From Caldilineaceae bacterium (lineage in GTDB: Bacteria > Chloroflexota > Anaerolineae > Caldilineales > Caldilineaceae): a stretch of DNA of 51,940 nt. The notes beneath the pieces are model-generated. The model searched no databases. It had not been told where the DNA came from and worked only from the letters and a program-made list of their open reading frames with translations. Where the stretch lies: the NCBI GenBank assembly GCA_020433455.1, contig JAGRCP010000024.1, positions 1 through 51,940 on the forward strand, given 5' to 3'. Position numbers and translations under genes: made by a program. Positions 1 through 51,940 of the stretch are shown here, piece by piece (within the stretch, counting starts at the first letter, position 1; each line of letters begins with the position of its first letter).

Positions 1-2491
1 CCTTGGGCGTGATCTTGCCGACCAGAATATCGCCCGGCGTCACTTCGGCGCCGATGCGGATAACCCCTTCTTCATCCAGGTCCTTGAGCGCGTCCTCACC
101 CACGTTAGGAATATCCCGGGTGATCTCCTCAGGACCGAGCTTGGTTTCCCGCGCGTCCACTTCGTGCTTTTCCACATGGATGGACGTGTAGCGGTCTTCC
201 TGCACCAGTCGCTCGCTCACCAGGATGGCGTCCTCGTAGTTGCCGCCTTCCCAGCTCATATAGGCGACAACCACATTCTGCCCCAGGGCCAGCTCGCCGC
301 CCTCGGTGCTGGAGCTGTCGGCCAGAACCGAGCCTTCTTCGACCCGATCGCCCTTGAAAACCCGGGGGCGCTGATCGATACAGGTGCTCTGGTTGCTGCG
401 ATTGTATTTGCGCATGTGGTACGTGCGGCGAGCGCCGTCCTCCTCCTGCACCACAATCTCCGCACCGGTGACGCTCACCACCTCGCCCGGATAGCGAGCC
501 GTAAGCACCTGACCGGAATCGATGGCCGCCTGCCATTCCATGCCGGTGCCCACTACGGGCGCATCCGGCTTGACCAGCGGCACGGCCTGGCGCTGCATGT
601 TGGAGCCCATCAACGCCCGGTTGGCGTCATCGTGCTCCAGGAAGGGAATCAGTGCGGCCGAAACGCCCACGATCTGCTTGGGCGAAACGTCCATGTATCG
701 CAACTGCTCCGGCTGGGCAAAGATAAAGCTCTCGGCCCGGCGAGCTGACGGACGGGGATTCTGAAATTCGCCGATCGCGTTCAGTTCGGAAGAGGCCTGG
801 GCAATGGTTGCTTCTTCATCTTCATCCGCCGTCAGGTAAATCACATCGCGGCCGGCAAAAGCCACCACGCGAATCTGGGCGTCCGGCTCATCGACGAAGG
901 CCTTTGCAATCGCCTGCGCCATCGCAGTATCGATGACATCGCCCTTCTTGGCGATCACCGCGTCGCTGGACGGGTCCGACACATCGGCCCGCAGTTCATG
1001 GCCGACCAACTCCTCGGCCACGGGCGGCAGGAAGGTAAAGACCCGGCGATAGGGCGTCTCCACAAAACCGAAATCGTTCACCCGGGCAAAGCTGGCCATG
1101 GAGCCGATGAGGCCGATGTTGGGGCCTTCCGGCGTCTCGATGGGACAGATGCGCCCGTAGTGGCTAAAGTGGACGTCACGCACGTCAAAGCCGGCGCGCT
1201 CGCGGCGCAGACCGCCCGGCCCCAGAGCGCTGAGGCGGCGCTTGTGGGTCAATTCCGCCAGGGGATTCGTCTGATCCATGAACTGGCTCAACTGGCTGCC
1301 GCCGAAGAATTCCCGGGTCGCAGCCACCACCGGCCGGATATTGATGAGGCTCAGGGGCGTCACCTGCTCCGGGTCGCGGATGGACATGCGCTCGCGCACC
1401 ACCCGCTCCATGCGCAGAAGGCCGATGCGAATCTGGTTTTGAATCAGCTCGCCTACCGTCTTGATGCGGCGATTGCCCAGGTGATCGATGTCATCGGGGC
1501 GGCCCTGGCCCAGGTTAATGAGCACGATGCGGCGGATAACGGCAACGATGTCCTCGTTGGTCAGCGTGCGGGTCTCCAGGTCGGTATCCACGCCCAAGCG
1601 ACGGCTGAGCTTGTAGCGCCCCACGCGCCCCAGGTCATAGCGCCGGGGCGAGAAGAAGAGATTTTGTACAAAGCTCTTGGCATTATCCAGCGTAGGCGGA
1701 TCGCCCGGACGCAGCTTTTTGTAAAATTCAAGGAGCGCGTCATCCACGCCCTGCTCACTATTTTCGTAGTTATTGCTGGTGGAATCCCGCTCCAGCGTCG
1801 ATTCAATATACGGATGATCCGCGTCGATATCGATGTCTTTGAACAAATCGCGGATTTCATCGTCCGTGCCGTAGCCGATGGCGCGCAGCAGAAGGGTGAC
1901 CGGCAATTTACGCTTGCGATCGACCTTCACGCTGATGATGTCGCGCTTGCTGGTCTCGAATTCCAGCCAAGCGCCCCGGCTGGGGATCAGCTTGGCGCCG
2001 GCCAGGTCCCGACCGGTGCTGCGATCCTCTTCCACGGTGAAGTAAACGCCGGGCGAGCGAATCAGCTGGCTCACCACCACCCGCTCGCTGCCGTTAATGA
2101 TAAAGGTAGCCGATTCGGTCATCAGCGGGAAGTCGCCCATAAAGACTTCTTGCTCGCTGATTTCGCCGGTATCCTTGTTGACCAGCTTAATCTTTACCCA
2201 CAGAGGAGCCGAAAAGGTAATGTCACGATCACGGCACTCATCTTCGGTATATTTGGGATCGCCGAAATGAAAATCACCCAGATGAAGTTCCAGGTTTTTA
2301 TTAAAACTGACAATCGGAGAAATCTCCTCGAAAAGCTCGCGCAGGCCCTCACCCTTAAACCATTCAAAGCTGCGCAGCTGCACTTCGGTGAGACGAGGCA
2401 ATTCCAACACTGTCGGCGTACGTGCGTACGTCTTACGGACCGGGCGGCTGCCGGCCACAGCGTTCGATGTACCGTTTGGGGAAAACTTCAT
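1..2491 (-). CDS. rpoB: DNA-directed RNA polymerase subunit beta, N-terminal 830 codons (3' end beyond the window)
   Basis: This is the beta subunit of RNA polymerase. The open frame runs off the low-coordinate edge, so only about two thirds of a typical beta subunit is present. Recognisable beta landmarks, in order, are the N-terminal [15 protein letters not shown] segment, the [19 protein letters not shown] stretch, the fork-loop/rifampicin region near residues 397-425 ([18 protein letters not shown], then [13 protein letters not shown]) and GPNIGLI. The rifampicin-contact Asp, His and Ser equivalent to E. coli 516, 526 and 531 are all present, so the enzyme is predicted to be sensitive. 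The ATG at 2491 is supported by AAGGAG about 10 nt upstream. The gene is not preceded by rplJ/rplL, which usually sit upstream of rpoB; it has its own promoter and a long leader. rpoC is expected beyond the left edge. Confidence 0.97.
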
Positions 2492-2701
2492 AAAGAATTA
2501 GCTCCTTGGATCGCTATACGAGTGCAAAGACCCGCCATTCTCGACGATGCAGACAGACCCACGGCGGCTTAACAGAAACGACAATCGCACCCTGTCCGCC
2601 CTACAAAACAAATTTGACTTCCCTCCCGGTTACTGATTTACTTAGGACGCTAAATTGGAAAAAAGACTACAAAACAAACAGACTGCCGGTAAACAGCAAT
2701 A

Positions 2702-2764
2702 AGACACCTAAACGGAACTATCTTCCGGCGACATCGCCGAGATATTTCCGCCCATCAGGTGTCT
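2702..2764 (-). promoter_or_regulatory. Structured element in the rpoB 5' leader
   Basis: A perfect 8-bp outer inverted repeat (2702-2709 with 2757-2764) encloses two smaller stems. One is CGGAA/TTCCG with a 5-nt loop (2713-2717 with 2723-2727). The other is GGCGA/TCGCC within 2726-2739. The two inner stems share C2726 and G2727, so they compete for two bases. On the transcript this is a 63-nt element about 210 nt upstream of the rpoB ATG. A T-rich stretch follows on the minus strand (six T near 2660-2665), but not directly after a stem, so it is not a standard terminator. It matches no riboswitch family I know. It may be an attenuator, a protein-binding site or only a processing site. Confidence 0.4.
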
Positions 2765-2905
2765 GTCGTCCAACTCGATATAATCAAGCCGGTCATCACA
2801 ATATTTTCATGTTACTGACTGCATATTCAACCGAATGATATCAAATCATAACGATATTGCAGTGCAATTTTCAGCGTTCTGTGTACGTCTAAAACGCGAA
2901 TAAAG

Positions 2906-2934
2906 AATATACCACACCTTTCTCCGCTTGTCAA
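2906..2934 (-). promoter_or_regulatory. Promoter of rpoB
   Basis: On the minus strand TTGACA (2929-2934) is followed after exactly 17 bp by TATATT (2906-2911), a near-consensus sigma-70 promoter. The predicted start near 2899 gives a leader of about 400 nt before the rpoB ATG. It lies between the stop of the upstream gene (3021) and rpoB, so rpoB can be transcribed on its own. The AT-rich gap 2492-3020 contains no convincing gene. Confidence 0.7.
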
Positions 2935-3020
2935 CTAATTCGTCAAATTTTTTGTGTTTCCTATCGTCACGGCGAAACAACCCGGGCGCTTACAAAATTC
3001 ATGTAACGCCCCGCACAAGG

Positions 3021-3953
3021 CTATGCGACGTCTTTTTGCACCATGAAGAAACCCATGGCGTGATTGGGGTCGTCTTCCAGGGTAAGCGCGGCAACCTCTT
3101 CAGCGGGAATGACTTGGGCAAGGGCGGCGATTTCCAGCCAGGTTCGATAGTGGGGCAGCCAATCGGCAAAGCATTCAAAAAAGGCGGCGTGGCTCTGATC
3201 GGCCAAGGCATTGCAAATCAGAATGCGGCCGCCGGGACGTACCGCCTGCCACATCTGGCTGAGCACCGTTCGGGCCTGCCCGTCGTGCAAATAATTGAAG
3301 AGGATTGGCGCATAGATAAAATCTTCACCACCCACCCCGTAATCGGCCAGGCTATGCCGGCCATACGCCATGCCCCGAAGAGAAGTGCAGCGCACGCGCA
3401 CACCCTCCGGCCCATAGGTCCGGGCAATCCGCTCAAGGGATTCTTCATCACCGCCCAGGGCGACAAAATCGCCGATTTCACCTTGGGACAAAGCGAATGA
3501 AAATTCCACTTCACGCAGGTGGCCGGGCTCCAACACCACAACGGACGGCCGATCAACTTCCGCGGCCACAGCATCCAGCATTCTGCCGATATAGCTGCGA
3601 CGATAGCGGATGGCGCGGGCAAGGGGCGTATTGCTCGTATAGGTAAAAAGTGCCCGGCCGAGCGAACTCACGTCGTCCATGTCCACCGGTCGATAATAAT
3701 AGATGTAGTCAAAAAGAGTGGCGTTTGAACGGTGATTGCGAGCATAGTGAAAACCGCGGCCAATCAGTGGATCCTCGTGGATAAGTCGAGTCACCGGATG
3801 GGGGCGAAATACGTCGCGCACCAACTCCGTCCATTCTACATCATGGGTCTGTTGTCGGATCTGGCTTAGCTCAGCGGAAAGTAATGTTAACGCAGCGCCG
3901 ACTTCCCCTTGCAACAATGCAGCATAGGTTTCATTCAGAAAATCCTGAACCAT
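3021..3953 (-). CDS. Class I SAM-dependent methyltransferase-like protein with a degenerate motif I
   Basis: A 310-residue soluble protein. The N-terminal ~120 residues are helical and contain HEDPLIGRGFHYARNH and a Tyr-rich IYYYRPVD segment. The rest resembles a Rossmann methyltransferase: a beta-strand VVVLEPGHLREVEF at the motif I position, an acidic patch (GGDEESLERI) and a late strand PGGRILICNALAD like the post-motif III region. The layout recalls the extracellular-factor (3-hydroxypalmitate methyl ester) methyltransferase group, where motif I is normally GxGxGRE; here the glycines are mostly replaced. It may be an inactive or unusual methyltransferase. It ends 87 nt before the rpoB promoter -35 box and is transcribed in the same direction. 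Family assignment moderate, substrate unknown. Confidence 0.6.
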   Translation of the reverse strand: MVQDFLNETYAALLQGEVGAALTLLSAELSQIRQQTHDVEWTELVRDVFRPHPVTRLIHEDPLIGRGFHYARNHRSNATLFDYIYYYRPVDMDDVSSLGRALFTYTSNTPLARAIRYRRSYIGRMLDAVAAEVDRPSVVVLEPGHLREVEFSFALSQGEIGDFVALGGDEESLERIARTYGPEGVRVRCTSLRGMAYGRHSLADYGVGGEDFIYAPILFNYLHDGQARTVLSQMWQAVRPGGRILICNALADQSHAAFFECFADWLPHYRTWLEIAALAQVIPAEEVAALTLEDDPNHAMGFFMVQKDVA

Positions 3954-4344
3954 CGCACTACTCCTCGCTTTTCAGCACCGAAAGCAACCGAGCAAGGATA
4001 GCATAACAGGGTTTTCAGATCATTAATGCACAAAAAACGCACACTTTACCCATAACACGACCCCTTTTCTCTCTGATACGCGCTGAAATGCCCCTCCTGT
4101 CAACCACACAGACCTGGCCGAGTTACAAAAATATTACAATATTTCATATCCAAAAGCGAAAAATCGCAACAAAAGCAACAAGCATGAGAGGAAGGAGAAG
4201 CGTACACAACGGGAGCGGGGGTTCACCATCGGTTCAGGGCGAGGGAGGGATGACCGAAGATTTCGTATCAGGCACCGGCCGGTATGAATCCGGCCGGCGC
4301 AGGAGTCTCATTGACAGGCGTCTATGAATTTCCGTCGGGATTCA
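3954..4344. other. AT-rich intergenic region with a CCGGCCGG hairpin
   Basis: 391 bases without a convincing gene. CCGGCCGG is repeated at 4275-4282 and 4290-4297 around a 7-nt loop, giving an 8-bp stem just downstream of the minus-strand gene that ends at 4345. No T-run follows, so terminator function is only possible. The part near 3960-4050 should hold the promoter of the gene at 3021-3953, but I see no good pair of boxes. A plus-strand frame of about 79 codons (4088-4327) has no ribosome site and is judged spurious. Confidence 0.35.
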
Positions 4345-4827
4345 CTACATTCCCAAAGCCTGCTTGATTTCGGCCAGGGCGGCCTCTTCGTCCGCATTCA
4401 CCTTCTGACCGCCGATGCCCAGGAAATCTCCTTCCTTGGCGGCGTTGGCCGCGGCCTCGCCCAGCCCATAAAGCCACTGCTTCAACTCGGCAGCCTCCTC
4501 AGGGGATGCCTTGCTGTCAATCACTTCAGCGGCGTTGCGCACAATTCCCAACATCTGAGATTTAATCGCTTCCGGATCCCGTCCTTCAGGCTTGATCTGG
4601 GCTTCCTTGGCGCTGGCGCGATTCGTAAACTCAGACGCCATGGCATTCATCAGCTCAGAGTTACCCGACGACTGGGCGGCCTTGGCGATGGCCTGCGCGA
4701 CGGCGACGGATTCCTTGAGCGCGTCGCCGATGGCCGGACTGGACAAGGTAACGAGCGTCCCCACAGCCATGGGCGCCTGCATGAGCGCCTGCCATTGCTC
4801 GGCGGAAAAGTCTGCTTTGGTTGTCAT
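4345..4827 (-). CDS. Small helical protein of unknown function, linked to ndk
   Basis: A 160-residue acidic, Ala- and Glu-rich protein, probably all helical, with no signal peptide or membrane segment. I do not recognise its family. Notable stretches are MAPMAVG-like Ala/Met segments near residues 15-25, a run of amphipathic helices, and a Gly-rich FLGIGGQKVN turn near residue 135 before a final Glu/Ala helix. The ATG is well supported by GGAG 8-9 nt upstream. It starts 50 nt after the ndk stop on the same strand and is probably cotranscribed with it. Nothing in the sequence indicates a link to nucleotide metabolism beyond this adjacency. Confidence 0.75.
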   Translation of the reverse strand: MTTKADFSAEQWQALMQAPMAVGTLVTLSSPAIGDALKESVAVAQAIAKAAQSSGNSELMNAMASEFTNRASAKEAQIKPEGRDPEAIKSQMLGIVRNAAEVIDSKASPEEAAELKQWLYGLGEAAANAAKEGDFLGIGGQKVNADEEAALAEIKQALGM

Positions 4828-4877
4828 ATGATACTCCTCTCCGGATCACCCAAAAAAGTAAAGACAAAAAATGCACT

Positions 4878-5324
4878 CTATTCAAAAATCCAGGCATCAA
4901 CATTGCGGTCCCATGCGATGAGATCCTCGCCGAACCAGAGGGCAATCTCGCCGGCAGCCGTATCAGGGCCGTCGCTGGCGTGAACCAGATTGCGACCAAT
5001 CTCCAGGCCGAAGTCGGCGCGAATAGTGCCCGGTTCAGCTTCGGCGGGCTTGGTTGCGCCGACGGTCTTACGCACTACGGCAATAGCGTCCGTCCCTTCC
5101 ACGACCAGAGCCACGACGGGAGAGCTGGTAATGTAGGTGATGAGGCCATCGAAAAAGGGGCGGCCTTCATGCACGGCATAATGCGCACGCGCCAGTTCTT
5201 CGTCGACGTGGACCATCTTCATGGCCGCAAACTTTAGGCCGCGGCGCTCAAAGCGCGCGAGGATTTCGCCGATGAGCCCGCGCTGAACCGCATCCGGCTT
5301 CAAAATAATAAAGGTGCGTTCCAC
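4878..5324 (-). CDS. ndk: Nucleoside diphosphate kinase
   Basis: Transfers the gamma-phosphate of ATP to nucleoside diphosphates through a phospho-histidine, balancing NTP/dNTP pools. The 148-residue length is normal. The start ERTFIILKPDAVQRG and the active-site segment NLVHASDGPD are clear, with catalytic His115. The usual HGSDS is HASDG here, a mild variation. I place the start at the GTG at 5324 because GAGGAG lies 8-9 nt upstream and the family begins with M-E-R-T-F; the in-frame ATG seven codons earlier (5345) contains the ribosome site inside its reading frame. A TATAAT box lies about 35 nt upstream of the start. Confidence 0.95.
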   Translation of the reverse strand: MERTFIILKPDAVQRGLIGEILARFERRGLKFAAMKMVHVDEELARAHYAVHEGRPFFDGLITYITSSPVVALVVEGTDAIAVVRKTVGATKPAEAEPGTIRADFGLEIGRNLVHASDGPDTAAGEIALWFGEDLIAWDRNVDAWIFE

Positions 5325-5358
5325 TTTAATAACTCCTCGTGTCAATTTTCTTTGGTAA

Positions 5359-5386
5359 ATTATACGCGACAGATTTAGCCCGCAAA
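5359..5386 (-). promoter_or_regulatory. Probable ndk promoter
   Basis: Minus-strand TATAAT (5359-5364) is perfect. The best -35 is TTTGCG (5381-5386) at 16-bp spacing. The leader to the GTG start would be about 28 nt. Confidence 0.5.
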
Positions 5387-5497
5387 CCCATCTTCCGCCG
5401 TACGAGAACTCGGGCCGCTCCGCCGTTCTGAAAAGCGGAGCAACGACAGAAACGACATCAGATTCCTGGACCGGCGGAAGATCGCCATTCTATTTCA

Positions 5498-6319
5498 TCA
5501 TACAACCGGTGCAATTGCCAAGAAATCGGCCTCATCCGGTGAGACGGTCAGGACAGCCGCATCCTGCCTGAAGCGGACGCCGGGCTCTCTTTCGTCGGGC
5601 GGCGCCAAGTCCAGTCGCAGCCGGCGGCGCAGATAATCGCCGTCAGGATCCATGGTGACCAATGGATTGTAGGCCAGGGCGCGATCGTCCTCATCACCCA
5701 GGGCAGCTTGTACATACCAGGGCAGTAAGAGCAGAGGGTTATCGTCGGTCAGATGACGGGCAAGCTGATACGCGCCTCCGGCATCACCTTGACGCCAGAG
5801 GGCGACCATCAGGTTGATTTGGAAATCCAATCGGCGAGGATCCGCCGCCATCAACGTACGGTAAAGCGCCGCGGCATGACGCCAGCGATAGCCGCGCAGA
5901 TACAGCGTTCCCAAGCATGGTTCAGTCATACTCAATGAGCTGTCCCGGCCCAGGGTTGTACGCACCAATCCGCGGCGGATATCCGCCTGGTAGGGATCGA
6001 CCTCAAACGCGCGGCGCCAAATAGAATTGGCGATATCGCGCTCCCCCCGCTGCTCCGCGGCCTGGGCCATGGCCCGCCAGGCGCGCCCGTGGCAGGGATC
6101 GGCATGCAGCAGTCGTCGCCCCCATTCATCGCCCTCCTCCCAGCGCTCCAGCAGCCAAAGCGCCTCCAGCAGGCGGGCGTAGGTGGGCAAATGGCGGGGC
6201 AGCCGGGCCAGCACGATCCGGGCCATGGCTCCAGCCTGTTCGGCAGCGCCGCGCCGAAGATATTCATCCATGGCGCGTCCCCAATCCTGCAAGCTGATGC
6301 GGACCATTTCAGCTGTCAT
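5498..6319 (-). CDS. Tetratricopeptide-repeat-like protein
   Basis: A 273-residue protein made of helical hairpins of TPR type. Repeats can be read at residues ~10-110 (pairs such as MARIVLARLPRHLPTYARLL and EWGRRLLHADPCHGRAWRAM, with the typical DP-turn-A-W pattern) and again at ~140-200. The C-terminal third is not repeat-like and ends in a beta-rich tail (VRFRQDAAVLTVSPDEADF). TPR proteins are scaffolds; no enzymatic motif is present. It is the last gene of a minus-strand unit with the HDAC-like gene and the 511-residue orphan, and its start lies inside a 13-bp tandem duplication at the end of the HDAC-like gene. Confidence 0.75.
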   Translation of the reverse strand: MTAEMVRISLQDWGRAMDEYLRRGAAEQAGAMARIVLARLPRHLPTYARLLEALWLLERWEEGDEWGRRLLHADPCHGRAWRAMAQAAEQRGERDIANSIWRRAFEVDPYQADIRRGLVRTTLGRDSSLSMTEPCLGTLYLRGYRWRHAAALYRTLMAADPRRLDFQINLMVALWRQGDAGGAYQLARHLTDDNPLLLLPWYVQAALGDEDDRALAYNPLVTMDPDGDYLRRRLRLDLAPPDEREPGVRFRQDAAVLTVSPDEADFLAIAPVV

Positions 6320-6339
6320 AGGGAGTCGTCATAGGGAGT
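6315..6339. repeat. 13-bp tandem duplication across a stop/start junction
   Basis: The 12-mer GTCATAGGGAGT occurs at 6315-6326 and 6328-6339 (period 13). On the coding strand each copy contains CTATGAC. The upstream copy holds the HDAC-like stop TGA overlapping an ATG at 6332; the downstream copy holds the ATG (6319) of the TPR-like gene. From the ATG at 6332 only a 7-codon peptide can be read. Confidence 0.8.
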
Positions 6340-7387
6340 AGAAAGGCGCATCAGGAATATTGTGAAGCTTCTTGAGTCGTTGCAGCAAATTGGTCACATC
6401 CCGTTCCGCCCCGATAGTGGGACGCCCAAACGGGTCACTGGGCATGGCTTCCACGTCAGCAAAGGTGCGCAAGGTGGTCAGCACGGCGTGGGCCAACACC
6501 TCCAGATTATAGCCGCCTTCCAACACCCCCACAATACGCCCGCGGGATAGTTCGTCAGCTAATTCCAAAACCACCTTGACCAGTGCGGCATAGCCGGGAA
6601 TGGTCAAGCGCATGCTGGCCAGGGGGTCCATCCAATGCGCGTCAAAGCCGGCCGACAGGAGGATCAAGTCGGGGGAAAATTCCCGGGCCAGGGGCATCAA
6701 AATTTGCCGGAATGCCATGAGATACCCCTCGTCGCCCACGTAGGCCGGAAAAGGTACGTTGATCGTGCTGCCGTACGCAAATTCAGAGCCCGCTTCATCC
6801 GCCGCGCCCGAACCGGGGTAATAGGGGAATTGGTGCGCGCTGAAAAAGAGGACCGACGGATCATCGTAAAAAATATCCTGGGTGCCGTTGCCGTGATGCA
6901 CATCGAAATCGACAATAAGAACGCGCTGCACGCCATGGCGATCCTGAGCCCAACGCGCGGCCACGGCAGCATTGGCAAAGAGACAGAAGCCCATGCCCTG
7001 ATAGCTCAGGGCATGATGTCCCGGCGGGCGCACCAGGGCAAACCCGTTGTCCGCACGGCCGGTCATGACTGCATCCACCACATTCAGCAGCCCGCCTGTA
7101 GCGAGCAGCGCAGCGTGATAGCTGTCCTGATTGATGTAGGTATCGGCGTCTAAGCGACCGTTGCCCAACATCGCCGCGGATTGGAGACGCTCCACATATT
7201 GGGGCGTATGCACCCGATAGACGGCATCCAGAGTGGCGGGCGTACTGGGTATGGCCAGCATGTCGGCGAGAATGCCGTCCTGCCGGAGCAGGTCCCACGT
7301 CCCCTGAAGGCGACGAAAATTTTCGGGATGCCCGTCCAGCGTATGTTTCAGATTGAAGGGGTCATAAACGTAAGCGGTCTTCTTCAT
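6329..7387 (-). CDS. Histone deacetylase superfamily (acetoin utilisation/acetylpolyamine type) hydrolase
   Basis: A zinc-dependent amidohydrolase of the arginase/deacetylase fold that removes acetyl groups from lysine-like or polyamine substrates. The 352-residue length is typical of bacterial class II-like HDACs. Motifs seen: RPPGHHA with the catalytic His pair (H124, H125), the zinc ligands in DFDVHHGNGTQ (D162, H164), SAGFDAH (D249) and LEGGYN with the transition-state Tyr (Y293). All catalytic residues are intact. It lies 9 nt after the 511-residue orphan gene and was probably once coupled to the downstream TPR-like gene by ATGA. The cellular substrate cannot be told from sequence. Confidence 0.92.
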   Translation of the reverse strand: MKKTAYVYDPFNLKHTLDGHPENFRRLQGTWDLLRQDGILADMLAIPSTPATLDAVYRVHTPQYVERLQSAAMLGNGRLDADTYINQDSYHAALLATGGLLNVVDAVMTGRADNGFALVRPPGHHALSYQGMGFCLFANAAVAARWAQDRHGVQRVLIVDFDVHHGNGTQDIFYDDPSVLFFSAHQFPYYPGSGAADEAGSEFAYGSTINVPFPAYVGDEGYLMAFRQILMPLAREFSPDLILLSAGFDAHWMDPLASMRLTIPGYAALVKVVLELADELSRGRIVGVLEGGYNLEVLAHAVLTTLRTFADVEAMPSDPFGRPTIGAERDVTNLLQRLKKLHNIPDAPFYSL

Positions 7388-7396
7388 AAACGATCT

Positions 7397-8932
7397 CTAG
7401 CCGTCAACGTCCAAAAAAGAGAGGACAAAGAAAGTCTCGCCGCCGTCTGCATCAACAAAGCGAATTGTAGGCCGAAAGTCGCTCTCGTCAATGTAAAGCA
7501 GGTCAATGCGCGCCCAGTGCATAACGGGCGCGTTCGTCTCCAGGGGATAGGTCGTGTGGAGCATCGCTCCGTCCCACACCAGGCTAATTTGCTCATCGAC
7601 AAGGCGGGGAAGCGAAAGGAGCGCCCACCAATCCCAATTCCAGGAAATGGGGTCCAGATGCAGCCGACCATCTTGCCAATAAAGGCCGCACACGCGCCAT
7701 ACGTCGTCATGGCCCGGTTCAGGAATAGCTTGTCGATCCAACGTGGCTTGCGGCTGATTATCGCGTATTTCGGCCCGTGACGAAAATAGATTCGGCATGC
7801 GAATCCCCTTTTGGGCCAATAAGTCCACGGCCGGATAGTGCTCTGCCGCGACTTCCTGGTCGGGATGATGGGCCAGATGCAGGCTCAATGCTTGGAGATA
7901 CGCCAGGCCGGCGCGTGCAGCCTCTTCCGGCCCGGGCGGCAGGATTGCCTCTTTGGCCCGGCGGGGCAATTTTGCAGGCAGGGAGCCGGCGGTCCGCTCC
8001 ACAACACGGCGCAGATGGGCCAGCAAATTGCGGCTCATGACGAGATCGAATTCATCATAGGCCGCGACCAAATCCGGAATTTCGCCGATTTCCCGACTGG
8101 CAGGAGCCATGCCTGCGGGCAGCCGCTGCACGTTCTGCACCACGGCAATGCGCCGATCTTGGCGCGCGCGATTGATGCGGGGGTCGGGCGTCCACAATTG
8201 GCCGCTGGACAACGTTTCCCGCCAGGCCCGATTGCTCTTATTAAAGATCCGCTCACTGTCGCGCAGGGCCAGGAAGCCGCTCCAGGCCATCTGCTCGCCC
8301 GCGTCACTGACAGCCAGGGTCATGGAGACTTCCACAATGCCATTGACCAGCACGTAATAGACCAGCCGGGCCCGCCGGGGGTCTGTCAGATCAACCCGTT
8401 CGGGGCGGCCTTGAGGGTTGCCGAACACCCGCGTGCTTTCGGCATTTTGCTGCTCGTACAGGCCCCGGGCCGCGCCCGGGTTGCGTTGGGCTACCAACAA
8501 GCCGTCCACCATGCGTTGACTGAGCGGCTCGCCCCAGTCGATCTCCACTTCGATGCGCAACACCCGATCGCCTTCGGCCTGACAGGCAAGCTGCCAGATG
8601 ACGGCCCGATCGTACGCGCTCTGGAAGGGAGCGATCAGCCGCTTGCTGACAATCATACCGTCTGTACCATAGATCGTTTCTACATAGCCGGGATAGCGTT
8701 GGACGATCATGGGCGTAAACTCGTCGTCGCGCAGATCGAAAATATGCACGTCGATTTGCTTTGCATAGAGTTCATCAACCCATGGCCAGCGCAGATCGCG
8801 GAGATCGGCCCGTTCGTTGCTGTGCAAGAGAAGATCGTGATTAGCCAACAGGAAGCGCGCCGTCTCATCGCCCTCAAAGAGATCGAGCGTCTCCGGACGG
8901 TCCAGAACAGGATCAAAAAGGTTCATAGACAT
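7397..8932 (-). CDS. Large orphan protein, possibly related to N-terminal domains of six-hairpin glycosidases
   Basis: A 511-residue soluble protein without signal peptide or membrane segment. The central part (~residues 90-260) is beta-rich, and the segment SSGQLWTPDPRINRARQ recalls the linker that precedes the helical barrel in glycogen-debranching or rhamnosidase-like enzymes. However, no (alpha/alpha)6 barrel follows. Instead there is a helical stretch (~290-370) and a second beta-rich end (WRVCGLYWQDGRLHLDP, then WNWDWW). This resemblance is weak and by eye only. The start has no clear ribosome site; the ATG two codons later is equally possible. It is the first gene of a unit with the HDAC-like and TPR-like genes. 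Confidence 0.6.
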   Translation of the reverse strand: MSMNLFDPVLDRPETLDLFEGDETARFLLANHDLLLHSNERADLRDLRWPWVDELYAKQIDVHIFDLRDDEFTPMIVQRYPGYVETIYGTDGMIVSKRLIAPFQSAYDRAVIWQLACQAEGDRVLRIEVEIDWGEPLSQRMVDGLLVAQRNPGAARGLYEQQNAESTRVFGNPQGRPERVDLTDPRRARLVYYVLVNGIVEVSMTLAVSDAGEQMAWSGFLALRDSERIFNKSNRAWRETLSSGQLWTPDPRINRARQDRRIAVVQNVQRLPAGMAPASREIGEIPDLVAAYDEFDLVMSRNLLAHLRRVVERTAGSLPAKLPRRAKEAILPPGPEEAARAGLAYLQALSLHLAHHPDQEVAAEHYPAVDLLAQKGIRMPNLFSSRAEIRDNQPQATLDRQAIPEPGHDDVWRVCGLYWQDGRLHLDPISWNWDWWALLSLPRLVDEQISLVWDGAMLHTTYPLETNAPVMHWARIDLLYIDESDFRPTIRFVDADGGETFFVLSFLDVDG

Positions 8933-8976
8933 GAAGTAGTTGAGGAGCCAAAAGCGGCTTGCTTTTGCGGTCTGTT

Positions 8977-10515
<1,539 letters not shown>

Positions 10516-10551
10516 GTGTTCTGACTCCTGCATTTCAAAAAGGGGAATACC

Positions 10552-11604
10552 CTATTCGCTGCTGCCTTCCGTCTCATAGACCTTGCCTTCCGCCGCGGGC
10601 GGGCGCACCCGCCCGACAAAACCGGAGACGGCGATGATGGTTACGACGTAGGGAAGCATAGAAACGAATTGGCGGGGAATATCCGTGAAGCCGGCCAGGA
10701 GCAACTCGTTTTGCAGCGCCTGGGTATAGCCGAAGAGCAGCGACGCGCCCAGCGCGCCGAATGGATTCCAGTTGCCGAAAATCATGGCCGCCAGGGAGAT
10801 AAACCCGCGCCCCGCGGTCATGCCCTCCTGAAATTGGCCAACGGCCTCCAGCACGAGGAAAGCGCCGGCCAGGCCGGCCAACATGCCGCCCATGGTTGTG
10901 TTGACATAGCGATATCGGTTTACGTTGATGCCCACAGTGTCCGCGGCCCGGGGATGTTCGCCTACGGCCCGGGTGCGCAGGCCCCAACGCGTATGGAAGA
11001 GCGCGACGTGAATTATCACAACCAGCAAAAGCGTCAGATAGGTGATGGGCGGATTGTCGAAGAATACGGGTCCAATCACCGGAATTTGGGCAAGCCCGGG
11101 AATGGGCAGGGCGTTAAACTTTCCTTCGGCCACTGCATTCCGGTCAAAAAGGTATGCCGTAAAGCCCGTCGCCAAAATGATGATCACCGTACCGGAGATG
11201 ATCTGATCCATGCGGAAGCGAATCGACAGCGTGGCATGCAGCAGGCCCATGAGGCCGCCGATGGCCAATGCGATCAGAACGCTGAAAATGAGGCTGGCCG
11301 TCAGGGGCCAACCATTGGTCGCCACCTTGGCCACAAAGCCGCCGAAGGCGCCCGCCAGCATCATGCCCTCAATGCCGATGTTGATAATGCCGGATCGCTC
11401 GCACAGGATGCCGCTCAGCGCGCCCAGAATCAACGGAATCGACGCCCGCAGGGTAAAGTTGAGCGCGCTGATGCCGAAGAATACCCGCAGCCACATACTA
11501 TTCCCCAGGGGCGTCATGTTCACCAACAGCGCCATCACCACCAGTACGCCGGCCAGGATCAAGGAGATCAGGGAGGACGTTTTCCAGAAATTATTAGGTC
11601 TCAT
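10552..11604 (-). CDS. ABC importer permease, BMP/nucleoside type (NupQ/YufQ-like)
   Basis: Integral inner-membrane permease of 350 residues with about eight to nine hydrophobic segments (for example residues 14-30, 37-55, 90-125). The family hallmark ERSGIINIGIEGMMLAGAF, the cytoplasmic coupling region, is at residues ~68-86. A second conserved segment is GEHPRAADTVGINVNRYRY near residue 218, followed by AGLAGAFL. The ATG has GGAG 6 nt upstream, and the stop codon of the preceding permease gene abuts this ribosome site, so the two permeases are translationally linked. Confidence 0.93.
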   Translation of the reverse strand: MRPNNFWKTSSLISLILAGVLVVMALLVNMTPLGNSMWLRVFFGISALNFTLRASIPLILGALSGILCERSGIINIGIEGMMLAGAFGGFVAKVATNGWPLTASLIFSVLIALAIGGLMGLLHATLSIRFRMDQIISGTVIIILATGFTAYLFDRNAVAEGKFNALPIPGLAQIPVIGPVFFDNPPITYLTLLLVVIIHVALFHTRWGLRTRAVGEHPRAADTVGINVNRYRYVNTTMGGMLAGLAGAFLVLEAVGQFQEGMTAGRGFISLAAMIFGNWNPFGALGASLLFGYTQALQNELLLAGFTDIPRQFVSMLPYVVTIIAVSGFVGRVRPPAAEGKVYETEGSSE

Positions 11605-11613
11605 GGTGCACTC

Positions 11614-12759
11614 CTACCCTGCGCCCCAGTTGACGGTCGGAGCGCTCTCCACCTCTTCGGGATCCGGTTTCATGCGGAAGATGGTGTAGATGATCGTGGG
11701 CGCCGCCACAAAGGCCAACACCAAGGCCTGAATCACTTGCACAATATCCTGGGCAATGCGCGTATCGAACTGAAGCTTGGCCGCGCCCGCATCCATCGCG
11801 CCGAAGAGGAATGAGGCAAAAATCACGCCCAGGGGGTGGGTTTGTCCCAAAAGGGCCACGGTAATGCCGTCAAAGCCCACGCCGCCGCCGAATTCAGGTG
11901 CAAATTTGTGGTTGAGCCCCAAAGTTTCGATTCCACCGGCCAGGCCCGCCAGCCCGCCGGCCAGGATCATGGCGAAAATGATGGTCCACCGCACCCGGAT
12001 GCCTGCATAGCGAGCAGCCTTCATATTCTGGCCCACGGTGCGGATCTCAAAGCCGACGGTGGTCTTATAGAGCAACCACCAAATAAAAACCGCTACGGCC
12101 AAAGCGATGAGAATGCCGTAATGGACGCGGTAAGGCGGGCCGAAAATCCACGGGATTCGTGCGCTCGCCAGTACGTCGGGCGTTTCGGAAATGGGGCCGG
12201 CCGTCGTGTCCCACAGGGGACCGGGCTGCTGTCCCTGCGTACCGCCGGCATAAACGGTCCATCCGGCAAAGAGCGCCGCCACATAATTGAGCATGATGGT
12301 GACAATCACCTCATGCGCGCCGGTATAAACCTTGAGCAGGCCGGGAATGGCGCCCCAGATCGCGCCGCCCAACATGCCGGCAAGCAGGGCCAGCGACAGG
12401 TGAATGAACGGGGGCAATCCGGGAAAATTGATGCCCACAGCCACTGAGAAAACGGACCCCATCACAAACTGACCCGATGCGCCGATATTGAAGAGGCCGG
12501 CCTTGAAGGCTACCGCCACAGAGAGCCCCGTGAGAAGCAGGGGCGTCATCTTGCGGATGGTGGTGGACAGGCCGCGCCCGCTGCCGAACGCGCCCTCGAA
12601 CAGTGACTGATACGCGCGCACCGGACGCCATAGCCGCTCCATCAGCGTGCCGGACGTATCGCCGAAAAAAGCCATGATCAACCCGCCGACGATCAGGGCG
12701 CTGAGAATAGCTAAAAAGGGAATGAGAAGGGGCCGAATAAAGCGGCGGATGGATTGCAT
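11614..12759 (-). CDS. ABC importer permease, BMP/nucleoside type (NupP/YufP-like)
   Basis: The longer of the two permeases (381 residues), with an N-terminal hydrophobic segment at residues ~7-30 and the coupling signature FKAGLFNIGASGQFVMG near residue 85. VGQNMKAARYAGIRVR marks the second conserved loop. The start is placed at the ATG at 12759, which has GGGAG about 8 nt upstream; the longer open frame to 12858 would run through a terminator-like hairpin and lacks a ribosome site. It is separated from the lipoprotein gene by 274 nt, unlike the tight spacing of the other operon members. Confidence 0.92.
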   Translation of the reverse strand: MQSIRRFIRPLLIPFLAILSALIVGGLIMAFFGDTSGTLMERLWRPVRAYQSLFEGAFGSGRGLSTTIRKMTPLLLTGLSVAVAFKAGLFNIGASGQFVMGSVFSVAVGINFPGLPPFIHLSLALLAGMLGGAIWGAIPGLLKVYTGAHEVIVTIMLNYVAALFAGWTVYAGGTQGQQPGPLWDTTAGPISETPDVLASARIPWIFGPPYRVHYGILIALAVAVFIWWLLYKTTVGFEIRTVGQNMKAARYAGIRVRWTIIFAMILAGGLAGLAGGIETLGLNHKFAPEFGGGVGFDGITVALLGQTHPLGVIFASFLFGAMDAGAAKLQFDTRIAQDIVQVIQALVLAFVAAPTIIYTIFRMKPDPEEVESAPTVNWGAG

Positions 12760-12814
12760 AGGCTTACTCCCACAAGCAAAGCGCCGAGATGATAACAGAA
12801 AATCAGAACAACAA

Positions 12815-12843
12815 GGGGGCGTACTCCTGCAAAGTACGCCCCC
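12815..12843 (-). terminator. Intercistronic terminator/attenuator between the binding-protein gene and the permeases
   Basis: A perfect 11-bp stem GGGGGCGTACT/AGTACGCCCCC with a 7-nt loop, followed on the minus strand by a T-rich tract (TTGTTGTTCTGATT). It lies 56 nt upstream of the first permease start. No good promoter is visible between it and that start, so partial read-through is likely, lowering permease mRNA relative to the lipoprotein mRNA. Confidence 0.7.
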
Positions 12844-12877
12844 TGGCGCCATATCCATCCTGAAATGATGAAATAAA

Positions 12878-12978
12878 AACCGAGTTTCTGTCCGGCTCCG
12901 CTGACATTTACCCCGACGGGCAGATTACCCCGACGGGCAGATGAAACCGTTTGCTAACAGTCGTTCAGAAACTCGGTT
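12878..12978. repeat. 13-bp inverted repeat enclosing a 17-bp tandem repeat
   Basis: AACCGAGTTTCTG (12878-12890) is perfectly inverted at 12966-12978. Between them the 17-mer TTACCCCGACGGGCAGA occurs twice in tandem (12908-12924, 12925-12941). The element lies just downstream of the BMP lipoprotein stop, before the terminator-like hairpin. Confidence 0.85.
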
Positions 12979-13033
12979 CTTGGGCTGCAATCAAATCATG
13001 TCGGACGCGACGCTGGACTCCCGCAAAAAGCGC

Positions 13034-14137
13034 CTATTGACCATACCCCGTAGTGACGGAACCGTCATCCAGACCGGCTTTCGTCTGGGCCAGCTCGTCC
13101 TTGATCTCCTGAGGAACCGAATCCTCGAAATCGTGGAAAGGAGCCAGGCCGGAACCGCCGTAATAGTTGCCGCCGGGAAACTCGCCGTTCTGAGCCGCGG
13201 TCAACAGTTCGCCTACGCCGGGGGTGATGAGCTTCATCGCGCTGGAAACCAAACACGGATGAGCGGCAGGCACCGTCTCCCACTGGTCAGAGTCCACGCC
13301 GATGCAGTAAACCTGAGCGCCGCCTTCAGCCGCCACCGCGACTTCCTGCAAGGCCCCGTTACCCGTCAGACCGCCGGCGCCAAAGACCACGTCAGCGCCT
13401 TGATCCAACGCTTGCTTGGCCGTGTTCGCGCCCCACTCGGGATCCACGAAAGCGACATCCATGCCGCCGGGATGATAGGTGGAAATAATGTTGATGTCAG
13501 GATTTACGGACTGAGCGCCGGTGATATACCCTTCGTTAAAAGCAACGACCGGGGGAACCAGGTCCGTGCCCAGGACTGCGGCGATGGTGCCGCTCTGGGT
13601 CAGGCGCGCCGCCAGAACGCCGGCCAAGTAGCCGGACTGATCTTCATGAAAGATCAAACCGGTCAGGTTGGGAACTTCTTCCGCCTGGAACTGGTCTACG
13701 CCGATGAAGTAAATATCCGGATTCTCCTGGGCCGCAGTGAGGGTGGCATCGGCCAAAGCAAAGCCCACGGTGACGATGACATTGTAGCCGTTGTCGATGA
13801 ACTGCTGCATATTGTCGGCGTAATCCTTGGAATCCTGGGTTTCGATGTAGCGATAATTGTCTTCGCTCATGCCCGCGGCTTCGGCGAACTGCACCACGCC
13901 CTCCCACGCCGACTGGTTAAAGCTGCGGTCATTGATGCGTCCCACATCCGTGACCAGACCAATTTGGAAGTCGCTGGGCGCGGCTTCAGCATCGCCTGCC
14001 GCTGCGTCGCTCGCCGCCGCTCCGCTATCGTCCGCGGGCGCTTCGGTCGGAGCAACCGGCGCAGCGCACGCGCCAAAGAGCATAGCGGCTATCGCCAGCA
14101 ACGCAACAAGATAAAATGAGCGCTTGGATACACGCAT
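13034..14137 (-). CDS. BMP-family (PnrA-like) substrate-binding lipoprotein
   Basis: A 367-residue lipidated solute-binding protein for purine nucleosides or related compounds, anchored outside the membrane. The signal peptide MRVSKRSFYLVALLAIAAML ends in a lipobox with FGAC (Cys22-23 region), followed by an Ala/Pro/Glu/Asp-rich linker. The mature part begins FQIGLVTDVGRINDRSFNQS, the BMP hallmark, and has GVDQFQAEEVPNLTG and VFGAGGLTGNGALQE. The start at 14137 has AAGGAG about 12 nt upstream; the in-frame ATG 20 codons earlier has no site. It is first in the operon, with a TTGCCC-N17-TATAAT promoter. Divergent hyuA suggests that hydantoin- or purine-catabolite-like molecules could be the substrate, which is inference. 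Confidence 0.93.
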   Translation of the reverse strand: MRVSKRSFYLVALLAIAAMLFGACAAPVAPTEAPADDSGAAASDAAAGDAEAAPSDFQIGLVTDVGRINDRSFNQSAWEGVVQFAEAAGMSEDNYRYIETQDSKDYADNMQQFIDNGYNVIVTVGFALADATLTAAQENPDIYFIGVDQFQAEEVPNLTGLIFHEDQSGYLAGVLAARLTQSGTIAAVLGTDLVPPVVAFNEGYITGAQSVNPDINIISTYHPGGMDVAFVDPEWGANTAKQALDQGADVVFGAGGLTGNGALQEVAVAAEGGAQVYCIGVDSDQWETVPAAHPCLVSSAMKLITPGVGELLTAAQNGEFPGGNYYGGSGLAPFHDFEDSVPQEIKDELAQTKAGLDDGSVTTGYGQ

Positions 14138-14235
14138 GTTCGTTTTGTCTCCTTGTGTGAAGAATGTTAAATTGTGGTCGATACTGGCGGGGAGCATTCC
14201 CGCCGGAGAAATACGTCAGCATCTGAAGCGCCTGC

Positions 14236-14264
14236 ATTATACCCAACCCGCTCTATCCGGGCAA
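14236..14264 (-). promoter_or_regulatory. Promoter of the BMP importer operon
   Basis: Minus-strand TTGCCC (14259-14264), 17-bp spacer, perfect TATAAT (14236-14241). The leader of about 90 nt contains a GGCGGG/CCCGCC hairpin (14186-14191 with 14199-14204). Confidence 0.65.
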
Positions 14265-14306
14265 AGCATTCCTAATCTCCCCACTTTAACGGCCAATTTT
14301 TGCTTC

Positions 14307-16358
14307 ATGAATCACCTGCCATTTACCCAATCACTGGTCGGAATCGACGTGGGCGGCACCTTTACCGATTTTGTGCTGCTCACCGACGCCGGCTTACGCC
14401 TTTACAAACTGCCGACTACGCCCGATGACCAGAGCCGCGCCATTCTCGCCGGGCTGGACGAGATGGACGCGCAAGGCGCGGATGTGGTCCACGGCATGAC
14501 CGTGGCCACCAACGCGCTCCTGGAACGCACCGGCGCGCGCACCGCGCTCCTCACCACTGCGGGCTTCGGCGACGTCCTGGTCATCGGTCGTCAGAACCGT
14601 CCCGACATCTATGCCCTGCATCAAACCCGCCCGCCCCTGTTGGTAGAAGACGAGCTGCGGCTGGAGGTCAACGAGCGCACAGACCATGCGGGCCGTACCC
14701 TTGTCCCGCTGGACGAGGCCGACGTGGAGGCGGCGGGCCGCCGCCTGCTGGACAGCGGTGCGGAAAGCCTGGCCATCGTCTTCCTCTTCTCTTTTCGCAA
14801 TCCCCAACACGAACAACGCGCCGCCGAAATCATCCGCCGCATCGTGCCCGGTCTGCCTATCTCCCTGAGCAGCGCGATTCTGCCCGAATACCGGGAATAT
14901 GAGCGCACCGCGACCACGGTCATCAACGCCTACGTTCAGCCCCTGGTCGCACGCTATCTTCAGCGGCTCAGCGATGCCCTCGCCGACCAGCGCGTGAGCA
15001 TTATGCAGTCCAACGGCGGAGCCATCGGCCTCCACCAGGCCGCCGACGAAGCCGCGCGCCTGGTCCTCAGCGGACCCGCGGGCGGCGTAGTCGGCGCTTT
15101 TGCCGTGGCGCGGGACGCCCTGGATGACCCCGCGCCCCGCATCATCACTTTCGACATGGGCGGCACCAGCACCGACGTTGCGCTCTGTCCCGGCGAGATT
15201 CCCGCTACCGCCGAGAGCGTCATCACCGGCCTGCCCTTGCGCCTGCCCGTCATCGATATCCACACCGTGGGCGCGGGCGGCGGCAGCATTGCCCGGGTGG
15301 ATGCCGGCGGCGCGCTGCGCGTGGGGCCGGCCAGCGCAGGCGCGGTCCCCGGTCCGGCCTGCTATGGGCGAGGCGGAGACCGCGCCACGGTCACCGACGC
15401 CAATCTGGTGCTGGGGCGACTCAATGCTGGAGGCTTTCTGGGCGGCAAAGGCGCGGTCAAGCTGGATGAAGAGGCCGCGCAGCGCGCCCTGATCGCCCTG
15501 GGCGCGGAACTGGACCTCAGCGCCGAGGCCGCGGCCCTGGGCGTCATCAGCGTGGCCAACGCCACCATGGAGCGGGCCCTGCGCCGCGTCTCGGTTGAGC
15601 GGGGCCACGATCCTCGCGGCTTCACCCTCCTGCCCTTTGGCGGAGCCGGTCCGCTGCATGCCTGCGAGCTGGCCGCAGCGTTGGGAATTCCCCGAGTCCT
15701 CGTGCCCGCGATGCCCGGCGTCCTCAGCGCCTACGGCATGCTGGTGGCCGACGTAGCCCACGATACGTCCCGCTCGCTCCTGGTCGAACTGAAGGTCCTG
15801 CTGGATGACCCATCGCCCTTACTGGCGGCAGCGGATGACCTGACCGCGCGCACCAGGGAAAGATTGGCCGCTGACGGCGTTGACGAACCCAGCCTTACTG
15901 CTGCACTGGATGTGCGTTACCGGGGACAGAGCTACGAATTAACCATTCCCCTTGCATTGCCCATCGATCCGCCGGCCGTTGCCGCGGCATTGAGCGACTT
16001 TCACGCCGCGCACGCGCAGCGTTACGGCTATGCCATGCCCGACGAACCGACCGAGGCGGTGACGGTGCGCGTACGGGGGACGGGCCAGGGTGCGCAGCCC
16101 TCCTTCCCCCGGCGCCCCCAGGCGGGAGCGGATGCAAGCGCCGCGCAAGCAGGCGCCGCGCCCGTCTGGTTTGAAACCAGCGGCCCGGTCCGCGCAACCC
16201 TGTACAACCGGGATCGCCTTGAGCCCGGCAATCAACTGGCCGGCCCGGCCATTATTCTGCAATTCGACACCACCACCGTCATTCCGCCCGGCTGGTCAGC
16301 CCGGGTGGACGAACTGAGCAATCTTTGGATTACGCGCCCGGAAGGAGAAGGAAGGTAG
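14307..16358 (+). CDS. hyuA: Hydantoinase/oxoprolinase A-type subunit (HyuA)
   Basis: Large subunit of an ATP-dependent hydantoinase or 5-oxoprolinase-like enzyme, which phosphorylates and opens cyclic amides; the family also includes acetone carboxylase subunits. At 683 residues it has normal length. It starts with the actin-fold phosphate loop GIDVGGTFTDFVLL, has HGMTVATNALLERTGARTALLTTAGF, then LSGPAGGVVGA, ITFDMGGTSTDVAL and HTVGAGGGSIARVD, followed by a C-terminal domain with FGGAGPLHACELA. I start it at the ATG at 14307, 10 codons before the GIDVGGT motif; the ribosome site there is weak, and longer in-frame starts add unrelated sequence. It is divergent from the BMP importer and 112 nt upstream of hyuB. 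Confidence 0.92.
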   Translation: MNHLPFTQSLVGIDVGGTFTDFVLLTDAGLRLYKLPTTPDDQSRAILAGLDEMDAQGADVVHGMTVATNALLERTGARTALLTTAGFGDVLVIGRQNRPDIYALHQTRPPLLVEDELRLEVNERTDHAGRTLVPLDEADVEAAGRRLLDSGAESLAIVFLFSFRNPQHEQRAAEIIRRIVPGLPISLSSAILPEYREYERTATTVINAYVQPLVARYLQRLSDALADQRVSIMQSNGGAIGLHQAADEAARLVLSGPAGGVVGAFAVARDALDDPAPRIITFDMGGTSTDVALCPGEIPATAESVITGLPLRLPVIDIHTVGAGGGSIARVDAGGALRVGPASAGAVPGPACYGRGGDRATVTDANLVLGRLNAGGFLGGKGAVKLDEEAAQRALIALGAELDLSAEAAALGVISVANATMERALRRVSVERGHDPRGFTLLPFGGAGPLHACELAAALGIPRVLVPAMPGVLSAYGMLVADVAHDTSRSLLVELKVLLDDPSPLLAAADDLTARTRERLAADGVDEPSLTAALDVRYRGQSYELTIPLALPIDPPAVAAALSDFHAAHAQRYGYAMPDEPTEAVTVRVRGTGQGAQPSFPRRPQAGADASAAQAGAAPVWFETSGPVRATLYNRDRLEPGNQLAGPAIILQFDTTTVIPPGWSARVDELSNLWITRPEGEGR

Positions 16359-16364
16359 CGGGTA

Positions 16365-16453
16365 GCAAGTGGCAGGTTGCAAGTATTCGGAATGACGAGG
16401 AAACCGGTTTCTATCCGCCCGCCCCGCCCCGCCACTTGCCACCTGCCACTTGC
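16365..16453. repeat. Inverted repeat GCAAGTGGCAGGT between hyuA and hyuB
   Basis: GCAAGTGGCAGGT (16365-16377) is inverted perfectly at 16441-16453. The related words GCAAGT and CACTTGCC recur inside the 63-nt spacer, which also carries the palindrome GAAACCGGTTTC. It starts 7 nt after the hyuA stop. Confidence 0.85.
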
Positions 16454-16470
16454 CGCCTGCTGCTCCGCCC

Positions 16471-18078
16471 ATGAACCCAATCACCCTGGAACTCTACCGC
16501 CACCGCTTCACCGGCGTCGCCGAGGAGATGGGCATTACCCTGCGACGCACGGGCTATTCGCCCAACATCAAGGAGCGTCTGGATTTCTCCTGCGCCATTT
16601 TCGACGCGCAGGGCGGTATGATCGCGCAGGCCGCGCACATTCCGGCCCACCTGGGGGCCATGCCCGCCAGCGTCCACACGATTCTGGACAAATTCAGCGA
16701 CTGGCAGCCCGGCGACGCGGTCATCGTCAACGACCCCTTTGAGGGCGGCAACCATTTGCCAGATATCACCATGATTGCCCCCGTCTTTACCGACGAAGCC
16801 GGCGCGCGGCCGGACTTTTTCGTGGCTAGCCGCGCCCATCACGCCGACGTAGGCGGCATGACGCCCGGCTCCCTGCCCCTCTCCACCGAAATTTACCAGG
16901 AGGGCATCATCATTCCACCGGTCAAGCTGGTCAAGGCCGGCGCGCTGGACGAGGATATCCTGCGCCTGATCCTGCGCAACGTACGCACGCCGGACGAGCG
17001 ACGGGGCGATCTCGCGGCCCAACGCGCGGCGGGAGACGTGGGGGCGCGAAGGCTGGGGGAACTGGTCGCGCGGCACGGATTGACCGAAGTCCAGGCCTAC
17101 GCCCGCCATTTACAGGACTACAGCGAGCGCCTCACCCGGGTCGCCATCCGGGAATGGCCCGACGGCGCCTATCGTTTTGAGGACGTCATTGAAATGCCGC
17201 CGGGAGAGGCCGACGCGACCGCGCCTATCCGCGTCACCGCGACCATTGCCGATGATGAAATCACATTTGATTTTGCGGGCAGCGCACCTGCGATTCACGG
17301 CTCCCTCAATGCAGTGATAGCGATTACCCAATCCGCCTGCTATTACGCGGTGCGCTGTCTCTTGGGAGCGGAGGCGGCCATGAATGACGGCTGCTTTCGT
17401 CCCATCCACATCCTGGCCCCGACCAATTCAGTCGTGAACGCGGCTTCGCCCGCGGCCGTAGCCGGCGGCAACGTGGAGACGTCCCAGCGCATTACCGACG
17501 TGGCGCTGGGCGCGTTGGCCCAGGCCCTGCCCGAGCGCATCCCGGCCGCGGGCCAGGGCACCATGAACAACCTGACCATGGGCGGACTACGCCCCGACGG
17601 CACGTCCTTCGCCTATTACGAAACCATCGGCGGCGGCATGGGCGCCGCGCCCCAGGGCGATGGACTTTCGGGCGCGCAGGTCCATATGACCAACACGCTC
17701 AACACGCCGGTGGAGGCGCTGGAACTGGCCTTTCCCTTGCGCCTGATCCGCTACAGCTTACGCCATAACAGCGGCGGAGCCGGCTTGCACCGCGGGGGCG
17801 ACGGCATTGTGCGCGAATACGAACTGCTGACGCCGACGACCGTCACCATGCTCAGCGAGCGGCGTGCGGTCGCACCGTGGGGGCTGGCCGGCGGGAAGGG
17901 CGGCGCGACGGGGCGCAATCAGATCATCAGCGCCCAGGGCGATGTGGAAGAACTGCCGGCCAAATTCTCGCGCCGCCTCCAGCCGGGGCAGCGCCTGCGC
18001 ATTGCCACGCCCGGCGGCGGCGGATGGGGAACAGACGAGGATGAAGAAGCGAAGGATTTTCAGGAGCCATCACGATAA
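16471..18078 (+). CDS. hyuB: Hydantoinase/oxoprolinase B-type subunit (HyuB)
   Basis: Partner subunit of HyuA, completing the cyclic-amide hydrolase. The 535-residue length fits the family. Recognisable segments: [20 protein letters not shown] at the N-terminus, [48 protein letters not shown] with acidic and His residues typical of the metal-binding part, [16 protein letters not shown], and the Gly-rich C-terminus [16 protein letters not shown] and TPGGGGWG. The ATG at 16471 directly precedes the conserved start; an ATG seven codons earlier is possible but lies within the right arm of the inverted repeat. Substrate not determinable from sequence. Confidence 0.92.
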
Positions 18079-18339
18079 TCTGGGTGAGAACCTTTTACGC
18101 CGGTTTGCGTAATGTTTTCCGCAACAGAAAGCGCGTACAAACATTCTGTACGCACACGATCCGATACCTCACCTCTGACGGAGCAAAAAGAAAGATGGCG
18201 CCCCAACCCGACGCAATGCTTATCGGCATTTTGCTGACCATTGCCTTTTTCATTTCCGGCGTACAGGTACGCCGCTCGCGCATGGACTAAAGCTGTTCAT
18301 CCTTGTCGGCTGCCCCTCTGCAAAACGGCTTCGACTGCT
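18079..18339. other. Region after hyuB with two hairpins
   Basis: TTACGC (18095-18100) pairs with GCGTAA (18107-18112) around 6 nt and is followed by TGTTTT, a weak intrinsic terminator for hyuB. GCGTACA (18133-18139) pairs with TGTACGC (18147-18153). A possible 31-codon membrane peptide (ATG at 18195, LIGILLTIAFFISG core, stop at 18290) has only a poor ribosome site and is left uncalled. Confidence 0.4.
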
Positions 18340-18368
18340 TTGCCGCTATACGAATCAAATGCTACAAT
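18340..18368 (+). promoter_or_regulatory. Possible promoter of the propeller gene
   Basis: TTGCCG (18340-18345), 17-bp spacer, TACAAT (18363-18368). The start would be about 155 nt upstream of the GTG at 18531. No gene is seen in between. Confidence 0.45.
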
Positions 18369-18530
18369 CGAATGCGTAGTAAATGCTTGGATCGCGCCTG
18401 ATCCGAGCCTATTTCGCCACAACTTTCCTCCTCGGCGACCATTCTCTACGCGCTCGAAAACCGACATATCTGGGCGCCCGAAGCGTCGCCGCGGACGAAT
18501 GCCGCCATCTCCAAGAAGGAGCGCTTCGCT

Positions 18531-21245
18531 GTGCGGGCATCCTCATTGCGCATGCTGACCATCGTCGTCACCACGCTGCTGCTGGGCTTGTTGGCTCTGG
18601 TCATCTGGCTGGTTATGCGGACCGACCACGCTGCTGCGCCTGCGTCCGCCGGCGGCCAGACGCGTCCTCCCGTAACAGCTGCGACCGCGCCGGAAGCCAC
18701 GGCCGCGCCGACCGAGACTGATTCCCCCGCCGGACTGGAAACCTTGCCGGCCGGCGGCTTCGCGTTTACGCCGCCGGCCGGATACGCCTCTTCGCGCACC
18801 GATACCGCTATCACCCTGACCGGCCCCGCGCAAAGCGGCGCGCTCAACCCCGTCTTTCTCCTCAGCGGCGGCGCGCCGGGACAGTTTGTCGCCGGCGATG
18901 CAGACAATCTGGCCGCAATCTTCGAGGAATTTGTCACCTATTTCGCCGAACAGGACAATTTTGAACCGGGCCCCACCCAGGAGTTGACGGTGGACGGCGC
19001 GCCCGCGCTGGCCGCCGATATCGTCAGCCGCGAGGAGGCTGACGGTTTTGCCGGACGCATCGTCATGGCCCGGCCCGGACCGGAACGCATTTTTGTCATG
19101 GTCGGCGTAGGACCGGCCGCCCAGTGGCAGGCTGAAGTGGCTGCGCGCTATGAGGAAGTTTTAACCGGTATCGATCTCCTGGACACGTCGACAGCCGGTG
19201 CATCCGATTCGGAATCGACCGGTGATTCCGCCGCACCCGGTACGACCACAACGCCGCCGCCCGCAGAAGCAGCGTCGGCAACCACAGAGGCAACAATAAC
19301 GGTAACCACAGTGGCAGCAACGGCGGAAGGCGCGCCGACAGCCTCACCCGCGCCGACTGATGCCACGGAGGGTAACCCCATCGTCCTGGCCACTGCACCG
19401 CCGACCGTCACGCCGCGGCCTGCAGATGCCGCTTTGCCCACGCCGCCCGCCACGCTGGACGCCGACCCGGGTCCCATGGCATTACTCAACGCCAATTTCG
19501 TCAATGAAATCGCCTTTGCCGGCGATAACCTGTGGGCCGCGACCCAAGGCGGCATTGTGGCGTGGAGCCGGGAGAACGGCGCATTTGCGCGCTTCAGCAC
19601 GCTGGACGGCCTACGCGTCAATCAATTCGACGCGGCCGACGCCTGCCTGCTGCCCGGCTTGGGTCTGGTCTTCGGCGGCCCTGCCGGCCTGCAAATTTTT
19701 GATCTCCAAACCGGACGCTGGAATTCGCTCAATACCGGCAACAGCGCCATGAGCTTCGATGACGTCGTCGCCCTCTGGTGCGACAGCAAAAACAGTTATC
19801 TGGTTCTGGGCTATGCCCATCACGGACTGGATGTCTTTGACGCCGTCACCAGCGAATGGACGCACCTGGATCGCAATGACGGTCTGGGCGCGGACATTGT
19901 GGAAGATGTGGCCGTAGCGGGCGACAGGGGCGCCTATTGGGTTTCGTCAGGTATCGGGCTTTCGGTGATCCGCGACGATGAAGCGCAGATATTCAATGCC
20001 GCCAACAGCCCACTGGAAGTCGCTCCGCTCCACGGCCTGGACGTGACGCCCAATGGCAGCGTCTGGATCGCGGGCACGCGCCGCCTCTATCGGGTAGATT
20101 CCGGCGACGAGTGGACCGTCTATGACGCCGCCGCGCTGGGCGCCGGCTTTCCTGCCGCGCCCTTAGCCGGATTGACGGCAACCGGCGACGGCTCCATTTG
20201 GCTGGCCGATGAGGCGGCAACAATCTGCCGGTTTGACGTACTGGCCGAGCGCTGCGTAGACGTTTATGCGGGCGAGCCGGGCATGGCGGCCGGTCCCGTT
20301 ACCGATATTGCTTCCGGCTCCGACGGCGCAATCGCCTACGCCACCGACGGCAACGGCGTGAGTCTCTTCAACGGGCGCACGTGGCGCATGCTCGACGTAC
20401 CCGGCGAGGCGCTTCTCAGCAACGCCGTCCATGCGCTGGCAACCGACCGGGACGGCTTTATTTGGCTGGCCGCCGACGGCGGCGTGCAGCAGTTCAGCCC
20501 GGCCGCGCCCCAATTGATGCGCAACTACGCATGGACAGAAGAACTGCCCCTCACCTCCGTTGCGGCCATTGCGCCTGCGCCCATTAGCGGCGTCTGGTTC
20601 GGCGGCGAGGATGGGGCGGCGCTGCGGGATGAGGACGGCTGGCGTCGCTTTACCGTCGCCGACGGTTTGGCCGACGATCGGGTCCAGGCCCTGACCGCCG
20701 ATCATCGGCGGCGCATGTGGATCGGAACCCGGGCGGGCCTCAGCATCTGGAACGGAGAAGAATTTTTCAACTTGACCCGGGAGAATGGTCTGCCCAGCGA
20801 CAACATCACCGCCCTGGCGTCCGACAGCGAAAGCGTCTGGATCGGAACCGACAGCGGCGGCCTCTATCGGTTCATCAACAATCAGCTGCGCGTCTACAAC
20901 ACGCAGAATGCGGGCCTGCCTTCCGATGCTGTTACGTCCCTGGCGCTGCTGTCCGACGGCGCGCTGCTGGCGGGAACGGAGCAAGGCCTGGTCCGCTTCG
21001 TCGACGGCCAGGGAACGCTTATAGGCGATCTGCCCGCAGCGCCCATCTCCAGCCTGGCCGCGGACGGCCAGGGCCGCGCCTGGTGCGGCGTCACAAATGA
21101 CGGCCTGTATGAGTTTGACGGGGAAATATGGCGCAAGGTGGAAGCGGGCATGCCGTCGGTTACCATCAGCGCGCTGACGACCGATCAGTACGGAGCGCTT
21201 TGGGTCGGCGGCGAGAGCGGCGGCGTACTACGCATGGCGGAATAA
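18531..21245 (+). CDS. Membrane-anchored two-component-regulator-type propeller protein
   Basis: A 904-residue envelope protein. The N-terminus MRASSLRMLTIVVTT leads into one membrane segment (about residues 9-29); then comes an Ala/Thr/Pro-rich stretch, a small folded domain (~60-225), a second Thr/Ala/Pro linker (~225-310) and a long repeat region. The repeats carry patterns such as NLWAATQGGIVAW, MWIGTRAGLSIW, LPSDNITALA and VWIGTDSGGLYRF, typical of Reg_prop blades (Pfam PF07494), enough for one or two seven-bladed propellers outside the membrane. No kinase, HTH or other output domain follows. The GTG start has AAGGAG 9 nt upstream. In hybrid sensors such propellers bind glycans; here the role is unknown. 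Confidence 0.82.
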   Translation: MRASSLRMLTIVVTTLLLGLLALVIWLVMRTDHAAAPASAGGQTRPPVTAATAPEATAAPTETDSPAGLETLPAGGFAFTPPAGYASSRTDTAITLTGPAQSGALNPVFLLSGGAPGQFVAGDADNLAAIFEEFVTYFAEQDNFEPGPTQELTVDGAPALAADIVSREEADGFAGRIVMARPGPERIFVMVGVGPAAQWQAEVAARYEEVLTGIDLLDTSTAGASDSESTGDSAAPGTTTTPPPAEAASATTEATITVTTVAATAEGAPTASPAPTDATEGNPIVLATAPPTVTPRPADAALPTPPATLDADPGPMALLNANFVNEIAFAGDNLWAATQGGIVAWSRENGAFARFSTLDGLRVNQFDAADACLLPGLGLVFGGPAGLQIFDLQTGRWNSLNTGNSAMSFDDVVALWCDSKNSYLVLGYAHHGLDVFDAVTSEWTHLDRNDGLGADIVEDVAVAGDRGAYWVSSGIGLSVIRDDEAQIFNAANSPLEVAPLHGLDVTPNGSVWIAGTRRLYRVDSGDEWTVYDAAALGAGFPAAPLAGLTATGDGSIWLADEAATICRFDVLAERCVDVYAGEPGMAAGPVTDIASGSDGAIAYATDGNGVSLFNGRTWRMLDVPGEALLSNAVHALATDRDGFIWLAADGGVQQFSPAAPQLMRNYAWTEELPLTSVAAIAPAPISGVWFGGEDGAALRDEDGWRRFTVADGLADDRVQALTADHRRRMWIGTRAGLSIWNGEEFFNLTRENGLPSDNITALASDSESVWIGTDSGGLYRFINNQLRVYNTQNAGLPSDAVTSLALLSDGALLAGTEQGLVRFVDGQGTLIGDLPAAPISSLAADGQGRAWCGVTNDGLYEFDGEIWRKVEAGMPSVTISALTTDQYGALWVGGESGGVLRMAE

Positions 21246-21284
21246 CCGGCGGAAGAATAACCGCCGCCCGGACCAAGCTATACC

Positions 21285-22595
21285 CTACATTTGTCTGGGA
21301 CGGGCAGTCAATTTTACAGTCACGGTACGCTCTTCGCCGTTGCGCAGGAGCGTCAGCGTCACCTCATCGCCGGGGCTTGTAAAACTGCTCAGATAGTAGA
21401 GAATGTCATCAAATTTGGTAACGGGCTGGTCATCAATTGCGGTGATGAGATCGCCGCCCACGGTCGTGGGGCAGATTTGGGGATAGGCCGTATTCACCTC
21501 GGTGCGGCCGCCGCGGATGCCGGCCCGTGCGGCAGGCGTATTGCTGAGCACCTGCACCACCAGCGCGCCCCGCGTATCAGGCGAGAGCCCGGTTTCATCG
21601 GCGCAAATGGGACTGACGGTCTGGCCGCTGATGCCGATATAGGCATGACGATATGCGCCGTCCTGAATGAGCGCAGGCACGACCCGGCTCACAATGGTGA
21701 CGGGGATGGCAAACCCTACGCCGCTATTGGCCCGTTCATCGGAACGAATCTGGGCGTTGACGCCGATCAATTCGCCCCGTTCATTAAGAAGCGGCCCGCC
21801 CGAGTTGCCCGGATTGATGGCTGCATCGGTCTGGATGGAGCCGGGAATGCTGAAGGACGCCCGGGCCGGAATCGAGCGACCCGTCGCGCTGACGATACCG
21901 CTGGTGAGGGTGCCCTCCAACCCAAAGGGATTGCCGATGGCCGCGACCCGCATGCCCACGTAAACATCGTCCAGCGTGCCCAGGCGAATGGGTCGCAGGT
22001 CATAGCCCGTCGGATCGATGTGCAAAACGGCCAGATCGCTGTCCACGTCGGTCCCCGTTACCTCGGCCATGGCTGCGGTGCCGTCCACAAACGTTACCTG
22101 GATATGGTCTGCGCCATCCACCACGTGATTGTTGGTGACGATATACCCCGCCTCATCCCACACAAAGCCCGAGCCGGAGCTGATCACCAAAAGCGTATCC
22201 GGATTGACGCCATCGGGGATAGCGGTATCGGGCAATACGGTATGGGGATCGCCCAGCACCGAAATGTTGACCACTGACGGATTGACCTGCTCATAGATGT
22301 TCGCCAAGACCGCGCTTTCGTAGTCGCTGCGATCCTCGGGCAACGCAATGACCACAGGCGAAGGCGTAGCCGCCGCTGCGACCGGTGCATCCGCGCTGGG
22401 CGCACTGGACGCGGACGTACCGGTCGCGGACGCGCTGAACAGGACCGAGCCCAACGCTGCGGAAAAAATGCAGCCGAACAGCAGGATGATCATGCCGCCC
22501 AGGGCCAGCCAGAGGGGCAAATTTGAATGACGCGGCTTGTCCGCTGCTTCCGGACTGTGAGCCGGCGCAGATTGCGAAGAATTTTGAGTATCCAT
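21285..22595 (-). CDS. HtrA/DegP-type serine protease with one PDZ domain
   Basis: A membrane-anchored quality-control protease of 436 residues. An N-terminal cytoplasmic tail is followed by a transmembrane segment (~27-50), an Ala/Ser linker and the trypsin-like domain with an intact triad: H157 in TNNHVVDGA, D187 in DVDSDLAVLHID and S265 in NPGNSGGPL. A C-terminal PDZ domain (~340-430) contains GALVVQVLSNTPAARAGI and DLITAIDDQPVTKFDD. The topology resembles HtrA/DegS of Gram-positive type. It converges on the propeller gene with 39 nt between the stops. The ribosome site (GGAAC) is weak. Confidence 0.93.
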   Translation of the reverse strand: MDTQNSSQSAPAHSPEAADKPRHSNLPLWLALGGMIILLFGCIFSAALGSVLFSASATGTSASSAPSADAPVAAAATPSPVVIALPEDRSDYESAVLANIYEQVNPSVVNISVLGDPHTVLPDTAIPDGVNPDTLLVISSGSGFVWDEAGYIVTNNHVVDGADHIQVTFVDGTAAMAEVTGTDVDSDLAVLHIDPTGYDLRPIRLGTLDDVYVGMRVAAIGNPFGLEGTLTSGIVSATGRSIPARASFSIPGSIQTDAAINPGNSGGPLLNERGELIGVNAQIRSDERANSGVGFAIPVTIVSRVVPALIQDGAYRHAYIGISGQTVSPICADETGLSPDTRGALVVQVLSNTPAARAGIRGGRTEVNTAYPQICPTTVGGDLITAIDDQPVTKFDDILYYLSSFTSPGDEVTLTLLRNGEERTVTVKLTARPRQM

Positions 22596-22753
22596 AATTG
22601 TTCCAAACCTGTCAGGTCGATTTTAGTAGGGCTGTCCGTTATGTTCAGGCTCTTTCAGAATCAATGCGGGCCGCTGCCTGAAACATGAATTCCGGCTGAC
22701 TGCCTCATTCTACACCAAACCGGCCGGAATCATGGTGGGAATGCTTGCACTTC

Positions 22754-22781
22754 TTCCATTGCCTTTGGCCTATGTTACAAT
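22754..22781 (+). promoter_or_regulatory. Weak promoter candidate for the LysM gene
   Basis: TTCCAT (22754-22759), 16-bp spacer, TACAAT (22776-22781), within the 288-bp divergent gap between the HtrA and LysM genes. The rest of that gap shows no further structure. Confidence 0.35.
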
Positions 22782-22883
22782 CGTGCAGGAAGATGCGTTG
22801 TTCTCTCGCTCGATTTGCCCGTAACGGGCCCCAAAATTTCCGCTGGAAAAGCGCCGCCTGCGCCGACAAGGGAATCATCGTTC

Positions 22884-23633
22884 ATGAGTCGTAGCCAATT
22901 GGCTTTTGTGATATTGATGAACGCAATTATCAGTCTGGTGATCGCGCTAGCGGTCGTTGCGCTTTTCGAGCGACGCCGCCCCGATCCGGAAGAGCTGGCA
23001 GCCCTCTATACGCCTGTTCCCGGTGCGGTTATGGCGGCAACGGCAACCTTGGCGGATATTACGACCTTGCCCACCTCAGCGCCGGTGACGCCTGAAACGC
23101 TCAGCCCGGATTCCGGCCAAAGCACATCCGTTTCCAACGGCGACGAGATCGTTCATGTGGTGGAGGCAGGCGAAAGCCTGGGCAGCATTGCCGCTCGCTA
23201 CGGCGTCACGCTGGATGCCCTGGTGCAGGCAAACGGGCTGATCAACCCCGATTTTGTCTTCTCCGGTCAGCGGCTGGTCATCCCCGGAACAGGCGATTCA
23301 GCCGCGCCGGCCGTACAGGCCGAAGGCGGAGTCGAGATTACGGGAATTAACAACGCAGGCGATTTGGCCCAGGAAGTCGTCCTCATCGCCAATGAAAGCA
23401 ATACGCCCTTTAACTTGACCGGCTGGCAACTTGGCCGGGAAGGCGGACCGACCTATACGTTCGGCAATGTGCAGCTTTTTCCCGGCAGCGGCGTAGAGGT
23501 CTACAGCGCGGCCGGAGAAGATGATAGTCGCCGCCTTTACTGGGCGCAAAACGAAGCGCAATGGACCGCAGGCAGCAGCGCAAGGCTGCGCAATGCGGCG
23601 GGCGTCGAAGTCGATGCCATGACCATTGAATAG
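22884..23633 (+). CDS. Membrane-anchored LysM plus lamin-tail-like domain protein
   Basis: A 249-residue surface protein. The N-terminus MSRSQLAFVILMNAIISLVI forms a single membrane anchor (to about residue 28). A Pro/Thr-rich stem follows, then one LysM domain (~88-135; VVEAGESLGSIAARYGVTLD and SGQRLVIP), which binds N-acetylglucosamine-containing polymers such as peptidoglycan. The C-terminus (~145-249) resembles a lamin-tail (LTD) beta-sandwich: VEITGINNAGDLAQEVVLIAN, LTGWQLGREGG, FPGSGVEVYSA. The start at 22884 is chosen because it places the membrane segment at the N-terminus; the longer frame from 22815 adds a Pro-rich peptide. The next gene begins 11 nt after the stop. Confidence 0.82.
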   Translation: MSRSQLAFVILMNAIISLVIALAVVALFERRRPDPEELAALYTPVPGAVMAATATLADITTLPTSAPVTPETLSPDSGQSTSVSNGDEIVHVVEAGESLGSIAARYGVTLDALVQANGLINPDFVFSGQRLVIPGTGDSAAPAVQAEGGVEITGINNAGDLAQEVVLIANESNTPFNLTGWQLGREGGPTYTFGNVQLFPGSGVEVYSAAGEDDSRRLYWAQNEAQWTAGSSARLRNAAGVEVDAMTIE

Positions 23634-23644
23634 GGAGAAGGGGA

Positions 23645-24187
23645 ATGACGAACAGCGATTCGGATAACGATAAAAATCAGGAGACGCGCAAGCGCAGAAG
23701 CCGCCGCCCCGTGAAGCGACGCCGCAAGAACCGCGGTTCCGATAAGAGCGGCAATAAGCCCGGCGCGCGGGCTGAACAGGGCGAGAAGAGCGAAAAGCAG
23801 CGCATCAACGAGCAGGCGCGCAAGGAACGCCGCCGCCGCAAGCGCCGTCGGCGCGGCAGCAGTTCCCGGCGACGCACATCGGAGCGCAAGGAGCAGCCCG
23901 CGACGCTGGAGATTGACTACGTCGCGCCGGAATCCATCTTCATTTACACCCACGTCACGCGCAAGGATGCGCGTGACAGCGGCTATGAGTTCCGCCCCGA
24001 GCACTTCGCCCACGTGGATCGGCGTCTGGAAGATTTCAGAATCGACCTCTCGCCCATCATGGGGACCATTTTGGAAGTCGAGGAAGGCTCCAAAGGCATC
24101 CTCCACGAATTTGTTTGGGATGATGAACTGGATGAAGAGACGGTTTTTGTCCAGGAAGAGGATGAGGGCAACGCGGCGCAGGAATAG
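23645..24187 (+). CDS. Highly basic protein with acidic C-terminal part, unknown function
   Basis: A 180-residue bipartite protein. Residues 1-85 are dominated by Arg and Lys (runs such as RKERRRRKRRRRG), likely disordered and able to bind nucleic acid. Residues 90-180 form a small acidic domain (ATLEIDYVAPESIFIYTHVT, DRRLEDFRIDLSPIMG) ending in a Glu/Asp tail. I do not recognise the folded part. A GGGAGAAGGGGA ribosome site precedes the ATG, which follows the LysM gene by 11 nt, and asnS starts 57 nt downstream; cotranscription with asnS suggests, but does not show, a translation- or RNA-related role. Confidence 0.7.
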   Translation: MTNSDSDNDKNQETRKRRSRRPVKRRRKNRGSDKSGNKPGARAEQGEKSEKQRINEQARKERRRRKRRRRGSSSRRRTSERKEQPATLEIDYVAPESIFIYTHVTRKDARDSGYEFRPEHFAHVDRRLEDFRIDLSPIMGTILEVEEGSKGILHEFVWDDELDEETVFVQEEDEGNAAQE

Positions 24188-24244
24188 GCGCAGGCGGATT
24201 CAAAACAAGCTGAACTGTATTTTAATCACACGCGGAGAAGAGCA

Positions 24245-25588
24245 GTGGCTCCCATTGTTTCCATTCATCAACTTTACAAGCATGTCGGCGAAGAGGTCAC
24301 GCTTCAGGGGTGGGTCTACAACCGCACGGGCAAAGGCAAGCTTCAATTCCTCCAGGTGCGCGATGGAACGGGCATCTGCCAGGCCGTAATCTTCAAGGGC
24401 AACGTCAGCCCGGAAGAGTTCGCAGAAGCCAAAGCCCTGGGCCAGGAAAGCAGCTTACGCGTCACCGGCATCGTCAAAGCCGAAGAACGCGCGCCGGGCG
24501 TTCCAGGCGGATATGAACTGGACGTACGCAGCGTGGAGGTCGTGCAGGCGGCGGAAGAATACCCCATCTCGCCCAAAGAGCACGGCGTAGAATTTCTCAT
24601 GGCCAATCGCCATCTCTGGCTGCGTTCATCGCGCCAGTGGGCGGCCCTGCGCGTACGCGGCGTCGTCATTAGCGCCATCCGGGAATGGCTGGACGACAAC
24701 GGCTATCTGAACGTGGATACGCCCATCCTCACGCCGGCTGCGGCCGAGGGTACGACCACGCTCTTTGAGATCGACTATCACGGCGAACCGGCGTATCTGG
24801 CCCAAACCGGCCAGCTCTACAACGAAGCCAACATTTTTGCCTTCGGCAAGGTCTACTGCTTTGGGCCGACTTTCCGGGCGGAAAAGAGTAAGACCCGCCG
24901 CCATCTCCAGGAATTCTGGATGGTGGAGCCGGAAATCGCGTTCTGCGACCTGGATGAACTCATGGAGATCGAGGAGCAGTTCGTTTCCCACATCGTGCAG
25001 CGTTGCCTACGCGAGTGTCGAGCTGAGTTGGCCGTGCTGGAACGCGACACCACGCTGCTGGAAAACGTAACGCCGTCTTTTCCCCGCATTCATTACGATG
25101 AGGCGGTGGAGATGATCAACGCTGCCGCGGCGCAGGGACTCTTGGTGCCCGGGTACGATGAGCCCGTACCGGCTATCGAGTGGGGCGAGGATTTTGGCAG
25201 TCCCCACGAGACCTATCTGGCGGCCCAATTCGAGAAGCCGGTCTTTGTCCATCACTATCCCACCCGGGTAAAGGCCTTTTACATGGAACCTGAGCCGGAT
25301 CGCCCCGAAGTCTGTCGCAGCGTGGATCTTCTGGCGCCGGAAGGCTACGGCGAAATCACCGGCGGCAGCGAGCGCATGAGCGACCCCGCTAAGCTCCTGG
25401 CCGCCATCGACCAGCACGACCTGCCCCGGGAAGCCTACGACTGGTATCTGGATTTGCGGCGCTATGGCTCCGTCGTCCACAGCGGCTTCGGCCTGGGCGT
25501 AGAGCGCACCGTAGCCTGGATTTGCGGGCTGGATCACCTGCGCGAAGCCACGGCCTTCCCCCGTACGTTGACCACCATGCGTCCGTAA
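24245..25588 (+). CDS. asnS: Asparaginyl-tRNA synthetase
   Basis: Charges tRNA-Asn with asparagine. The 447-residue class IIb enzyme has an N-terminal OB-fold anticodon-binding domain ([21 protein letters not shown]) and a catalytic domain with motif 2 ([20 protein letters not shown]) and motif 3 ([13 protein letters not shown]). The ending [13 protein letters not shown] is characteristic of AsnS rather than AspS. The start is GTG at 24245 with GGAGAAG about 7 nt upstream; no ATG fits. It is followed by a 15-bp inverted repeat. Confidence 0.95.
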
Positions 25589-25607
25589 AAACAGGCCGCG
25601 GCGAAAA

Positions 25608-25653
25608 CGGATGCAGGCGGATAATTTCCAACCAAAAGATCCGCCTGCATCCG
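25608..25653. repeat. 15-bp inverted repeat downstream of asnS, terminator-like
   Basis: CGGATGCAGGCGGAT (25608-25622) and its exact inverse (25639-25653) surround a 16-nt loop. An outer CCGCGG pair (25596-25601, 25660-25665) could extend the structure. There is no T-run. It lies 19 nt after the asnS stop. Confidence 0.85.
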
Positions 25654-25693
25654 CCCCGGCCGCGGTCTCTTATCAACCGGACCTTTTCCGATC

Positions 25694-26782
25694 ATGATCT
25701 ATTTTCTCGTCGGCTTCTTTGCCTTGGCCGTGACCGCGGCAGTGACGCCCATGGCCGGCGCGCTGGGACGGCGGCTCGATCTGGTAGACCGGCCGGGCGG
25801 ACGACGCCTGCATCAAGGGGCCATCCCGCGTACCGGCGGGTTGGCGCTTTTTGCCGGCTTCTTTCTCACCGTGCTGCTCACGCTTATCCTGCCGGCAGTG
25901 GGACCGGAGAGCCTGGCTAACCTTTTCCCGCCCCGGGATGATCCCTTGGAAATGCGCCGCCTGGCCGCGCTGTTGGGCGGCAGCTTCTTTTGCGTGGTCA
26001 TGGGCTTTATCGATGACCGCTTCGAGCTGGGCCCCGGTCCCCAATACCTGATTCAGTTTACGGCAGGCTGCACCGCCGCATCAGGTCTTATCTTCATTAA
26101 GCACGTCAACAACCCCCTGGGGCCGGGGTTGCTGGGCGGACCGGACGGGTTGCCCTGGTGGCTGGTCTGGCCATTGACCGTCTTCTGGTTCATGGGCATG
26201 ATGAATACGGTCAACTGGCTGGACGGCCTCAGCGGCCTGGTCGCGGGCGTCACGGCCATATTGAGCGCGGTGCTGGCTCTGCACATGATTTTCCGGGCCG
26301 AACCGGCCCAATTGAGCGTGGCGCTGCTGCCCGTCGCCCTGTTGGGGACAACGTTGGGCTTTCTCCCCTTCAACTTTGCCCCGGCCCGCATCTTTATGGG
26401 GAGCAGCGGCAGTTACTTTCTGGGCTTTGCTATTGCCGCGCTGGGCATTGTCGGCGGCGCGCGGCTGGCTACCGTTCTCTTCATCGTCGGCCTGCCCGCG
26501 CTGGATGTGGCCTGGCTGATTATCCAGCGCCGTCGGCGGGGGCTCTCGCCGGGCGCGGGCGGACGGGACCACCTGCATTTTCGCTTGCTGGATCGGGGGC
26601 TGGGCGAGCGCCGCATCGTCATCGCGTACTGGCTGTTCTGCGCGCTCTTCGGCCTGCTCACCCTGGTGCTGGATAGCCGCATCTACAAGCTGGCGGGTCT
26701 GGTTGGGGTCGCGTTCATGGGGCTGGCGATCCTCATCTGGGCCAATCGGGGCGGTTCATTTTCACAACCAAACGACAGATAG
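25694..26782 (+). CDS. WecA/MraY-type polyprenyl-phosphate sugar-phosphotransferase, with Ser replacing a conserved Asp
   Basis: Multi-pass membrane enzyme (362 residues, about ten hydrophobic segments) of the family that moves a sugar-1-phosphate from a UDP-sugar to undecaprenyl phosphate. Family motifs present are GRRLHQGAIPRTGG (~36-49), FIDDR (D107, D108), NTVNWLDGLSG (N171, N174, D177) and RDHLHFRLL (~291-299). The usual FMGDxGS motif, whose Asp binds Mg2+ in MraY, reads FMGSSGS here with Ser at 237; the codons are unambiguous in the given sequence. The rest of the motif set favours WecA/TagO over MraY. It may be inactive or mechanistically unusual. tsaD follows 34 nt downstream. Confidence 0.82.
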   Translation: MIYFLVGFFALAVTAAVTPMAGALGRRLDLVDRPGGRRLHQGAIPRTGGLALFAGFFLTVLLTLILPAVGPESLANLFPPRDDPLEMRRLAALLGGSFFCVVMGFIDDRFELGPGPQYLIQFTAGCTAASGLIFIKHVNNPLGPGLLGGPDGLPWWLVWPLTVFWFMGMMNTVNWLDGLSGLVAGVTAILSAVLALHMIFRAEPAQLSVALLPVALLGTTLGFLPFNFAPARIFMGSSGSYFLGFAIAALGIVGGARLATVLFIVGLPALDVAWLIIQRRRRGLSPGAGGRDHLHFRLLDRGLGERRIVIAYWLFCALFGLLTLVLDSRIYKLAGLVGVAFMGLAILIWANRGGSFSQPNDR

Positions 26783-26816
26783 ATTGAAAGCAAATTGTTG
26801 AAATCAGAGCATCGTC

Positions 26817-27899
26817 ATGCGTATCCTTGCAATTGAAACCAGTTGTGATGAAACGGCCGCCGCGGTGATTGAAAACGGCCGCCGCATTCTGAGCAACGTA
26901 GTCGCCACCCAAATCGAACTGCATGAGCGCTTCGGCGGCGTTTTTCCCGAAGTAGCCAGCCGTCAGCACGTCCTGGCCATTCGCCCCGTCATCGAGCAGG
27001 CCCTGGAGCAGGCGGGGATTTCCGCCATGGGGGCGCTGGACGCCCTGGCGGTGACCAATGGTCCCGGCCTGGCAGGCAGCCTGCTGGTGGGCGTCAACAC
27101 GGCCAAAGGCATCAGCTTTACCAGCGGCTTGCCCCTGCTGGCGGTCAACCATCTGGAAGGTCACATATACAGCAACTGGCTGGCCGAAGGAACCGCGGCG
27201 CAGCCCATCACCGGCGAACCGCTGGATCCCGACCGTTTCCCCATCCTGGTGCTCATTGTTTCCGGCGGCCACACGGAATTGGCGCTCATGACCGGGCACA
27301 GCCGCTATCAACAATTGGGGAGTACCCTGGACGACGCCGCCGGCGAGGCGTTCGACAAGGTTGCGCGCCTGCTGGAGCTGGGCTATCCCGGCGGACCGGC
27401 CATCCAACGGGCCGCGGGGCAGGGCGATCCAACGCGCTACGCGCTGCCGCGCCCGCTGCTCCACAACCGGGACCATCGCTTCAACTTCAGCTTTTCCGGC
27501 TTAAAGACCGCGGCGCTCAATTTGACTCGGGGACTAACTGAGGGAGATGAACCCATCACCGAGCAGATGAAGGCGGATGTGGCCGCGGCATTTCAGGCTG
27601 CCGCCGTCGAGGTGCTTGTGGAGAAGACGGCCGACGCCGCGCAGGCTTTTTCCGCTCAGCAAGTCTGCATATGCGGCGGCGTAAGCGCCAATGCGGCCCT
27701 GCGCCAGGCAGCCGCAACGCGCATGGCGCAGCTGGATTTGCCCCTCCATGTGCCCCCCCCTTTCCTTTGCACAGACAATGCGGCCATGATCGGCGCGGCC
27801 GCGTATTATCGCAGCCGTGCATTTCCCCACAGTGAAGCAGAGCTTGATTTGGACGTGTTTGCCAATCTGCCGCTTGTGGAATTGCAGGCGGCAGCATAA
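26817..27899 (+). CDS. tsaD: tRNA N6-adenosine threonylcarbamoyltransferase
   Basis: Catalyses the last step of t6A37 formation in ANN-decoding tRNAs, together with TsaB and TsaE. The 360-residue length is normal for this ASKHA-fold protein. Motifs: ILAIETSCDETAAAV at the N-terminus, the metal-binding NHLEGH (H112, H116), SGGHTEL, GEAFDKVARLL, CGGVSANAALR and CTDNAAMIG. All key residues are intact. It converges on the AI-2E-type gene with 38 nt between the stops and no visible terminator. Confidence 0.96.
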   Translation: MRILAIETSCDETAAAVIENGRRILSNVVATQIELHERFGGVFPEVASRQHVLAIRPVIEQALEQAGISAMGALDALAVTNGPGLAGSLLVGVNTAKGISFTSGLPLLAVNHLEGHIYSNWLAEGTAAQPITGEPLDPDRFPILVLIVSGGHTELALMTGHSRYQQLGSTLDDAAGEAFDKVARLLELGYPGGPAIQRAAGQGDPTRYALPRPLLHNRDHRFNFSFSGLKTAALNLTRGLTEGDEPITEQMKADVAAAFQAAAVEVLVEKTADAAQAFSAQQVCICGGVSANAALRQAAATRMAQLDLPLHVPPPFLCTDNAAMIGAAAYYRSRAFPHSEAELDLDVFANLPLVELQAAA

Positions 27900-27937
27900 G
27901 GCGGGGGATCGCCTACGCAGATTATTATGCAAATCAC

Positions 27938-29404
27938 CTATGCAGTCGGCGAGGCGGATGGCGTTGTTCCCACATCGGGAGAGGCTGCGGGAGAAGCGGC
28001 AGGGGAAGTTGTGGACAGAGCAGGCGTATCCGCCGGCGCGTCAACGGCGCGCGGCGCGGGCGCGTCATCCCGATCATCGCCGTGCACAACGCGGCGATAT
28101 TGGACGGCTTGCGGCACTGCCGCGGGCTCCGGCCGCAGGAAAGGCTGATAATCCAGCAGCTTGGCATGGATATAGCCGCCCAGCACGCGCAGGCTGGCCA
28201 GAATCGGCGCAGCCAGAAGCGCCCCCAGAATGCCCGCCACGTTCAGTCCCACCGCCACCCCAATCATCACCACGATGGGATGCAGATTCACGCTGGAGCC
28301 GATGATACGCGGTACCAGAATATTATTCTCCAACTGCTGAATAATAAAATAGGTGGCGATAATAATCAGCGCGAAGCCGAAGTTGTTGATGCCCGCAGCC
28401 TCAACCACCGGGCTCCCGTAAATGAGCGCAATAATGACTGCCGGAATCATGGCAATGATGGGACCGATATTTGGGATCACCTCCAACAGCCCGGCGACAA
28501 TCCCCAAAATCAGCGCTCCCGGCATGCCCAGCAGCGCCAGCGCGCCCCACGTCACGGCGCCCACAATTATGCTCAGGAGGAACTGGCCGCGGAAAAATCC
28601 CGACCAGATAACGCCCACGCGGCGAATCACGTCGATGATTTCGGACTGGTAGGAATCAGGAAAGAGGCTCTCCACGTAACTGCGGATCTTCGGCGCGTCC
28701 TTGGTCATGTAGAGGCTGAGAAAAAAGGCGACGAGGAGGGTGATAAAGATGCTGAAGATGCTGCCCACCACATTAAAACTAATGATGGCCGTGCTGCTGA
28801 GCAAGTTGGTTGTGGTGCCGATGAGTTGCTGCACGTACGTCAGGATGTCCGCCAGGGAGGGGATAAAGTCAAACTCCACGGCATTGCTCTGAATCTGATC
28901 CACCGTACTGCCGATGGGCACGTCAAAGCCGATGATGGAGATAGAGTCCGGCAGGGAGTAGATGGCCTGATTGATGCGGAGGAGCAGCGTGCGCGTCGTG
29001 CTTTGAACGTCAAAGGCGGCCAGCGCGCTCAATTGGCGGGCGATAGCCGGCGCAAAAAGGGCCGGCAGCAGGCTTATGCCGACAAAAAGAAGGGCGAAGA
29101 GAATGACCGTGCTCACGCTCCGGGGGATGCGTATCCGCTCGGCCAGATCGACAATTGGGCTGAGCAAGTAAGCGACAATGGCGCTGATAATCAGGAGCGG
29201 CAAAACCGCGCGGCTAATCCACAGGGCATAGAGGAGGCCGATGAATAGAATGACCAACACCGTGCGCTTGGTCGCGGCATCCCACGGCTCGGAAGCGCTG
29301 CTTGCCTCTGCTTCCGGCGCGCGGACAATCTCCGTATCCGGGGCGTCCGTTGCCTGCTTTTCGCCGCCTATTTGGTTGACGTTCTCGTCCTCGGTTTTCG
29401 CCAT
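27938..29404 (-). CDS. AI-2E family transporter (YdiK/PerM-type permease)
   Basis: A 488-residue inner-membrane protein. After a charged N-terminus (~45 residues), hydrophobic pairs occur near 48-62, 66-90 and 97-120, with a further group from ~210 to 385 that includes the family segment GMPGALILGIVAGLLEVIPNIGP. The last 70 residues are a Pro/Ala-rich disordered tail. The family includes exporters of the AI-2 signal and Na+/H+ antiporters; the substrate here is unknown. It stands alone on its strand, convergent with tsaD. Confidence 0.9.
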   Translation of the reverse strand: MAKTEDENVNQIGGEKQATDAPDTEIVRAPEAEASSASEPWDAATKRTVLVILFIGLLYALWISRAVLPLLIISAIVAYLLSPIVDLAERIRIPRSVSTVILFALLFVGISLLPALFAPAIARQLSALAAFDVQSTTRTLLLRINQAIYSLPDSISIIGFDVPIGSTVDQIQSNAVEFDFIPSLADILTYVQQLIGTTTNLLSSTAIISFNVVGSIFSIFITLLVAFFLSLYMTKDAPKIRSYVESLFPDSYQSEIIDVIRRVGVIWSGFFRGQFLLSIIVGAVTWGALALLGMPGALILGIVAGLLEVIPNIGPIIAMIPAVIIALIYGSPVVEAAGINNFGFALIIIATYFIIQQLENNILVPRIIGSSVNLHPIVVMIGVAVGLNVAGILGALLAAPILASLRVLGGYIHAKLLDYQPFLRPEPAAVPQAVQYRRVVHGDDRDDAPAPRAVDAPADTPALSTTSPAASPAASPDVGTTPSASPTA

Positions 29405-29626
29405 AATCTGAAAATCAAGCGCCGTCGGCCGAATTTAGCCCACATCCTTCTACCATAACCCCGCAACCGGATAAGCGTCGCGTTCCGTCTCTATTTACCC
29501 CACAATTGCCGTCGCGTCAATTGCGGAAACCAACCGGCTCATCACGCCCGGCGCGAATCTACGACCCGTCTACGTTTAGCAACTGTCTGTTTCCATTTCT
29601 CTCGATTAAATCTGGAACCGGCCAAA

Positions 29627-30616
29627 TTATCCGCAGACGGTACGGAAGACGCGCAGATAATTTTCACCCAATACTTTACGGATAACGGTTTCAGCATGGC
29701 CACGCGCGACCAGACGTTCGGTAATAGAGGGATAGCGGGTAACGTCGGCTAATTCTTCCGGCGGCATACAGCCGTCAAAATCGCTGCCGATAGCCACGTG
29801 ATCCGGGCCAATCAGGTCCAGAAGATAATCAATCTGATCGATGACGTGGTTCAATGTAGCCGTACCCGGTATGGCCAAAAATGCGTCCACAAAGGTGACG
29901 CCCACCACGCCGCCGCCCGCGGCAACAGCGCGCAGCTGATCATCTGTCAGGTTACGCGGATGGTCCCAGAGCGTACGCGCGTTGCTGTGGCTGGCGATAA
30001 CCGGCATGCGGCTCAACGCCAGGACATCCGTCACGCCGGCAGGCGACAGATGGCTCAGGTCCAGCATCATGCCCAGGCGATTGCACTCTTCGACGACGCG
30101 TACGCCAAACTCGGTGAGGCCGCCATTGGTGCGGCTTTCGCTGACGCCGTCGCAGGCCGCGTTGCGGAAGTTCCACGCCAGACCCAGATTGCGAATGCCC
30201 AGCCGATAATATTGGCGCAACAGGCTGATCTCGCCGTCCAGCGCCTCGGCCCCTTCCAACCCCAAAATCCCCGCCACTTTGCCCGCGGCTTTGGCGGCCG
30301 GAATATCATCAGCCGTCAGCGCAATGACAAAGCGGTCCGCCTCTCGCTCCGCCAGCAGCAGAAGCTGGTCCAGGCGCGCCATGGCGTGGGTCACGGCGCC
30401 GTGACGCTGATGCGCTACGGGCACGAAGCAGGCGAAAAACTGGGCGTCTACGCCGCCCTCGCGCAGGCGCGGCAGGTCGATATGACCGGTGGGGCTGCGC
30501 TCGCCCAGCCAGCGGCCTCTCTCAAGCTGATCCCCGATGGAGTCGCAATGGCCGTCGATGACCAGGGCATGGGCGTGTAGCTGTCGGGCGCGGGATTCGG
30601 AATTAGCATTGTTCAT
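29627..30616 (-). CDS. Membrane dipeptidase, peptidase family M19
   Basis: A zinc dipeptidase of the renal-dipeptidase/amidohydrolase fold, 329 residues. Metal and substrate motifs are visible: [11 protein letters not shown] (H23, D25), [12 protein letters not shown] with the bridging Glu, [19 protein letters not shown] and VAIGSDFDG. No signal peptide is seen, so it probably acts in the cytoplasm. The ATG overlaps the stop of nurA by ATGA (30613-30616), so it is translationally coupled to that nuclease. The region 29405-29626 upstream of the AI-2E gene shows nothing definite. Confidence 0.92.
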
Positions 30617-31809
30617 GGAGTTCGTCTACCTTGCTTGCTCAGAGCCTTACGCGAAACATCCAGCGCAAGGCCTTCCTGATTGAGAAAATGGTCAAAAATA
30701 GCGTAAAAGCGACGTCGATCCTGGTGGCTGAGCACAGCCACCGCATCGGCTGTTTCGATAGCGTAGGGATAGCCTCCCCCCACAACGCACTCAGCCCGCA
30801 CCCGATCCACCATGCTCTCCGCCTGGCCGCTCTCCAGCAGCCAGAGGGGAATCTCCAACCGGGCGGGCGGACGATTGCGCGCCAAACGGATGTAGCAAAA
30901 CGCGACATCCTTGTAGAAAATTCCCGACTCCTCTTTACTAAGAGCGTCAGGGCGGGCGCAGATAAAGAAAGGCGTACGATCGCCCCAACGGGGCAGAATA
31001 GAGCGCAGCAGCGCCGCGTCGCTGACATCGGGCAATCCGGACGCATTGATACCCAAATTGTACACCAGGTTGGCAATGTCCCGGCTGTTGGACGTATCGA
31101 CAAACCCTACCAGCGGCGCTTCATGGGTGCGTGAAACGGTGAGCAGATGGTCGATTGCCCGAATGTAGGGCCGGGCCCGGCCGGATTGAATTTTTCCGGC
31201 AAAGCTGATAATGAAGGAACCGTCAAAAAAGCTCAGGGGCTGCACATCCGCCTCAGGACGGGCGTACTCGAGCATCAGGTCGGCCAGACGTTCGCATTCG
31301 CGCACAAAGCGCCGCTGATTAACCGCCTGGATCGCAAAACTTTCCATTTCGCCATCGGTTTCGCTCAATTCTTCCGGCGGCAGAACGGTGAATTCGATCT
31401 CCTTGACGTAAGGCTGCGCGCCGTCATGGGGATTGACAAACCAGCCGATCTGAATCGCGCCCACGGGAATGCTATAGATGGGGTCCGGCGCAATCTGGCT
31501 GCCGTCCACCGCGATGGCGGGCTTGCCGGCCAGCACGCCCATGGCCCAACCGCGTGCGTCGGGATGGTGCTGCCAGCCGGGGCGAAAGGGGATCAGCAGC
31601 TTGCCGGCTTCATCCAGTTCCCGGGTAGGCAGCGCCCCCGGCCAGGGAATTCCTGCAACCCTGGCGCATAATTCAGCGCTGGAATAGGTGGAAAAAATCT
31701 CCTCCCAGCGCGCGGCCATGCGCTGTTGCTGTTCCTGTTCCGCGCTGAAGCGGGCAAAAGAGGCCCGCTCCGCTTCCAATGCTTTAACGACGCGCTGCTG
31801 ATCAAGCAT
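30613..31809 (-). CDS. nurA: NurA-domain nuclease
   Basis: A 398-residue protein with the NurA fold: [11 protein letters not shown] (D102 and S104 of the catalytic DGS motif), a second LSFFDGSFI strand, [10 protein letters not shown] and a C-terminal [20 protein letters not shown] segment. Archaeal NurA is a 5'-3' nuclease working with the HerA translocase in DNA-end resection; NurA proteins also occur in Chloroflexota and Deinococcota. No herA is next to it here. It is first in a two-gene unit with the M19 dipeptidase. Its TTGCGT-N17-TAATAT promoter faces the promoter of the VTT gene. Confidence 0.85.
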
Positions 31810-31850
31810 GTTTTTCCGCTTCCGCTCCAGAATCGCAAATATGTTCTACT

Positions 31851-31879
31851 ATATTAAAATTGTTGCGTCAGATACGCAA
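31851..31879 (-). promoter_or_regulatory. Promoter and dyad of the nurA unit
   Basis: Minus-strand TTGCGT (31874-31879), 17-bp spacer, TAATAT (31851-31856). The -35 box is one arm of the dyad TTGCGT-N5-ACGCAA (31863-31879), which sits 4 bp from the -35 box of the divergent VTT promoter, so one bound protein could affect both. Confidence 0.5.
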
Positions 31880-31883
31880 TTCA

Positions 31884-31911
31884 TTGACAGGTCATCCGCC
31901 GAGGGTATAAT
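31884..31911 (+). promoter_or_regulatory. Promoter of the VTT gene, apparently producing a leaderless mRNA
   Basis: Perfect TTGACA (31884-31889), 16-bp spacer, perfect TATAAT (31906-31911). Only 6 nt separate the -10 box from the ATG at 31918, so transcription should begin at or next to the A of the start codon. No Shine-Dalgarno sequence exists in that gap. Confidence 0.8.
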
Positions 31912-31917
31912 AGCCGT

Positions 31918-32688
31918 ATGCAAATTGACCAAAAAGAGCAACCTGCTGATTTGTCCAAAAAAAATCGCATGCCGCAACAAGCCGTACGCCGCTTCTGGAT
32001 TGCGGGAGCGGCCCTCTTTTTGTGCCTACTAGCCGGCCTGCGCTGGGGCGATGATGTCTGGCGCCTGCTGCAAAACGAAGCCGCGCTGGAAGCGTTTCTG
32101 GCCGATCTGGGCTGGTTGGGCCCCTTGGGGCTAATCTTCTTCAATGCAATTCAAATTGTGGTTGCGCCGGTGCCCGGCTACGTGGTTCAGATAGCGTCCG
32201 GCTATCTCTTCGGTCCGGTATGGGGCGGCGTGTGGGCCACAGTAGGGCTGTTGCTGGGCGCGACGCTGAGCATGTGGCTGGTGCGGCGATTGGGCCGTCC
32301 CATCGTCGAACGACTGGTCGGGGCCAAGCGCCTGGCGCGCTGGGAGGGCGTCACCCGCAGCGACAAGTTATGGATTTGGCTGGTGCTGATTCTGACGCCC
32401 ACGGGTGATCTGCCCTATTTTCTGGCCGGGCTTTCCCAGGTTAAGTTCCGGGTCATTCTGCTGCTGACGCTGTTGATTCGGGCGCCCACCACTTTTGTGG
32501 CGGCCGCGATCGGCGCAGGCGCTATCATGCTGAGCTGGTGGCAACTGGCGCTGCTGCTTGCGCTGCTGTTGGGCGTGCTGCTGCTCTTTATGCGCTATCA
32601 GGATCGCATTATCGATTCCATAGACGGCTGGACGATGCAGCGAATCGAGCAGCAGGAAGACACGTCGCATGAGTATGTGAATATGTGA
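31918..32688 (+). CDS. VTT-domain (TVP38/TMEM64, DedA-like) membrane protein
   Basis: A 256-residue polytopic membrane protein. A hydrophobic segment lies at ~26-42, followed by the VTT core: FFNAIQIVVAPVPGYVVQIA, GYLFGPVWGGVWATVG, LGATLSMWLVRRLGRP and TPTGDLPYFLAGLSQVKFR. The C-terminus is charged. VTT proteins act in lipid scrambling or membrane homeostasis in several systems; the exact role here is not known. The ATG lies exactly where the transcript should begin, so translation is predicted to be leaderless. Confidence 0.87.
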   Translation: MQIDQKEQPADLSKKNRMPQQAVRRFWIAGAALFLCLLAGLRWGDDVWRLLQNEAALEAFLADLGWLGPLGLIFFNAIQIVVAPVPGYVVQIASGYLFGPVWGGVWATVGLLLGATLSMWLVRRLGRPIVERLVGAKRLARWEGVTRSDKLWIWLVLILTPTGDLPYFLAGLSQVKFRVILLLTLLIRAPTTFVAAAIGAGAIMLSWWQLALLLALLLGVLLLFMRYQDRIIDSIDGWTMQRIEQQEDTSHEYVNM

Positions 32689-32722
32689 AGCGTGGTGGCG
32701 TATTGCGCTCCATTACGCTTCA
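32686..32722. repeat. Hairpin at the VTT stop codon
   Basis: TGAAGCGT (32686-32693, beginning with the stop codon) pairs with ACGCTTCA (32715-32722). The stem can continue inward through two G-U pairs and three further pairs. No T-run follows. It lies between the VTT and YqeY genes. Confidence 0.6.
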
Positions 32723-32754
32723 TGCCTATGTTTTGAACCATAAAGAGTCGAGTC

Positions 32755-33249
32755 ATGAATTCAGATATAACTTTGGAAAATCAAATCGATTTGGACCTGA
32801 AAGAGGCCATGCGCAACCGGGATACCGTGACAAAGCTGGTTTTGCGCTCGGTTAAAACTTCGCTGACCGATCTGCACAAGCCGGCCGTTGATGCCGCCCG
32901 GGTCGATGAAGGTCAAATCTATACGGAAACGATTTTGAGCGACGAGCAGGTGCTGGACGTCATCCAGCGCGAGGCCAAGCGCCGGCGTGATGCTGCGGCC
33001 GAATATGAAAAAGGCGGCCGCCCGGATCGAGCTTCAGAAGAACTGGCCGAACTGGCCGTTCTGGAGCGCTATCTGCCCCAGCAGCTAAGCGATGACGAAC
33101 TGAACAAATTGGCAACGGAGGTCATCGCCCAGGCAGGCGCGACGTCCATGCGCAACATGGGCGCGGTGATGAGCCAAATCATGCCTCGGGTTGAGGGTCG
33201 GGCCGACGGCCGCCGCGTTAATCAAGTCGTACGCAGATTGTTGACCTAG
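32755..33249 (+). CDS. GatB/YqeY-domain protein
   Basis: A 164-residue protein corresponding to the free-standing YqeY family, a helical domain related to the tRNA-binding tail of the amidotransferase subunit GatB. Recognisable parts are DLKEAMRNRDTVTKLVLRSV, RRRDAAAEYEKGGRPDRA, YLPQQLSDDEL, and the Met/Gly-rich SMRNMGAVMSQIMPRVEGRA with the closing RVNQVVRRLL. The presumed role is in tRNA-dependent amidation or translation quality; it is not experimentally fixed for the family. It is 66 nt downstream of the VTT gene. Confidence 0.92.
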   Translation: MNSDITLENQIDLDLKEAMRNRDTVTKLVLRSVKTSLTDLHKPAVDAARVDEGQIYTETILSDEQVLDVIQREAKRRRDAAAEYEKGGRPDRASEELAELAVLERYLPQQLSDDELNKLATEVIAQAGATSMRNMGAVMSQIMPRVEGRADGRRVNQVVRRLLT

Positions 33250-33434
33250 CAGGTTCCGGCAAAAATCCACCCGGTTCCTACCAGACGTGCACCGCCGATT
33301 TCTACCACAATCTTCATACCGAACCGCAATGATCCCGCCCGTCCGATCCTGTAGCTGAGGGTAACCGACTCATTTTCAAAAAAATTCCGTCCAAATGGCT
33401 AAAGCGAGGAATATCGGGAGCCATCTTTCTATTC

Positions 33435-35645
33435 ATGGCGCTCCTGATGACCATACTTTTGGCCTGGCAATTGCCGTACAGCGGGCAGATTCAGCTTGAA
33501 CCGGGCGACGTCGCCCCGTATAATGTTGTCTCGCCCAGCCGGATCGTCTATGAAAGCGAGTATCTCACCGCCCAGGCCCGCGCCCGCGCGGAAGCCAGTA
33601 TTGCCGATCAGTATGACGCTTCTCAGGGACGCATCCGCCGTCAGCAGGTCGATACAGCGCGCAAGGTAGTCGAGTTCGTTACCCTGGTGCGCAACGATCC
33701 GTACGCTACGCCCCAACTCCAAACCGATTACCTCATGGCGATTAAAGACGCCGAGCTGACGCCGGATGCGATTACGCGGCTCCTCAGTTTGGGCGATCAG
33801 CCGTGGGCGCTGGTCGCCCAGGAAGTTCCCCTGGCGTTGGACCGGGCCATGCGCGAAGAGATTCGGGAGAGCACGCTGGTCAGCGCGCGCAATCGGGTTC
33901 CCTCCATTATCGACACGTCCCTGAATGAAGAGTCCAGCGCCGTAGCCGCGGATTTGGTAAGCGCATTGCTCCGGCCCAACAGCATTTACAACCCCGAGCG
34001 TACGCTTCAACTGCGCACAGCAGCAGCAGATGCCGTACCGCCCCAAACCGAAACCATTGAGGCCGAAGAAATCATCATTCGCGCCGGTGACAAGGCGGAC
34101 GAATTGGCCGTCGAGGCGTTGAAGCAACTCGGCCTCCTGCAGGATCAATGGGATTGGTGGCGCGCGCTGCGTTCCGCCCTCTTTACCCTGACCCTTTTCG
34201 CCACGGCCATCGGCCTGCTCTACCGCCTGCGTCCGGGTACGTTGACGAACGTCAAGGAGCAGCTGCTCATCAGCGCGCTCATGGCCCTCTGGCTGCTGGT
34301 GGCTAAATTCGTCATTATCAACCATGAATGGCTGCCGTATCTCTACCCGCTGGCGGCATTCAGCATGTTAATCACGGTGCTGCTGGATCTGCGGGTGGGC
34401 GCGGTTGTGACGCTGGTCATGATGCTCTTCGTCCATTACCTGTCCGACAATAGCCCGATTCTCATCGGCTATCTGGGGCTGGGCGCGCTGCTTGGTTCAA
34501 TCGTTCTGGGTCGCGCCGAACGATTGACGGCCTTTCTCTGGTCAGGGCTGGCGATTGCCCTCAGCAACCTCCTGGTCATGACGGCCTACTACGCGCCCTA
34601 CCAAACCTTTTCACCCCGGGCCGTCCTCCAACTTCAGCTTCTTGCCATGCTCAACGGCGGGCTGGCGGCCAGCATTGCCCTCATCGGCTACTTCATCATC
34701 GGCAATGTTTTCGGCATTACCACGTCCCTGCAATTAACCGAATTGAGCCGCCCGACGCACCCCTTGCTGCGCCAACTGCTGCTCATGTCGCCCGGCACTT
34801 ATCATCACACCATTGTGGTCAGCAATCTGGCCGAACGCGCGGCCGCGGCCATCGGAGCGGACGCATTTCTAACCCGCGTCGGGGCCTACTACCACGATAT
34901 CGGGAAAACGGTGCGGCCATACTTCTTCACCGAAAACATTGTGGACGGCGTTTCGCCCCATGATAAGCTGGACCCCCACACCAGCGCCCAGATTATCATC
35001 AGCCACGTCACAGACGGACTGGACCTGGCCGAAAAGTATCATCTGCCGCCGCGGATTCGCGACTTTATCGGCGAGCATCACGGCACATCGCTGGTCAGGT
35101 ATTTCTATGTCAAAGCGCAGCAAGCCGCGGACGAAGGCGAGGAGGTCAACGAGGCCGACTTCCGCTATCCCGGCCCCAATCCGCGCAGCAAGGAAACCGC
35201 GATTCTGTTGCTGGCCGATACGTGCGAAGCGGCCGTACGCGCCATTCGCCCCGCCAACCGGGAGGAATTACAGAAGCTGATCAACAAGCTCATCGACGAT
35301 CGGGCGGCAGACGGCGAGCTGGATTCATGCGATCTGACTTTTAGTGATTTACAGACCATCAAAGAGGTCTTCCTGCGCGTGCTGGAAGGCGTCAACCATC
35401 CGCGCATCAGCTATCCCGAGTCGGTGCAAAAAAAGCAGGCGCCGGCTTCTGACGAAGAAAAGGCGGTGAACGCTTCTCCAGGCAACAACGGCGACAGCGG
35501 ATTGAGCGACCTGCCGGCGGATAACGAATCGGATGAGGCGAACCCGGAGGAGAAAAACGGCGCCCCCAAGCAGGCAGCCGCGCCCGGGGCCGAAATCTAT
35601 GAAGTGGCGGAAGATGAGTGGAGTTCAACGCCCATCAACACATAA
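33435..35645 (+). CDS. 7TM-HD family (PgpH/YqfF-like) phosphohydrolase
   Basis: Likely cyclic-di-AMP phosphodiesterase or related membrane HD hydrolase, 736 residues from the only in-frame ATG. Order: a first membrane segment, an extracellular domain (GDVAPYNVVSPSRIVYESEY onward, ~25-230), about seven membrane segments (~245-440) and a cytoplasmic HD domain (PGTYHHTIVVSNLAERAAAAI, YYHDIGK, IGEHHGTSLVRYFY), then an acidic disordered tail. Counting from ATG 33435 cuts off the basic residues before the first membrane helix. The frame stays open upstream with a better N-terminus (FKKIPSKWLKRGI), and an ATT at 33372 has GAGGGT 9 nt upstream, so an ATT start is plausible. ybeY follows 9 nt after the stop. 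Confidence 0.9.
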   Translation: MALLMTILLAWQLPYSGQIQLEPGDVAPYNVVSPSRIVYESEYLTAQARARAEASIADQYDASQGRIRRQQVDTARKVVEFVTLVRNDPYATPQLQTDYLMAIKDAELTPDAITRLLSLGDQPWALVAQEVPLALDRAMREEIRESTLVSARNRVPSIIDTSLNEESSAVAADLVSALLRPNSIYNPERTLQLRTAAADAVPPQTETIEAEEIIIRAGDKADELAVEALKQLGLLQDQWDWWRALRSALFTLTLFATAIGLLYRLRPGTLTNVKEQLLISALMALWLLVAKFVIINHEWLPYLYPLAAFSMLITVLLDLRVGAVVTLVMMLFVHYLSDNSPILIGYLGLGALLGSIVLGRAERLTAFLWSGLAIALSNLLVMTAYYAPYQTFSPRAVLQLQLLAMLNGGLAASIALIGYFIIGNVFGITTSLQLTELSRPTHPLLRQLLLMSPGTYHHTIVVSNLAERAAAAIGADAFLTRVGAYYHDIGKTVRPYFFTENIVDGVSPHDKLDPHTSAQIIISHVTDGLDLAEKYHLPPRIRDFIGEHHGTSLVRYFYVKAQQAADEGEEVNEADFRYPGPNPRSKETAILLLADTCEAAVRAIRPANREELQKLINKLIDDRAADGELDSCDLTFSDLQTIKEVFLRVLEGVNHPRISYPESVQKKQAPASDEEKAVNASPGNNGDSGLSDLPADNESDEANPEEKNGAPKQAAAPGAEIYEVAEDEWSSTPINT

Positions 35646-35654
35646 GTGTGTGCA

Positions 35655-36173
35655 ATGACAGATAATCGCTACGAGATTGCGCTCCAAATCGACGAACAAT
35701 TTGTGCCTCTGGTCGATGAAGCAGCCCTCATCCCCGCCATTGAGGCGACGCTGGCATGGGCCGGGCTGGACGCAGCCGAACTTTCCCTGGTGCTGACCGA
35801 CGACGCGGCCCAGCAACGCCTCAACCGGACTTACCGAGGCGTGGATGCGCCGACCGATGTATTGAGCTTTTCCGCCCGGGAACAGGGCAACGGCGAAGCG
35901 GATCACACCGCGCTGCCGCCGGAATTGGCGGCTGAGTTGGCGTCTAATCTGGGCGACATCGTCATCGCCCTTCCCTACGCCCAACGGCAAGCCGTCCGCT
36001 TCGACAATTCGCTCATGGCCGAACTGCGCTTGCTCAGCGTGCATGGCGTGCTCCACCTGTTGGGCTATGACCACGCCACGCCGGCCGACGAGGCGCGCAT
36101 GTGGCGCATCCAGAACGAAATTCTCGCAGCGTGGGGAGACCCTGACACCTCCCAGCGAGTCTATCCCGACTAA
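35655..36173 (+). CDS. ybeY: Endoribonuclease YbeY (rRNA maturation factor)
   Basis: A single-strand-specific metalloendoribonuclease involved in 16S rRNA 3'-end maturation and ribosome quality control. The zinc motif HGVLHLLGYDH (H-x3-H-x5-H) is intact, preceded by NLGDIVIALPYAQRQA and, earlier, RTYRGVDAPTDVLSFS. The 172-residue length is normal. The ATG at 35655 is preferred; a GTG three codons earlier is possible, and neither has a strong ribosome site, which fits coupling to the 7TM-HD gene. The order 7TM-HD, ybeY, dgkA is a common bacterial arrangement. Confidence 0.95.
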   Translation: MTDNRYEIALQIDEQFVPLVDEAALIPAIEATLAWAGLDAAELSLVLTDDAAQQRLNRTYRGVDAPTDVLSFSAREQGNGEADHTALPPELAAELASNLGDIVIALPYAQRQAVRFDNSLMAELRLLSVHGVLHLLGYDHATPADEARMWRIQNEILAAWGDPDTSQRVYPD

Positions 36174-36290
36174 ATTTCACCCTCTTGCCTACAGCCGAGT
36201 AAATCCCGACGAAAATTCACATACAGATTCTATCAGGGACAAACCTGCCGAATCTCCGTCACGATATTCACCCCGTCATGTACTAACATC

Positions 36291-36692
36291 ATGTCAAGCC
36301 GTCCGCCTTTTGTTCCCAATCCGCGCCAAAATTTTTTGCTCAGCCGCTGGTTTAGCGTCAAGGCCGCGCTGACGGGCGCAGCGTATACCTTACGCACCCA
36401 GCCTAACGCGTGGATCGAACTAACCGCATTCGCGGTGGTGGCGCTGGCCGGTTGGTATTTCCGCGTAAGCGCTGTGGAGTGGGCGATTCTGGGCTTCACC
36501 GTTGCAGGCGTGCTCGCGTTGGAGGCTGTCAACACGGCGGTAGAAGCAGTGGTCGATCTCGTCTCGCCGGACTATCATCCCCTGGCCAAAATTGCCAAGG
36601 ACGCTGCGGCCGGCGCCCTGATTTTCGCCCTTTTGGGAAGCCTAATCGTAGCGGGGGCGATCTTCGGGCCGCGCATTCTCGCTCTGCTGTAG
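36291..36692 (+). CDS. dgkA: Diacylglycerol/undecaprenol kinase family protein
   Basis: Small three-helix membrane kinase (133 residues) that phosphorylates diacylglycerol or undecaprenol; the Gram-positive-type homologues prefer undecaprenol. Signature [15 protein letters not shown] (Glu and Asn of the active site) and [11 protein letters not shown] are present, with membrane segments at ~42-60, 63-80 and 105-128. It lies 117 nt after ybeY and is closed by a very strong terminator. Confidence 0.93.
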
Positions 36693-36710
36693 AGCAAAAG
36701 GGCGATCAAA

Positions 36711-36744
36711 AAAGCGGGCGGAAGAATCTTCTTCCGCCCGCTTT
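36711..36744. terminator. Bidirectional terminator between dgkA and the lipoprotein gene
   Basis: A 16-bp perfect stem (36711-36726 with 36729-36744; core GCGGGCGGAAGAA) with A-run on the left and T-run on the right, so it works on both strands. It sits between convergent genes ending at 36692 and 36780. Confidence 0.9.
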
Positions 36745-36779
36745 TGTTAACGATTGTTATGCCGCTGTGATGCTGTTTG

Positions 36780-37784
36780 TCAGTCGAAATTGACCGTTAC
36801 GTTAAGGTTGGAAGCCTGGACAATCGGAAGAATCTTCTGAATCAGGCCCAGCATAGCCGCCTGCCCTTCGGGGCTGTCCGAGAGGCCGTCAAGCGCGCCG
36901 GCATCTCTCAGCAAGCCAATCAAGGACATCATCTTGCCGTCGCCCCAATCCAGATAGGGAAGATCGCTGCCGTTGACGGCCGCGTGCACGCCGTCAGCAT
37001 CGGTCAGCAGGGTAATATTGCTGATGCCGCTTGCTTTCATCTGCGCGACGAAGGCCGGGTCCTGGTTCAGCGCATCAAGGGAGACGCCCAGAGAATTCAG
37101 AAGCGCAACGGGAATGCCGCCGACCGTCGCCTCACCATTCTCATTGTAGCTAATGGTCATGGCAATGGAGGGAACTCTGTCCCGCACGGCGGTGAGGAAG
37201 TTGGCCTGTTCCTCCTGGGCGACAGCAGCCATCTCGTCGACCGTCCCGCTTTCCAGGGGGACCGGTTCGGTTCCCTCGGCCACAGGCAGGCTGATCACGG
37301 CTCCGACGCCCGTCTGTTCAAGCAGGGGCAGAACTTCAGCCGTACTGCTGTCCAGCACGCCCAAGCCGGTAAGCAGTTCGCCCGCCGAAGCAAGTGCGCC
37401 GTCCGTCCAGGAGATGGAGGGCAGCTCCATGCCGTTGGCCAAGATGCTGAGACCCTCGCCCGTGTCCGTCACTTGCAGATGCTGGACGCCGGCATCCATG
37501 AGCGTTTGCACCATATCGGCCGGCAATTGAACCGCGGAAAGGTCCTGACCGAGAGCCGCTCCCACGGCCTGAAGGGGCACGCCCTCAACCGAGAGCTGTC
37601 CGCTTGCGTCGCTCTCCAGCACCACGGAGGGAAGGCTAAGCGCCAGATCAGCGTCCTGGTTGATCGCGACTTCATCGGCTCCGGCGCGCGGCGCGCACCC
37701 CGCCATCACCAGCAGCAGGGCGCCCAAAAGCGCGACCCACAGCAGCGAACGCCGAGATACAGAACGGAATATTGGATAATCCAT
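36780..37784 (-). CDS. Lipoprotein with internally duplicated domain, unknown function
   Basis: A 334-residue lipoprotein. The signal peptide (SRRSLLWVALLGALLLVMAGC) ends in a clear lipobox with Cys at ~31. The mature part contains two copies of a ~110-residue unit: the first includes LQVTDTGEGLSILANGMELP and SISWTDGAL, the second ITLLTDADGVHAAVNGSDLP and YLDWGDGK, each preceded by an SIxVEGVPL/TVGGIPV strand and followed by a helical part. I do not recognise the fold. The start at 37784 is fixed by GGAGG 7 nt upstream; the 61 extra codons in the open frame are not part of the protein. It converges on dgkA across a strong terminator. Confidence 0.85.
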   Translation of the reverse strand: MDYPIFRSVSRRSLLWVALLGALLLVMAGCAPRAGADEVAINQDADLALSLPSVVLESDASGQLSVEGVPLQAVGAALGQDLSAVQLPADMVQTLMDAGVQHLQVTDTGEGLSILANGMELPSISWTDGALASAGELLTGLGVLDSSTAEVLPLLEQTGVGAVISLPVAEGTEPVPLESGTVDEMAAVAQEEQANFLTAVRDRVPSIAMTISYNENGEATVGGIPVALLNSLGVSLDALNQDPAFVAQMKASGISNITLLTDADGVHAAVNGSDLPYLDWGDGKMMSLIGLLRDAGALDGLSDSPEGQAAMLGLIQKILPIVQASNLNVTVNFD

Positions 37785-37914
37785 TTCAATGCCTCCATGC
37801 ATGAAAGCGAAAGTTGAATGAAAATTTACCGGATTGGCAGTGCAAGCGTTTCGCATTCTAACACATTTAGACGAGGCCGGGCAATCGTCATTTTCCGCCG
37901 TCCAAACATCTTTT

Positions 37915-37944
37915 TTGGGAAACCCTCCTCCTGTAAGGTATACT
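37915..37944 (+). promoter_or_regulatory. Possible rpsU promoter
   Basis: TTGGGA (37915-37920), 18-bp spacer, TATACT (37939-37944), about 50 nt upstream of the rpsU start. The -10 box is good, the -35 weak. Confidence 0.4.
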
Positions 37945-37996
37945 GGCTGATTGAAAATATTGTGCAAATACTCCCCACGAAAGGGGGTGATATAAG

Positions 37997-38182
37997 ATGA
38001 GTGTCGATCTGAGACCCGGCGAATCCCAGGAAAGTCTGCTAAAGCGCTTCCGCAAGTCCGTTGCCGAAGCGCGTATTTTGCCCATTGTGCGTCAGAAGCG
38101 ATGGTTTACGTCCAAAAGCGAAGTGCGCCGCATCAAGCAGCAGAAGGCCATTCGCAAGGCGCGTCGCACCCAGCGGCGCTAG
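37997..38182 (+). CDS. rpsU: 30S ribosomal protein S21
   Basis: Small, very basic ribosomal protein (61 residues) of the 30S subunit near the mRNA exit. MSVDLRPGESQESLLKRFRK and the Arg/Lys-rich ending KAIRKARRTQRR match bS21. The ribosome site AAGGGGGTGAT about 7 nt upstream of the ATG is close to the full anti-16S complement, as expected for a highly expressed gene. infA follows 153 nt downstream on the same strand. Confidence 0.95.
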   Translation: MSVDLRPGESQESLLKRFRKSVAEARILPIVRQKRWFTSKSEVRRIKQQKAIRKARRTQRR

Positions 38183-38335
38183 TTCATTCCGGCGGAAATC
38201 AGGGACTTCTACCTCTGGTCGCAACCAGCGGCTTATGTTCGCCGAAATTTATTGGATTTTCAGGCAGTTGAAATCAAGCAAGTAGTAAGTAATAAGTAAG
38301 TTGAGCAGTTTAAATTCGCAAGTAAGCGGGGGGCT

Positions 38336-38554
38336 ATGGCTGAAGAAGCAGTTGTGTTAGAGGGCAAGATTATTGATACCTTGCCCAATGCCATGTTTAA
38401 AGTTGAATTGGAAAACGGACATGAGGTATTGGCTTATCTGTCCGGCAAAATGCGCAAATACTATATTCGCGTTTTATTGGGCGATCGTGTCAAAGTAGAG
38501 ATGAGCCCCTACGATTTAACTCGAGGGCGCATTACCTATCGTTACCGCAATTAA
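38336..38554 (+). CDS. infA: Translation initiation factor IF-1
   Basis: A 72-residue S1/OB-fold factor that occupies the 30S A site during initiation. [41 protein letters not shown] and the ending [12 protein letters not shown] are diagnostic. GGGGGG just upstream of the ATG serves as ribosome site. Unusually it is next to rpsU rather than in the ribosomal-protein alpha/spc cluster. A strong bidirectional terminator follows at 38663-38702. Confidence 0.97.
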
Positions 38555-38662
38555 GCTTTTCGCTGCGCCCGCCTAACGGGCATTTTGCGTACATAGCCGG
38601 AACCCGAAGCAAAATCACCGCAAGATAATCGACATGACGACGTAAGTTCGCCATGTCGTAAT

Positions 38663-38702
38663 AAAAAAGCCGGACGCTGTCGATACAGCGTCCGGCTTTT
38701 TT
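38663..38702. terminator. Bidirectional terminator between infA and the DtxR-type gene
   Basis: An 18-bp perfect stem (38663-38680 with 38685-38702) around a 4-nt CGAT loop, with six A on the left and six T on the right. A smaller CGACATG/CATGTCG hairpin (38630-38636 with 38652-38658) precedes it. Both converging genes, infA and the DtxR-like repressor, end nearby. Confidence 0.95.
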
Positions 38703-38716
38703 ACTTGGCAGATCAA

Positions 38717-39448
38717 TCAGGCGTACACTTCCACATAAAGGCGATCGGCCAGCTCGTTACCCAGAACCTGGGTCGGTGCGCCGTTTCCGTTCCGGCTGGA
38801 GCCGTCATTGTGCAGCATCTCCAACGTAACGGGGCCATTAAACGGGGCGCGCTCGATCAGGCGAACGGTTTGGCCGGGCGTCAGGCGCAGGCGGCCGAGA
38901 TAGCGCAAAACGCTGGCGTCCCGGGCCCCGACCCGGCGCAGCACGGCTTGCTGACCCGGCTCCATCTCCAGCAGGGAGATTAATGTCTCCTCCGACAGAG
39001 AACCGTCCGGTCGGGGAATGGGATCGCCGTGAGGACAGTGAGTAGGATAGCCGCAGAGGCGATCGATTCGCTCTTCAAATTCGCTGCTGATGGCGTGTTC
39101 CAGACGATGGGCCTCGGAATCGACCTGATCCCAGGTATAGTTCATTACCTCGATCAGGAAAACCTCCAGCAGACGATGGCGGCGAATCAATTGCAGGCCG
39201 GCCAGTCGCCCCTGCTCGCAAAGGACGATCCCCTCGCTATTGGAGCGTTCAATCAGGGCGGAATCCTCCAGGCGCTTCAGCATGCTGCTGGCCGCGGCAG
39301 GCGAAACGCTCATTATATCCGCCAACGCACTGGTGGTTACCTTCTCATGCTCTTGTCCAAGCCGATAGATCGCGGCCAGATATTCAATCATGCCGTCGGT
39401 TGTCAGGCCGCAAAATGTCTGCATAGTCTCGCTGGTCCATCTAATCAT
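38717..39448 (-). CDS. DtxR/MntR-family metal-dependent transcriptional repressor
   Basis: A 243-residue regulator. The N-terminal winged helix (~19-75; MIEYLAAIYRLGQEHEKVTT, LADIMSVSPAAASSMLKRLE) is followed by the metal-binding/dimerisation domain (RRHRLLEVFLIEVMNYTWDQ, AHRLEHAISSEFEERI, CGYPTHCPHGDPIP) and a C-terminal SH3/FeoA-like domain (GQTVRLIERAPFNGPV). Iron or manganese should be the corepressor. The ATG at 39448 has no ribosome site; the internal ATG at 39424 (MQTFCGLT) may be the true start. It has a consensus promoter and an AT-rich dyad at the transcription start, suggesting autoregulation. Confidence 0.92.
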   Translation of the reverse strand: MIRWTSETMQTFCGLTTDGMIEYLAAIYRLGQEHEKVTTSALADIMSVSPAAASSMLKRLEDSALIERSNSEGIVLCEQGRLAGLQLIRRHRLLEVFLIEVMNYTWDQVDSEAHRLEHAISSEFEERIDRLCGYPTHCPHGDPIPRPDGSLSEETLISLLEMEPGQQAVLRRVGARDASVLRYLGRLRLTPGQTVRLIERAPFNGPVTLEMLHNDGSSRNGNGAPTQVLGNELADRLYVEVYA

Positions 39449-39463
39449 TGACTGATCGCAAAG

Positions 39464-39491
39464 ATATTTTTCTCAAAAAAATGATAAATAT
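39464..39491 (-). promoter_or_regulatory. Operator-like AT-rich dyad
   Basis: ATATTT-rich arms carrying TCA and TGA (39464-39475 and 39482-39491) form an imperfect inverted repeat immediately downstream of the predicted start of the DtxR-like gene. Its length and AT-richness suit a DtxR/MntR-type site, but it does not match a defined consensus. Confidence 0.45.
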
Positions 39492-39500
39492 TTTGGCTCG

Positions 39501-39529
39501 ATTATATGCGGATCGATTCCGGCTGTCAA
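39501..39529 (-). promoter_or_regulatory. Consensus promoter of the DtxR-type gene
   Basis: Minus-strand TTGACA (39524-39529), 17-bp spacer, TATAAT (39501-39506): full consensus in both boxes. The start is predicted near 39494, about 46 nt before the ATG at 39448. Confidence 0.85.
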
Positions 39530-39828
39530 TTTCAAGGCGGATGTTTGTCGGAGCCCATCAGGGTGAGCTGGTCCGGCGCAACCGGATGGTGATAGAATGC
39601 CACGATACGCCAATACGGCCCGTCGGCCTGATTCATTTTGTGGTTCTCTGACGGACTGTGGGACAAACAAGCGGGACAGGCGGCTCGAAGCCGGTTCGTC
39701 CAGCGGAGACCAACGTGCCTGCGCACGTTTCCCGTTACAGGATCCAAATTCATTCGGCGGCTTGACCTCACGAAACCTAAAAGAACCCATTTTGTTTGCG
39801 CCAACGCACCCAAGCCATAAAGGACTTC

Positions 39829-40620
39829 ATGATGGATGCCCCACACGCGCCTGCCGTCGTCTGCTTGACGGCGGACATCTTCTTCCTGCCGCGCCTCGCG
39901 GACGCGATCGCTCAGCAGGGCGGCGCGCCCGTTTTTGCCGAGGATGCAGAAGCGCTGGTTGATGCAGTAGACCGCACGTTCCCCGTCCTCGTGCTGGTCG
40001 ATCTTCAGGCCGCGGGCGATTGGGCAGGCGCGATCCAGCGCATCAAGAACCGCCCCCACAGCAGACGTATCCCCGTCTACGCCTATGGGCCGCACGTGCA
40101 GCCTGATGCGCTGCGAGCCGCACGGGCCGCGGGCGCGGACCACGCCTGGGCGCGCAGCAGAATGATGAAAGAGTTGGTCGATGTCATCGCACGCTATCTC
40201 CAGGCGCCGGTACGCTACGTGGACGGCTGGGACGACCATCTGAGTGGGGATGCCGAGCGGGGCGTGGCCGCGTTCAACCGGGGCGAATATTACAGGCAAC
40301 ATGATTATTTTGAAGCGGCGTGGCGAGAGGAGACGCGTCCGGTGCGCGACCTCTATCAGGGCATCCTGCAAGTCGGCGTCGCCTTCTATCTGCTCGAGCA
40401 GGATAATTGGGCCGGCGCGGTCAAGATGATTCGGCGGGGGCTCTCCCATCTGCGCGGCTTGCCGGCCGTCTGCCAGGGTATCGACCTGGCCGCGTTTCGC
40501 GCCCACACCGAAGCGGCCCAGAGGACCATCATGGAGTTGGGGCCCGCCCGTACGCAGGAAGTTGATCCTGCCGCCTATCCGCGCATTGAGCTTGTAGCCG
40601 ACTGGCCGCCAGAGGCATAA
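39829..40620 (+). CDS. Pseudo-receiver domain fused to DUF309
   Basis: A 263-residue fusion. Residues ~5-125 look like a response-regulator receiver (VVCLTADIFFLPRLADAIAQ, VLVLVDLQAAGDW, RIPVYAYGPHVQPD), with an Asp in the phospho-acceptor strand; however, the conserved Lys after the fifth strand and the usual acidic pair are not evident, so it is probably not phosphorylated normally. Residues ~140-250 are a DUF309 domain: FNRGEYYRQHDYFEAAWREE and LYQGILQVGVAFYLLEQDN, a small helical family. AAGGA lies 6 nt before the double ATG (39829/39832). It stands alone between divergent or separate units. Confidence 0.8.
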   Translation: MMDAPHAPAVVCLTADIFFLPRLADAIAQQGGAPVFAEDAEALVDAVDRTFPVLVLVDLQAAGDWAGAIQRIKNRPHSRRIPVYAYGPHVQPDALRAARAAGADHAWARSRMMKELVDVIARYLQAPVRYVDGWDDHLSGDAERGVAAFNRGEYYRQHDYFEAAWREETRPVRDLYQGILQVGVAFYLLEQDNWAGAVKMIRRGLSHLRGLPAVCQGIDLAAFRAHTEAAQRTIMELGPARTQEVDPAAYPRIELVADWPPEA

Positions 40621-40664
40621 CGTCCCCGGCAACCGCACGCTTCCTCCGGCGCCAAAATTACCCC

Positions 40665-40693
40665 TTGACAAATATCCGAATATTAAATAAACT
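40665..40693 (+). promoter_or_regulatory. Promoter and operator of the ArsR/nucleotidyltransferase pair
   Basis: TTGACA (40665-40670), 17-bp spacer, TAAACT (40688-40693). The spacer begins with AATATCCGAATATT (40671-40684), symmetrical at 12 of 14 positions, a typical place and type of site for an ArsR repressor. Confidence 0.65.
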
Positions 40694-40728
40694 TCAATCA
40701 TTCAAATAAAATAAAATGACAAAATTTC

Positions 40729-41304
40729 ATGAAACCATTTCTCACCATCGACAATATCGAGAGCATCAAGGTGATCGCGGACGAACGCCGCCTGACGCTT
40801 CTGCGCCTGCTGCGCACGCCCCGGACTGTAAAAGAGCTGGCCGTACAGATGGAACTGCCGCCTGCCAAGCTCTACTACCACATGGGGCTGCTGGAAAAGC
40901 ACGGCTTCGTTCAGGTCGTGGATACCCAGATTGTCTCCGGCATCATCGAGAAACGCTATCAGGCCACAGCCGAACAGTTTCGCATCCGCAACCCCATGCT
41001 GCTGGGCGACAACATCACGCCGGCCGAACGCGCCTCCTTCTTCGGCGCGCTGGTGGACGAGACCAAGGCAGAGCTCCAGCGCGCGCTGGAAGCCATGCCG
41101 CCCGCCCAGACGGACGATCCGCCTCTTACCCCCTTTGTTTCCAAGAAGGAGTTTCGCCTGACCCAGGCGCAGTTGACCGAGCTCCACGCACGACTGGACC
41201 GGCTCATCAACGACCTCGCCGCGCTGGCGGAAGAGAATCGGGGAAGTCCGGAAGCCGCGTACGCACTGGCCGTTCTCTTCTATCCCAAGGAAGAGGGCGC
41301 TTGA
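40729..41304 (+). CDS. ArsR-family winged-helix transcriptional regulator
   Basis: A 191-residue DNA-binding protein. The winged helix spans ~10-80: IKVIADERRLTLLRLLRTPR, TVKELAVQMELPPAKLYYHM (recognition helix) and LLEKHGFVQVVDTQIVSG. The C-terminal ~100 residues are helical, with few Cys and no metal-sensing CxC motif, so the signal is not arsenic-type metal. There is no ribosome site before the ATG at 40729, although the start is consistent with the family. It is followed by the nucleotidyltransferase 18 nt downstream, and its own promoter carries a palindrome. Confidence 0.85.
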   Translation: MKPFLTIDNIESIKVIADERRLTLLRLLRTPRTVKELAVQMELPPAKLYYHMGLLEKHGFVQVVDTQIVSGIIEKRYQATAEQFRIRNPMLLGDNITPAERASFFGALVDETKAELQRALEAMPPAQTDDPPLTPFVSKKEFRLTQAQLTELHARLDRLINDLAALAEENRGSPEAAYALAVLFYPKEEGA

Positions 41305-41322
41305 TTTCAAGAAAGGATGTGC

Positions 41323-42252
41323 ATGATGGGCTATGACAGCAATACGATCTCGACGCCCGATCCGGGTGATGCGCTGACAGCCAGCCGCTACCTGACCGAC
41401 CTGGCGGCATGGATTGCCGCGCCTTACGCCGAATTACCCGGAGCCCGGGCGGGCATGGTAACGGGGTCAGCCGCCAAGGGGCTGGCCGACTACTACTCAG
41501 ATCTGGACATGACCATGTACTACGCAGAGACGTTGCCGACTGATGACACGCTGGCGGAAACCCGCCGCCGATTTGGCGCGGCTGAACGCAAATGGCTGCT
41601 GGGCGACCCGGCGGAGGGTTCTTTCGCCGAGGCATTCGACGTCAACGGCATCGAAGTCCAGATCGGCCATACCACCATCGCCGCCTGGGAAGCGGGCATA
41701 GATCAGGTTCTGGTGGAATTGGATTGCGCTACGCCCTTGCAGAAAGCGCTGGAAGGGACGCTCGCTTGTCAGGCTCTCTTCGGCGAGGCGCTAATCCATA
41801 GGTGGAAAGAGCGGATTGCTGCGTATCCGCCCGAGTTGGCCCAAGCCATGGTGCGCCACAATCTCCGCTTCTTTCCCTTGTGGGCCCTGGAAACGCATTT
41901 TCGCAAGTGGGATGCAACCATCTGGTATTACGAAACGCTGGTGGAGATGTGCCAGCATCTGGTGGGCGTGCTGGCGGGGTTGAACCGGCTCTACTTCACG
42001 ACGTTTCAATTCAAACGCGCAACCCGCTTTATTGAGGAAATGTCTATCCGCCCCCGGAACCTGGCCCCGCGGCTGGACGCCCTCTTTCGTCAGGAGTTAG
42101 ATCAGGCGCTGCCGGAATTGAAGGCGCTGGTGACGGAGACGGTAATGCTGGTCGAAGCGGAGATGCCGGATATTGACACGGAACCCGTGCGCAGCCGACT
42201 CGCGCGCCGGCATGCTCCCTGGCAGCCGACGCAATTGAGGATGGATGAATAG
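41323..42252 (+). CDS. Nucleotidyltransferase-fold protein
   Basis: A 309-residue protein with a Pol-beta-type nucleotidyltransferase core. Motif GSAAKGLADYYSDLDM (G48, S49, D60, D62) carries the GS and DxD catalytic elements, and a further strand GIEVQIGHT could supply the third acidic residue. The rest is helical (LEGTLACQALFGEALIHRWK, FFPLWALETHFRKWDATIWY). It resembles minor aminoglycoside-nucleotidyltransferase or DUF4037-type proteins; the substrate is unknown. AAAGG lies 6 nt before the ATG at 41323 and 9 nt before the one at 41326; the ATG at 41317 abuts it. Cotranscription with the ArsR gene is very likely. It converges on fabL with 27 nt between the stops. Confidence 0.75.
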   Translation: MMGYDSNTISTPDPGDALTASRYLTDLAAWIAAPYAELPGARAGMVTGSAAKGLADYYSDLDMTMYYAETLPTDDTLAETRRRFGAAERKWLLGDPAEGSFAEAFDVNGIEVQIGHTTIAAWEAGIDQVLVELDCATPLQKALEGTLACQALFGEALIHRWKERIAAYPPELAQAMVRHNLRFFPLWALETHFRKWDATIWYYETLVEMCQHLVGVLAGLNRLYFTTFQFKRATRFIEEMSIRPRNLAPRLDALFRQELDQALPELKALVTETVMLVEAEMPDIDTEPVRSRLARRHAPWQPTQLRMDE

Positions 42253-42279
42253 AGCGGGTGCATCTGTGCAGTTGCTCTA

Positions 42280-43038
42280 TCAATCAACGACGAGGCTGTA
42301 ACCGCCGTCCACCTCAATGACCTGGCCCACGATCATGGCCGCGTCATCGCTGCACAGCCAGGCCGCGACCTTGCCCACATCCTCCGGCGTAACCAGGCGA
42401 CCGGCAGGCGTGCGGGTCTCGGCATTGCGGATCATAGAATCTCGATTGGGGAAGAAGTCCAGCGCGCCGGTGATGACCACGCCGGGGCTGATGCAGTTGG
42501 CGATGATGCCCTCGGGCGCCAATTCTGCGGCCAGGTAGCGGGTAACGGCTTCGATGGCGGCCTTGCTCACGCCCACGGCGCCGTAGTCGGGGAAGACGCG
42601 GCGGCCGCCGATGCTGGTAATGGAAAGGATGCGGCCCCATCCGCTACGGCGCATGTAGGGCGCAGCCGCCTGCGCACCCAACAGGATGCTGCGCGCGTTG
42701 ATGTTCATGGACCACTCCCACGCCTTGGCGTCAACCTCCATGACCGGCTTGAGGACGCCGCTGGCCGCATTTCCCACGAAGATATCTACGCCTCCCAACT
42801 GGGCGGCAGCTTCATCAACCAGGCGCTTGACTTCCTCTTCTTTGCCTACATTGGCCTTGATGACCGCGGCCTTGACGCCCAGCGCTTCCAACTGCGCCGC
42901 GGTCTGCTCGGCCTCGCTGCGTTTGCGTGCGTAGTTTACGGCAACGTTACAGCCTCGTGCAGCCAGGGCCAGGGCGATACCCCGACCAATGCCGCGTCCG
43001 CCCCCCGTAATTATCGCGGTTTTACCGGTTAGGTACAT
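42280..43038 (-). CDS. fabL: SDR-type enoyl-ACP reductase (FabL-like)
   Basis: Reduces trans-2-enoyl-ACP in the last step of fatty-acid elongation, using NADPH. The 252-residue Rossmann protein has the cofactor loop [22 protein letters not shown], and [15 protein letters not shown]. The catalytic pair is spaced as Y-x6-K (Y152, K159 in YGAVGVSK) as in enoyl-ACP reductases, not Y-x3-K as in ketoreductases, and the segments NAASGVLxPVME, YxxVGVSKAAxEAxTRYLA and FPNR closely recall Bacillus FabL from memory. GAAAGG about 8 nt before the ATG at 43038 fixes the start; the ATG at 43113 would run through a long inverted repeat. Confidence 0.82.
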
Positions 43039-43064
43039 GGGAATCCTTTCGGAATCAGGAAGAT

Positions 43065-43124
43065 AGAAACGAGTAATGAGGGATAAGAAGCGGCGGCGTT
43101 TCTTATTCCTCATTACTCGTTTCT
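43065..43124. repeat. 25-bp inverted repeat between two genes
   Basis: Arms 43065-43089 and 43100-43124 match at 24 of 25 positions around a 10-nt GCGGCGGCGT loop; the word GAGTAATGAG is the core. It lies between the deacetylase stop and the fabL ribosome site, so both are expressed past it only if it is read through. No T-run on the minus strand. Confidence 0.85.
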
Positions 43125-43132
43125 CATTCTTT

Positions 43133-44332
43133 TCACCAATCCAGGCCGGCCAATCGCACGATCTCTTCAGGCGTCGTCGTGCCGCGTACGCGCACCCGGC
43201 GCATCTCGAAGGGATCGTCAGCGCTGCTGTGGGTCGCGCCTTGAACGGTTGTGAAGCCTGCCCAGTAGCCGGCGCTTTGGAAAATCTCCTTCGTCAGCGC
43301 ATCAAACTCGCCGGCCGGATAAGAGACAAAGCGGGGCGCAACGCCCAGCTCGTAGGCCAGCGTCTCCTTGCTGCCCAGGGCCTGCCAGACCAGATAGTCC
43401 GTATCCTTATCCTTCAAGCTGACGTGATTGCGACCGTGGGACTCAATATTCATGCCCGCGTCCCGCATGGTCCGGGCCATATCCCACGTGAGATATTCGG
43501 GCCGGTCTTCGTCCAGAAAGTCGGTCACCACAAAAAACGTCGCCGTCATGCCCCGCTGAGTGAGCGCGGGCAGGGCATTTTCGTAGTTATCCCGATAGCC
43601 GTCGTCAAAAGTAATCACCACCGGATTATCGGGCAGGGGCGCGCCCTGCGTAAGATAGGCATGGAGATCGTAGAGGCTGATAGTCGTATAACCGGCGGCC
43701 TGCAGGGCATCTAATTGCGCGGCGAAAAGATCCGGCGGAACGGAGAGGTCCTGACGATAAGCATTCGCGTCTGCAGGCGGTACGCTGAGATAATGGTACA
43801 TAAAAACAGGCACGCGGACGGTGCGTACGGCGCCGTCGGGCGTGGGAGCGGGCGTGGGTTCAGGCAGTACGGGCGCGGCTGTAACCGGAGCCTGGAGCGT
43901 GGGCGTGGGCAAAGCCAGGGGAGATTGTCCCGCCTCGTTATTTGCCGCAAACGTAAGCGGCAGGGAAACAGTGATGCTTACCGTCCCGCTGAGGGCCGCC
44001 TGCGTCTCGGGTTGATGGAGAATCATGGGCAACATCACCTGGACGACAGCGGCGGGCGTTTCCTCGGTACGCAAGGGGCTGGCCGGACGGCTTAACGCAG
44101 TACTGATGGCCACGACCTCCGCTTGCTCGCTTGCGTTGTCCATTGCCGACGCGTCGGGCGCAGAAATCGGCGCCGAGACGGGCGCGGCCGGCACGGAACC
44201 GGCGATGATGGGCGGGGCGGGCGCGGCGCAGGCTGTCGGCAGAGAAGCAACCGCCAACAGACAGAATATGCCGGCCCAAACGGACCAGGCCCGCTGTTTT
44301 GCAATTGGTTGAAACCCGCGCATCACGATCAT
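43133..44332 (-). CDS. Polysaccharide deacetylase (NodB domain) lipoprotein
   Basis: A 399-residue surface lipoprotein. The signal peptide ([20 protein letters not shown]) ends in a lipobox LPTAC, followed by an Ala/Pro-rich stem of ~130 residues and the NodB domain: [30 protein letters not shown] (catalytic Asp pair), [12 protein letters not shown] (zinc His pair) and [12 protein letters not shown]. It would remove acetyl groups from peptidoglycan or other surface glycans. I start at the ATG at 44332; the ATG at 44323 is equally possible and neither has a ribosome site. A TACCAT box ending 7 nt upstream raises the chance of a leaderless start. The gene is probably monocistronic with respect to fabL because of the hairpin between them. 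Confidence 0.85.
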
Positions 44333-44416
44333 GGAAAAGATGGTATCACGGCATGCAAAGAGGTAAAAATTTTTGCAAACGAATCGCCGGGCGTACGCAA
44401 AAGTTTCCCAATCACG

Positions 44417-44445
44417 TTGACAAGCTCCTTCACCTCTACTATACT
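44417..44445 (+). promoter_or_regulatory. Promoter of the RpiR-type gene
   Basis: TTGACA (44417-44422), 17-bp spacer, TATACT (44440-44445). The leader would be about 92 nt. It lies in the divergent gap with the deacetylase gene. Confidence 0.7.
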
Positions 44446-44544
44446 CGCCCCAAACGCCCGCGCAATTTCTGTCGCAAAACCAGCGCATCTCGCAACAAAG
44501 AAAGCGCATTCGCCCAGTCTTCGACCCTTTCAGGACGATACCGC

Positions 44545-45396
44545 ATGTACAAGAGACGCATCCGCGATCACTATAGCCAACTCAGCCGCAGTTATCTCAA
44601 GATAGCTGACTATATCATGACGAATTATTTTGACGTTTCGTTCATGACCGCTGCCCAGCTGGCGGAAACGGTGGGCGTGGATACGACAACCATCGTGCGT
44701 TTCTCCCAGCGTTTGGGTTTTAGCGGCTATCCCGATCTGCTGACAAATATTCGGGACCAGGTAAAGCTCGAAATCTATGCGGCATATGAGCCCCAGGAAT
44801 TGACGCCCGACGATCCGGCCGCGACCTTCGCGACGCGCATTGAACAGGAGCGAACCAATTTGCAGCAGATGCTGGTGCATAATCCGCCTGAGCACGTGGA
44901 GCGGGTTGCCGCCATTGCCCGCCGCGCCGAAAATGTTCTGCTTCTGGCCGAGGGTTATGCTGAGGCCGCCGCCGAATTAACGGCCGAGCAGCTCCGCCAT
45001 CGGGGCATCAGCGCCGAGGTCGCGGCCCACGACCTGGTCAAGCGCGCGGCGACGCTCCTGCATGCGGATGGGCGGACGGTGGTCATCGGGATTGGGGCCG
45101 GAGAGTATGGCGATGATGTAGCCCGTACGCTGGAGTTTGCCCGGGGCCGGGGCTGCCCAACGCTGGGCGTTATCGGTTCCCTGGCCAGCCCCATCAACCG
45201 GGCGGCAGATGAGGTGATCTATGCGCCTACCCACGCGCCGGGCCCCCTGCCCAGCGTCGTCGCATTGACCGCGGCGCTGGCAATCCTGGTGGAACTCATG
45301 AGCGAAGACGATGATCAAGCGGTGGAGACGTATGGCCAGGCCTACGCGGCTGCGTTTCAATTCCTGCGCGAACGGCCTTCTGTGGCGGAGGAATAA
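44545..45396 (+). CDS. RpiR/MurR-family transcriptional regulator with SIS domain
   Basis: A 283-residue sugar-phosphate-responsive regulator. The N-terminal HTH_6 domain (~1-75; [20 protein letters not shown] and [20 protein letters not shown]) is followed by a SIS sugar-phosphate-binding domain (~125-255; [60 protein letters not shown]). These proteins respond to phosphosugars such as MurNAc-6-P; the ligand here is unknown. The start at 44545 is where homology begins, with only AGGA 12 nt upstream. Its last 40 nt overlap the end of the convergent GT-C gene. Confidence 0.92.
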
Positions 45397-46823
45397 TCCG
45401 CCGGCGTAATTACCGACGCATAGCCGGCCAGGATACCCAGACTCAGGAAAGCCAAAATGTAGCCCAGATAATTTTCGTTAAGAAAGCGGCTGGCATAGAA
45501 AAAGGCAAAGAGAAAAATGCCGTAATGCAGGCACGCATTGGCCAGCGTGTTTTCCCGCTGTTGGCGCTGCAAAAACCAAAGCAGGAGCGGAACCGCGACG
45601 ACGACTTCGGTCAGCCAAAAGGGCCAGAGGGCGAATCGGCTCTCCACCCAGCCCAATCCCAAAACAAAATTGCTGAATCCCCACCCCCAAATTTGATAGC
45701 CGGTCTCGCCCTGCCCGCTGCTCCACTTCCAGACATCATCATAAAATGCCGCCGCGTCCCATACGATATAGGGAGCAAGCAGCAAGACGAAGACGCCCAA
45801 GGCCGGCAAGGCGCGTTTCACAATAATCGGCACGCGCCGCAGAAGCGCGGTCGGCGTGGCCCGGGCCGGAGCCGGCTGGTCCGCAATCAGAAGCAAGCCG
45901 TAAAACGGCGCCATGAACCAGGCCGTGGGCTTGGATGCGCAGGCCAGCCCGAAGAGCAGCGACGACAGGACAAGCAACGCTGTCCGGCCCTGCGCGCGCC
46001 ATGCCTGCCAGGCAACCAGGCTAAAAAGAATCCAACTCAATACAAAGACGTCATTTTGGCCAAAGATCAGATCCAGGGCCATGATGGGATTCAGCCCCAA
46101 TAACGCCGTCAACGCCAGCTTGGCTTCGATCCCCTGGACCAGGCGCGGAGCCAACGCCAGGGCAATCGCCCACAGCAAGAGATAAAGCAACCGCTCATCG
46201 TAGAAGCCCAACGCCTGACCCATAAGGTAAAAAGGCGCGCTGCTCACAAAGGTCCAGGGCAGATAAGGATAGTGGTAGAGCGCCGTACGATATTCGCTGA
46301 ATCCCCACTCGGCCATGGGCGTTTCCACATAATCTTCCACATAGGGATTCAATCCGTTGAGGAAATAATCAACTGTGGCTTCGGTCTGGATGACGCCGCC
46401 GTCGTGCGCGTAGGAAGCGGGGCCGCTCTGGTCGCGCAGGAGAATCAGCTTGGCGGCAGGCAGGACGACCGCGGCAATGAGAATGACGATGAGCAACGTC
46501 CAGCGCAGGCGTTTGCGCAGGCGTCCGCTTAACGCCAGATCCGCGATCACGTAGAGGAGGAGCGCGCCCAGGGTCACGGCATTGAGGATCAGGCCGATGG
46601 GATCGCCCGGCCGCGGCCCGATCTCGCCCATGGCTGCATACCCGCCCGGCGGCAGGAGCGAGCCCAAAAGCGGATGGCGCAGGACGTCCTGTACCCGCGT
46701 GGGCAGGGCCGCACTCTCGGCCAGGCCCAGGATTTGTAAATGGGCGAAGACCAATACAATCAGGACCAGGGTAGAGATCCCCGGTAACGTTGTTGCCTGA
46801 CGCGGCGCACTGCGATCCGTCAT
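45357..46823 (-). CDS. GT-C-type (GT87-like) polytopic membrane glycosyltransferase
   Basis: A 488-residue protein with about ten or more hydrophobic segments. The first extracellular loop contains [20 protein letters not shown] and PYVEDY, typical of lipid-linked-sugar mannosyl/arabinosyl transferases of GT-C type, and further on [20 protein letters not shown] and [14 protein letters not shown] resemble GT87 proteins. The donor and acceptor are unknown. The ATG (46823) overlaps the stop of the PQQ-propeller gene by ATGA, so the pair is translationally coupled; an upstream ATG at 46877 lies inside that gene. Convergent overlap of 40 nt with the RpiR gene at the 3' end. Confidence 0.78.
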
Positions 46824-48850
46824 GGCGCACCCCGCACGCCATAGAGACGCGTATCCGCTCCCGGCAGATAGATCCATGGACCGGCAACGATGCCGGGCGC
46901 GGCCAGACGGGAGTTGACGATGAAGTTGCTCAGAGACGCGCCGGTAAATTTATCAAATGTACGGATAGCGCCGTCCTCCATCTGCACCAGGACCTCGTTG
47001 GCGCCCACAAACGGTCCGGCCGGCACATCGGCGTTGAGCGGTACGCCGTTCACGTTGGGCCACGCATTCTGGGCATTGTCCCGCCGCATGGCGCGCAGGA
47101 AGCCCTGCCCCGCAATGTAGAGCCGCTCGTCATCCACAGCCAGCCCGGTGATCTGCTGGCCGCCCAGAGCAAATTCCGCCTGGCGCAGCCCCGTATTGGC
47201 ATCAAGAATGGTGATTCGGCCGCTCTCATCCGCCAGGTAGAGTTCGGCCGCAGCATAGAAGCCCGGCCGGATGTAAACCGGCGGGGCAGAGAGGCGAGCG
47301 CCCACATCATACGTCCAGATTTCGGCCAGATTGCTGTAGGGATCCAGGGCGTAAACGGTAGAGCCGCCTACGTAGACCAGCTGATCGCCGACGGCCGGAT
47401 ACTGAATATCGGCTCCGGCGATTGCCTTTTCCGCCAACAGCGTCAAGTCGTTGCGGTCCACCAGATAAAGCCGCCCGCTGCCGCTGTTTGCTCCCACGGC
47501 AGAAACGAGCAAATAGTCGCCGATCAGGTTGATACCGCCTGCGTTGGGGCTGGGTTGGGCGAGCTGTAGGCTATCCTGGATGCCGTCATTGGCGCTGGTC
47601 AGCTTGAGCAGGCGGCCATTGATATCGAACAAGTAGACGGAACCGTCGGCATGGGCCGCGGCCAGGCGGCTGACTCCGTCGATCAGGACCCGGTTACGCT
47701 GATTGCCCGCCTCACGCCCCAAAAAATAGATATGATTGTCGGAACTGGAGACGACGATATTGCTGCCGGATACCGTCAGGGGCGACAGAAGGGGCTGGCC
47801 GGCCACAATAGGATTCCAGCTCTGCTGGACGGGAAATTGGGGCAAAGCCGCAACCCAGGCCTGATTAGCCGGATCCCGGCGGTACGTCGGGTAGTCGTCC
47901 GCGGGAAGAGGCGTCGGCGTCATAACCGGGGTACGGCTGGGCGGCGGCGCCACAGCGGCGATTCGGGTGGGCAACCAGCGCACGTCATTGGGCGGCTCTT
48001 CCGTGGGCAGGACGTCGCTGTAATCGTTTCCCGACGGCCGTGCATGGGCTTGACGCACCCAGAAAAAATCATTGCTATTGTCATAGCGGCCATATACCCA
48101 CTCACCGCTTGTCGTACGCGCCGTGAGGATAAGCTGATCGCCGTTGTTGAGCGTGAGCGTATTGGTAAAGATGGAAGCCGGCCCCGCATAGGCAAGGGCG
48201 CGCTGGGCATCGGATGAACGCACAACGGCCCGCATGGAATCGGCCACAAAGAAAGGCGTAGGCGATCCCGCGGTAGGAGTAGGCGACAGGGTCGGCGTGG
48301 GCGTAGGCGGCAGCGTGGGAGTGGGCGTCTCCAGGGGAGAATCGACGACAATCGGCAAATGCGTATCCGCGGGAGGCGTTGTCGTGGGCTCGGGGAGGGG
48401 AGACGACGGCGTGCCGGATCCGTCCTGCCCCGAAACGATGGGCAGCATGACGTCGGGCTGCGAAGAGGGCTGAGCCTCTGTCGTTGCATTGGGCAATTGA
48501 GCGACCGCTTCCGCGGTGGACGTTCCTTCTTCGCCCTGGGCGACCAGGGGAACAAACACGTCCAGCGCCCGCAGCGTCAACTCGACGGCCGGCGTTGCAT
48601 AGCCGATCTCAGCGTTGTAGGTGGCGACGGCGGCCGCGTCTTCGCTGACGCGGGTAGCGCGGAAATCTGCGGTAGCAGCAGGCGCTTGATGGGGCGTAGC
48701 CGTGGGCGTGGCCGTTTGCGTAAAGAGATAGCGCGCGCCGACAGCCCAGCGCATGGCGCTGAAAAAGAGGATGGCAACGATGGTTACTATCACAAAAAAG
48801 AGCGTAAGGATAAGCGCCCTGCCGGCGCGGGGCCGGGGATCCATCAACAT
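46820..48850 (-). CDS. Membrane-anchored PQQ-like beta-propeller protein
   Basis: A 676-residue envelope protein. A short basic tail precedes one membrane segment (~13-36); then comes a ~180-residue Pro/Thr-rich stem, an SH3-like region (~205-270) and a propeller (~315-676) with PQQ-like blades such as [40 protein letters not shown] and [20 protein letters not shown]. This is the BamB/PQQ-dehydrogenase repeat type; no PQQ-enzyme catalytic residues are seen, so it is likely structural or a binding scaffold. It is coupled by ATGA to the GT-C gene, which suggests a surface-glycan role. The ribosome site (GGTGGG) is modest. Confidence 0.82.
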
Positions 48851-49320
48851 GGCAACAACCCACCTGGGAAAAAACAGGCTCTTGCAGAATTCACGTGGTC
48901 CGCTTTCTGACTCGTGACAAGCGCCTCGTCATGGAGTCTAACACGCATTACGTGTCACTCCTCACTTTTCACGCATCAAATAGTCACGTGTCCCGCGTCA
49001 GTCAATCGCTTGAAACCCGATTGAGCCGGAAAACGCACGGGAGGCAGAGACGGCGAAGCTCCGCCCGAATCACACTCTTTACAAATCCGGCATATGCGCC
49101 CCCGCCAGCGTGCGACAGTGTGAAGATTGTAGCAACAAAAAAGAGGTCATCCAAACCGACAAGACAACTTATGGTGGGGGTTGGCGCTTGAGGCGTAGGA
49201 TGTCAACCGTAAATATTTGATGCGTGATACGTGATTCGCAGCCGAGGCTATCACGCATCTGCTTGCCGCCCAAATAGGCGGTTACGCCGTAAGCCGCGTC
49301 GTAAAGTCGGAAAACGTAAT
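48851..49320. other. Intergenic region rich in short inverted words
   Basis: No convincing gene. GATGCGTGATA (49219-49229) is inverted at 49249-49259 and TCAATCG (49002-49008) at 49018-49024. The words CACGCAT and CACGTG recur between 48890 and 48990. It separates the PQQ/GT-C unit from the redox genes. Confidence 0.6.
49219..49259. repeat. 11-bp inverted repeat GATGCGTGATA
   Basis: GATGCGTGATA at 49219-49229 and its exact inverse at 49249-49259, with a 19-nt spacer. Confidence 0.75.
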
Positions 49321-49349
49321 ATGACCTTTCCCAGAGGACGATCTATAAT
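49321..49349 (+). promoter_or_regulatory. Possible promoter of the thioredoxin-fold/Crp genes
   Basis: ATGACC (49321-49326), 17-bp spacer, perfect TATAAT (49344-49349), about 150 nt upstream of the GTG at 49500. The leader contains GGAGG followed by no obvious start codon. Confidence 0.45.
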
Positions 49350-49499
49350 CATAAGTGGAGGTAACGCTGATCACGGAAGGGCGGGTGGCGCGCAAGTATG
49401 CTACGGTTACTCCTTATCGGCTTATTTTCCGGCAGGGAGATGACAAATTCCATTTGCCGGGCAAAAAAAGCCGCCCGTAGTAACCGAGAGGAACGCCAC

Positions 49500-49784
49500 G
49501 TGAGTCGCCAGTCCGCCACCAAAGTTGAAGTAACCATTTACGTAACGCCGCAGTGCCCCAATTGCGATTATGCTGCGGCAGTCGCCGACAAGATTCGACA
49601 CGCCTATCCGGATGTTACTGTACGCGTCATCGATCTGACCGCAACCGACGAGCCCCGGCCTGATGCGGTCTTCGCCACGCCGACGTACCTGCTGAATGGC
49701 CGGGTTTGGTCGCTCGGCAATCCGTCGGACGAAAAAATCCGCATTGCCTTCGGCACGGATGCGGCAGTTACTGTACAAAAATAA
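49500..49784 (+). CDS. Thioredoxin/glutaredoxin-fold protein with CPNC motif
   Basis: A 94-residue redox protein. TIYVTPQCPNCDYAAAVADK places the CxxC at residues 19-22, followed by VRVIDLTAT and the cis-Pro loop ATPTYLLNGRVWSLGN. It is close to a minimal thioredoxin fold. The GTG at 49500 has GAGAGGAA about 7 nt upstream; longer in-frame starts (49398, 49440) add a low-quality peptide. The Crp/Fnr gene follows 35 nt downstream, so a redox link is plausible but not shown. Confidence 0.8.
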   Translation: MSRQSATKVEVTIYVTPQCPNCDYAAAVADKIRHAYPDVTVRVIDLTATDEPRPDAVFATPTYLLNGRVWSLGNPSDEKIRIAFGTDAAVTVQK

Positions 49785-49819
49785 GCCATCTGCATGGCGC
49801 ATAAACCCTGGAGTTAATT

Positions 49820-50515
49820 GTGCCCAATTCAGATTTATCCGCAACGCCGGCGGAAAAAAGAAAATATTTGTCCGAGCTTTTCGTCTTTCAGGATCTCACC
49901 CCGCGCGAGATGGATGAGCTGAACCGCATCACGACCATGAGCACCGTGAGCAAGGGCCGCGTCTTTTACCGCCCTGAGGAGCCGGGCGAGGTGCTGTTCA
50001 TTCTCAAAGAAGGACGCGTCCAGCTCTACCGCATCAGTCCGGAAGGCAAAAAGCTGGTCATTGCCACGCTTGGCCCCCACACGCTCTTCGGCGAAATGGC
50101 GCTGCTGGGTACGCAAATGCACAACACCTTTGCCGAGGCGGTAGAGGATTGCCTCATCTGCGTCATGAGCCGCACGGACCTGGAACGCCTGATCCTCAAC
50201 AAGCCCCAAGTCGCCTTGCGCCTGCTGGAGGTAAGCGGTAAGCGCCTGCGGGAGGCGGAAGAGCGCCTGGAGAATATGGCCTTCAAGGGAATCCCCGCGC
50301 GGTTGGCCAGCCTGCTGCTGCGCCTCTCCAAAGAGCAGGGCAGCGAAGAGATCGTTGGCCTCACCCATCAGGACCTGGCCGAGAGCGTAGGCACCTATCG
50401 GGAGACGGCTACCCAGGTGCTGAACGATCTAAAGAATGAGGGGTTGCTGGAGATCGGCCGCAAGCGCATCCGCATCCTGGACAAGGAAGGATTGGAAGAG
50501 GTCGCCGAAGGATAA
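49820..50515 (+). CDS. Crp/Fnr-family transcriptional regulator
   Basis: A 231-residue regulator with an N-terminal cyclic-nucleotide-binding-type beta roll ([49 protein letters not shown]) and a C-terminal winged helix ([20 protein letters not shown], recognition helix, then [14 protein letters not shown]). No Fnr-type Cys cluster is present, so it does not bind Fe-S in the classic way. The GTG start has GGAG 8 nt upstream. Upstream is the thioredoxin-fold gene; downstream is the ferredoxin gene with its own promoter. Confidence 0.93.
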
Positions 50516-50545
50516 GCCGCGGTTAATTTTTTTACTGAACGGCAA

Positions 50546-50574
50546 TTGACAATTGTGAAGAAGGTCAGTACAAT
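50546..50574 (+). promoter_or_regulatory. Promoter of the ferredoxin gene with a CAATTG dyad
   Basis: TTGACA (50546-50551), 17-bp spacer, TACAAT (50569-50574). The -35 box lies inside CAATTGACAATTG (50543-50555), a perfect dyad about the central A, so a repressor or activator could act here. The leader is about 120 nt. Confidence 0.65.
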
Positions 50575-50701
50575 CACGCCGTACTCATCATTAGTGCGCT
50601 CTGTAACAATGCCCGTCGTCTTCCCAAAACGATCTCGATGGACATCGTCGCTTCAAGGCGCGATAGTCGATACCGTTTCAGCATTTTGAGGAGATTGCTA
50701 A

Positions 50702-50974
50702 ATGACTCACGTAATTTTTGAACTTTGTATCCGTGACGGCGCCTGTGTCGAGGTTTGCCCCGTCGAATGTATCATTCCGGGTCAACCCGAAGACGAATGG
50801 CCCTGGTATTACATCGATCCCGACACCTGCATCGATTGCGGCGCTTGCGTGCCCGAATGTCCGGTTGAGGCGATTCTGCCGGAAGAGGATATGCCTGAAG
50901 AATATGCGTATGCAACCGAATTGAATGCGCTCTTCTTCACCGACGGTCCCGGTTACGCAGCTTTGGATATGTAG
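50702..50974 (+). CDS. 7Fe-type ferredoxin
   Basis: A 90-residue electron carrier. The Cys pattern is C9-x5-C15-x3-C19-P-x2-E-C23, then C43-x2-C46-x2-C49-x3-C53-P. This matches the Azotobacter FdI type, in which C9, C15 and C53 would hold a [3Fe-4S] cluster and C19, C43, C46 and C49 a [4Fe-4S] cluster, with C23 free. Compared with that type, the first loop is two residues shorter and its extra Cys is absent. GAGGAG precedes the ATG by about 8 nt. It is monocistronic, with its own promoter and a terminator at 51021-51048. Confidence 0.93.
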   Translation: MTHVIFELCIRDGACVEVCPVECIIPGQPEDEWPWYYIDPDTCIDCGACVPECPVEAILPEEDMPEEYAYATELNALFFTDGPGYAALDM

Positions 50975-51020
50975 GCGGGGCCGGCTTGTCGGCAAGCGCT
51001 CCGCTGTAAGCATAATCAAC

Positions 51021-51048
51021 AAAGACCTCTGCATGGGCAGAGGTCTTT
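51021..51048 (+). terminator. Terminator of the ferredoxin gene
   Basis: A 12-bp stem AAAGACCTCTGC/GCAGAGGTCTTT with a 4-nt ATGG loop and T-run within the right arm (CTTTTGATTTT). Confidence 0.9.
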
Positions 51049-51158
51049 TGATTTTATTGCGCTTCCCCGGTAGACTGGGATGAAGTGGACGTTACCACAG
51101 CCTCCCGAAGGCTTCCCTAATTTTGAATATTGTACCCAGAAAGATGGAGAGATAGAAC

Positions 51159-51893
51159 GTGAGTGAGGATCGAAAGATACAGCAGCCGGATTGGAGCAAC
51201 GTGGAACGCGTACTGGTCATCGTGGCCCACCCGGATGATCCGGATTTTACATGCGCAGGGACGGCTATGCAGATGGCGCGTCAGGGCATTGAGGTTACCT
51301 ACATGATCCTGACCAATGGCGACAAGGGCAACCACAACCCCGATGTGACCCGGGAGCAGCTCATCGCCATGCGCAAAATCGAACAGCGCAAGGCCGCAGC
51401 CCTATGCGGCGTGAAAAGCGTGCTCTTCATGGGCGAGGAAGACGGCTTTCTCCGCCCCACGCCGGAAATCCGCAAGCGCGTCACCCGGGAGATCCGCCGC
51501 ATCCGACCCGAGCTGATCATCTGCCCCGACCCGGACCGATACCTGTCAGGCGATAACTATATCAACCACCCGGATCACCGCAATGCAGGCCTGGTGGCGC
51601 TGGAGGCTATCTTCCCGGCAGCCGATAACCCCATGTTCTATCCCGAGATGGCGGACGAGGGCTATCCGCCCCACAAAATCAGCCAGCTCTACGTTCACGG
51701 CCATCCTGACGCCAATGTCATCATTGATATCACAGATGACATCGAGACCAAGGTTGAGGCCATCCTGAGCCACGCCAGCCAGTTTGCAGAACCTGAGAAG
51801 ACGAAAGAGTGGATGCTCAGCCGCTGGGGCGAAGAAGAAGAAGGCGACAAGCGCTTCACGGAGAGCTTTAAGGCCTTGCGGTTTGACGAATAG
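51159..51893 (+). CDS. PIG-L/LmbE-family deacetylase
   Basis: A zinc-dependent N-deacetylase of 244 residues; relatives deacetylate GlcNAc-type substrates in bacillithiol and mycothiol biosynthesis and similar pathways. The metal motif AHPDDPDF (H24, D26, D27) and the third zinc ligand region [12 protein letters not shown] are intact; the usual Glu of HPDDxE is Asp here. Other parts are [12 protein letters not shown] and [20 protein letters not shown]. The GTG at 51159 has GGAGAG about 8 nt upstream. It is last in the window and stands apart from the ferredoxin gene, behind its terminator. Confidence 0.9.
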
Positions 51894-51926
51894 GCGTCCA
51901 TGCGAGATTGGACATGTAAACAAAAA

Positions 51927-51940
51927 GAGGAGGTCCCGGT
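51927..51940 (+). promoter_or_regulatory. Ribosome-site-like sequence at the window edge
   Basis: GAGGAGGT at 51927-51934 with no start codon before the edge. A gene may begin just beyond it. Confidence 0.3.

Follow-up and report, generated by a model that had tools for sequence, protein, structure and literature searches.

A candidate pause or leaky attenuator site in the rpoB leader of Caldilineaceae-like Anaerolineae: a conserved hairpin and its fixed 3′ tail

The rpoB gene of a Caldilineaceae bacterium (assembly GCA_020433455.1) lies on the minus strand at the start of contig JAGRCP010000024.1, positions 1 to 51,940 of which form the window analyzed here. Upstream of the gene we find a promoter, a long leader, and within the leader a structured RNA element; the data are from metagenome-assembled genomes (MAGs), and the transcription start is placed from the promoter. 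The features are:

2906–2934, minus strand: rpoB promoter, TTGACA, 17-nt spacer, and TATATT, with extended −10 TG (11 of 12 consensus matches)
2492–2899, minus strand: rpoB 5′ leader, ∼400 nt (start site from promoter spacing)
2702–2764, minus strand: hairpin of the conserved element (fold; covariance models R1 and R2)
2764–2755/2711–2702, minus strand: stem P1 (fold)
2751–2746/2717–2712, minus strand: stem P2 (fold)
2744–2735/2730–2719, minus strand: stem P3, with a 2-nt bulge and loop 2734–2731 (fold)
2691–2708, minus strand: conserved 3′ arm of P1 and single-stranded tail, GGTGTCTTATTGCTGTTT (single copy; column counts from 20 genomes)
2692, minus strand: predicted 3′ end of paused or terminated RNA, tail position 17 (published NusG-pause geometry, PMC12288461, applied to the tail)
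2502–2506, minus strand: Shine-Dalgarno sequence AGGAG of rpoB (sequence)
2–2491, minus strand: rpoB, 5′ part of the gene, cut by the contig end (Pfam Rpb2 domains)

Farther upstream on the minus strand are two ORFs without a Pfam match (3021–3953 and 4345–4827), and the next ORF (4878–5345) is a nucleoside diphosphate kinase.

The original prediction, made by reading the DNA alone, was that rpoB has a strong minus-strand promoter of its own and a leader of ∼400 nt, and both parts hold: the near-consensus sigma-70 boxes TTGACA (2934–2929) and TATATT (2911–2906) lie exactly where they had been placed, and a start near 2899 leaves ∼400 nt to the rpoB ATG (2491). Such own-promoter leaders are the norm among Anaerolineae. 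Promoters matching at least 10 of 12 consensus positions were found within 600 nt, in the rpoB direction, in 49 of 64 Chloroflexota rpoB upstream regions (same-genus genomes among these not being independent), as compared to 9 on the opposite strand and a mean of 2.0 (maximum 7) after shuffling. We also observed a YYGC motif exactly six bases after the −10 box in 24 of the 49 Anaerolineae rpoB promoters (CTTTAT-TCGC at 2905–2896 in the window), a spacing that suggests a conserved start region.

In many bacteria rpoB sits downstream of rplJL, which carries the L10 leader. That rplJL is missing upstream of rpoB here had been noticed correctly and taken to suggest a separate control of rpoB. The arrangement is ordinary in the Chloroflexota loci examined, where rplL directly precedes rpoB at only one of 24 (L062). 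The rplJ gene is on another contig (G000:C48:2937), which it shares with nusG, and is preceded by a genuine L10 leader (55.7 bits, cut-off 44). The window itself does not reach the L10 leader (RF00557) model score, and its Rfam scan gave no credible match even at E 10, in agreement with the earlier failure to recognize a riboswitch. The usual rplJL–rpoB order would favor viewing the element as a displaced ribosomal protein L10 leader, but the lack of any credible Rfam match and the true L10 leader before rplJ refute both this and a known riboswitch, an identity that we regard as practically dismissed.

An 8-bp outer stem, foreseen at 2702–2709/2757–2764, was found exactly as given, with AGACACCT (2764–2757) pairing with AGGTGTCT (2709–2702); in the minimum-energy fold it reaches 10 bp. 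For the 81-nt element the folding energy is −35.2 kcal/mol, as compared to −20.0 ± 2.9 kcal/mol for shuffled sequences (z = −5.2), and none of 200 shuffles equaled it. Two inner stems had been proposed to compete for two bases; they are present, but in the best fold they sit nested end to end (6 + 5 + 5 bp), and since relatives keep the nested order, competition is not a conserved feature. The element extends beyond the stem first described: conservation is highest in the 3′ arm and tail (2708–2691), a segment that is unique in the 5.25-Mb genome of this organism at up to two mismatches.

Used as a nucleotide (BLAST) query against 99 relatives, the whole leader yielded zero matches, so structure was needed for finding further copies. 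The relatives that carry names are Caldilineaceae MAGs. A hairpin of 55–75 nt followed by the fixed 3′ tail C-N-U-A-U-U-G-Y-N-N-U-U-U occurs in 20 genomes from 13 genera of Caldilineaceae-like Anaerolineae; read across rpoB upstream regions, the common layout is 5′ AAGRCACC, the variable nested hairpin, and then GGTGYCTTATTGYNNTTTT. Tail columns U8, U10, U11, U16, and U17 are each kept in 20 of 20 genomes and G12 in 19, so that the stem base and tail are conserved while the hairpin body and loops vary in sequence. Each genome has one copy, which rules out a regulon of several genes. In every carrier except G005 the copy shares a contig with rpoB and lies upstream of it; in G005 the copy is at a contig end and likely also linked to rpoB. 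The distance to the rpoB ATG is 42–266 nt (17 measured). Conserved structure and tail in 13 genera, despite upstream regions that differ from genus to genus and leaders diverged past BLAST detection, argue against chance, and we are highly confident that the rpoB leader contains a genuine conserved RNA element. Its promoter, structure, conservation, single copy, and position are all computed directly from the genomes.

In genera g2, g9, and g16 of the same family the element is missing or no longer recognizable, and control of rpoBC therefore does not need it. In the leaders of genus g9 (L024–L030), what follows the near-consensus promoter is different sequence, GC-rich and prone to form hairpins. 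Scanning 396 Anaerolineae genomes with each covariance model gave, outside the family, only four weak matches (G273, G117, G118, and G397), in scans whose strict filters, with 11 candidates scored per genome, missed known copies found by restricted searches and may thus let remote copies escape. Three of the four outside loci (L157–L159) are without rpoB, and the incomplete genome G273 yielded no rpoB; loci L151 and L157 resemble plain terminators of the same shape.

Covariation was assessed in two groups, A (10 sequences: the window, L003–L006, L008–L011, and L015) and B (seven sequences: L013, L014, L016, L017, and L019–L021), each with a structure hand-chosen from its members; they were modeled separately because a joint MAFFT alignment misplaced the inner stems. 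In group A both partners have changed in 13 of 26 pairs, and 88% of cells are paired; the covariation score is 0.394, as compared to 0.257 ± 0.022 for shuffled alignments and at most 0.187 for slid controls. As P1 is nearly invariant within group A, this signal comes from the inner helices. Group B has weaker counts in the same direction, its score being reached by two of 500 shuffles. Between the groups, P1 itself shows compensatory A-U to G-C and C-G to U-A changes, so that the covariance-model check proposed at the outset returned compensatory changes in P1 and the inner stems alike. Model R1 (group A) scores the window, which belongs to its training set, at 59.6 bits (2688–2768), and also retrieves copies from outside that set in G005 (64.1 bits) and G011 (35.5 bits). 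Model R2, built from group B only with the window's group left out, retrieves the window at 2689–2768 (30.5 bits, E = 7e-7) and also L018 (29.3 bits). The two models, built from separate groups, thus cross-detect the element. Reverse-strand matches to the same hairpins, which are expected, score below the sense match.

As an intrinsic terminator of canonical form (hairpin plus U-run, d above 0) the element fails in 17 genomes, with d of −4 to −22 in group A and −40 to −49 in group B (−4 to −49 overall); the tail is too interrupted, and a strong intrinsic terminator is ruled out. Of the 49 leaders with a promoter, 14 do have a canonical terminator after it and ahead of rpoB, as compared to 2 on the opposite strand and 0–4 in shuffles, which makes rpoBC attenuation plausible for the lineage; the leader in the window has no canonical terminator, only the conserved element. 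The seven group B leaders are modular, with a terminator, a box, the hairpin element, and a last hairpin: the terminator module is CCCAAC...GTTGGG plus a T-run (CCCAACCC..GTTGGGTTTTTT in L013, L016, and L021), the invariant TGGTAGNNAGCTTCC box stands ahead of the hairpin element, and a conserved CACCCGCCTTYNGGGTGA hairpin directly precedes the Shine-Dalgarno sequence. At two of these loci a T-box leader lies on the strand opposite to rpoB and points away from it (minus strand; L016:603–955, 97.2 bits, above the cut-off of 93; L021:552–886, 89.1 bits, below the cut-off).

The arrangement of a conserved stem base and tail around a variable body suggests a reader of the stem base and of the dozen nucleotides that follow it, as RNA polymerase, together with Nus factors, would be at a pause or terminator. 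In Bacillus subtilis, NusG-dependent pauses have a hairpin 11–12 nt before the RNA end and a non-template TTNTTT motif at −11 to −6 (PMC12288461), and NusG-dependent terminators have terminal A-U pairs and interrupted U-tracts (PMC8060035). The element resembles these sites in its hairpin, TTNTT motif, interrupted U-tract, terminal A-U pairs (group A), and the pause-type loop of the organism's NusG; it differs from the pauses in the G at the last motif position and, in group B, in the missing terminal A-U pairs and first T, an absence of A-U pairs which, by the same published work, would favor pausing over release. With the RNA end set at tail position 17 (2692), group A reads TTATTG at −11 to −6 (TTGTTG in two sequences) and group B NTATTG, with T at −10, −8, and −7; G replaces the last T of the motif in 19 of 20 copies (tail position 12). 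The stem base in group A is mostly AA:UU, followed by the interrupted U-tract, and the window retains one of the two A-U pairs.

The organism's own NusG reads WYVVRNSPGVTGF, with the pause-type loop RNSPGVTGF, and resembles the pause-type NusG of B. subtilis, WYVVRNTPGVTGF. Of the pro-pausing residues (N81 and T82 in B. subtilis) N is kept and T is replaced by S, and the loop is otherwise identical. A G-10/Y-1/G+1 elemental pause match is present in 19 of 20 copies; it is only a weak hint, because G-10 falls inside the conserved stem and B. subtilis RNA polymerase is reported to differ from this consensus (PMC7819879).

On these grounds we tentatively propose, at somewhat short of an even chance, that the element is a cis-acting pause site or leaky attenuator for rpoBC, a strength of belief set by a NusG fit that was made after the tail was known and carries no chance estimate. 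In this view rpoBC forms a transcription unit of its own, and RNA polymerase would start near 2899, from the consensus promoter, to transcribe first the long nested hairpin and then the fixed tail. The hairpin base and tail would most likely pause the polymerase, and partly terminate it, ∼10–12 nt past the hairpin with the aid of NusA and NusG, and only a fraction of transcription would continue into rpoBC. Such a checkpoint could tie rpoBC output to the supply of polymerase or Nus factors, a feedback that is possible because polymerase is both machine and product. Pausing or termination, the role of NusG, and feedback are what we infer from the features of the element. A more specific version, rather unlikely, is an autogenous sensor: a Nus-factor-dependent leaky attenuator whose read-through would report the balance of RNA polymerase and Nus factors in a lineage with rpoBC apart from rplJL.

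The main rivals to a pause site are nuclease processing and protein binding. A binding site for RNA polymerase itself or another factor, serving autogenous control of rpoBC at the RNA level, would account for a fixed stem base and tail beside a variable hairpin body and for the single copy before rpoB; yet the loops that proteins usually contact, both internal and apical, lack conservation, and at 42–266 nt from the ATG a direct block of the ribosome site is improbable, so we consider such a site unlikely. Very unlikely is a decayed or accidental terminator with no regulatory role, which would suit the terminator-like shape, the poor U-tract, and the absence from some genera, but sits badly with structure and tail kept in 13 genera whose leaders are otherwise beyond BLAST detection. 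If the hairpin instead serves RNA processing or stability, RNase III-type cleavage of the long helix, or cleavage within the AU-rich tail, would define the 5′ end of the mature rpoBC message. The helix of ∼21–26 bp is compatible with this, and several relatives have a canonical terminator ahead of the element; in the rplL–rpoB spacer of Escherichia coli, an attenuator is likewise followed by a processing site. Barry et al. 1980 reportedly established attenuation together with processing in E. coli rpoBC, a precedent for such a site. RNase III sites, however, need no fixed sequence, whereas the stem base and tail are nearly invariant, and we rate processing, too, as unlikely.

By acting after initiation, through RNA ahead of rpoB, the proposed pause or leaky attenuator would be related to the E. 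coli rpoBC attenuator and processing site, reportedly described by Barry et al. 1980, Newman et al. 1982, and Steward and Linn 1992 (cited in PMC1242208 and PMC6181997). The E. coli attenuator is situated within a shared operon, between rplL and rpoB, whereas here rpoBC is transcribed from a promoter of its own and the element is a conserved hairpin with a fixed tail. A close parallel in kind is Lacto-rpoB RNA (RF01709) of Lactobacillales, a conserved RNA that takes its name from rpoB and was judged probably cis-regulatory (Weinberg et al. 2010, PMC2864571): both are structured, conserved RNAs of a single lineage tied to rpoB, probably cis-regulatory and not riboswitches, and the element, like Lacto-rpoB, lies in the 5′ UTR of rpoB. 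They differ in phylum, and the window does not attain the RF01709 covariance score (up to E 10), nor does RF01709 appear among Rfam matches of 17 relatives up to E 5. A cyanobacterial rpoBC leader (cluster 245), predicted to be conserved and structured and likened by its authors to the E. coli attenuator (PMC1242208), is a further conserved structured rpoBC leader from another phylum, the comparison made here being one of description. Matching no Rfam family, the element is a new RNA family, and leader control of rpoB or rpoBC is already known elsewhere.

The control of core RNA polymerase dosage is only partly understood, and much of the evidence comes from E. coli, in which ribosomal genes are part of the rpoBC operon. 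With rpoBC standing alone behind a conserved leader RNA, the present lineage offers a clean case for polymerase-dosage control; it also places next to Lacto-rpoB a further lineage-specific rpoB leader RNA from a different phylum. If the element is indeed a pause site, NusG-dependent pausing would be linked to the synthesis of RNA polymerase itself.
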